A stretch of 38,050 nt of DNA, taken from assembly GCA_030019075.1 (NCBI GenBank), contig JASEHD010000015.1:1-38050 (forward strand), read 5' to 3'. Of this stretch, positions 1 to 38,050 are shown piece after piece. The position numbers were made by a program, and so were the translations under genes. Each line of letters starts with the position of its first letter. Within the stretch, counting starts at the first letter, position 1. Under the pieces are notes generated by a model. It worked only from the letters and a program-made list of their open reading frames with translations, did not search any database and was not told the DNA's origin. This DNA is from Bacteroidota bacterium. Its GTDB lineage: Bacteria > Bacteroidota > Ignavibacteria > UBA10030 > SZUA-254.

Positions 1-726
1 CAAGCGCTTGATGAATTGAAAGAATCGATCAAACAAAAAGGAATTATTCAACCGGTTACTGTTCGACAGGCAAAGGATGGAATGTACGATTTAATCTCCG
101 GGGAAAGACGCATGCGTGCTGCTTCAGAAATCGGAATGAAATCCATCCCGGCTTACATCATCGAAGTAAAACATGAAGAGGAAATGCTCGAGCTTGCACT
201 CATCGAGAACCTTCAGCGTGAGCATCTCAATCCGATTGAGATTGCAATTTCGTATCAGCGGTTAATTAACGACGTTGGATTAAATGCCGAACAAATCGCC
301 ACAAAGGTAAGTAAGGATAGAACGACGGTAGTAAATTTTCTCCGCCTTCTTAAATTGCCAAAGTTGATTCAAGATGCATTGCGTAAAAACCAATTAACAA
401 TAGGACATGCACGAGCACTAATTTCACTGCCCGAAGAGGCAACACAGATGCGGATATTCGAGCGGATCATAAAAAGAGATTTAAATGTTCGGCAAGTTGA
501 AAAACTGGTTCGCGATATCGGAAAAAAATTCTCTAAAAAAATAAACATTCTTCAAAAAAGCCCCGGCGCTGTTGAGGATAGCATCGCTGAACGAATTCAA
601 CAGATATTTGCAACCAAAGTCCGAGTGAATGTGCACGAAAATGGCAGAGGTGAAATCATCATCGAATTTTACAGCAACGACGATTTGGGCAGATTATTCG
701 AACTTCTTACATCTATTGAAACATAG
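1..726 (+). CDS. parB: ParB/Spo0J-family chromosome partition protein (5'-truncated by window)
   Basis: ParB proteins are CTP-dependent DNA clamps that load at parS sites and work with ParA to segregate the chromosome. The frame is open back to base 1, so the N-terminus lies outside the window. Visible family motifs are GERRMRA (about bases 100-120) and ENLQRE (about 205-222), the two conserved nucleotide-binding boxes. A helix-turn-helix ([20 protein letters not shown], about bases 286-345) follows, then the variable linker and the C-terminal dimerisation region. ridA begins 11 bases after the stop on the same strand, so the two are probably co-transcribed. parA would be expected just upstream, outside the window. 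No parS-like site was recognised here. Family assignment is firm. Confidence 0.93.
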
Positions 727-737
727 GAATCAATCAT

Positions 738-1127
738 ATGACAAAAACTGTTATTCTCACTAAAGATGCACCAGCACCTATCGGTCCTTATAATCAGGGG
801 ATTCTTGCAAAAGGTGATCTCTTATTCTTAGCAGGGCAAGTTCCACTCGACCCGCATAATGGACAGGTTGTCCAGGGAGATATTAAGATTCAGACAAGAC
901 AGGTATTGAATAATCTTGAAGCCGTTCTTAAAAAATCAGGATTAACGCTTGAACATGTCGTGAAGACAACTGTGTTCATGAAAGATATGAATGAGTTTGC
1001 AGGAATGAATGAGGTATATGCGGATTTTTTCAAATCGGATCCACCTGCGCGATCGACCGTTGAAGTGGCACGCCTCCCCCGCGATGTTCATGTCGAGATC
1101 GAAGCAATTGCCGTTGCAAGTAATTAA
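738..1127 (+). CDS. ridA: RidA family (YjgF/YER057c/UK114) enamine/imine deaminase
   Basis: RidA hydrolyses reactive 2-aminoacrylate and related enamine/imine intermediates made by PLP enzymes in the cytoplasm. The 129 residues match the usual length of the family. The signature near the C-terminus is present: [13 protein letters not shown] with the substrate-binding Arg, followed by [11 protein letters not shown] with the conserved Glu. The N-terminal GPYNQG and LAGQVPLDP motifs are also seen. The ATG follows AGGAATC in the short gap after parB. Its position between parB and a DUF5683 gene suggests co-transcription with the partition locus; a functional link to partitioning is not implied. 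High confidence. Confidence 0.95.
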
Positions 1128-1155
1128 TTTGTTAAATGGTTAATTGGTTATATGG
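1128..1155. repeat. AT-rich spacer repeat (copy 1 of 2)
   Basis: This 28-base GTTAA/TGGTTAATTGG-type sequence matches 37775-37802 at 25 of 28 positions. It overlaps the annotated start of the next gene, whose ATG at 1136 lies inside the repeat. Such low-complexity spacers carry no coding signal themselves. Confidence 0.6.
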
Positions 1156-1711
1156 TGAGTGGACGTGGAAGCTGTGTTTCTGTGGATTGATCACTTATCA
1201 ATTGTTTTTGAGCTCACTAACCTTTTCTCAAACCGATTCTTCAAAAACTTACACTGACACCAGTAAGACTTACCAAACGGATAGAGTATCATCACCTGCC
1301 GCAAAAAAGATTACTGACGAATTTAAACCGACCAAGTCGCCGATGCTTGCGCTGGGACTTTCTGCTGCCTTGCCTGGTGCGGGCCAAATTTACACCAAGA
1401 ATTACTGGAAAGTGCCGATTATATGGGGGGTAGGTGGCTATTGGGTTTATGAGTGGATACATCTTAATAATAGTTACAAAGAGTTCCGACGAAAATATTC
1501 AGAAGCACCACACGAGCAAAATTTACGCCTCCGGGATTTTTATCGTGATGAACGCGATAAGTTTGCATGGTTCCTTGGGGCTCTTTACATCATTAATTTA
1601 GTCGATGCATACGCTGGTGCACATCTCTACGACTTTGATATAAGCCCAGAATTAAGCTATGATGGAAGGATTATCCCAAAAGTATTAGTGTCAGTTAAAA
1701 TTGAGTTGTAG
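1136..1711 (+). CDS. DUF5683 domain membrane/envelope protein
   Basis: This 191-residue protein begins with a signal-peptide-like hydrophobic stretch (about residues 12-32, LCFCGLITYQLFLSSLTFSQ). A Ser/Thr-rich linker follows, then the DUF5683 core: SPMLALGLSAALPGAGQIYT, KVPIIWGVGGYWVYEWI and YKEFRRKYSE, with a later hydrophobic segment FLGALYIINLVDAYAGAHLY. In Bacteroidota and relatives this family is commonly found just downstream of parB, as here. Its molecular function is unknown. The ATG at 1136 lies inside an AT-rich repeat, so the first ten or so residues may not be ancestral; no better ATG is available before the signal peptide. Confidence 0.8.
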   Translation: MVNWLYGEWTWKLCFCGLITYQLFLSSLTFSQTDSSKTYTDTSKTYQTDRVSSPAAKKITDEFKPTKSPMLALGLSAALPGAGQIYTKNYWKVPIIWGVGGYWVYEWIHLNNSYKEFRRKYSEAPHEQNLRLRDFYRDERDKFAWFLGALYIINLVDAYAGAHLYDFDISPELSYDGRIIPKVLVSVKIEL

Positions 1712-1735
1712 TGCAAAATCGTTTTCTCTAACTTA

Positions 1736-2077
1736 TTATTTACGAATAAAATGCGGTAATTCTTGTGGAATCTCAAGGGAAAGCTCGGCCATCCCGGCAT
1801 ATTTTCCATTCTCATACCAGGGCGATTGGTATATCAACTTCTTGATTCCGTTCTTTTCGATTGTATAAACATTTGTCTTTTGAGACAATAAAAGCTCATT
1901 GAGTTTTGTTCGTGATGGCTCTGGATGGCAATCGAGAACATTTGTACCGATAAGTTTTTCTCCACCATCATCTCGAAATGTTTTTATTGCTGCTTCGTTC
2001 ATTTCTAAAATCGTTCCCTCAGTATTACAGACTGTAATAGCTCCGGGAAAATTTCTCACCCAATCTTGCTTAAACAT
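1736..2077 (-). CDS. Stand-alone PAS domain protein
   Basis: This 113-residue protein is essentially one PAS fold. The canonical start of the fold is GAITVCNTEGTILEMNEAAI, followed by GTNVLDCHPEPSR and the closing strands KLIYQSPWYENGKYAGMAEL. PAS domains sense ligands or redox state or mediate dimerisation. No kinase, GGDEF or DNA-binding domain is attached, so it may be a ligand-binding adaptor. An AAGGAAG ribosome site lies about ten bases before the ATG. The start is only six bases after the stop of the upstream membrane-protein gene, consistent with an operon from 3648 down to 1736. Confidence 0.8.
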   Translation of the reverse strand: MFKQDWVRNFPGAITVCNTEGTILEMNEAAIKTFRDDGGEKLIGTNVLDCHPEPSRTKLNELLLSQKTNVYTIEKNGIKKLIYQSPWYENGKYAGMAELSLEIPQELPHFIRK

Positions 2078-2083
2078 GAAATA

Positions 2084-2521
2084 TCACTTCCTTTTTGAGA
2101 TTTTGAATTTTGTATAAAACAAAATGCTTCCGATTAAAAGACTTCCTCCCATCGCAAGGTATAAGACTGCTAAGTAATGTTTTGAGAAAGCCGAATGCCG
2201 CAAGATAATCCCGGCGATTACCATAATAGCTATGATGAAATATCCCTTCCAAGCTGTGAATGCGAAAATACAAACCGAATCCGGAAGCGATTTGATACGA
2301 TTGATATTTTTCTGAACTATTTTTCTAAAAACACTAAAATAAAAAATTATTGCAAGAATCACACCCAAGCCGATAACGAATATTAACTGTTCTATTCCAT
2401 AGTCGCTAAGCCAAATGTATGCTCGCTCAATAAGAATGATAGCAGCAATACTCCAGAGAGTACCTGAAATAAAATAAAGTACCTTTTTTGGCACTGATGG
2501 TTTCGGCAGCTTTGATTTCAT
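2084..2521 (-). CDS. Small four-helix integral membrane protein, unknown function
   Basis: The 145-residue product has a short basic N-terminus (MKSKLPKPSVPKK) and four hydrophobic helices: about residues 14-33, 43-66, 88-107 and 113-134. It ends in a basic tail (KFKISKRK). I recognise no family. The ATG at 2521 (AGGTC just upstream) is preferred to a TTG at 2542 that would add seven residues. It lies between a lipoprotein gene and a PAS gene on the same strand with very short gaps, so it is probably in the same operon. Confidence 0.65.
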   Translation of the reverse strand: MKSKLPKPSVPKKVLYFISGTLWSIAAIILIERAYIWLSDYGIEQLIFVIGLGVILAIIFYFSVFRKIVQKNINRIKSLPDSVCIFAFTAWKGYFIIAIMVIAGIILRHSAFSKHYLAVLYLAMGGSLLIGSILFYTKFKISKRK

Positions 2522-2547
2522 TGACCTAAGTGATACAATCAATTATT

Positions 2548-3648
2548 TCAACATAAAAATAACTGATGAATGTAAACTATTTCACCGGTTAGTACATCAA
2601 CGTAGAAATTCCATCGCGGATAAAGTCCATATCCAATCGGAATTTTCCATACTACCCTGAGCTCAATAGCATTATCGGTTTCTTGGGGGAAAATAACCAT
2701 CGAAACCTTATCTGAAATTACATTATCTAATGAGATTATTAATTCATACTTATCTTCACAATAATATTCAAATTCATATCCCAATAAACTTTTAATGATT
2801 CTTTCTTTTGTAATCAAATCATGAACAGGTATAAAGACATTCTTATAGGTATGCCCCATAATTTGAACTACTTCTTGATGGATTAAAACAAAAATTTCTG
2901 TGTCATCGATTACTAGACCTTTATTCAATTGTTTCAAATGGACGAACCAATCTGTGAACCTATCGGTTGATCGTGTCACTTGGTTTACAATAAGGAGATT
3001 AGTATCAATTACATTTGTAAATTTTTTAAATTTCCAAACCGCACTCTTTGCTTTAGATACTACGATGTTTGTATCGGTAATAGTAGATGTCCCTCGATTA
3101 AGCAGTCCTCTATCACCGATAAAACCATACTGATTTAATTCAGCTTGAATTTTTGTATCGTTCAAAGAATCAAATTCTGCTCTAAGCTTTCGCAATTCAT
3201 ATTCCGGGAGCGGATGCAGAACTGTGGGATATTTTAAATTATCACGCCGCATAAGAACAGTTACTTTAAAGCTCATAGAATATGCTTTCACTCTATCGCG
3301 TGCGAATATGGTAATTATCGTTTCCCCCGTCCGACCTATTATCGGTGTAATAGTTATTGTACGATTTCCCCTTGAGCCACCTAAAACAATATCATTGCTA
3401 TCCACTAATTTCATATTCGATGATACTGCCGAAATATTTAGTTGTTCATATCTGAGACTTCTATCATCGATTGTAAAGTATATCGGACCAAGTGTATTAT
3501 TCAAATATATAGTTTGATCGGGTATATGATTCATCGAAGGTCGAGGATAACGATGTGAAGGTTCATCAACAATAATGTTTGGCGACTCACAAGACGTGAT
3601 AAAAACCATCAATGAAATTAAAATTATTACTGTTAATACAGATTTCAT
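2548..3648 (-). CDS. Predicted lipoprotein with Ig-like/cadherin-like region
   Basis: The N-terminus is a clear lipoprotein signal: a basic start, a hydrophobic core and the lipobox FITSC with Cys20, so the mature protein should be membrane-anchored on the periplasmic side. Residues about 38-130 look like an all-beta Ig/cadherin-type domain: an NHIPDQTIYLNNT opening, then GRTGETIITIFARD near the end, a pattern typical of bacterial tandem beta-sandwich proteins. Residues about 150-366 are a mixed region I do not recognise. It ends in strands reminiscent of a PepSY-like segment (WNFYVDVLTGEIVYI), but this is weak. First gene of the presumed 3648-1736 operon. Function unknown. Confidence 0.7.
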   Translation of the reverse strand: MKSVLTVIILISLMVFITSCESPNIIVDEPSHRYPRPSMNHIPDQTIYLNNTLGPIYFTIDDRSLRYEQLNISAVSSNMKLVDSNDIVLGGSRGNRTITITPIIGRTGETIITIFARDRVKAYSMSFKVTVLMRRDNLKYPTVLHPLPEYELRKLRAEFDSLNDTKIQAELNQYGFIGDRGLLNRGTSTITDTNIVVSKAKSAVWKFKKFTNVIDTNLLIVNQVTRSTDRFTDWFVHLKQLNKGLVIDDTEIFVLIHQEVVQIMGHTYKNVFIPVHDLITKERIIKSLLGYEFEYYCEDKYELIISLDNVISDKVSMVIFPQETDNAIELRVVWKIPIGYGLYPRWNFYVDVLTGEIVYIHQLFLC

Positions 3649-3816
3649 ATTGTGTGCCCCTAATTATAGTTAAATTATCATTAGAAATCTTATCAGTTAA
3701 TTGACGATTCGTTCGCTGTTTAAATTAATAATTCTTCATTTGAATGAATATAATACTAAACCTCGTTATTTCAAAACTAAATATCAATTTTGGAAATAGT
3801 GTATGAAAATAATAAA

Positions 3817-3904
3817 TTGAGACTTCTGAAATATTAAAAAACCATACCCGTCATTCCGAACTCGTTTCGGAATGACGGTTTGGATGATTTTTCAGAAGTC
3901 TCAA
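3817..3904. repeat. Nested inverted repeat (REP-like element)
   Basis: Two perfect inverted repeats are nested. The outer arms are 15 bases (3817-3831, TTGAGACTTCTGAAA, and 3890-3904). The inner arms are 13 bases (3848-3860, CCGTCATTCCGAA, and 3866-3878) around a five-base loop. The inner arm sequence recurs at 9001-9012. The element sits directly in front of, and in frame with, the membrane TPR gene. Confidence 0.85.
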
Positions 3905-3918
3905 ATTACCAATACATT

Positions 3919-5859
3919 ATGCATATTACCTCACGTCTTCTAATAGCAGCTTACATCATTATTCTACTATCTTGGATAGTTTCAACTATCTATCCATCTC
4001 ATTACAATTGGGGATTTCATCTTTTTGCGTTTTATCCCGACTGGTACATAATATTGTGTTTAGGATTGCTGCTGTTATTTCTACTCCCCAGCGTGAGAAA
4101 CCATGCACTTAAAATATTTCAACGATGCATACACTGGTGCTCGCGTCGGTCTATACTTTTAATATTCTTGTTACTTGGAGGATTGTTTGCAATTACAATT
4201 TACTTCTTTCCTTCAAAACTTCACTTGCTCGGTGACGGTGATATTATTTTGCAGCTTACCCCGAAAGACCCAAACATTAAAGATGTATCCGGCAACTTTC
4301 GTGATCAGCCACTGATGTACTTTATTATCCGATCTACACAATTTATCATCGGTGGTGGATCACCTGTTGATGTAGATTTCGTGTATCGAATCATTGATTT
4401 AATTTCAGGAATTATTTACCTTGCATTAATTTTTATTTTTCTCCATTTTCAAAAAATACCAAAATTAGAAAAAGCTTTGATTGGTTGTCTATTATTCGTC
4501 GGGGTAAAGCTTCAGTTCTTTTTTGGATATGTTGAAAATTATTCAATTCTTACCCTCTGCATCACAGCATACATGATAAGCGGCTGGTTAGTTTTTAAAG
4601 AACAAATCCATAGTATCGTACCGCTATCGTGTTTTATTCTGATGCTCAGTTTTCATCTTGGATCTTTTATTTTCTTTCCAAGCCTCTTTGTGATCCTCTA
4701 TTCTGTCTGGGAGAGAAATAAAAGAGAGCTTGCTGTAAGCGCGGCAATAACTATTGCCTTGGGAATCGTACTTTATTTTTTCACCGACTTGAATATCAAT
4801 CAAATCGCCGATAGGATTGTGAGCGTTTATCATCACGAGCTGCTTCCTGTGTTTGGTTGGTATTACGCTATCTTTTCATGGCTTCATTTCCTTGATTGGA
4901 TAAATGCTCATGGATTAATCATGCCATTTGCTTTAATTGGTTCAATAATCATCTTACTATCAAAGAATAACAAACCCAGGTTGAAGGACAATTTAGCACT
5001 CTTCTTGATCATCAGCACTGCTTGTGGTTTTGCGTTCACACTTGTTATAAGTCCGGCGCTTGGTATGGCAAGGGATTGGGATTTAATTGCTACATTTTTT
5101 ATTCCGCAGGGATTCCTCTTTATATTTTTCGTGATAGGATATTTATCCCTACCTGAAGCACGGCAAATTGTTTTGATGATAATCGTAATGTTGATCATTC
5201 AGAATGTTACTTGGATAGGAATCAACGCAGATGAGAATCGGCATCTTCGGCGAGCTGAAATGTTAACGAATCCAAAACTCAGCGGCACTATTCCAAAGGT
5301 ATATTACGAAAGTTTAGCAAAGATATACTGGCGAAAAAATGATTATACACAATCCAGCAGATGGTATGAACGATATTTAACTATAGACAGCTCGAACCCA
5401 CGGATTCTTGCTAATCTTGCTGAAGTTTATAAAAGGTTAGGCGAGCATGAAAAAGCTTTCGAGGTTCTAAAACAAAGTGCTTCTGCCAGTAATGATCCCG
5501 GCGTTTTATTAAACTTAGGTGTCGAGTTTTTAAAACGTAACGATACTACATCAGCAGTAAATATGTTTGAGGGTGCGCTTAATTTAGATACAACATTCGC
5601 CCATGCACATGCGAATCTTGCTATTATCTATCATTCTCGACGGTTGAATAACCTTGTAATACATCATGCCACCAAGGCAATCACCTATGGATTACCGGAG
5701 CCAGCAATCTACATGTTATTAGGGAACGCATACTCAGCGATTGATGATATTGACATGGCAGTAAAATATTATGAAATGTATCTTGAAAGAAAACCTAACG
5801 ATACCAGGATAGTTTCACTCAGGAATAAACTTCGATATTCATTGTCGGGGCAAAGATAA
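3919..5859 (+). CDS. Polytopic membrane protein with C-terminal TPR domain (GT-C-like)
   Basis: The first ~450 residues contain about ten to twelve hydrophobic helices. The first long periplasmic-type loop carries LLGDGDIILQ and then NFRDQPLMYFIIR; a later loop has LGMARDWDL. Acidic loops of this kind are typical of GT-C-fold membrane glycosyltransferases, so a lipid-linked sugar transferase role is a reasonable but unproven guess. The C-terminal ~180 residues hold at least four TPR motifs (for example YYESLAKIYWRKNDYTQSSR and HANLAIIYHSRRLNNLVIHH). The frame is open upstream to a TTG at 3880, but those residues are encoded by the REP-like element. I therefore prefer the ATG at 3919, giving 646 residues. 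No Shine-Dalgarno sequence is seen. Confidence 0.75.
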   Translation: MHITSRLLIAAYIIILLSWIVSTIYPSHYNWGFHLFAFYPDWYIILCLGLLLLFLLPSVRNHALKIFQRCIHWCSRRSILLIFLLLGGLFAITIYFFPSKLHLLGDGDIILQLTPKDPNIKDVSGNFRDQPLMYFIIRSTQFIIGGGSPVDVDFVYRIIDLISGIIYLALIFIFLHFQKIPKLEKALIGCLLFVGVKLQFFFGYVENYSILTLCITAYMISGWLVFKEQIHSIVPLSCFILMLSFHLGSFIFFPSLFVILYSVWERNKRELAVSAAITIALGIVLYFFTDLNINQIADRIVSVYHHELLPVFGWYYAIFSWLHFLDWINAHGLIMPFALIGSIIILLSKNNKPRLKDNLALFLIISTACGFAFTLVISPALGMARDWDLIATFFIPQGFLFIFFVIGYLSLPEARQIVLMIIVMLIIQNVTWIGINADENRHLRRAEMLTNPKLSGTIPKVYYESLAKIYWRKNDYTQSSRWYERYLTIDSSNPRILANLAEVYKRLGEHEKAFEVLKQSASASNDPGVLLNLGVEFLKRNDTTSAVNMFEGALNLDTTFAHAHANLAIIYHSRRLNNLVIHHATKAITYGLPEPAIYMLLGNAYSAIDDIDMAVKYYEMYLERKPNDTRIVSLRNKLRYSLSGQR

Positions 5860-5872
5860 ACCTAATACCTTT

Positions 5873-7855
5873 TTATTTTTGATGTTTCGCTCTTATCCTA
5901 TCAATTTCTAAGTTTATCTCTTCCCATTCAAGATATGCTTGCTCAAGCGATATTTGTACCTCTTTATATTCACGTGTCAATCTTTTTGCTTGTTCACCGT
6001 CACTGAAGAAATCAGGTGAAGCCATTAAGGTTTCAATCGATGATTTTTGTTTTTCCATCGTCCCGATAACGTTTTCGATTTTCTCAAGCTTTTCACGAAG
6101 AGGGAGGAGAAGCTTGAATAATTTTTGGCGTTTGTCTGCATCTATGCGTTTTCGTTCTTTATCAGAAAGAATAATTTCTTTTGAATCGATTTGGGATGAA
6201 AGTCCACCTGAGGCGGATGGGATGTGAAGTTGCTGTGTAGCGGTTTCTCGTTCTTCTTTTTTCTTTGCCAAATAATCGGAAACATTGCCAACGAACGTAC
6301 GAACATTTCCGGGACTGAATTCGATAACCTTATTAATTATCGGATCCAGGAAGGCACGATCGTGAGAAACGATGACATACGTACCTTCGTACTCCATAAG
6401 TGCATCCTGCAAAACTTTCTTCGAGCGCATGTCGAGATGATTCGTCGGCTCGTCCATGATAAGGAAATTAGCTGGATGTAAAAGCATTTTCGCAAGAGCA
6501 AGTCGGCTTTTCTCGCCACCTGAAAGCACCGAGACTTTCTTGAAAACATCATCTCCATGAAAAAGAAAAGAACCAAGAATCGTTCTCAGTTTTGTTCGGA
6601 TTTCCCCAACCGCCACATCATCAACAATTTGAATCGCTTCTTTAGAAAGATCAAGCTCTTCTGCTTGATGCTGGCCAAAATATGAAAGGATGACGTTATG
6701 CCCGATCTTTCGTTCACCTTTTTGGATTATCTCAGTTCCGGCAAGAATCCGAACAAAGGTTGATTTACCAGACCCGTTCACACCTACAATAGCTATTTTA
6801 TCTCCACGCTCTATCGTATAATTCAAATTCTCAAAAACATTTAAGTCCCCGTAATTTTTACAAATGCTCTTCAAATCCATAACCACATTACCGCTTTGTT
6901 GCGGCGACGGGAAGTGAAAGCGAATTTCTTCTTCATCGTTCTCAATTTCAATTCGTTCAATCTTTTCAAGCTGTTTAACCCGGCTTTGTACCTGTCGGGC
7001 TTTTGTTGCCTTGTAACGAAACCGCTCGATAAATCGCTCTGTTTGGGCGAGCTGCCTCTGCTGATTTTTATAAGCATTGATTTGTTGTTCTTTTCTTATA
7101 CTCTTTTCGTTTTCGTAGAAAGAATAATTACCTGAATAAACTTCAAGCTTACCCATACTTAGTGCTATAATTTTTTTTATGAGGGAATCGAGAAACGCTC
7201 TGTCGTGCGAAACGAGAATGATGGCGCCGTTATAGTTGCGTAAATATTCTTCGAGCCATTGGAGCGATTCGAGGTCGAGATGGTTCGTCGGCTCATCGAG
7301 AAGAAGAACGGACGGTTCTTGAAGTAAAAGTTTTGCAAGTGCGATGCGCATCTGCCAGCCGCCGCTGAATTCTTCTGTTTGACGATTAAAATCGCTGACA
7401 GAGAAGCCAAGCCCCATAAGCACCCGCTCGATTTTAGATTTCATGCGGAAAGCATCTAAATCTTCTAATTTATGCTGTAGCTCACCATAAACTTCCAACG
7501 TATCGTGATATTCTTCCGATGACGGGTCAAATGATGACAGCAATTGGTGGGCTTCGTTCATTTCATCCTGAACCAACATTATATCTTCAAACGCCTGCTC
7601 TACTTCTTTGTAGAGGGTTTTGCCTGAAGCAATAACTCCATCCTGCGGCAGATAACCAACTGTTACATATCTCGCTTTTCCAATTGTGCCGCTGTCGGCT
7701 TGATTAATACCTGATATGATTTTAAGTAACGTAGATTTCCCTGTGCCGTTCGAACCAACAAGCCCGATCCGATCATGAGGACCAATAACGAGTGAGACAT
7801 CATCAAACAATGTTCGTCCACCAAATTGGATTGATATGTGATTGAGGGAGAGCAA
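5873..7855 (-). CDS. ABC-F family ATPase (Uup/YheS/YdiF-like)
   Basis: ABC-F proteins are soluble twin ATPases that act on the ribosome, relieving stalls or affecting translation. Two ATPase cassettes are visible: Walker A GSNGTGKST and GVNGSGKST, signatures FSGGW and LSGGEKS, and Walker B plus D-loop LLLDEPTNHLD and LIMDEPTNHLD, each followed by a VSHDRAFLD switch. A basic inter-domain linker (RFIERFRYKATKARQVQSR) and a C-terminal coiled coil (about residues 570-655) complete the architecture. The length of 660 residues suits Uup/YheS/YdiF-type members. The start is TTG without a clear ribosome site. A half palindromic repeat falls in the linker before the coiled coil. The subfamily is not certain. 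Confidence 0.93.
   Translation of the reverse strand: MLSLNHISIQFGGRTLFDDVSLVIGPHDRIGLVGSNGTGKSTLLKIISGINQADSGTIGKARYVTVGYLPQDGVIASGKTLYKEVEQAFEDIMLVQDEMNEAHQLLSSFDPSSEEYHDTLEVYGELQHKLEDLDAFRMKSKIERVLMGLGFSVSDFNRQTEEFSGGWQMRIALAKLLLQEPSVLLLDEPTNHLDLESLQWLEEYLRNYNGAIILVSHDRAFLDSLIKKIIALSMGKLEVYSGNYSFYENEKSIRKEQQINAYKNQQRQLAQTERFIERFRYKATKARQVQSRVKQLEKIERIEIENDEEEIRFHFPSPQQSGNVVMDLKSICKNYGDLNVFENLNYTIERGDKIAIVGVNGSGKSTFVRILAGTEIIQKGERKIGHNVILSYFGQHQAEELDLSKEAIQIVDDVAVGEIRTKLRTILGSFLFHGDDVFKKVSVLSGGEKSRLALAKMLLHPANFLIMDEPTNHLDMRSKKVLQDALMEYEGTYVIVSHDRAFLDPIINKVIEFSPGNVRTFVGNVSDYLAKKKEERETATQQLHIPSASGGLSSQIDSKEIILSDKERKRIDADKRQKLFKLLLPLREKLEKIENVIGTMEKQKSSIETLMASPDFFSDGEQAKRLTREYKEVQISLEQAYLEWEEINLEIDRIRAKHQK
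6203..6218. repeat. Half copy of the coding palindromic element
   Basis: TCCACCTGAGGCGGAT resembles one half of the 30-bp palindrome seen at 20495 and 29625. In the coding frame of the ABC-F gene it yields SASGG, the same peptide as in the full copy at 29625. It lies in the flexible linker between the second ATPase domain and the C-terminal coiled coil. Confidence 0.45.
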
Positions 7856-7908
7856 TAATAAGTATTGAGTAGTAGAGTATTAAGTAGTTGAGATTCAAAT
7901 TTCGAAGT

Positions 7909-8032
7909 ACGAAATCCTAAACACTAAACAATATCTAAATTCAAATACTCAAATAATTTAAAAATGGACATGTACAAGAGTTTTGAATTTGAAGATTAGG
8001 ATTTATTTCGAGCTTCAATATTCGGATTTCGT
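7909..8032. repeat. AT-rich interrupted inverted repeat in intergenic spacer
   Basis: The spacer between the ABC-F start and the pirin remnant contains two nested 9-bp inverted pairs: ACGAAATCC (7909-7917) with GGATTTCGT (8024-8032), and AAATTCAAA (7937-7945) with TTTGAATTT (7982-7990). The whole spacer (7856-8083) is simple AT-rich sequence with no believable gene. Confidence 0.5.
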
Positions 8033-8083
8033 ATTTATAAAGAATATACGAAAATGTGGGATGAGAAAGAAAAATAATAGCAG

Positions 8084-8944
8084 TTATCCATCATTGTGTT
8101 TGATAAACGTCCCATCATTATACTCCTCAAACGCAACTTTCAATTCTCCTTGCGTGTTCATCACGATCGGTCCGTACCACGCAACCGGCTCGCCGATTGG
8201 TTTTCCGGAGATGAGGAGGAAACGAACCGACTCATCCGCGGTTGTAATTACTATTTGTTCTCCATCGTCAAACAGCGCGAGATTCTCATTGGTGATCAGC
8301 TTTTTCTCTTCTGAAAAATACCCTTTCCCTTCAATCACATAAGCGAAAACTGTATGTCCTAACTTAGTAGGATGACCAAACTCCGTATTTGGTGGAATAG
8401 TCACATCAAGATATTCAGGATCGATTACGATATCTTGAACTGGTCCCTTTGTTCCATTAACTTAACCGCAAATGATCTTGATCTTTGCGCCCTTTGCTGT
8501 TGTTATTTCTGGTATCTCAGAACTTTTCACATCTCGGTAACGAGGACTCATCATCTTATCAGCTTTTGGAAGATTCGCCCATAACTGGAAACCATAATTG
8601 TAACCGTTCTCATCACCCTTCGGCATTTCTTGATGTATGATGCCGCTGCCGGCAGTCATCCACTGTACATCGCCGGAGCTGATAATCCCTTTGTTTCCCA
8701 TGCTGTCGCCATGCGCTACATTACCTCGAAGCACGTATGTAATAGTTTCAATGCCGCGATGCGGATGCCAAGGGAAACCTTTTATATAATCTTCCGGATT
8801 TGATGAACGAAAATCATCTAAGAGCAAGAATGGATCAAACATTGGTACTTCGTGAAAACCAAATGCACGTTTCAGATGCACGCCGGAGCCTTCGAGGGTT
8901 GGTTTGCTTGAAAAAACTTTTTTGATGGTTCGATTTATTTTCAT
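8084..8944 (-). pseudogene. Pirin family protein, interrupted by one in-frame TAA
   Basis: Pirins are bicupin proteins, some with quercetinase activity. Residues from 8944 downward match the family: FDPFLLLDDF, the metal-binding HPHRGIETITYVL and GSGIIHQEMP. At KIICG the frame meets TAA (8462-8464), then continues in the same frame with VNGTKGPVQDI and the second cupin down to 8084 (GHTVFAYVIEGKGYF). Together the two halves make about 286 codons, the normal length for a pirin, and the stop replaces a single residue between KIICG and VNG. The start has a good AAGGAG site. The simplest reading is a recent nonsense mutation or a sequence error. Confidence 0.85.
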
Positions 8945-9000
8945 ATTGATACTCCTTAATTGACCTCACCCAACGAAGACCTCCTAAAAGTAAAGAAACC

Positions 9001-9155
9001 CGTCATTCCGAACGTATCGACTGAGCTCGACGAAGTCTTGATTCGGAATCTATACCTTGCAAACGAGCTTGCTTTGTGTACTTGCCTGCTGCAAGCAGGG
9101 ATGCTGAAACCCGCCTGCCAAAGTTGTACAGCGGGCAGGCAAGTTCAGCATGACG
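9001..9155. repeat. REP-like composite repeat bounded by CGTCAT/ATGACG
   Basis: The block begins CGTCATTCCGAA and ends TTCAGCATGACG, with internal hairpins such as CCCGCCTGCC/GGGCAGGC (about 9109-9140) and GATGCTGAA/TTCAGCAT. The left end equals the inner arm of the element at 3848. It fills the gap between the pirin start and the next gene. Confidence 0.7.
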
Positions 9156-9185
9156 CGAGATTTTTAAACAGCATTGATGCGTTCA

Positions 9186-9452
9186 TTACCCGCTCAGCCA
9201 CAGGATTTTCGGTGCTCCGATCACGCTGGACATTTCTCCATGATCGCTCGCATCCGGATTTTGAGTAAATGCTTTTGCTTTGTTCAGATCGTCGACTCTG
9301 AATAAGAGAACAACCAAATTTAGATCGACAGTGTCGCGCAAAAGATGAAGAAGATGCAACCCGGCTTTGCGTTGAGCTTCAGCGTCTGCATCGAAAATAC
9401 GCTTCCACTTTGTGAAGTCGGCAACTTTGTGTGTAACGAGGAGATAACGCAT
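9186..9452 (-). CDS. Small dimeric alpha/beta-barrel-like protein
   Basis: This 88-residue protein starts MRYLLVTHKVADFTKWKRIF, followed by GLHLLHLLRDTVDLNLVVLL and FRVDDLNKAKAFTQNPD. The alternating strand/helix pattern and these motifs resemble stand-alone dimeric alpha/beta-barrel (ABM- or cyclase-like) proteins. No active-site residue can be named, and the substrate is unknown. AAGGC lies upstream of the ATG. It lies immediately downstream of the toxin gene on the same strand, but the genes flanking the toxin-antitoxin pair are probably independent of it. Confidence 0.65.
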   Translation of the reverse strand: MRYLLVTHKVADFTKWKRIFDADAEAQRKAGLHLLHLLRDTVDLNLVVLLFRVDDLNKAKAFTQNPDASDHGEMSSVIGAPKILWLSG

Positions 9453-9465
9453 AGTGTTGCCTTAA

Positions 9466-9792
9466 TTATCTTAATAACCGTTCTTGAAGGATTGATTGAA
9501 TATCGCGACGTCCATCTAAAATGCAATGTACTAAAACTGAAGTCGATTCAATTGAATATAAAATGCGATATGGTTTAAATCGTATTTCGCGGAATTCAAC
9601 AACCCCGATTTCAAATAGCTCGGGAGGAACATCTCCCCGGTGAGGTAATAATTTAAGTTTATAACAAACTCTTTTTAAGGAATTGAACAGCTTATCGGCA
9701 CGCTCAATCGAGTCATTCAGAGTGACATATCTGTAAATATCAAACAGATCATCCTCTGCGTCGACATCGAAAAGGACATTATATTTTTTCAT
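9466..9792 (-). CDS. parE: RelE/ParE-type toxin
   Basis: The 108 residues fit the RelE/ParE superfamily: a strand MKKYNVLFDVDAEDDLFDIY, a helix pair with LFNSLKRVCYKLKLLPHRG, and the terminal sheet VVEFREIRFKPYRILYSIE ending VHCILDGRRDIQSIL. The FKPYRILY and DGRRD patterns are typical of ParE. ParE toxins target gyrase while RelE toxins cleave mRNA; the sequence does not decide between them, though it looks closer to ParE. The ATG lies 14 bases inside the end of the antitoxin gene, the usual translationally coupled arrangement. Confidence 0.85.
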   Translation of the reverse strand: MKKYNVLFDVDAEDDLFDIYRYVTLNDSIERADKLFNSLKRVCYKLKLLPHRGDVPPELFEIGVVEFREIRFKPYRILYSIESTSVLVHCILDGRRDIQSILQERLLR

Positions 9793-10069
9793 CGTTAAAT
9801 GCCCGGATTCTTTTTTCTAAGCTTGTGAAGGTATCATTCATCGACTTTACATTTCCCCGCTTTGCCTGTTGTTTGCTGCGGGTCAGAATTTTAAGCAACG
9901 CCAGAGTTTCTTGCATACGCTCATATATTTTAATATCCAGAACAACAACTTTCGCTTCTCCGTTATGTGTAATTACGAGAGTATTTTTATTGTTCGTTAT
10001 ATCGCGTATCAGTTCTGACGCGTGTGCCTTCAGGTAACTGATCGGCTTAACTGCTGTACTTAGTTTCAT
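9779..10069 (-). CDS. Phd/YefM-type antitoxin
   Basis: This 96-residue protein carries the N-terminal Phd/YefM DNA-binding fold: VKPISYLKAHASELIRDI followed by NTLVITHNGEAKVVVLDIKI. A C-terminal toxin-neutralising tail of charged residues comes after it. It precedes and overlaps the ParE-like toxin by 14 bases. The ATG has a GGAG ribosome site five bases upstream, and a perfect 11-bp inverted repeat lies immediately before that, consistent with autorepression by the antitoxin/toxin complex. Confidence 0.88.
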   Translation of the reverse strand: MKLSTAVKPISYLKAHASELIRDITNNKNTLVITHNGEAKVVVLDIKIYERMQETLALLKILTRSKQQAKRGNVKSMNDTFTSLEKRIRAFNDEKI

Positions 10070-10080
10070 AACATCTCCAT

Positions 10081-10107
10081 AATATCGACTACAATATAGT
10101 CGATATT
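10081..10107 (-). promoter_or_regulatory. Palindromic operator of the Phd/ParE module
   Basis: AATATCGACTA (10081-10091) and its exact complement (10097-10107) flank a five-base spacer. The site lies 11 bases upstream of the antitoxin ATG, directly before its ribosome site. Phd/YefM antitoxins typically repress their own promoters through such palindromes; that this is the bound site is inferred. Confidence 0.7.
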
Positions 10108-10142
10108 TAGGTCATGTGCAAATAGAGTATTCTTTCTCCCAT

Positions 10143-10318
10143 GTGTCACGAACCATCAAAGTGTCCGAGAATATCTTATGTTGTCATGTTGATTCCGCTT
10201 TAGCGGGAGATACATCTCGAATCAACAAAACTGCATCAGATTCTTCACTTCGCTACGCTCGTTCAGAATGACAGCTCTGGTTTTTTCAGTTCTAAAATAA
10301 ACTCCCATTCCGTGACAC
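10143..10318. repeat. Composite repeat with GTGTCACG ends and internal TGTCAT/ATGACA element
   Basis: GTGTCACG at 10143-10150 is inverted as CGTGACAC at 10311-10318. Inside it, 10182-10273 begins TGTCAT and ends ATGACA, resembling the other REP-like blocks (3848, 9001). The left 14 bases, GTGTCACGAACCAT, recur exactly at 11280-11293. The block overlaps the 3' end of the VOC gene and supplies its tail and stop. Confidence 0.65.
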
Positions 10319-10605
10319 TTAGACCATGACTGCAATTCGATCATATTTCCTTCCGGATCTGCAACATAGCACCAAGTAACTTTGGATTGAAAGGTTGGTT
10401 GGAGCGTAACAATTTCACCAACCGCACTGCCGCCTGTAGCTAAAACCTCAGCGTGGTCTTTGGCTACGTCTTCAACGATAAATGCAATAAAGTGATGCTC
10501 CGGAGGAACCGCTACGCAACCAAACACCTGTTGATAGAAACGTGCAAGCTCACACCAATTCTTTGCGATGAGATTTGTGTGGGCATATTTTGATTTAATC
10601 GACAT
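10222..10605 (-). CDS. VOC (glyoxalase-like) protein, internally deleted with repeat-derived tail; probable remnant
   Basis: The N-terminus MSIKSKYAHTNLIAKNW and FYQQVFGCVAVPPE is a normal VOC-family opening. The C-terminal half (FIAFIVEDVAKDHAEVLATG, then WCYVADPEGNMIELQSW) is a normal VOC ending. Between PPE and HHFIAF, members I know carry roughly 50 further residues (the strand and loop region GVHLR..LEIF); here they are absent, in frame. After ELQSW, where such proteins usually end, about 30 extra residues (from SKCHGMGV) are read from the GTGTCACG/REP repeat. Loss of a metal-ligand strand makes glyoxalase-type activity unlikely. It is probably a decaying gene that still forms an open frame. 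Confidence 0.6.
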   Translation of the reverse strand: MSIKSKYAHTNLIAKNWCELARFYQQVFGCVAVPPEHHFIAFIVEDVAKDHAEVLATGGSAVGEIVTLQPTFQSKVTWCYVADPEGNMIELQSWSKCHGMGVYFRTEKTRAVILNERSEVKNLMQFC

Positions 10606-10701
10606 CAGTAACTTCTTAATTATCTACAGATCTGATTTGTATCATCTATGTTGCCTACACCGAAACCACTTTTGTTCGGGTAGCCGTTTGTAGGTATTCT
10701 T

Positions 10702-11073
10702 CTATAATTCAAGCCGGTCAAAACTTTTCTTAGTGATCTCCGCTTTCACATTACTGGTGTGAGCAATACCTTCGGGTTCAAATAGTATAAGCTTGACATG
10801 ACCGCGAGGAACAACACGATGCTCTAAACCACGTTGAACAATATAAAATTCACCAGCGTGGAGAGTAAAACTTTTGTCCTTTTCATATATATCGAGTATT
10901 CCATCTACTACAAAGAACATTTCGTCTTCGTCATCGTGCGTGTGCCATGGAACTTTATCTCCTTCTAACCTCACAAGCAACACATGTTGACCATTCAAAT
11001 CAGCTACTATTTTTGGTGAGAAGATGTCGTTAAACTTCTCAAAGCACTTTTCAATATTTACGACTCTCGCCAC
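10702..11073 (-). CDS. Single-domain cupin protein
   Basis: This 123-residue protein has cupin motif 1, HTHDDEDEMFFVVDG, with the two metal-binding His and the Glu, then motif 2 in GEFYIVQRGLEHRVVPRGHV with its His. The substrate cannot be told; small cupins include isomerases, dioxygenases and sugar-binding proteins. The start is GTG with AGAGGAAG about six bases upstream. It lies in a cluster of small single-domain enzymes (pirin, barrel, VOC) separated by repeats, without evidence that they form one pathway. Confidence 0.85.
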   Translation of the reverse strand: MARVVNIEKCFEKFNDIFSPKIVADLNGQHVLLVRLEGDKVPWHTHDDEDEMFFVVDGILDIYEKDKSFTLHAGEFYIVQRGLEHRVVPRGHVKLILFEPEGIAHTSNVKAEITKKSFDRLEL

Positions 11074-11420
11074 TTACTTCCTCTATATGTAAACTATTAA
11101 TATCTGGTTTCAACTTAACTGAGCAAATCACCGATTTTATTCTAAGATTCATGATTCACATTAAAGGTTATATCTTGTAAGGTTGGTGAACTTTATCAGC
11201 AAGTTCTCATTCAGCAACAATTTCATCCTTGTAAAGTTAAATTCAAGCTTTGGCACCGATCTTTCCTCTTTTTTACCGGGTGTCACGAACCATTTCGTGA
11301 CACAAGGGTGATGTACAGGTTTTAATAGCATCATCAATGTCATGGTGTGGACCTTGAATATTATACAAAATCAAATTCTTACGACATTAACTTGAGCGAC
11401 CTGTTATGTTATATATAGAT
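11074..11420. other. Intergenic spacer with GTGTCACG palindrome
   Basis: AT-rich sequence without a convincing gene. Its one clear structure is the perfect 10-bp inverted repeat at 11280-11303. A 60-codon open frame on the minus strand (11161-11343) runs through that palindrome and has no family resemblance or ribosome site, so it is left out. Confidence 0.5.
11280..11303. repeat. GTGTCACGAA perfect palindrome
   Basis: GTGTCACGAA (11280-11289), a CCAT loop, and the exact complement (11294-11303). The left arm plus loop is identical to 10143-10156. It could form a strong hairpin, but no T-run follows on either strand. Confidence 0.8.
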
Positions 11421-12077
11421 TCATTTTAAAATAACACCCCATTCGGTAACAGTAAATCCGCTTCTAACAAATTTAGGTACTGTTGGAGTAATAAGTTTTG
11501 GGATCATGTCTTCTGAACTTTGAATCACATAGAAGAGTCGAAGTATGTTGTCGGGCGGTTCTGAAATATTTAGTTGTATCACTTTTTCGATATCCGTCGA
11601 ATACTGAGGATAAATTATATAGAGGGGGTAATCCGACAGTCTAGGTACCCAATATTCCGTGAAGTCAAATATCTCACTATCGTTAAAACCTGTCCTACGA
11701 AGATTGGCGTTGAAGAAAGATGAAAGAGTATCTCTACTAACTACCCAGCCAAAATTGTACTGATAAGCATCTGGAGTCTGGCTTTCATAAAAAAGGAAAT
11801 CGTATTGCTGGTTTATTTTACCCGATGGATTTACTTCAACATTCCAACCATTTTGGTATGAAGGTATTGATTGAATTATTCTACCTCCTAACGGAAACAA
11901 CAACTTGATAGAAAGATTGCATTTTGCTTTCGGATATAAATAGATATTGGGTTTCCGTACTTCCACTATTGATGAGTCATGATCTGATGATTCTGTGGGA
12001 CTTTTCTTACATCCCATACTTGTTATTAGGGAAAATATTGGAATGGCAAAAAGACATATTAAGATGATATTTTTCAT
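11421..12077 (-). CDS. Conserved lipoprotein with KPNIYLYP motif
   Basis: Starting at the ATG at 12077 (AAGGGTG upstream), the protein has a lipoprotein signal: MKNIILICLFAIPIFSLIT then SMGC as lipobox. A low-complexity linker follows, then a domain beginning VRKPNIYLYPKAKCNLSIKL with YQNGWNVEVNPSGKIN and YDFLFYES. I recognise this as a conserved family of unknown function seen in scattered bacteria, marked by the KP.IYLYP opening. The C-terminus ends FTVTEWGVIL. A longer frame back to 12140 lacks a signal at its N-terminus and is not preferred. About 218 residues. No functional partner is evident nearby. Confidence 0.75.
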   Translation of the reverse strand: MKNIILICLFAIPIFSLITSMGCKKSPTESSDHDSSIVEVRKPNIYLYPKAKCNLSIKLLFPLGGRIIQSIPSYQNGWNVEVNPSGKINQQYDFLFYESQTPDAYQYNFGWVVSRDTLSSFFNANLRRTGFNDSEIFDFTEYWVPRLSDYPLYIIYPQYSTDIEKVIQLNISEPPDNILRLFYVIQSSEDMIPKLITPTVPKFVRSGFTVTEWGVILK

Positions 12078-12331
12078 TTTAGTAACACCCTTTCTTCGTG
12101 TGAGTATTTTCTCATAGCAGCCAGAAGCATTCTTTCTCACTCTAATTTAATATGGTTTAATGTACAAAGAAATAATAAATAAAATCAAATTTATGCTCAG
12201 TTATAAACGAGTTCTCCGCTGTCGCCTTTTACCTTGTGGAGGACAAGCACTCTTGAATTGCGTTGTTCACGCGTGTGGGCACACCCCTAAATTCCCTCTC
12301 GCCAGGGATGAAGCGCAATTGAGAGAGGACT

Positions 12332-14005
12332 TTATTGCCGTATCAGCTTCTTATACTTAATCCGATGTGGCCTCTCGGCTTCGATGCCAAGTTGTTTCTT
12401 TCTGTGCTCCTCGAATTCAGAATAATTTCCGTCAAACCAAATCGCTTCACTGTTTCCTTCAAATGCAAGGATGTGTGTAGCGACGCGGTCGAGGAACCAA
12501 CGGTCGTGTGTAATGATAACTGCACAGCCGGCGAAATTTAAGAGCGCTTCTTCAAGTGCGCGGAGTGTGTTAACATCGAGATCGTTTGTCGGTTCGTCGA
12601 GAAGTAGAACATTTGCACCGGTTCTTAAAATTTTGGCAAGATGCACGCGATTACGCTCGCCGCCCGAGAGAACACCAACCGGTTTCTGTTGGTCTGTGCC
12701 GCTAAAATTAAATCTTGCAACATAGGCGCGTGAGTTTACTTCTCGGTTACCAAGCTTAATTAAATCTTCGCCGCCTGAAATTTCCTGCCAGATTGTTTTA
12801 TTCGGATCGAGTGGTCGGTTCTGATCTACATAAGCAAGTTTGACCGTTTCACCGATTGCAATTGTTCCGGCATCCGGTTTCTCCTGACCGATGATCATTC
12901 GAAATAAAGTTGTCTTGCCCGCACCGTTCGGTCCAATAATCCCGATGATGCCACCTGGAGGTAAACTGAAATTGAGATTTTCATAAAGAATAATATCGCC
13001 GTATGATTTCGCAACATTTTCGGCTCGAATCATTACATCGCCAAGGCGTGGACCGGGTGGAATGTAAATTTCAAGTTCATCACTGCGTTTATCATTTTCT
13101 TCGGCAAGCATTTTTTCGTAGGCAGCAATGCGGGCTTTACTTTTAGCATGTCGTCCTTTCGGATTCAGTCTAACCCATTCAAGCTCGCGCTGTAAAACTT
13201 TCTGCCGTTTCGATTCCTGTTTCTCTTCAACAGCGAGTCGTCCCTGCTTCTGTTCAAGCCATGATGAATAATTGCCCTGAAAGGGAATCCCCTCACCCCG
13301 ATCAAGCTCCAAAATCCATCCGGCAACATTATCGAGGAAGTAGCGGTCGTGCGTTACAGCGATTACCGTTCCTTTGTATTTTGAAAGATGATGCTCAAGC
13401 CATGCAACCGATTCTGCATCTAAGTGATTAGACGGTTCGTCGAGAAGTAGAACATCAGGTCCCTGCAAAAGTAGACGACACAATGCCACACGACGTCGCT
13501 CGCCACCGGAAATTATCGAGACAGAAGTTTCAGATGGTGGACAGCGGAGTGCATCCATAGCTTGTTCAAGTTTACTGTCGATGTCCCATGCACCAATATG
13601 ATCGATCTTTTCCTGTAGTATACCTTGCTTCTCAAGCAATGTGTCATAATCTGCATCCGGCTCGGAGAATTTAGCGCTGATGGCTTCGTATTCTTTAAGA
13701 AGGTTAACGGTTGATTGAACTCCTTCTTCAACAATTTCTTTCACGGTTTTCGTTTCATCCAACTCTGGTTCCTGAGGAAGATAACCGAAGGTAATGTCTT
13801 TCTGTGCGGTTATCTGACCGATGTAATCCTGATCCACACCGGCAATGATCCGGAGGAGTGTACTTTTACCTGAGCCGTTCAGACCGAGTACACCAATCTT
13901 CGCTCCGTAAAAGAACGAGAGATAAATATCTTTTAAAACTTGCTTGTTGGGTTTATGAACCTTCCCAACACCAATCATGGAGAATATGATTTTGTTGTCT
14001 GGCAT
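12332..14005 (-). CDS. ettA: Energy-dependent translational throttle protein EttA (ABC-F)
   Basis: EttA binds the ribosomal E site and gates early elongation according to ATP/ADP ratio. The 557 residues match the family length of about 555. Cassette 1 has GLNGSGKST, ISGGERRRVALC and LLLDEPSNHLD. The long arm and linker region contains the hallmark RELEWVRLNPKGRHAKSKAR. Cassette 2 has GPNGAGKTT, LSGGERNRVHLAK and LLLDEPTNDLD, each followed by THDRYFLD or THDRWFLD. The N-terminus MPDNKIIFSMIGVGKVHKP is also typical. This is the second ABC-F gene in the window, distinct from 5873-7855. No clear Shine-Dalgarno sequence precedes the ATG. Confidence 0.96.
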   Translation of the reverse strand: MPDNKIIFSMIGVGKVHKPNKQVLKDIYLSFFYGAKIGVLGLNGSGKSTLLRIIAGVDQDYIGQITAQKDITFGYLPQEPELDETKTVKEIVEEGVQSTVNLLKEYEAISAKFSEPDADYDTLLEKQGILQEKIDHIGAWDIDSKLEQAMDALRCPPSETSVSIISGGERRRVALCRLLLQGPDVLLLDEPSNHLDAESVAWLEHHLSKYKGTVIAVTHDRYFLDNVAGWILELDRGEGIPFQGNYSSWLEQKQGRLAVEEKQESKRQKVLQRELEWVRLNPKGRHAKSKARIAAYEKMLAEENDKRSDELEIYIPPGPRLGDVMIRAENVAKSYGDIILYENLNFSLPPGGIIGIIGPNGAGKTTLFRMIIGQEKPDAGTIAIGETVKLAYVDQNRPLDPNKTIWQEISGGEDLIKLGNREVNSRAYVARFNFSGTDQQKPVGVLSGGERNRVHLAKILRTGANVLLLDEPTNDLDVNTLRALEEALLNFAGCAVIITHDRWFLDRVATHILAFEGNSEAIWFDGNYSEFEEHRKKQLGIEAERPHRIKYKKLIRQ

Positions 14006-14060
14006 GAGATGGAAATATACGAAAATGAGGGCTTAGAACGAAAAAGGTTGGTTTATATCC

Positions 14061-14822
14061 TTAGTCATCTCTCTTAAAAACAAAAGCGTGATTTTCAAAT
14101 GCAGGTAGATTCAAAAACCTCCCATGATTATAGAAATAAATTTCCTTATAACCAAGGTCTGTCATTACATTACGGAGGTTCTTATCTGTTATACCCCATT
14201 GCGAGATGTTATGTATGTCAATCCATGGTTTATGATATTCGGGGTGAATATCTAACCTATGTTCATAAACATACTTGTAAAATTCCTTCCGATAATCTGA
14301 GGTCAGCTCAATATATCTCTCAAGAGGTAAATCTGTGAGGCGGATCGTTTCATCTCCTTGAATAAATTGTTGATTATAGATAACAAAACATTGAGCGACA
14401 TGCGAGTATACTTCGAGTACCTCATTCCAATTCGGATTAGCTTGGTGCAGTAAAACATCGAAGAAATAAAGAACGTCTACTTTTCCTATTGCCTTAACGA
14501 CTGATTTTTCCATAAAATCGCCGCGGATGATCTGAAGATTCTGGTAGTTTTTTAATTTCTTATAAAACCTAATCGGATAATCAGTATCTACGAGGACTCC
14601 TCTTTTTATGGTGAAATTCTTAAGAGTATGGAAAGTGTAAGCAGCATTTACTTTCCACACACCTCCGAGGTCAGCAAACGATTCAGCTTCAGGTGAAATT
14701 GTTTTGAATGTGAGATTAATCAGATGAAGTTTATCGCGGTTCACATAGATGTTGTAACCCTGCAGTAGATTCGGTAGGTTCCGCATTGCCTTCGTTATTT
14801 TCCGGTACAAGGTAGCCGCCAT
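14061..14822 (-). CDS. SAM-dependent methyltransferase-like protein
   Basis: About 253 residues. The Rossmann-type motif I appears as SFADLGGVWKVNAAYTFH, followed by an acidic strand end (GVLVDTDYP), NLQIIRGDFMEKSV and then GKVDVLYFFDVLLH. These correspond to motifs I, II and IV of class I methyltransferases. The acceptor is unknown. The ATG at 14822 has GGAG four bases upstream (GGAGTGTA) and is preferred over a GTG at 14846. It sits between ettA and arsM on the same strand but with gaps over 50 bases, so co-transcription is uncertain. Confidence 0.7.
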   Translation of the reverse strand: MAATLYRKITKAMRNLPNLLQGYNIYVNRDKLHLINLTFKTISPEAESFADLGGVWKVNAAYTFHTLKNFTIKRGVLVDTDYPIRFYKKLKNYQNLQIIRGDFMEKSVVKAIGKVDVLYFFDVLLHQANPNWNEVLEVYSHVAQCFVIYNQQFIQGDETIRLTDLPLERYIELTSDYRKEFYKYVYEHRLDIHPEYHKPWIDIHNISQWGITDKNLRNVMTDLGYKEIYFYNHGRFLNLPAFENHAFVFKRDD

Positions 14823-14963
14823 TACACTCCGATAAAGATGTTGCACTCTGTTCTATTCAATTTATTTTTCATTGTGTGGTTCTCCTTATTCTATCCATGA
14901 TAGCCAATCCTATCTTCTTTTCTTTGATTGCTTGGTAAAAGATTGTATGAATAGACGCAAAAA

Positions 14964-15704
14964 TCATTTATATCCTTCGACTGTTACACTCGAGAAACCG
15001 TAATCAGTATTTCCCTTCGGATATGAGAAATTCTTGGCATCGATAATCCGGATGTTTTTAAAACCGGTTTCCTTTATTATCTTCAGATACTCTTGTTGAT
15101 CCAATGCACCAGCGATGCAACCAGCCCACATCTCTACATCTTTTCGAATATTTTCAGGGACTTTGCCGAAGGTAACGATATCTGAAACGGTAAAGTGTCC
15201 ACCAATTTTTAGAACTCGGAAAAGCTCCATAAACACACGATGCTTATCTGGTGCAAGATTGATGACACAATTTGAAATGGCAACATCAACAGTCGCATCT
15301 TCTAATGGTAATGATTCAATATCACCGAGACGGAACTCGACATTCGTGTAACCGCCCTTTACAGCATTCACCCGTGCCCGATCGATCATCTCCTGTGTCA
15401 TATCAACGCCGATAACGCGCCCCTTCGGTCCTACAGTTTTTGAAGCGAGGAAAACGTCGACTCCTGCACCGCTCCCGAGATCGAGCACAGTATCACCCTG
15501 TTTAATTCCGGCATGTTCCGTCGGTATGCCGCAGCCAAGACCAAGATTCGCTTCCGCAACATCTTCCCCCCTCTTGCCATAGTCGACAAGCGTGGTTATC
15601 GTATCCTCTTTATCGCAACAAGAAGGTGCACATCCGCAGCTGCGCTCACGTGCAATTTCTGCATAATGCTTCCTGACTTCATTTTTAATATTCGTTTTAT
15701 CCAT
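14964..15704 (-). CDS. arsM: Arsenite S-adenosylmethyltransferase
   Basis: ArsM methylates As(III) with SAM in the cytoplasm. Motif I is VLDLGSGAGVDVFLAS, followed by GVDMTQEMIDRARVNA and FRLGDIESLPL. The three cysteine positions conserved in ArsM are present: LGLGCGIP, SNCVINL and WAGCIAGAL. There is also an extra Cys cluster near the N-terminus (RSCGCAPSCC). The ATG at 15704 has AAGGA eight bases upstream; an ATG at 15722 overlaps that site and is not preferred. No arsR or other ars gene is next to it, so any arsenic-responsive control is not visible here. Confidence 0.92.
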   Translation of the reverse strand: MDKTNIKNEVRKHYAEIARERSCGCAPSCCDKEDTITTLVDYGKRGEDVAEANLGLGCGIPTEHAGIKQGDTVLDLGSGAGVDVFLASKTVGPKGRVIGVDMTQEMIDRARVNAVKGGYTNVEFRLGDIESLPLEDATVDVAISNCVINLAPDKHRVFMELFRVLKIGGHFTVSDIVTFGKVPENIRKDVEMWAGCIAGALDQQEYLKIIKETGFKNIRIIDAKNFSYPKGNTDYGFSSVTVEGYK

Positions 15705-15860
15705 TAGAATTATCCTTTCCATATATGTTTAAATATATTAAAATGAGTTATTAAAAAGAAGAAAATTCAAATTGTATCTGCTCATACCATTTCGTATATT
15801 CTTGTACAATAATTTTACGAAGATTTTAATAATATCATAATTTCATTCAGGAGAACTTCC

Positions 15861-17402
15861 ATGATGCACTTCAAAGAAAGTATGTTCAAGCTTATAGCTG
15901 AAACTTCATCAAATCTACCACCCGATGTCCGCCGAACTATCGCACAGGCAATCGAATCAGAGGCACCAAAAACTCAGGCAATGCTTGCACTTCAAACAAT
16001 CGCAATCAATATAGATATGGCGTGTGATAAAGTCGCTCCAATCTGCCAGGATACAGGTATGCCGACGTTCGAAATTAAAACGCCTGCAGGAGTAAATCAA
16101 ATCGCAATGCGGAAAGAAATTGATGAAGCGATTGCAGAGGCAACCAAGCAAGGCAAGCTGCGACCCAACTCCGTCGATTCGTTGACGGGTAAAAATAGTG
16201 GGAATAATTTAGGACCGGGAACACCGGTTGTTCACTTTGAACAGTGGGAGAAAGATGAAATCGAAGTGCGATTGCTGCTAAAAGGTGGTGGATGCGAGAA
16301 CATGAACACTCAATACTCGCTGCCCGCAACTCTGGATAACCTCGGTAGAGCTGATAGAAATTTAGATGGTATTCGGAAGTGTATCTTGCACGCAGTCTGG
16401 AAAGCGCAGGGATACGGCTGCAGCATCGGTGCGCTTGGTGTTGGCATCGGCGGCGATAGAACATCTGGCTACTCGTTAGCGAAACAACAGTTGTTCCGAA
16501 CTTTAGACGACATCAATCCAAATCCAGAGCTTGCAAAGCTTGAGCAAGCTATTATGGAGCAAGCAAACAAACTTGGCATCGGGACAATGGGTTTCGGAGG
16601 GAAGTCGACACTGATTAGTTGTAAGATAGGTGCATACAATCGTTTACCTGCGAGTTTCTTTGTTTCGGTTGCATACGATTGTTGGGCATTCAGGCGGCTC
16701 GGTGTTGTGCTGGATACTTCCACGGGAAATATTAAACATTGGCTTTACAAAAATGATACACCCGCCATAGGCGGGACATCTGTTATGAAGATGGCAAAGT
16801 CGGAAGCACTGCCATTGACGGGACGTGAAGTTTCTCTCACAACTCCCCTCTCTGAAGCACAAGTTCGCAGTTTGAAAGTGGGTGATGTTGTGCTTCTGAA
16901 TGGTGAGATGCACACGGGTCGTGATTCAATACATCATCATCTCATGAGTCACGACTCTCCAGTCGATTTGAAAGGAGGAATCATCTATCATTGCGGACCG
17001 GTCGCATTGAAGCAGGGTGATAAATGGTTCATGAACGCTGCGGGACCGACAACGAGCATACGAGAAGAACCGTATCAGGGCGATGTTATTAAGAAGTTTG
17101 GATTGCGTGGAGTAATTGGCAAAGGTGGGATGGGTCCGAAGACATTGGCAGCGATGAAAGAGCAAGGTGCGGTTTATTTCCATGCTATCGGCGGCGCGGC
17201 TCAGTATTATGCAAAGTGTATTACTGATGTTACTGGAGTCGATCTAATGGAGTTCGGAGTTCCGGAAGCGATGTGGCATTTGAAGGTCAAGGATTTTCCG
17301 GTGATTGTTACGATGGATGCGAATGGAAACAGCTTACATGCAGAGATAGAGAAAGCTTCGGGACAGGAGCTGGGGAAGTTTAAAGAAGAAGTGAAATCGT
17401 AA
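15861..17402 (+). CDS. Class I (iron-sulfur) fumarate hydratase, fused alpha/beta
   Basis: Catalyses fumarate to malate in the TCA cycle using a [4Fe-4S] cluster. The protein joins the alpha (residues 1-~300) and beta (~320-513) parts. Probable cluster cysteines are Cys62 (ICQDTGMP), Cys187 (GYGCSIGALGVGIGG) and Cys274 (AYDCWAFRR). Their spacing resembles that of E. coli FumA. The beta part shows GEMHTGRDSIHH, GPTTSIR, GKGGMG and FGVPEAMWHLKV. A GGAG site precedes two adjacent ATGs (15861 and 15864). A 6-bp GC palindrome lies in the interdomain linker. The EVE-nuclease gene follows after 22 bases, but relatedness of function is not implied. Confidence 0.94.
   Translation: MMHFKESMFKLIAETSSNLPPDVRRTIAQAIESEAPKTQAMLALQTIAINIDMACDKVAPICQDTGMPTFEIKTPAGVNQIAMRKEIDEAIAEATKQGKLRPNSVDSLTGKNSGNNLGPGTPVVHFEQWEKDEIEVRLLLKGGGCENMNTQYSLPATLDNLGRADRNLDGIRKCILHAVWKAQGYGCSIGALGVGIGGDRTSGYSLAKQQLFRTLDDINPNPELAKLEQAIMEQANKLGIGTMGFGGKSTLISCKIGAYNRLPASFFVSVAYDCWAFRRLGVVLDTSTGNIKHWLYKNDTPAIGGTSVMKMAKSEALPLTGREVSLTTPLSEAQVRSLKVGDVVLLNGEMHTGRDSIHHHLMSHDSPVDLKGGIIYHCGPVALKQGDKWFMNAAGPTTSIREEPYQGDVIKKFGLRGVIGKGGMGPKTLAAMKEQGAVYFHAIGGAAQYYAKCITDVTGVDLMEFGVPEAMWHLKVKDFPVIVTMDANGNSLHAEIEKASGQELGKFKEEVKS
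16761..16775. repeat. GC palindrome in fumarase interdomain linker
   Basis: CCCGCC, ATA, GGCGGG: a perfect 6-bp inverted repeat with a three-base loop, encoding TPAIGG in the linker between the alpha and beta halves of fumarase. It resembles in composition, but is not a copy of, the 30-bp coding palindrome. Confidence 0.4.
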
Positions 17403-17424
17403 AAATATTTTAGAAGTATCAATT

Positions 17425-18525
17425 ATGGGTAGAAAATATTGGCTTGATCTTTTTACTGGTAAAACTTGGGAAGAATTTCTCAAGAATGGTGGGACGGTGA
17501 GTGGATTTCGTGAACGCAGACGGAAGATGGCGGAAAAAATCTCACCCGGAGATTTCCTTATCTGTTATCTCACCGGACTATCTCGTCTAATTGGAATTCT
17601 TGAAGTGAAATCGGAGTGTTATTTTGATGAAACTCCACTATGGGAAGATGAAGTGTTTCCCTATCGTTTCAAAGTCGAATTGCTCTACAAGTTAGATGCG
17701 AAGACGGCGGTTCCAATAATGGACTTAAGGGATAGACTCACAATCTTCAAGGGCTTAAAATCAAAGAATGCATGGTCGGGATTTTTCAGAGGTTCACCAG
17801 CAGAATTCAACGACCAAGATGGAGAAACAATAGTTAATGCTATCAAGGATGGTATGATAAATCCGAACGCAAGAGAATACGATGAAAGAAAATATTGGAG
17901 ACATCCAAGAACATTTGAATCGGAAGTCGGGGTTGTAACGATTCCAGAAGAAGAAACCGATGAGGTTGAGGCAGGTATTACACAAAAAACTGGAGCAACG
18001 CATGAAGAAATACAATGGCTGCTCTTAAAACTTGGGTCGGATTTAGAGCTGGACGTTTGGGTTGCGAGGAACGATAGAAACAAGACGTACAATGGAAAGG
18101 CATTTCAGGAGATTCCTAATCTTATCGGAGAGTTACCCAGACAGTTCGATGAGGCAACGAACAGAACTATTGAGCTGATCGATGTCCTATGGCTTCAGGG
18201 TGATGCGATTGTAGCTGCATTTGAAGTCGAACATACGAGTGCAATTTATTCGGGATTGCTCAGGATGGCGGATTTAGTGAGTATGCAACCTAACATAAAG
18301 CTTAATCTCTATCTTGTTGCACCAGATGATCGGAGAGAGAAAGTATTCAATGAAATTAATCGACCAACTTTTGCTAAACTGAAACCACCGCTGCCAAAGA
18401 TTTGTAAATTCATTCCATACTCTGAATTAAAAAAGGAAATCTCCCAAATTGGGAATCGAATCCGGCATATGAAACCTGAGTTCATCGAAGACATTGCTGA
18501 AAGTTGTGAAGTTGATGAGGCATAA
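17425..18525 (+). CDS. EVE (PUA-like) domain protein with predicted PD-(D/E)XK nuclease domain
   Basis: Residues 1-~145 look like an EVE domain: YWLDLFTGKTWEEFLKNGG, the conserved KISPGDFLICYLTGLSRLIG core, then EVFPYRFKVELLY and the late FFRGSPAEFN. EVE domains read modified DNA bases. Residues ~185-366 look like a restriction-endonuclease fold. Candidate catalytic residues are Asp253 (IELIDVLWL) and Glu267/Glu269 (VAAFEVEHT), followed by IYSGLLRMADL. The Lys position is replaced by Glu, as in the ExE site of BamHI. Together this suggests a modification-dependent (type IV-like) restriction enzyme. It lies 22 bases after fumarase and ten before a DUF2007 gene. No methyltransferase partner adjoins it. 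Nuclease assignment is inferred. Confidence 0.75.
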   Translation: MGRKYWLDLFTGKTWEEFLKNGGTVSGFRERRRKMAEKISPGDFLICYLTGLSRLIGILEVKSECYFDETPLWEDEVFPYRFKVELLYKLDAKTAVPIMDLRDRLTIFKGLKSKNAWSGFFRGSPAEFNDQDGETIVNAIKDGMINPNAREYDERKYWRHPRTFESEVGVVTIPEEETDEVEAGITQKTGATHEEIQWLLLKLGSDLELDVWVARNDRNKTYNGKAFQEIPNLIGELPRQFDEATNRTIELIDVLWLQGDAIVAAFEVEHTSAIYSGLLRMADLVSMQPNIKLNLYLVAPDDRREKVFNEINRPTFAKLKPPLPKICKFIPYSELKKEISQIGNRIRHMKPEFIEDIAESCEVDEA

Positions 18526-18534
18526 AACAATAAC

Positions 18535-18765
18535 ATGACAAAAAAACTTATTCTCATTAAAAACTTCCAAAACCGACTCTTCGCTGAGATGGCACAGCAA
18601 ACGCTTGATGCGGAAGATATATCTTCAATCGTTAAAGCCCCCGATTATGGAATTACCGTATCGGGAACGAGTGGCGGTTTTGGCATCTTCACTGGACAAG
18701 GAGTCGATTTATATGTTGAGGAAGAATTTGCTGAAAAAGCAGAAGAAATCGCCAGAGAACTTTAA
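18535..18765 (+). CDS. DUF2007 family protein (putative signal-transducing)
   Basis: This 76-residue protein matches DUF2007: KLILIKNFQNRLFAEMAQQT at the N-terminus, an EDISSIVKAPDYG middle and a C-terminal VDLYVEEEFAEKAEEIAREL. The fold is a small PII/ACT-like alpha/beta domain. Some members are annotated as signal-transducing, but the function is unknown. It starts ten bases after the EVE-nuclease stop and probably shares its transcript. Confidence 0.8.
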   Translation: MTKKLILIKNFQNRLFAEMAQQTLDAEDISSIVKAPDYGITVSGTSGGFGIFTGQGVDLYVEEEFAEKAEEIAREL

Positions 18766-18778
18766 GATAGAATATAGA

Positions 18779-18891
18779 GCATCACCGTGAACGGTGACGC
18801 TACCTCGAAAAAAGTATCCTGAAGGATACTAATACTTCAGGCTGATTTATCAGACTTTTTTCGTTTAGCATCACTATTCATGGTGATGCTA
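18779..18891. repeat. Array of four hairpins (BIME-like) before rtcB
   Basis: In order: GCATCACCGT/ACGGTGACGC (18779-18800, 9 of 10 pairs); AGTATCCT/AGGATACT (18813-18830, perfect); CTGA/TCAG (18842-18853) followed by a T-run, which could act as a terminator; and TAGCATCAC/GTGATGCTA (18866-18891, perfect). The first and last hairpins share GCATCAC arms. The first recurs at 38030-38050. CCTGAAG (18819) can also pair with CTTCAGG (18836), so alternative folds exist. Confidence 0.7.
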
Positions 18892-18935
18892 TTTGAAATT
18901 TGTGAATATTTATAATTATCAAAGGAAACGGAGTT

Positions 18936-20360
18936 ATGTTCCAAAAAATAGATAATTATCGCTATCTCATTCCCAAATCCTACAAACAAGGAATGCGGAT
19001 CGACGGCTTGATCTATGCCGATGATGAGATGATCAAACACATCGAGAAGGACCAGACCAAAGAACAAGTAGCTAATGTTGCCACTTTACCCGGGCTTGTT
19101 GGTCGTTCACTTGCCATGCCCGATGCGCATCAAGGTTACGGTTTCTGCATCGGTGGGGTTGCAGCAGCCGATGTAGATGAGGGAATTGTTTCTGCAGGCG
19201 GTGTCGGCTTCGATATTAATTGCGGAGTACGGCTCCTTCAAACACCTTTCGAGCTGAAAGATGTGAAACAGAAATTAGAAATATTACTTAATCAACTTTT
19301 CCGGGATATTCCATGTGGCACAGGGAAAAAAGGAATACTCAATGTAACGAAAACAGAGCTTGATAATGTACTGAGTGATGGAGCGATGTGGGCAGTTAGA
19401 AATAGCTATGGATTGGAAGAAGATTTGAGACACATCGAGGAATATGGTAAAATTCCAAATGCTGATCCTGCACTTGTCAGTCCTCATGCTAAAGATCGCG
19501 GGCATCACCAGCTTGGCACACTCGGCTCTGGGAATCATTTTTTAGAAATTCAAGTTGTTACTGAAGTTTTTGATCGTGAGGTAGCTCAAAAGTTCGGATT
19601 GCATATAGATCAGATTGTTGTGCTAATTCACAGCGGCTCACGTGGTCTTGGGCATCAGGTGTGCACCGATTATCTCGACACCATGCAGGGAGGTATGAAG
19701 AGATATGGAATATCAGTTGTAGATCGGCAGCTCGCTTGCGTTCCAATAAAATCGCAGGAAGGACAGAATTATTTAAAAGCTATGGCAGCATCTGCGAACT
19801 TCGCCTTTGCGAACCGTCAGATGATAACTCATTGGACGCGCGAAGCATTCCAACGTATTTTAGGAAACGGTAACCTCAGAATTGTATATGATGTTTGCCA
19901 TAATATTGCAAAATATGAAGACCATGATGTTGAGGGTACAAAAAAGAAGGTATTGGTTCATCGAAAAGGCGCAACACGCGCTTTTCCGAAAGATCATCCG
20001 GCACTACCTGAAGAATTACGAGATGTTGGACAACCAGTATTAATTCCCGGCAGCATGGGGACTTGCTCGTATGTGCTTGTCGGTACCGAGCAGGCAATGA
20101 AAGAAACATTTGGGTCATCATGCCATGGTGCTGGTCGCTCGAAAAGTAGAACCCAAGCCAAGAAAGAAACATCCGCTGAACAGTTGTTGCTGGAAATGAA
20201 AGGAAAAGGCATTTTTGTCCGAAGTGAAACCCGTTCTGGACTCACCGAAGAAAAACCAGATGCATATAAAGATGTAAGTCGGGTCGTCGATGTCGTACAT
20301 GGTGCAGGAATCGCTAGAAAAGTAGCCAAACTTGTTCCACTTGCCGTGATGAAAGGTTAA
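18936..20360 (+). CDS. rtcB: RtcB family tRNA-splicing/RNA-repair ligase
   Basis: RtcB joins 2',3'-cyclic phosphate (or 3'-phosphate) and 5'-OH RNA ends with GTP and Mn2+. The 474 residues fit bacterial RtcB. Metal and active-site residues are visible: MPDAHQGYG with its Asp and His, Cys96 in FDINCGVRL, His201 in GSGNHF, His232 in HSGSRGLGHQ, and the guanylylated His in SSCHGAGRSKSR. HNIAKYEDH is another conserved block. The C-terminus SRVVDVVHGAGIARKVAKL is typical. GGAAACGGAG precedes the ATG. The classical partners rtcA and rtcR are absent nearby. A hairpin array occupies its 5' flank. Confidence 0.95.
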   Translation: MFQKIDNYRYLIPKSYKQGMRIDGLIYADDEMIKHIEKDQTKEQVANVATLPGLVGRSLAMPDAHQGYGFCIGGVAAADVDEGIVSAGGVGFDINCGVRLLQTPFELKDVKQKLEILLNQLFRDIPCGTGKKGILNVTKTELDNVLSDGAMWAVRNSYGLEEDLRHIEEYGKIPNADPALVSPHAKDRGHHQLGTLGSGNHFLEIQVVTEVFDREVAQKFGLHIDQIVVLIHSGSRGLGHQVCTDYLDTMQGGMKRYGISVVDRQLACVPIKSQEGQNYLKAMAASANFAFANRQMITHWTREAFQRILGNGNLRIVYDVCHNIAKYEDHDVEGTKKKVLVHRKGATRAFPKDHPALPEELRDVGQPVLIPGSMGTCSYVLVGTEQAMKETFGSSCHGAGRSKSRTQAKKETSAEQLLLEMKGKGIFVRSETRSGLTEEKPDAYKDVSRVVDVVHGAGIARKVAKLVPLAVMKG

Positions 20361-20374
20361 AGATATCCATATCC

Positions 20375-23300
20375 TTATCGCAACAATATCATCTTCCTCA
20401 CTTGGATGAAAAACTTGCTTGGATCCGATATACTTATTGCTTCAATTCTATAGAAATACATCCCACTCGGTAATCCACCGTTGGCAGATGCATCTCCGCC
20501 TAAGGCGGATCCGCCTCTGGCGGAAAATTCAGCAATCTTAGACCCCGCTTCTTGTATCTTATCAACCAAAGTAATGACTTCCCGCCCAAGCAGGTCAAAG
20601 ATTATTAAAGTAACCTTCGACTCTTCAGGGATTGAATCCCGAATCACTGTAATGGGATTGAATGGATTGGGATAGTTCTGTTGAACAGAATACACATGAG
20701 GAATATCGACTAAAAGTACACCAACAGGTACTTTTTGTTTAAAGGTCACGTGTATTGTATGATCTGTTGTAACGTTTCTGAAGACATATATAGAATCACT
20801 ACCAACAAAAATCCCATCGGCCAGAACACTATCAACCTCATATTCATAAACTGGATACATTCTGAATGTAACACTATCTCCATAATTTACATTTACGGTA
20901 TCGGATGGCGAGATGAATCCATTCTCACCTGCGGTCGCTACTATCTTGTAAATATTAACAGCAAAGTGTGCTGTGATGTTCTTATTGCCATTCATAACGA
21001 TGCTGATTGGATTTACCGTCCCACTCGTATCACCGCTCCAACTAACAAAATGATAACCTACTGCGGGGGTTGCTGTTAGTTGAACAGATGTTCCGTGGGT
21101 ATATGTCGGCTGATTTGGAATTTTCGTTACCATTCCGTTTGTGGCATTCACTGTTAAGGTATAAGTGTTAATCGCAAAGTTTGCAGTGATGTTTTTATTA
21201 CTATTCATCACGATACTGATTGGATTTGTTGTCCCACTCGTATCACCGCTCCAACTAACAAAATGATAACCTAATGCTGGGGTTGCTGTTAGTTGAACAG
21301 ATGTTCCGTGGGTATATGTCGGCTGATTTGGAATTTTCGTTACCATTCCATTTGTGGCATTCACTGTTAAGGTATAAGTGTTAATCGCAAAGTTTGCAGT
21401 GATGTTTTTATTACTATTCATCACGATACTGATTGGATTTGTTGTCCCACTCGTATCACCGCTCCAATTTACAAATTGATAACCAACTATCGGTACTGCT
21501 GTCAATTGAACAGATTCATTCTTATCGTACTGTGGTTTATCAGGATTTTTTAATACTAAACCGTTTATGGCATTAACTGTGAGAGTGAAAGGCCCATCTA
21601 ACGAATCTACTATTCGTATTTTGGTTGGGATTGTGATTATCCTTTTATTCGGATCATTACTGTGAATTAGAATATTCGCACTATAATTGCCTGGACTGAA
21701 TTCTTTTGGATTAAATAGTACATTAACATTCAATTCCGAATCAGGAAGTACAACCCCTGATAATGGAGCAACCGAAATCCAACCGGGTGGGATGCTAAAT
21801 TCAATAGCAAAATTATTTTTTATGCTTGTCGGACTAATAAATAGATCTCCTATCCCTGCATTTCCCATCCCCATCGTCTGATCAGGGCTCTCAATGCCAA
21901 TCGCTTCCGGCTGATCTTGTGTGTTTAAATATTGAAATATTATATTATTTGTACTTTCATAAAAAATCACTTCAAACGTCTTTTCATCTGAACCGCCGTA
22001 ATTGGGAATAGTGTTATATTCAACAATAAAAAATCTAAAAGGTGCCGTACCATAAGTCTGGTACCGAATATATTTCGCATCTGGAGCAAATAAATCTTTT
22101 CCAAACGGTACAATGGCACCAGCATATTCATCATTTGCTGGAACGTCGGATGGATACCACTCACCGAAACCATTAAAGCTCAACCATCCATTCGACATAA
22201 TATTTACCGAAGTGTATTCATATCCATAATATTTGAATGTAAATCCAAGTGGTATACCCGAGCTATAACCATCATCTTTTAAATTAACCGATGTTCCCAA
22301 GCTTACATCAACCCAATTAAATTTAAGTCCATCAGGACCATCACTATCCCTCCATCTATATCCAAATGGATCTGGCCCTCCAAAATTTTGAATCTTCTCT
22401 GGATAAACACGGACATTCACTTCATTTATTTTGATATTTTTTAAAATCGGATGTTTTTTAGTTACACCACCCGATAATTTTGCCGGTAAGGGATACGACA
22501 AAAAAGTTTTTGAAACACCTGTATCCTGGATACTGATGTTATAAATTAATTCGCTTTCACCAGAATTAGTGATTGTGAATATTCGGTTTGTAGAATCACC
22601 TTTGAGTAACACGATACTCAAAGATTCCGGGACAACACCACCGACCGGAGGAAGTATTCCTTCACCTCGCAACGAGATAGTACTTTCCCCTTCATCCGGA
22701 TCATTACTTGATATCGTTAACCTTCCGTTTCTTTCTCCTGCTGAGGTGGGAGTAAATGTTAAATATAAATTTTGTTTTTCTCCGGGCTCCAAACTGAAAT
22801 TGCTAATGTCTACACTGTAATCAGAATTATCGGAAACAATCCCACTTATAGTTAATACATCTGTACCAAAATTCGAGACAATAAATTTCTCTCTGCGAGA
22901 GGTTCCAACAAATATATTTTGGAAATCAAACGATGTATCGGATAGAAAGATATCGGGTACTCCTGTGACGGTAAGATGTACTGGAATCGCTACTGTATCT
23001 TCATCTGGATCATTGCTAATTATTAATAAATTGGCATGGTAATAACCGTCATATAATCCCCCAGCATTAAATGTTACATCGATGTAAATAGACGATAGCG
23101 CGGGTACGATTCCATTCAATGGATTTGCCGATAACCAACCTGATCTGCCTGCCGCATACAGTAAGCTGTTATGAACGATCAGAGGAACATCACCTGTGAA
23201 CTGATAATATTCCCCTACATAACTATTCACTGCTACAACGTTTCCTTTAACAGCAACAAAATTTTCCCCATCGCTCCAGCGGGCAATTAATCGTGATCCT

Positions 23301-24067
23301 GTAGTTAGCATAGTATAATCTCGGTATTCATCACTTGCATTTGTAACGTTCTCCATAATTGGGTGAGTAGGATTCAGGATTTGTAGATTTGCCGAGCTAT
23401 AATGGTTCAAACTTGATGCCGATACTAATGGTGCATATGCAGGATCCATTATTCTCCCACACAAACTAAGTCCACAGCTATCATACCATGAGAATGTCCC
23501 TAAAACAACTCCCCCACCTTGGTCAACATAATCGGCTAACACATCCCCGAATCCTATTGGATCCAGGTGTTGATCGAATGTCCTTGTCATCACAACATCG
23601 TATCCTTGCAAAACTTCAATCGTAGGTGTGCTATCGCGTGTGCTAAAGATACTTATCGAAGCAATATCCGGATATGATAATAATTGACTCGTTATATAAC
23701 TTGCTCCATCATCAGCTATTGCTAATAAGACATTCAATCCAGTGGAACTGTACCGTTGTGAAATCAGGGATGTTTCAACCTTTAACGTTCGAGCGTTTGT
23801 CGAAATACCCGCGATATCGATATTAAATGTTAAATCACTCGATCCCGTGTTGTTTATTGTCAATGTTTGTGTGACCATCTCTCCAGTTATCAATTCTGCG
23901 CTCAATGATTCCGGGCTGACTGAAATATTTGGTTCTGCCATTGTTTTTACATTGTCTGCATTTATATTCTGATTTAACTTGTCATCTGTTTGGGCTGAGG
24001 CGGGTACACTAAATGAAAGAAATACTAAAATAATCGCATATACGAAAATCCGGGACTGATTAAGCAT
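20375..24067 (-). CDS. Large secreted multidomain protein with InlB-like repeats and type IX-like sorting domain
   Basis: The N-terminal signal peptide ends ...SFSVPASAQ. Next come choice-of-anchor-type beta domains (ISVSPESLSAELITGEM.. and a SPD-2/Hydin-like region FQNIFVGTSRREKFIVSNFG). Between them lies a ThuA/amidotransferase-like region (VLLAIADDGASYITSQLLSY, then YVDQGGGVVLGTFSWYD). Residues ~823-1035 are three 71-residue divergent InlB B-type repeats (GYHFVSWSGDTSGTTNPISI), followed by a fourth, more divergent repeat. The C-terminus is a sorting domain: QQNYPNPFNPITVIRDSIP, LIIFDLLGREVITLVDK and GMYFYRIEA. It is probably exported and surface-anchored or released; the ligand is unknown. 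A palindromic element adds RGGSALGGD to the sorting domain. Confidence 0.88.
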   Translation of the reverse strand: MLNQSRIFVYAIILVFLSFSVPASAQTDDKLNQNINADNVKTMAEPNISVSPESLSAELITGEMVTQTLTINNTGSSDLTFNIDIAGISTNARTLKVETSLISQRYSSTGLNVLLAIADDGASYITSQLLSYPDIASISIFSTRDSTPTIEVLQGYDVVMTRTFDQHLDPIGFGDVLADYVDQGGGVVLGTFSWYDSCGLSLCGRIMDPAYAPLVSASSLNHYSSANLQILNPTHPIMENVTNASDEYRDYTMLTTGSRLIARWSDGENFVAVKGNVVAVNSYVGEYYQFTGDVPLIVHNSLLYAAGRSGWLSANPLNGIVPALSSIYIDVTFNAGGLYDGYYHANLLIISNDPDEDTVAIPVHLTVTGVPDIFLSDTSFDFQNIFVGTSRREKFIVSNFGTDVLTISGIVSDNSDYSVDISNFSLEPGEKQNLYLTFTPTSAGERNGRLTISSNDPDEGESTISLRGEGILPPVGGVVPESLSIVLLKGDSTNRIFTITNSGESELIYNISIQDTGVSKTFLSYPLPAKLSGGVTKKHPILKNIKINEVNVRVYPEKIQNFGGPDPFGYRWRDSDGPDGLKFNWVDVSLGTSVNLKDDGYSSGIPLGFTFKYYGYEYTSVNIMSNGWLSFNGFGEWYPSDVPANDEYAGAIVPFGKDLFAPDAKYIRYQTYGTAPFRFFIVEYNTIPNYGGSDEKTFEVIFYESTNNIIFQYLNTQDQPEAIGIESPDQTMGMGNAGIGDLFISPTSIKNNFAIEFSIPPGWISVAPLSGVVLPDSELNVNVLFNPKEFSPGNYSANILIHSNDPNKRIITIPTKIRIVDSLDGPFTLTVNAINGLVLKNPDKPQYDKNESVQLTAVPIVGYQFVNWSGDTSGTTNPISIVMNSNKNITANFAINTYTLTVNATNGMVTKIPNQPTYTHGTSVQLTATPALGYHFVSWSGDTSGTTNPISIVMNSNKNITANFAINTYTLTVNATNGMVTKIPNQPTYTHGTSVQLTATPAVGYHFVSWSGDTSGTVNPISIVMNGNKNITAHFAVNIYKIVATAGENGFISPSDTVNVNYGDSVTFRMYPVYEYEVDSVLADGIFVGSDSIYVFRNVTTDHTIHVTFKQKVPVGVLLVDIPHVYSVQQNYPNPFNPITVIRDSIPEESKVTLIIFDLLGREVITLVDKIQEAGSKIAEFSARGGSALGGDASANGGLPSGMYFYRIEAISISDPSKFFIQVRKMILLR
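20495..20524. repeat. Coding palindromic element, copy A
   Basis: Thirty bases of the form TCCGCC-NN-AGGCGGATCCGCCT-NN-GGCGGA, a perfect palindrome apart from the two 2-bp variable positions. Read on the minus strand in the sorting domain, it encodes the SARGGSALGG segment. It matches 29625-29654 except at the variable positions, and the sequences on both sides are also similar. Confidence 0.9.
20961..21600. repeat. Three tandem 213-bp coding repeats
   Basis: Equivalent points occur at 20961, 21174 and 21387, a period of 213 bases (71 residues). Long stretches of the second and third units are identical to neighbouring units at the DNA level, pointing to recent duplication or gene conversion; the third (minus-strand first) unit is more diverged in its first half. 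Confidence 0.9.
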
Positions 24068-24395
24068 AATATTTCCGATATAAAATTTTTATTATCACGA
24101 TATTTGAAACAATATAAGAATAGTCCTTGCTATTTTCAAATACCGATAGCTGTGATCATTGTGCGTATACCTTTGTCGCTAAATGAGCAATCGAACTGGC
24201 AACGATTGCAAACAAGAGTGTTCCTTGACTCAGCTTTTCACAATCCTGTTGATCTTTAGTGAGTTCCGCTCCTCAAAAGGAGTCCTTCGGATTGACGGAG
24301 CTTAACATATTTTATTTTTCATACTATGAACGTTTCGCCCCTTATAGAACTCATTATGTTTGTGTCAGGTAGGAACACCTAACACCACGACACGA
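24068..24395. other. Intergenic spacer between secreted protein and phosphatase
   Basis: AT-rich spacer with a small hairpin CTCCT/AGGAG (about 24269-24282) and a TCCTTCGGA stem. On the minus strand, 24156-24272 is an open stretch of 38 codons that reads like a real protein end (CEKLSQGTLLFAIVASSIAH then LATKVYAQ) but has no start codon. It may be a gene remnant. Nothing else is recognised. Confidence 0.4.
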
Positions 24396-25442
24396 TCAGA
24401 ATCTCTTTACTACAATCACCGATATATCATCAGCTTGTTCATGAATCCCAGTAAATTCATCAACCGATTTCAGTATCGCATTCATCATGTGTGAGGTATC
24501 CAATCCAAGAGTTGTAGTAAGCAGCTGAGTTAATCGTTCCTCTTCGTACATTTCCTCTTTTGAATTCATCGCTTCCGTTACGCCATCACTGTAGACGATA
24601 AGCGAATCACCTGCATTCAATGTCGATGAACCTTGAGTAAACTGGACTGTGCTCATCATACCAAGAGCTAAACCTGTGCGAGTGAGTTTCTCTATTGCAT
24701 TATTCTCTTTCCGAAGAACAAACGCTGGTGGATGTCCACAATTGAGATAACTGAGTTTACCTGTTTCGAGATCGATGATTCCTAAAAACAGTGTTACGAA
24801 TATGTTCTTTGATGTTGAACCAAGGAGATATTCATTTAATTCATTGATTATTTTTATTGGATCATAAATGAACAGTTTTGATTGTGTTCTGATTGTGCTA
24901 TGTACGCCCGACATTACAAATGAAGCACCAAGCCCTTTACCTGACACATCACCTAATGCTACTACTACTTTACCAGGCGCTGCCTCGAAGATATCGTAGT
25001 AATCACCTCCGACTGCTTTAGCTGGTTTACAGATACCGGCAAACTCCCAACCCGTAGGAGTTGGTAGTTTCGTTGGGAAAAGATTTTGCTGGACTTGCCG
25101 TGCAATGTCTAACTCCTTTGAGTACTCAGCTTCTCGCTTTGCTACTTCCAGAAGTTCAGCATTTTCCAATGCAATTCCCATTTCTCTTGTTACTGTCATT
25201 AACAGTTCACGATCTTCTTTGCTGTACGGTTCTTCGGAGAGTTTACCACCGAGTCCCATGATACCAACAAGTCCTGCACTACCACGAATAGCAATTAACA
25301 ATTCACAGTTGACCGCTGATAACCGTTGGTTTTCTTCCTTTTCAAGATCAAGCATCTCGGGATAGATGACTGCCCAGCCCTTTCTTTTCTTCCAATTTAT
25401 CGATCCCTTCTTCTGCTCTATTACGTAAATACTTTTCTCCAT
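24396..25442 (-). CDS. PP2C/SpoIIE-type phosphatase with partial GAF domain
   Basis: Residues ~115-348 form a SpoIIE/RsbU-like PP2C phosphatase: AREAEYSKELDIARQVQQNL linker helix, AVGGDYYDIF, ALGDVSGKGLGASFVMSG, YLNCGHPPAFVL, LIVYSDGVTEAMN and EQADDISVIVVK, with the metal-binding Asp residues in place. Such enzymes dephosphorylate anti-sigma-factor antagonists in partner-switching pathways. Residues ~45-105 (LLIAIRGSAGLVGIMGLGGK, then SEEPYSKEDRELLMTV) are only the C-terminal half of a GAF domain. The first 30 codons overlap the upstream TPR gene by 95 bases in another frame. This suggests that the 5' part of the original gene was lost and that the true start is uncertain. No anti-sigma genes are nearby. 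Confidence 0.85.
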   Translation of the reverse strand: MEKSIYVIEQKKGSINWKKRKGWAVIYPEMLDLEKEENQRLSAVNCELLIAIRGSAGLVGIMGLGGKLSEEPYSKEDRELLMTVTREMGIALENAELLEVAKREAEYSKELDIARQVQQNLFPTKLPTPTGWEFAGICKPAKAVGGDYYDIFEAAPGKVVVALGDVSGKGLGASFVMSGVHSTIRTQSKLFIYDPIKIINELNEYLLGSTSKNIFVTLFLGIIDLETGKLSYLNCGHPPAFVLRKENNAIEKLTRTGLALGMMSTVQFTQGSSTLNAGDSLIVYSDGVTEAMNSKEEMYEEERLTQLLTTTLGLDTSHMMNAILKSVDEFTGIHEQADDISVIVVKRF

Positions 25443-26877
25443 CGTAATTTTTGTACTCTAACACCTTCTTGAACTCACGTTTGGCTAAGTCTTTCTTCTC
25501 CATGTTGAGATATACCCTCCCCAATTGGAAATGTGTGTTAGGTAGTCTCGATTTATCTTTCTGCGTATTAAAACTTAGAACTCTTGTGTAAGTCGTTTCA
25601 GCACCTATGTAATCTTTCTTGTCATAATAGAAACCAGCGGCAGAAAATAAAATATCACTCCGTTGATCGTCAGTTATATTTTGCCTCGCTAATAATTCTG
25701 TTGAAGCTTTTATTCCTAATTCGAAATATCCAGCTTGGAAATGATTGTTCATTGTTTCAAAAGCTTTCTGATAATCTGACATGGGTTCCTTTAAAAATGC
25801 TTGTGCATCAGGATAATTGGATGCTACTTCATAATAAGGAATGGCTGCGGCACGATCTCCCATCATTTCGTAACACAAACCGGTAAGGAAATGGGCGTAT
25901 CGCTTTCTCAGCGTGTCAACTGTAGTCGTACTTATAAACTTTTTATACAAATCGATTGCTTTGGGAAATTCATTCTTGAATCTATAAGCATGTCCTAACC
26001 GATAATATCCTAACGTGGCAAAACGTTCGGCATCTGGATTGTTTGCGTTTATAGCTTTTTCTAACCAAGGAATCGCTTCGTCAGCACGATGCTGTTGGTT
26101 TACGAGAACTTCTCCATAATTCTGAGTATAGAATGGATTATCAGGAAATTTTGTCGCTAATTCTGATAGATATTTAAAAGCTCTATCTGGCTCTCGCTCC
26201 CAATTATAAATCTGCGACAGCCACCATTTTGCTTCGTATCGAGTGTAATTCCCTTTCGTTGCAGCTAATTCGAGCTGCTGCTTTCCTTTCGTACCATCGG
26301 GATCAAAGCCAATCAAGGAAACAATCCAGTGCCAAAACTTTGGAATCCTTGACGCAAGATAATTATACAACCCTAATCCTAAATAAGCATCATAATTTTG
26401 TGGATCAATTTCTATCGCATCTTCTAAATATCCGTAACCCTTCTTACCATCCCACACGGCTTTTAGTATACTTCCTTTATCAGAAAGGATTAATCCACGG
26501 TAACCATATATACCTCCTAAATAAAACATAGCATTTGAATTATTCTCGTCCTTATCAAGAACTTCTTCCGCCACTTCAATTACCGTGTCAGACAATGAAA
26601 TAAATTTTTCGTAATCCGCATTCACTTCCAACACGTGATAACGGTAATGATAAATCATCGCTTTGAAAAAATAGCCGCGTGGATCCTGCGGTACGGTTTG
26701 AATGACATTGTCAAACTTTGCCTCAGCTTCTTTGAACTTGAAATCGTACAAAGCATCAATACCTTCGATTGTCATGGTATGGATTTTATCCCAATCGGGT
26801 GTGGGTGATTGGGAAAAACAGATTTGGATAAATAAAACAAAAAGAAATATTATTTTAATCGATTTCATTAAGTTCAT
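25348..26877 (-). CDS. Secreted TPR-repeat protein
   Basis: A signal peptide (MNLMKSIKIIFLFVLFIQIC, cleavage after CFSQ or so) precedes about ten TPR-like units covering residues 35-495. Examples are GYFFKAMIYHYRYHVLEVNA, YDAYLGLGLYNYLASRIP, AKWWLSQIYNWEREPDRAFK and HFQLGRVYLNMEKKDLAKRE. TPR proteins mediate protein-protein contacts; the partner is not known. AGAGGT lies upstream of the first ATG. The natural end is likely near IDKLEEKK; the last dozen residues (GLGSHLSRDA) overlap the phosphatase gene in a different frame, which suggests a deletion that joined the two genes. Confidence 0.82.
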   Translation of the reverse strand: MNLMKSIKIIFLFVLFIQICFSQSPTPDWDKIHTMTIEGIDALYDFKFKEAEAKFDNVIQTVPQDPRGYFFKAMIYHYRYHVLEVNADYEKFISLSDTVIEVAEEVLDKDENNSNAMFYLGGIYGYRGLILSDKGSILKAVWDGKKGYGYLEDAIEIDPQNYDAYLGLGLYNYLASRIPKFWHWIVSLIGFDPDGTKGKQQLELAATKGNYTRYEAKWWLSQIYNWEREPDRAFKYLSELATKFPDNPFYTQNYGEVLVNQQHRADEAIPWLEKAINANNPDAERFATLGYYRLGHAYRFKNEFPKAIDLYKKFISTTTVDTLRKRYAHFLTGLCYEMMGDRAAAIPYYEVASNYPDAQAFLKEPMSDYQKAFETMNNHFQAGYFELGIKASTELLARQNITDDQRSDILFSAAGFYYDKKDYIGAETTYTRVLSFNTQKDKSRLPNTHFQLGRVYLNMEKKDLAKREFKKVLEYKNYDGEKYLRNRAEEGIDKLEEKKGLGSHLSRDA

Positions 26878-26913
26878 AAGAATGTTACCTCTTATATATA
26901 GCCTTTATATCCA

Positions 26914-26955
26914 CGCAAAGACGCAAAGATATACAATGAACTCTGCGTCTTTGCG
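26914..26955. repeat. 12-bp inverted repeat CGCAAAGACGCA
   Basis: CGCAAAGACGCA (26914-26925) and its exact complement (26944-26955) flank an 18-base loop in the short gap between the SppA stop and the TPR start. It could work as a transcription terminator or attenuator for the minus strand, but no T-run clearly follows. Confidence 0.75.
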
Positions 26956-26967
26956 AGAAATAATTTT

Positions 26968-29391
26968 TTACTCTTGTCCAATTTCCATCTCATCCATCGG
27001 CAATATCGGCATCGGCTGTCCATTATGCTTCAAGCGAAATCTTATATGCTGCAACACAGGATCATCTTCTACACTAAACGGTAGAAGTTTCGGCATAAAA
27101 GCACTCATATCGAACAATCCTTTTTCAGGGTACTCAACAATTGTTACATCCATCTTTGGACATATCCCTGCTCTCTCTTTTGCTATTTGGATTGCGGTTT
27201 CAAGTCCACCAAGCACATCAACTAATCCATTTTCTTTTCCATCATTACCAGACCATACTCGTCCTTGAGCGATTTGTTCAATGTCATCGTAATTCTTTTT
27301 CCTGCCTGCGGCAACTTTTCCCACAAATTCTTTATAGAATATCTTAATGAAGGTTTCCATCCTTTGCCGTTCTTCTTCATTGAAATTCCGATCAGGGACT
27401 CCCACACCTAAAAAGGGCAATGTAAATCCAAATCCCAAATCGGCATGTTTGCCAACCTTCACATGGTCAGTTGTCATACCTAAAGAATCTTTCAATCCTT
27501 TATTATATATCCAGCCACCGATTACACCAATCGAACCTGTAATCGTATTCGGTGCGGCAACGATTGTATCACCATACATGGAAAGCCAATAACCACCTGA
27601 AGCAGCAACATAACCTTGTGAAACGATTACAGGTTTTTTCTCCTTACATTTCTTCAATGCCTCAGCAATATAATCCGATGCCATTCCATCTCCCCCTGGA
27701 GAATCAACTCGGAGAACAACCGCTTTCACGCGAGTATCATTTGTAACTGCTTCAACATCTTTAACAAGTTTTCGGGCAGTTATTCCTTCATCCATCGCAC
27801 ATGCACCGAGTGCATAAACGACAGCTATTCGGGGTTTTTCTCCCCAATAATTATCTTTCGGAAGTTGAAACATTGTAAGTGAGCCAGAGCCAACCATACA
27901 TTTTTCTTCGCCTTCCAATTTTTTAATCATCTCCTTCACTGTTTCCCATCTGCCAACTGTATCTACCAAGCCCTCCTTTATTGCATTGCCAGGGAGTAAA
28001 AATACCACATCGTCAACCAATTGATCAAAGCGTTCTGGAGAAATTTTTCTACCCTCACATATATCACTCTTGGCTAACTTGTAATAGTCATCAACTAATT
28101 TTTGTCGCTGCTCACGATCAGCATCCGACATTTTATCCCTTGAATACGATTCTACCGCTGATTTATATTTGAAGAATCTCCATTCGTCAAATCCAAGTCC
28201 AAGCTTTGCTAATGTACCCTTCAGATATGTTCTTCCCATTATGTATCCTTCGAGCGTCATATTACCAGTTGGATCCATTACAATCTTATCTGCAATTGAA
28301 GCAAAATGATAAACATCAATGTCAGGTCGGTCAACGAACATTACGACTCGCTTGCCAATAGATTTGAAATCCTTCAACTGCTCACGAATCTCCCATAACA
28401 TCTCCCTATTGGCAGACATGCCAGAAGTATTAATCGCAATACCTGAAACTGTCGGGTCATCTTTCGCTGCTTTGATTGTGTTAAGCAAACTTGCTAAAGT
28501 GTTCGATTTGTCGAACCATTTGAACCGCTGATATTTAATTGGACCATTGAGATCGTATTCAACATATTTTTTTTGCGGAATTATTTTCGTACCAATCAGT
28601 GTGCGATCATAAGCACCAAGTCGCACACCATATGTCTGATAACTATATTTATTATCTTTATCATAATGGGATTGAGTAATCAAACCCATATTACCGAAGC
28701 TGAGGTATACACCAACAGTGAAAGCTTTTGAGTCAAAATATCGTCCGGTTATACGGATACCTGATAATGGTTCTGCTGCAATACCTGCGCTCCATGGTGC
28801 CTTCTTCAATGACTGATCGTTTTTATTTGCATAATCTACGAATAGTGTAAGCAGCTCATTGCCGAGGGGCCTCACACCGAGATCAATAACTCCCTCCTTA
28901 TCTTCTCCTTGTGTAGCAAATGAGCCAACCATCCCAATGGAAAGATATTTTATTGGTCTGAACAATGTGCCAATTGTTACCAAATCTGTCCGATTGAAAA
29001 ACTGTTGGTAACCGCTTGACCATCCATAAGAAATGCCGACACTTTTATCTTTGTCTCCTGCAGCAAGAGAGATACGATAATCTGTGATATAATATTTCCC
29101 CTGCTTCTGATTTATTAAACCGAATCCCAAATTCGGAACAGCAGTAAACAATCCCCAGCGGTTAAAATCATTCCACTTCCCAACTTCGTCAGACCACGTG
29201 AACATAATATCGGGCTGATGCAGATACGACAGAAGCGCAGGATTATCATATCCGTATAAACCATATTTCATGGCGCCGGGTGAAGTTAATAAAAAATCGT
29301 TTTGTGTGTGATATGCCGGGAATCCAACTTGAGGCAATGCTGTTATGGCAGTCAGCATTAACAAAAGAATTATAGATATCAAATATCTCAT
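26968..29391 (-). CDS. sppA: SppA-type signal peptide peptidase with N-terminal barrel-like domain
   Basis: Residues ~275-790 are a tandem SppA of the 67-kDa type (S49 family). The probable catalytic Lys410 lies in FFKYKSAVES of the first half and Ser598 in GYVAASGGYWLSM of the second, the same cross-domain dyad layout as E. coli SppA (spacing 188 against 200). RVDSPGGD and TGSIGVIGG are also present. Residues 1-19 are a signal peptide. Residues ~20-270 are rich in alternating aromatic strands (FGLINQKQGKYYITDYRISL, YGWSSGYQQFF, TGRYFDSKAFTVGVYLSFG) and resemble an outer-membrane-barrel-like domain, which E. coli SppA lacks. GGAG is five bases before the ATG. Location and substrates are inferred. 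Confidence 0.88.
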   Translation of the reverse strand: MRYLISIILLLMLTAITALPQVGFPAYHTQNDFLLTSPGAMKYGLYGYDNPALLSYLHQPDIMFTWSDEVGKWNDFNRWGLFTAVPNLGFGLINQKQGKYYITDYRISLAAGDKDKSVGISYGWSSGYQQFFNRTDLVTIGTLFRPIKYLSIGMVGSFATQGEDKEGVIDLGVRPLGNELLTLFVDYANKNDQSLKKAPWSAGIAAEPLSGIRITGRYFDSKAFTVGVYLSFGNMGLITQSHYDKDNKYSYQTYGVRLGAYDRTLIGTKIIPQKKYVEYDLNGPIKYQRFKWFDKSNTLASLLNTIKAAKDDPTVSGIAINTSGMSANREMLWEIREQLKDFKSIGKRVVMFVDRPDIDVYHFASIADKIVMDPTGNMTLEGYIMGRTYLKGTLAKLGLGFDEWRFFKYKSAVESYSRDKMSDADREQRQKLVDDYYKLAKSDICEGRKISPERFDQLVDDVVFLLPGNAIKEGLVDTVGRWETVKEMIKKLEGEEKCMVGSGSLTMFQLPKDNYWGEKPRIAVVYALGACAMDEGITARKLVKDVEAVTNDTRVKAVVLRVDSPGGDGMASDYIAEALKKCKEKKPVIVSQGYVAASGGYWLSMYGDTIVAAPNTITGSIGVIGGWIYNKGLKDSLGMTTDHVKVGKHADLGFGFTLPFLGVGVPDRNFNEEERQRMETFIKIFYKEFVGKVAAGRKKNYDDIEQIAQGRVWSGNDGKENGLVDVLGGLETAIQIAKERAGICPKMDVTIVEYPEKGLFDMSAFMPKLLPFSVEDDPVLQHIRFRLKHNGQPMPILPMDEMEIGQE

Positions 29392-29534
29392 AAAAACTCC
29401 GATTAATTGTTAATAGTAAAAGTAATTTAAGAACATATTATCTTACGTTTTCAAAAGGAAAAGTTTCTTTCCGAAAGTGCGACTCACGTCCAACCTTGTA
29501 TCACAGATGAACGTGAGTCGCACATTCAAACATC

Positions 29535-32500
29535 TTATTTCAACAAAACAAATTTTTTAACTGCAATATAGTCACCAGCAGCTAATCTGTAGAAGTACAA
29601 ACCACTTGAAAGCTTCGAACCATTTCCGCCAGAGGCGGATCCGCCTTCGGCGGAAAATTCAACCGACTTGAATCCTGCATCCTGAATCCCATCTATAAGT
29701 GTTGCCACTTCCTGCCCAAGCACGTTGTACACTTTCAGCGTTACAAATGACTCCTTTGGTAATTCATAACGGATGGTTGTACTCGGATTGAACGGATTCG
29801 GATAGTTTTGTTCAAGCGCAAATTCTCTTGGCAACTCAGGTTGTTCAGCGACAAAATCTTCCGGTGGTGAAAATGGCGGAAATTCAGAATTCTCTTCAAT
29901 CTTTATACGGTTAATATTCTCTACATAAGAAGGAACGGAGAGTATCAATTTACCCGGCTGATTCACTTTTACCCAATATCCTTTTCCGGGCTTCAGCGTA
30001 TCTACCGGGATATAACTACTTTGGTACCCAAAAAATTGTGATGTTACAATTGATGATGGTACACACATAATACTGGATGCAGCAACAGGGACACTGATTG
30101 TCCCTATCATATTCCATCCTTCAATCACATCAACACTTTCTACAATAAGTGGTCTGCCAGTTAATGGTATCATTTGATTACTGCTAAATTTTAACCAATA
30201 CCCATTACATTTTTTTATCGTATCATTTGATTTATAAACATCCTCATAATAATAAGCGGGAGAGATCGCCGTCGGGAACAATATTAGTTTTCTTTTCTCT
30301 TCGATATCCAGCGGTAAAGAAATAAGATTCCACCCAGATCCAGCAGTAAATGTCAGTGTTGGTGTTTGATAATGTAAAATCTGTAACGAGTTTATTGCTG
30401 GATCAACAATGACCGCCGTACTTTCGGCACGCATATTTATGAAGATACTGTCACCATTAGTTAATTCATCGCGGAGGAAAAATTCACCTTCGGTTAGCGA
30501 ATCGGGCTGCCAGTGTAAAGTAAACGGATAACCAGATGGACCGGGCTGAATTTCGACAGTAAAGACATGTGATGATTCGGTCAAACTCATTACGTTCCGA
30601 AAATCCATTGCAGTTCCATTTGTTCCGGGAATTTTCCATCGCACATCAAATATCCCGGTCCCGGGTTTGGCTGGCAGCTCAGTTTCACCGATAATAATGT
30701 CAATATCATCTGTCGCACCGGCAAACTCCCCATACCACAACGTGTCATTCAAACCACCATTATCGTTCAGTGCTAACATATTTGGCTTCCAGTTGCTTTG
30801 GCTGACACCAACAACTGTATCCGACGGCAAACTCTCATTTCCAGTCGAATCAACTGCAGACACATAGTAATAATATATACCTGGACTTAAAAGAACGTCC
30901 ATCAATGTTGTATCTCGTACAGGTTGGATATTGATACGGCTAAAATCAGCGGCAGCGTAATCAGCGCGATAGATGTTATAACCTCTTAAATCCATCTCAT
31001 AATTTTTCTGCCAATTGACTCGAATACCATTGATGACCTCATGTGTTGTTAGACCTACAGGTGATAGAGGAACACTTCTCGGTACACCAGTTCCCTCAAC
31101 AATGATTCCTTCGTTGCCAACCAAATCGACAACCGAAACTCCGACATAATGTGTTACACCTTCTTCGAGACCATTTAAAATTATCGAACGTTTGGTTGTT
31201 GAATGAAAAGCATCATATACTCCAGGCGATTTACCAACAGAGATTTTATATATTTGAAAATCAGGAACAGCCGCACTATCCCATTGAACGAATAGTGAAT
31301 TACCTTTTCCTCTATCAAACACCTGCACACCTGTAACGCTCGGTGGAAGCTGATCGAGTGTGAGCAGCATTGCAAGTCCGGATTTGATAATATCTCGAGC
31401 ATATGGTATCTCTAAGTATTGTATCAAATCATTGGGTGAGTGATAGTAAGGGCTAAAATCGTGCTCGATGCAAAATACTGTTTTATATGCTTTTTGATAG
31501 AACGACCAACTGTCGCTGCCGCTGCGATAACTTGTCGTCAAGACGGGATTTAATGTTGTATATGTTCGCATCATAGCGGCATGCAAGTTGGAATACGCTT
31601 CACTGCCACTATACCATACTACATACACATCCCGATCTGGTTGTGATGTATTTCTGTTACCAATCATATCATAGTTCATCATCACCTTGATATCTCTCCA
31701 CTGCTGACGAGCTTTTACAGCATAATCGTAACTTCCTTTTAATCCTACTTCTTCAGCCGCAAATCCAATAAAGCGCAACGTAAGTCTCGGCTGATAATTT
31801 ATAAGTTTTAACACCCGTGCCATCTCGATTGCAGCGGTCGTTCCAGAAGCATTGTCATCAGCACCGGGCGCTTGAGAGAGATTGGAGGAATATGAATCAA
31901 AATGTCCACCAACAATTATCTCTGCTGAGGGATTGACTGTCCCAGGTATCGTTGCAATTACATTTTTTTGCCATGTACTGGCATATAAGAAACTATCATA
32001 TTGAACATCAGCAATACCAAGGTCAGTGAATTGGTCGCCAACCCACTTAAAAACATTTTCACGATTGGAATTCAAACAATAGCGCGTTCCAAAATTTTGC
32101 ATCCCCTGAATATAATTTGTTATCGTCGTATTGCTTACCAAACTAATGATACTATCTATCGTTGAATCAACCATCACACTAAATGTTGAAGGCAGATAAG
32201 TCTGAGAAATATCTATCGGTATTTCTTTTCGATCAATCTCAAAACCAGATATTCCCTGTTTCCGAAGTTCATGAAACACACCTGCCGAACCCTTGGTAAC
32301 AACAACATCATCGTCTTTAAATAATATGGGTAATGAATATTTAGAGAGACTTTGATTTTGTTTCTTGAGAAACGTTTCCGATATAACAGCATACGAATCC
32401 GTCCATGGCTTATCATCAATAACCTGCACATTAATGCCTCGCCCTTTTAATCTTTTTAAACCGTCACGAGACGTACCAGCTAAAAATGATTCTGAAAAAC

Positions 32501-32648
32501 GATGATAGATCCGAAGTTGATCAGGCACGATTTCTTTGGCTTGATGAACTTGGCTAACTAGAATTGTGATCAGGACTTCTTGCTGCGAAAATGATTGAGC
32601 AAAAATGAGAGTTGGAACAAACAAGAGAATGACCAGAAGAATCCGCAT
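29535..32648 (-). CDS. Secreted M28 family metallopeptidase with fibronectin-like domains and type IX-like sorting domain
   Basis: A signal peptide (ILLVILLFVPTLIFAQ) is followed by a propeptide-like region and an M28 di-zinc aminopeptidase domain (~200-430). The ligands are visible: His249 (GGHFDSY), bridging Asp264 (GADDNASG), Glu299/Glu300 (FAAEEVGLKGS), Asp327 (NYDMIG) and His403 (YYHSPND). Two fibronectin type III-like regions follow (VTGVQVFDRG.., VGLTTHEVINGIRVNWQKNY), then a beta-rich region. The C-terminal sorting domain has QNYPNPFNPSTTIRYELP, LKVYNVLGQEVATLID and GLYFYRLAAGD. Probably exported to degrade peptides outside the cell. Contains coding palindromic element copy B. Confidence 0.93.
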   Translation of the reverse strand: MRILLVILLFVPTLIFAQSFSQQEVLITILVSQVHQAKEIVPDQLRIYHRFSESFLAGTSRDGLKRLKGRGINVQVIDDKPWTDSYAVISETFLKKQNQSLSKYSLPILFKDDDVVVTKGSAGVFHELRKQGISGFEIDRKEIPIDISQTYLPSTFSVMVDSTIDSIISLVSNTTITNYIQGMQNFGTRYCLNSNRENVFKWVGDQFTDLGIADVQYDSFLYASTWQKNVIATIPGTVNPSAEIIVGGHFDSYSSNLSQAPGADDNASGTTAAIEMARVLKLINYQPRLTLRFIGFAAEEVGLKGSYDYAVKARQQWRDIKVMMNYDMIGNRNTSQPDRDVYVVWYSGSEAYSNLHAAMMRTYTTLNPVLTTSYRSGSDSWSFYQKAYKTVFCIEHDFSPYYHSPNDLIQYLEIPYARDIIKSGLAMLLTLDQLPPSVTGVQVFDRGKGNSLFVQWDSAAVPDFQIYKISVGKSPGVYDAFHSTTKRSIILNGLEEGVTHYVGVSVVDLVGNEGIIVEGTGVPRSVPLSPVGLTTHEVINGIRVNWQKNYEMDLRGYNIYRADYAAADFSRINIQPVRDTTLMDVLLSPGIYYYYVSAVDSTGNESLPSDTVVGVSQSNWKPNMLALNDNGGLNDTLWYGEFAGATDDIDIIIGETELPAKPGTGIFDVRWKIPGTNGTAMDFRNVMSLTESSHVFTVEIQPGPSGYPFTLHWQPDSLTEGEFFLRDELTNGDSIFINMRAESTAVIVDPAINSLQILHYQTPTLTFTAGSGWNLISLPLDIEEKRKLILFPTAISPAYYYEDVYKSNDTIKKCNGYWLKFSSNQMIPLTGRPLIVESVDVIEGWNMIGTISVPVAASSIMCVPSSIVTSQFFGYQSSYIPVDTLKPGKGYWVKVNQPGKLILSVPSYVENINRIKIEENSEFPPFSPPEDFVAEQPELPREFALEQNYPNPFNPSTTIRYELPKESFVTLKVYNVLGQEVATLIDGIQDAGFKSVEFSAEGGSASGGNGSKLSSGLYFYRLAAGDYIAVKKFVLLK
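29625..29654. repeat. Coding palindromic element, copy B
   Basis: Same 30-bp palindrome as 20495-20524 apart from the two 2-bp variable positions, and followed by the same GGCGGAAAATTC context. In the coding frame it gives SAEGGSASGG, sitting between the EFS strand and the LSSGLYFYRL strand of the sorting domain, the same place as copy A. Confidence 0.9.
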
Positions 32649-32724
32649 AATACACCATGTAAAAATTTGTGAGATATTTTGATAATGAAAAATAAGGAAA
32701 TATTAGACCGAGTGCAACTTGGCT

Positions 32725-32773
32725 AACCTTGCGAAGGTGTCCGGGAAAATAACTCAAGAACCTTCGCAAGGTT
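32725..32773. repeat. 14-bp inverted repeat between divergent genes
   Basis: AACCTTGCGAAGGT (32725-32738) and its exact complement (32760-32773) flank a 21-base loop in the gap between the divergently transcribed M28 peptidase and HExxH genes. Each arm is itself almost palindromic. It could be a repeat element or a two-site operator. Confidence 0.8.
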
Positions 32774-32922
32774 ACTGCCTGCAATGATGGAAAACGAGCT
32801 ATTGACTTTGGTAGTGCTATGTCTTATATTTTTACAAATGAATTATGATGGCTATAAAGAAAATAAACGCATATATATGGATTTTTACAATAGGTAGCTG
32901 TAATTGGCAAAGGACATCCAAT

Positions 32923-34086
32923 ATGAAAACAACACCGACGCTATCAAGCATACTTTTCTTCATCCTTCTCGCTTCATTGAGTGGAACTTTTCGGGCATTC
33001 TCACAATTTCAAAGATTCGATTCATCCGTTGTGCTGAGTGTGTACAATGGATATGTATCCGCACTGAAGTCAAAAGATGCAATAGGTGCGGCTCAATTCT
33101 GGAACACAGAGGACAAGCGGCACTATCCAGTCTATGATCTTGTCCTTGCGCCTCCAATGGATTCCATGTTCATTCCCCTCTACTTCAATGCAACGACCAC
33201 GGTCACCAGCTTCGCCGCCATGGGTGAATGCTGCCGGCTGGAACTCAAACATCAAATGGGCGGACAACAGATCACTGAGAATCGTTGGTTCATCAATGAG
33301 AACGGAGATCCGAAGCTTGCCAATCTGCTTTTCATCTTAGCAAAGGGGCATCAACTTGTCTCGTTTCGGTATGGGCACATTTTCATTCTCGATACGTGCT
33401 CATACGACAAGTCACTCATTAAGGCGGCAGACTCCGCCGTGATCGTAGTCCAGAAAATGCTCGGGGTACCACCACGAAACAACATGAAACTCTATCTTGT
33501 GAACAGCACGACGAGTGTACTCAATTATCTCGGCTCAATACCAGGGCGAAGCATTCCAATGAATAACATGGTAATCTCTGACATCGCCAAATCGTCGATG
33601 AGCCTTGATCAACAAATCGACGTTACCTGCAATCTTATGCAGCACGAAATGGTCCACGTGTTGCTCGCCGATACAAAGGAGTTTGGTGTTGATCCTTTGA
33701 ATGAACGTTTCATTCGAGAAGGATTGGCAACGATGTTGTTCGGAACAGGCGGATTACCTTTCAGTGTCTTTGACAAAACTGTACAGACTCGCATGAGTCA
33801 AGGAATAGTACCCTCTTTGGCAGAAGTATATGCAGACTTTTGGAAGAGAAATGTGAACGAGAGTTATGCCTATGCTGCCAGCTTTCTCGATTTTCTCCAT
33901 CATACATTTGACAAGAGAACTTTCCAGAAGTTCTGCAGAGCATTTCAATCGCATCCGAATCTTGTTGACAACGTTCAGAATGTATTGGGGGGCGATCTTG
34001 ATACATTTGACTCTTCGTGGCGAAAGTTCGTGCAGACCAAGAACATCATCGTTCCAACAATATGGGCAGGGTTTCAGCCCTTTTGA
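32923..34086 (+). CDS. Secreted gluzincin-like (HExxH) peptidase family protein
   Basis: From the ATG at 32923 (AAAGGA about eight bases upstream) the protein has a signal peptide (MKTTPTLSSILFFILLASLS, cleavage near AFSQ). A domain of unknown type follows, then a zinc-peptidase signature: MQHEMVHVLLAD with HEMVH, and a downstream Glu in FIREGLATMLFG, the gluzincin arrangement. Residues after that (YAYAASFLDFLHHTF) resemble the helices that follow the active site in peptidase-MA-like families. An upstream ATG at 32845 would add 26 residues ahead of the signal and is not preferred. The coding region is locally more GC-rich than its surroundings (35 of 60 bases in 33421-33480), which may hint at transfer. 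Confidence 0.7.
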   Translation: MKTTPTLSSILFFILLASLSGTFRAFSQFQRFDSSVVLSVYNGYVSALKSKDAIGAAQFWNTEDKRHYPVYDLVLAPPMDSMFIPLYFNATTTVTSFAAMGECCRLELKHQMGGQQITENRWFINENGDPKLANLLFILAKGHQLVSFRYGHIFILDTCSYDKSLIKAADSAVIVVQKMLGVPPRNNMKLYLVNSTTSVLNYLGSIPGRSIPMNNMVISDIAKSSMSLDQQIDVTCNLMQHEMVHVLLADTKEFGVDPLNERFIREGLATMLFGTGGLPFSVFDKTVQTRMSQGIVPSLAEVYADFWKRNVNESYAYAASFLDFLHHTFDKRTFQKFCRAFQSHPNLVDNVQNVLGGDLDTFDSSWRKFVQTKNIIVPTIWAGFQPF

Positions 34087-34230
34087 TGCCTTTGCCAACG
34101 GTAGTTAATAGCAACAAAAATGTAAAATGTCTACGATTCAAAGAGTCGATAGACTCGTTGAGAACCATTGCTCCACTCACAGAAAATTAATCAATAAGAG
34201 TTCGCAACGGCACATCTTTTTTACAAAACA

Positions 34231-34294
34231 CGGAAGTGATAACACAGATGCGTTACCTCTCTACCTATGTCAGATCGGAAAACCTGATATCACT
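34231..34294. repeat. Direct repeat flanking vapBC-like module (downstream copy)
   Basis: About 50 of 61 aligned bases match 35049-35109, in the same orientation, with one three-base gap. It lies just beyond the 3' end of the toxin gene. It contains a degenerate hairpin centred on GTCAGATCGG. Confidence 0.7.
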
Positions 34295-34306
34295 CAAAAG
34301 AAGATT

Positions 34307-34717
34307 CTATTTGAGAAGCAATGAAAAACCTTCTTGTTTAAAATGATGGTCAGATGTGAGAACCCCTGTGATATCTTCGTTCTTCATGACAATCATTGAA
34401 ATACAATCGACATGACTATAACGTTTGTCAGGTCTAGACTTGTACAACACGAGTGCCTGAGCGAAAAGCTCATGGCTAGTAGGAACAACTGTTACTGTAT
34501 CTTGGGCGAGAAGGTTTTCTACTCCCGTTGCAACCGCTGTTCTCCACAATGAACCGTAGGATGAAAATTGATTGAGAACCTCTGACAATACTGCTTCCGT
34601 AGTCCCGATGGTGGAATCTTCATGCTCACTGGCAGCAGTAAGAGCCACTCGATGCAAAGTGTCTTTTGGATTGAACAAAGCAACCCAATACACGGTGTCG
34701 GCAAAGACTTTATTCAC
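34307..34717 (-). CDS. PIN domain (VapC-like) toxin
   Basis: A 136-residue PIN-domain ribonuclease. The acidic active-site residues are in their expected places: Asp7 (VFADTVYW), Glu near residue 46 (AVLSEVLNQF), Asp near 104 (YSHVDCISMIVM) and Asp near 122 (LTSDHHFKQ). VapC-type toxins cut tRNA or rRNA. The start is GTG, two bases after the stop of the preceding antitoxin-like gene, so the pair is translationally linked. The whole module lies between two direct repeats. Confidence 0.85.
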   Translation of the reverse strand: MNKVFADTVYWVALFNPKDTLHRVALTAASEHEDSTIGTTEAVLSEVLNQFSSYGSLWRTAVATGVENLLAQDTVTVVPTSHELFAQALVLYKSRPDKRYSHVDCISMIVMKNEDITGVLTSDHHFKQEGFSLLLK

Positions 34718-34719
34718 AA

Positions 34720-34977
34720 TTAACTCTTATTGTAAAGATAAGTGTCGTGATTTGAAGCGAAATCAACCGGGAGTATTGGTGCTCCGTTATGAATAGCATT
34801 TTCACCTGCATCTGCGATGCATGAAGCAATCCAAGTAAATGATCGGGATTCAGCTTTTTTCTCACTCTTCTTCCGTTGCAGATCTTCTTTAAGCAGTGCA
34901 AAGGTAAACTCCAGTAAGGCGAGTCGTTCTGTTACTGAGAGTTTCCGTACTTCTTCAGTTATTTTTGTGTCGAGCAT
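34720..34977 (-). CDS. Antitoxin-like partner of the PIN-domain toxin
   Basis: Eighty-five residues starting at the ATG at 34977, with GAGGT six bases upstream (a longer frame to 35100 would add a hydrophobic N-terminus that overlaps the repeat and lacks a ribosome site). MLDTKITEEVRKLSVTERLA is a charged helix of the type seen in small antitoxins; the tail (FTWIASCIADAGENAIHNGA) could bind the toxin. I do not recognise a known antitoxin family, and the role is inferred from its position two bases ahead of the PIN-domain gene. Confidence 0.65.
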   Translation of the reverse strand: MLDTKITEEVRKLSVTERLALLEFTFALLKEDLQRKKSEKKAESRSFTWIASCIADAGENAIHNGAPILPVDFASNHDTYLYNKS

Positions 34978-35048
34978 AAAGTACCTCAAAAGATATAAGC
35001 TTATTAACAGAATATACAAAAGAACTACAAGTGAATCAACTGAAAGGC

Positions 35049-35109
35049 CGGAAGCGATAACACCGCATTGCCTCTTTTCGCATGTCAGGTCGGAAGACAT
35101 GACATCACT
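35049..35109. repeat. Direct repeat flanking vapBC-like module (upstream copy)
   Basis: Matches 34231-34294 at about 82%. It includes a hairpin TGTCAGGTC/GACATGACA (35083-35104, 8 of 9 pairs, GGAA loop). It separates the antitoxin promoter region from the outer-membrane-like gene. Confidence 0.7.
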
Positions 35110-35121
35110 GAACCGAGAATT

Positions 35122-35763
35122 TTACAGCACAACACCAAGATATACGATTATAATTTCTGTTTGCTGTGTAGGTTTCTTCGAAGTTGATGTACCACCTCCC
35201 TGTGTATTCAAATCGTATTCAGGTCGTGCTGCTAAAAATCTCACACCAAAATCTATCTTTTCATAAATTATCAACCCACATCCTATTCCCCAACCCCATG
35301 TAAATTTTATCGCCATATTTTGAGTGAACTTCGTACCGCGTTCAACGACTGTGATTTCAGGATATATGCCATAAAAAACACCGCCATGTCCCCTTGCATA
35401 CGATATTACATTTTGATTTAGAGAAAATGAATAACCTAAACTGCCCATGGGCCAAATAAGCAGCCAAGGACCTGCCTCGATTGGACTTTCCGGAGGAAGA
35501 TGGGGCTGACTTTTGATCAATGCAATTTTATCATAAGGATGATAGCACAGAATACCCGATAATCCGATTTCACTGCCAAAATAAAATCTCGAAATTTTCT
35601 CAGCGCCGATTGCGTAACCTTTTTTTGCAAAACCACCTGTGGCACTATCGGTTGATGCAAAATTCCCTATCGGCAAACTCATTCCACCGAACACGCATGT
35701 CTGTCCATTCAACGACTGACTAAACGTCAATATGAGAATTATCGAAAATGCAACTTTATCCAT
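35122..35763 (-). CDS. Outer-membrane beta-barrel-like protein
   Basis: This 213-residue protein has a signal peptide (MDKVAFSIILILTFSQSLNG, cleavage near GQ). Amphipathic, glycine- and aromatic-rich strands follow, such as GYAIGAEKISRFYFGSEIGL, SLGYSFSLNQNVISYARG and IKFTWGWGIGCGLIIY, ending in VYLGVVL. The pattern suits a small outer-membrane barrel, but I do not recognise the family. The stop codon lies only a dozen bases from the repeat that flanks the toxin-antitoxin module. Confidence 0.65.
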   Translation of the reverse strand: MDKVAFSIILILTFSQSLNGQTCVFGGMSLPIGNFASTDSATGGFAKKGYAIGAEKISRFYFGSEIGLSGILCYHPYDKIALIKSQPHLPPESPIEAGPWLLIWPMGSLGYSFSLNQNVISYARGHGGVFYGIYPEITVVERGTKFTQNMAIKFTWGWGIGCGLIIYEKIDFGVRFLAARPEYDLNTQGGGTSTSKKPTQQTEIIIVYLGVVL

Positions 35764-35811
35764 ATCTCAGCGTTCCTCTGGACCTCAGCCACTGCGTTGA
35801 ACTATTAATGA

Positions 35812-37206
35812 TTAATGGCTATCAAGCTCTGCAAACACCTCATCGTTATAAATTTCTTCGAAGAACTCATCGTGGATTTTCTGAACCGCTTCAGTTACAT
35901 CATCATCATCGACGATGAAGCTAAGGTTGGATTTAGATGCACCGAATGTTATCATACTAATTCCGATATCACCAACCGCTTTGAATAATTTATCAATAAT
36001 CTGATTTGCCGGAATGAGATTAGAGCCAATAATACTAACGATGCCCATATTTTCTATCAAGTTGATCATTCCAATCTCACTTAAATCATGTACAACAGCA
36101 GGATTAAAATTCTTTGCATCCAGAACGACAGAATAACTGTACTCTGATGTTACCGTAATCAATCCAATGACATTATATTTTGTAAGAACATTGTGAATGT
36201 GTTCCCAAAAGATATACTGTCCAAATCGTTTCTTCGGTTGTACGTTCAGGATGATTACATTCCTTTTGTATGCAACTGATTTGACAATTGTTTCATGCGA
36301 CTTAAGTTGAATTGATACTAACGTACCTTTCGACTGGGGCTTTCGGGAATTATAAATATGAATGGGAATACTTTTCTCTATCGCAGGCAGCATTGTGCTC
36401 GGATGAAGAACCTTCGCTCCGAAGTATGACAATTCATACGCTTCTTCAAACGATAATTGCTTAATCTTTTTGGGATTCTCGACAACAGTCGGATCGGCAG
36501 TCAGAACACCATCAACATCTGTCCAGATTTGAATATCATCAGCATCCAGAGCAACTCCAATAATAGCGGCAGAAAAATCAGAGCTTTCGCGCCCCATCGT
36601 CGTTCGTCGACCTGTAGAAGTTACACCAATAAATCCTTGCGTAACTGGTACTATACCTTTAACAATTAACGGCTGAGCGATTGATCTGAGCCGATCTTCA
36701 ATTTCTTCCATTAACGGCATTGCTCTGGAAAAGTTTTCATCGGTGATCATAAAATCTTTTGTATCGATCCACTCCGAATCAATACCCTGATCCTGCAATG
36801 CAACTGTAACGATGCGGGAGGAGAGTAGCTCGCCATAACTGAAAAGGGCGTCTAATGTTCGCGGTGTTAACTCACGCAATATAGTTATGCCTTTAATGAT
36901 TGCGTCAATTTCTTCCTTTGTCGTTTCGAGAACATTCCGAAGTGTACGATTGCGGCTGATATGACGAATGAGCTGATCTACAATCGCATAGTGCCGATTG
37001 AATAACTGTGTTGAAACTTCCCTCGCTTCCCGATCGTTTTTTTCTGAAGCAAGTTTCCCGATCTTCTCCAACATGTTTGTCGCCTGAGCAATTGCAGATA
37101 TAACTACAATCGGTTTAGACATTACATGCGACCTTATAATCCGCACAACATTTCCTATCGCCTGAGCATCCTGAGTGGATGTGCCACCAAATTTCATTAC
37201 AATCAT
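35812..37206 (-). CDS. Aspartate kinase
   Basis: Phosphorylates aspartate, the first step towards lysine, threonine and methionine (and diaminopimelate). MIVMKFGGTSTQDAQAI holds the kinase KFGGTS motif. GRESSDFSAAIIGVALDADD and the substrate-region WTDVDGVLTADP are clear. The C-terminal third (SVAYKRNVIILNVQPKKRFG to the end) contains two ACT-type regulatory domains, including GDIGISMITFGASKSNLSFI. The ATG overlaps the TGA of the 48-residue peptide gene (ATGA), so translation is probably coupled to it. The inhibitor specificity of the ACT domains cannot be read from sequence alone. Confidence 0.95.
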   Translation of the reverse strand: MIVMKFGGTSTQDAQAIGNVVRIIRSHVMSKPIVVISAIAQATNMLEKIGKLASEKNDREAREVSTQLFNRHYAIVDQLIRHISRNRTLRNVLETTKEEIDAIIKGITILRELTPRTLDALFSYGELLSSRIVTVALQDQGIDSEWIDTKDFMITDENFSRAMPLMEEIEDRLRSIAQPLIVKGIVPVTQGFIGVTSTGRRTTMGRESSDFSAAIIGVALDADDIQIWTDVDGVLTADPTVVENPKKIKQLSFEEAYELSYFGAKVLHPSTMLPAIEKSIPIHIYNSRKPQSKGTLVSIQLKSHETIVKSVAYKRNVIILNVQPKKRFGQYIFWEHIHNVLTKYNVIGLITVTSEYSYSVVLDAKNFNPAVVHDLSEIGMINLIENMGIVSIIGSNLIPANQIIDKLFKAVGDIGISMITFGASKSNLSFIVDDDDVTEAVQKIHDEFFEEIYNDEVFAELDSH

Positions 37207-37349
37207 GTACGCTTTTCTTTCTTGGTTACCGTATGAAGAAATTTACTTTTCCTACGTTTATTAATTAGAGAGATTAAATAGACAAAAATCACTAAAATAA
37301 CGATCGCTATAATAATAACATTTAAACCAAGGAATTCAAGAATTTTCAT
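37203..37349 (-). CDS. 48-residue single-pass membrane peptide
   Basis: The frame reads MKILEFLGLNVIIIIAIVIL, then VIFVYLISLI, then a basic tail (NKRRKSKFLHTVTKKEKRT). That is one transmembrane helix with a positive cytoplasmic end. It is too short for a usual gene threshold. Its ATG overlaps the TGA of the upstream AhpD-like gene, and its own TGA overlaps the ATG of aspartate kinase, both as ATGA. Two such junctions in a row strongly suggest a real, coupled gene rather than a spacer. Function unknown. Confidence 0.7.
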   Translation of the reverse strand: MKILEFLGLNVIIIAIVILVIFVYLISLINKRRKSKFLHTVTKKEKRT

Positions 37350-37705
37350 TTTACTATGATTTTTTGTTCGTTGTATTCATCTAAGAATGAAACTGCACGA
37401 CGCAGGTGCGGTATAACTATCGATCCGCCTACCGTGAGTGCTACACTGAAAATTTCAAACATCTCATCATCTGTAACACCCGATTCTTTGCATTGCATGA
37501 TGTGGTATGCCACACAATCATCACATCGAAGCACCATCGAAGCTACCAGCCCGAGCATCTCTTTTGTCTTTTCATCAAGTTTCCCCGGTTCATAAGTTAG
37601 CGTATCGACACCAAAAAATCGCTTGATGGCTCGATTATCAGCACTCAAAATCCGTTCGTTCATTTTCTTCCGAAACGATTGAAAATCTTCTACACGTTTG
37701 CTCAT
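37346..37705 (-). CDS. Carboxymuconolactone decarboxylase/AhpD-like protein
   Basis: 119 residues with the AhpD-type core: MLGLVASMVLRCDDCVAYHI, containing the CxxC pair and the following His, and DDEMFEIFSVALTVGGSIVI. Members with CxxC near the helix start act in alkylhydroperoxide or thiol-disulfide chemistry; others are decarboxylases, and which applies here is open. First gene of the coupled set ending with aspartate kinase. Confidence 0.88.
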   Translation of the reverse strand: MSKRVEDFQSFRKKMNERILSADNRAIKRFFGVDTLTYEPGKLDEKTKEMLGLVASMVLRCDDCVAYHIMQCKESGVTDDEMFEIFSVALTVGGSIVIPHLRRAVSFLDEYNEQKIIVK

Positions 37706-37774
37706 AAATATTATTTCCGGAATTAATTCTGTGAAGAGTTTTGAAATGAATAGGCAATAATAGGTTCAATCTTA

Positions 37775-37802
37775 TTTGTTAAACGGTTAATTCGTTAAAT
37801 GG
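37775..37802. repeat. AT-rich spacer repeat (copy 2 of 2)
   Basis: A second copy of the GTTAA/GGTTAATT spacer, 25 of 28 bases identical to 1128-1155. It lies in the gap between tRNA-Ala and the AhpD-like gene. Confidence 0.6.
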
Positions 37803-37857
37803 TGATTGATATTCAAGAGTGGAGTTGCTAATTAACCAATCACCGATTACCAAAGAG

Positions 37858-37930
37858 TGGAGCTGAAGGGGATCGAACCCTCGACCTCCTGAATGCCATT
37901 CAGGCGCTCTCCCAGCTGAGCTACAGCCCC
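37858..37930 (-). tRNA. tRNA-Ala (GGC anticodon)
   Basis: Reading the minus strand: acceptor GGGGCTG/CAGCTCC, D-arm GCTC-loop-GAGC, anticodon stem CCTGA/TCAGG with loop ATGGCAT (anticodon GGC), and T-arm GAGGG-TTCGATC-CCCTT. It is 73 bases, and the CCA end is not encoded. Confidence 0.96.
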
Positions 37931-37949
37931 ATGTGAATTTTCAATTTAC

Positions 37950-37978
37950 AATATACAAATATTGTCAGATTGAATCAA
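37950..37978 (-). promoter_or_regulatory. Candidate promoter of tRNA-Ala
   Basis: On the minus strand, TTGATT (37978-37973), a 17-base spacer and TATATT (37955-37950) lie 19 bases before the mature tRNA 5' end. This fits a sigma-70-type promoter. Bacteroidota-type promoters differ, so this remains a guess. Confidence 0.4.
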
Positions 37979-38029
37979 ACAAAGATATATTGCTCACTGA
38001 TGTTACGCAGAACGATAAAATTCTTGTCC

Positions 38030-38050
38030 GCATCACCGTAAACGGTGACG
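38030..38050. repeat. Hairpin repeat truncated by window end
   Basis: GCATCACCGTAAACGGTGAC and one more base match 18779-18799 at 20 of 21 positions, so the first hairpin of the array before rtcB recurs here. The rest of the element lies outside the window. Confidence 0.7.

Follow-up and report, generated by a model that had tools for sequence, protein, structure and literature searches.

Two 30-bp palindromes that interrupt the coding regions of unrelated secreted proteins in a Bacteroidota bacterium are probably copies of a non-autonomous mobile element composed of two abutting hairpins, a reading to which we assign a probability of about 0.8. No transposition event has been caught and no mobilising gene has been identified. 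What can be observed directly is a dispersed family of such elements, the clean gain, in some places, of exactly 30 bp with no duplicated target, a preference for the target TTY^RAA, a bias in reading frame, and conservation of the hairpins. Both palindromes reside in a 38,050-nucleotide stretch of DNA, which is referred to in its entirety as the window.

Structure of the element and its two copies in the window

Each 30-mer consists of two abutting 15-bp palindromes of the form TCCGCC-NNN-GGCGGA and is near-palindromic across its full 30 bp. The earlier note had placed these palindromes in frame within the C-terminal sorting domains of two secreted proteins, and this description is accurate (Table 1). 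Both copies match the pattern without mismatch, no match occurs in 100 dinucleotide-preserving shuffles, and in both proteins the added Gly/Ser/Ala segment directly follows the residues EF of the type IX (Por) sorting domain. The proposal that the 30-bp palindrome is itself the unit needs revision: the palindrome is present exactly, but the basic unit is a 15-bp hairpin that is often doubled. In sorting domains, EV.TLV and SGVYFYR lie 25 residues apart when the element is absent and 35 when one double is present, and most of the aligned domains lack it. The corresponding spacing in the M28 peptidase (EV.TLI to SGLYFYR) is 35 residues, or 25 plus 10, and that in the 1230-residue protein (EV.TLV to SGMYFYR) is 38 residues rather than the usual 25. 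When 22 double units were used to build a covariance model, it recovered these two sites as the only strong ones in the window. A search of the window with Rfam models returned only one tRNA, leaving the element without a match to a known RNA family.

Two other repeats in the window are associated with the host genes. Three tandem 213-nt repeats at 20949-21587, the second and third 92% and 73% identical to the first, encode the InlB B-repeats of the 1230-residue protein. A 20-nt inverted repeat at 29473-29527 (90% complementary, 15-nt loop) lies just 3ˊ of the M28 gene and is probably a terminator.

Table 1. Positions of the double-hairpin elements, their host genes and the sorting domains within the window.
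Feature	Position	Strand	Description
Double-hairpin element	20495..20524	-	SARGGSALGG, residues 1182-1191 of the 1230-aa protein; covariance model score 50.5 bits
Units of the element in host gene 1	20495-20509 and 20510-20524	-	15 bp each
Double-hairpin element	29625..29654	-	SAEGGSASGG, residues 999-1008 of the M28 peptidase; covariance model score 52.9 bits
Units of the element in the M28 gene	29625-29639 and 29640-29654	-	15 bp each
Host gene 1	20375..24067	-	1230-aa secreted protein; choice-of-anchor D, ASH/HYDIN-type and InlB B-repeat (Flg_new_2) domains
Host gene 2	29535..32648	-	1037-aa M28 aminopeptidase-like secreted protein
T9SS type A sorting domain, 1230-aa protein	20378..20686	-	TIGR04183; spacing; alignment
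T9SS type A sorting domain, M28 peptidase	29538..29816	-	PF18962 and TIGR04183; spacing; alignment

What is preserved is the pair of hairpins and not any one fixed sequence. In 1.2 Mb scanned for any two abutting 6-3-6 hairpins, 22 gapless doubles were found, compared with a single match over all gaps in a Markov control. The consensus for the double is TNNGYC-RNA-GRCNNA followed by TNNGYC-TNY-GRCNNA, wherein each hairpin has a 6-bp stem and a 3-nt loop. Although TCCGCC is the commonest arm, it is replaced at other loci by TGCGCC, TCAGCC, TACGCC, TGTGCC, TTCGCC and others. When rows were chosen by their core letters only, both free base pairs were complementary in 31 of 34 variant units and one of the two was complementary in the other three; an earlier count of such pairs was biased because its rows had been preselected for perfect pairing. 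Covariation between the arms has a p value of approximately 1e-25 or less if loci are treated as independent. The hairpins are also predicted to be stable as RNA (z -4.1). A single long 30-bp hairpin was considered as the conserved structure and was rejected because its covariation does not exceed that of shuffles, whereas the two local hairpins do covary.

Dispersed copies and empty sites

The earlier note anticipated that a mobile palindrome would recur across the genome in diverse genes, and this expectation is borne out. The source genome (3.18 Mb in 226 contigs) carries 43 exact 15-bp units, where approximately 0.02 are expected from base composition and a reversed-pattern control gave none. 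Enzyme genes that bear a unit include those for an S13 carboxypeptidase, an M17 (leucyl) aminopeptidase, an SQS/PSY protein and a 3-methyladenine DNA glycosylase, and units are also present in genes for an ABC transporter, an MqnC-type radical SAM protein and DnaK. Other copies lie in T9SS sorting domains, at the ends of ORFs and in intergenic regions. The presence of units in core cytosolic enzymes rules out the notion that the element is confined to exported C-terminal domains.

At least one unit is found in 52 of 60 relatives. Among 395 genomes of the phylum, copy number ranges from 0 to 84 per genome and is patchy even inside genera, with copies concentrated in the order and class of the source genome. 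About 60 of the 97 units scored in genomes of its own order are single, with a mixture of intragenic and extragenic locations; doubles are common and also occur as exact 30-bp insertions. A sample of 40 contigs of the source genome excluded those bearing sites, and therefore has no bearing on density. In the DNA glycosylase gene (L018:3397), a second and different coding palindrome, TCGACGAGTCGAGTCGTCGA, lies approximately 20 bases downstream of the TCCGCC unit. Given this case, other families of coding palindromes may exist besides the TCCGCC type. Elsewhere, the double TCAGCCGAAGGCTGATCCGCCTCTGGCGGA occurs twice with identical flanks, approximately 300 bp apart (L035:624-653 and 927-956), within a larger tandem duplication.

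Comparison with orthologues and congeners reveals sites at which the element is absent. The M17, SQS/PSY and S13 proteins of the source genome have three to four extra residues exactly at the palindrome, and these are present in none of approximately 29 orthologues of each, as predicted for an insertion. Two congeners with approximately 89% DNA identity (G020 and G030) differ by exactly 30 bp inside the gene for the E2 component of a 2-oxoacid dehydrogenase (L230 versus L272), where SAGGGSAYGG lies between PVVI and NDAIAIR. A second exact 30-bp difference separates the same two genomes (L214 versus L271), and a UvrC gene likewise carries the element. No target duplication was found at either of the two congener sites, and thus the target duplication that would mark a MITE moved by a DDE transposase is missing there.

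Single units behave differently in two respects. Their net gain is often 9-12 bp rather than 15 bp, as if 3-6 bp had been replaced (L009, L031, L033, L209/L267, L243/L273), and their flanks prefer AA..TT, opposite to the TT..AA of the doubles. On this basis, single units may arise differently from doubles. At L214/L271, the 30-bp element sits at the centre of a pre-existing palindrome, TCCCGC^AAAGCGGGA, and at one intergenic spot congeners carry different, possibly nested hairpins (L219 versus L263). Insertion into the centres of existing palindromes was considered as a general rule, but the few cases (L192, L208, L214/L271) do not amount to an overall enrichment.

Doubles are not restricted to this phylum. 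An exact double-unit scan with one genome per species produced at least 118 stretches. Among the 80 matches listed, and judged by record title, 45 are from Patescibacteria, ten from Omnitrophota, seven from Kiritimatiellae and Lentisphaerae, two each from Auribacterota and Ignavibacteria, one each from Margulisiibacteriota, Firestonebacteria, Chloroflexota and Deltaproteobacteria, and ten from bacteria without a group name. Again among the matches listed, 86 of the 123 doubles in cross-phylum loci fall within an ORF that is 120 aa or longer; of these 86, 78 are read in the frame that encodes SAxGGSAxGG (p ~1e-28, with loci treated as independent), a bias that reflects selection, insertion preference or both. 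In CysS, where the segment is beside the KMSKS loop, and in TsaD and the ATP synthase beta subunit (AtpD), the segment aligns with a gap in solved structures. In three loci of the Kiritimatiellae genome JAQUMN01 (L307, L328, L371) and in L360, several doubles share identical flanks within one genome, and the element rides in a larger repeat. Carriage by viruses, plasmids or phages was rejected, since the double unit was found in only one of 2.9 million viral contigs and in none of the plasmids, phages and E. coli records searched.

Target preference and recurrence in sorting domains

The pooled flanks of 164 doubles give the consensus TTY^RAA, with A at position +2 in 267 of 328 flanks. Among the matches listed, the 78 in-frame cross-phylum doubles are preceded by Phe in 34 cases and followed by Lys in 41, with Asn, Asp or Glu ranking next at the latter position. 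Insertions at EF^ occur in both window genes and in G047, G009, L396 and L322, those at NPF^NP in L412 and L367, and one follows VNF in L277. The L322 locus, from a related carrier in Ignavibacteria, bears the insert of the window genes at the corresponding position of its sorting domain. The 30-mer of the M28 gene recurs identically at this site in a genome of another family (G047; L203) with diverged flanks. The TTY^RAA preference accounts for the shared location in two secreted proteins: the coding sequence for EF(N/D)A and NPFNP supplies this target in sorting domains.

Other explanations for this arrangement fare less well. Gene conversion or domain shuffling, which the earlier note offered as its alternative, would have moved one sorting domain together with its segment into the other gene, and it is true that nearly the same letters occupy the same place in two sorting domains 9 kb apart. 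However, once the element is set aside, identity between the two domains is 60%, which is no higher than that with element-free domains, and the nearest relative of the M28 domain (75%) is itself element-free. The element also occupies other sites in other sorting domains (NPF^NP, VNF^) and lies in many unrelated genes. We therefore consider such a transfer highly improbable, and independent insertion at a preferred target fits better. It is scarcely tenable that sorting domains have long conserved the segment for a role of its own in secretion. Its recurrence at EF^(N/D) in several species would agree with this idea, which is nevertheless already contradicted by the aligned domains, most of which lack the element and retain the 25-residue spacing, and by copies in cytosolic enzymes and intergenic regions. 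Improbable too is that the palindromes are functional sites, such as DNA uptake signals, terminators, or nucleoid or regulatory sites, that are kept by selection and are not mobile DNA. Some copies do lie at gene ends or between genes, and the stable RNA hairpins with their preserved base pairs could be read in this way. Yet there is only about one copy per 75 kb in the source genome, close relatives lack them, most cross-phylum doubles among the matches listed lie within the coding frames of unrelated genes, and congeners differ by the presence or absence of exactly 30 bp.

Possible mobilisation, related elements and implications

If the palindromes are mobile, the element might be copied and inserted by a hairpin-recognising enzyme that works on single-stranded DNA, although this step is inferred. 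The common insertion comprises ten codons, and its reading as SAxGGSAxGG is inferred from the frame. This segment is small and flexible, and is presumably tolerated by proteins, which might explain why intragenic copies persist. In the window, EF(N/D)A, a sorting-domain motif encoded as GAR TTY RAY GCN, would have presented an identical target in two unrelated proteins.

By analogy with REPs, the strongest candidate for this enzyme is a Y1 (HUH) transposase, but the assignment is doubtful. A related possibility, which we also regard as unlikely though by no means dismissed, is that the palindromes form a REP/REPIN family that has escaped recognition and is moved in trans by a RAYT-type or IS200/IS605-type Y1 tyrosine transposase. 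A REPIN is likewise composed of two adjacent inverted palindromic units. REP stems also exhibit compensatory changes, and REPs are found inside some genes (PMC3116915, PMC3733652). The source genome has seven Y1_Tnp genes, and in a set of 60 related genomes those with more Y1 genes tend to have more double-hairpin matches (Spearman 0.49, without correction for kinship), with 13 of the 15 genomes that lack Y1 having no match. The correspondence is imperfect, however, as G007 has 28 matches without Y1 whereas G053 and G059 have 9-12 Y1 genes and no matches. Furthermore, the GTAG/CGTC tag is absent from either end in the flank tables, and no TCCGCC-type hairpin was found near the five Y1 loci examined in the source genome, where the hairpins differ. 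Those flanking the Y1_Tnp genes at L040-L043 (CCCCGAC..GTCGGGG, CCACGAC..GTCGTGG, CCCCACG) look like separate REP/TIR-type families. In comparison with IS200/IS605 elements, clean empty sites exhibit no target duplication, and the target is a preference for TTY^RAA and not a fixed sequence.

Like REPs and REPINs (PMC3116915, PMC3733652), the double hairpin consists of short hairpins, often arranged as inverted doublets, varies patchily in copy number, shows compensatory changes in its stems, and has occasional copies inside genes. It differs in lacking the terminal GTAG/CGTC tetranucleotide, in having 3-nt loops and units that abut without a spacer, and in that no RAYT flanked by the element was seen at the five Y1_Tnp loci of the source genome. 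Moreover, its cross-phylum doubles among the matches listed are mostly intragenic with a strong frame bias, in contrast to the extragenic habit of REPs.

A resemblance to the RPEs of Rickettsia had also been suggested. RPEs and Wolbachia palindromes are described as both intergenic and fused in frame into conserved protein genes, where they are tolerated as added peptide (PMC2229807, citing Ogata et al. 2000, 2002, 2005; Abergel et al. 2006). RPEs, described from Rickettsia, are 105-146 bp long, and those of R. conorii end in CGTC (PMC3733652). The present element is also a palindromic repeat in frame within conserved protein genes, and the suggestion holds insofar as there are many copies and empty orthologues. 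It is not a member of the RPE family, however, being only 15 or 30 bp long, untagged as judged by flank composition, built of two side-by-side hairpins of other sequence, and carried in many phyla. The double-hairpin elements (DHEs) of fungal organelles, the repetitive hairpin elements (RHEs) of sponges and the palindromes of Volvox are likewise very short, scattered, GC-rich hairpins that are thought to be selfish, although these are organellar whereas the present element is bacterial (PMC2800124, PMC2670323).

A literature search found no paper describing the element, with subscription literature largely outside its reach, and the papers that contain the core 12-mer do not concern it as far as their titles and abstracts indicate. 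We tentatively entertain, at somewhat less than even odds, the view that the palindromes represent an undescribed class of mobile DNA: a minimal 30-bp double hairpin of which structure, not sequence, is what spreads across bacterial phyla rich in uncultivated lineages, with a sequence shaped to encode the harmless linker SAxGGSAxGG.

To our knowledge, mobile palindromes inside protein genes have so far been regarded as peculiar to Rickettsia and Wolbachia. The present element, although far smaller, does likewise in free-living and candidate-phylum bacteria, including in the genes for CysS, TsaD, AtpD, UvrC and an E2 acyltransferase. Insertions of five or ten residues in essential enzymes have here a natural source, and the element offers a straightforward account of the odd SAxGG inserts seen in particular lineages in alignments. 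The TTY^RAA rule predicts places of insertion in genomes, and a search for the enzyme that mobilises such small hairpins can use the element as a defined substrate. Should it constitute a minimal class of its own, few known mobile elements would be smaller, and its movement would call for either a hairpin-copying enzyme as yet unknown or an activity not previously seen in Y1 transposases.
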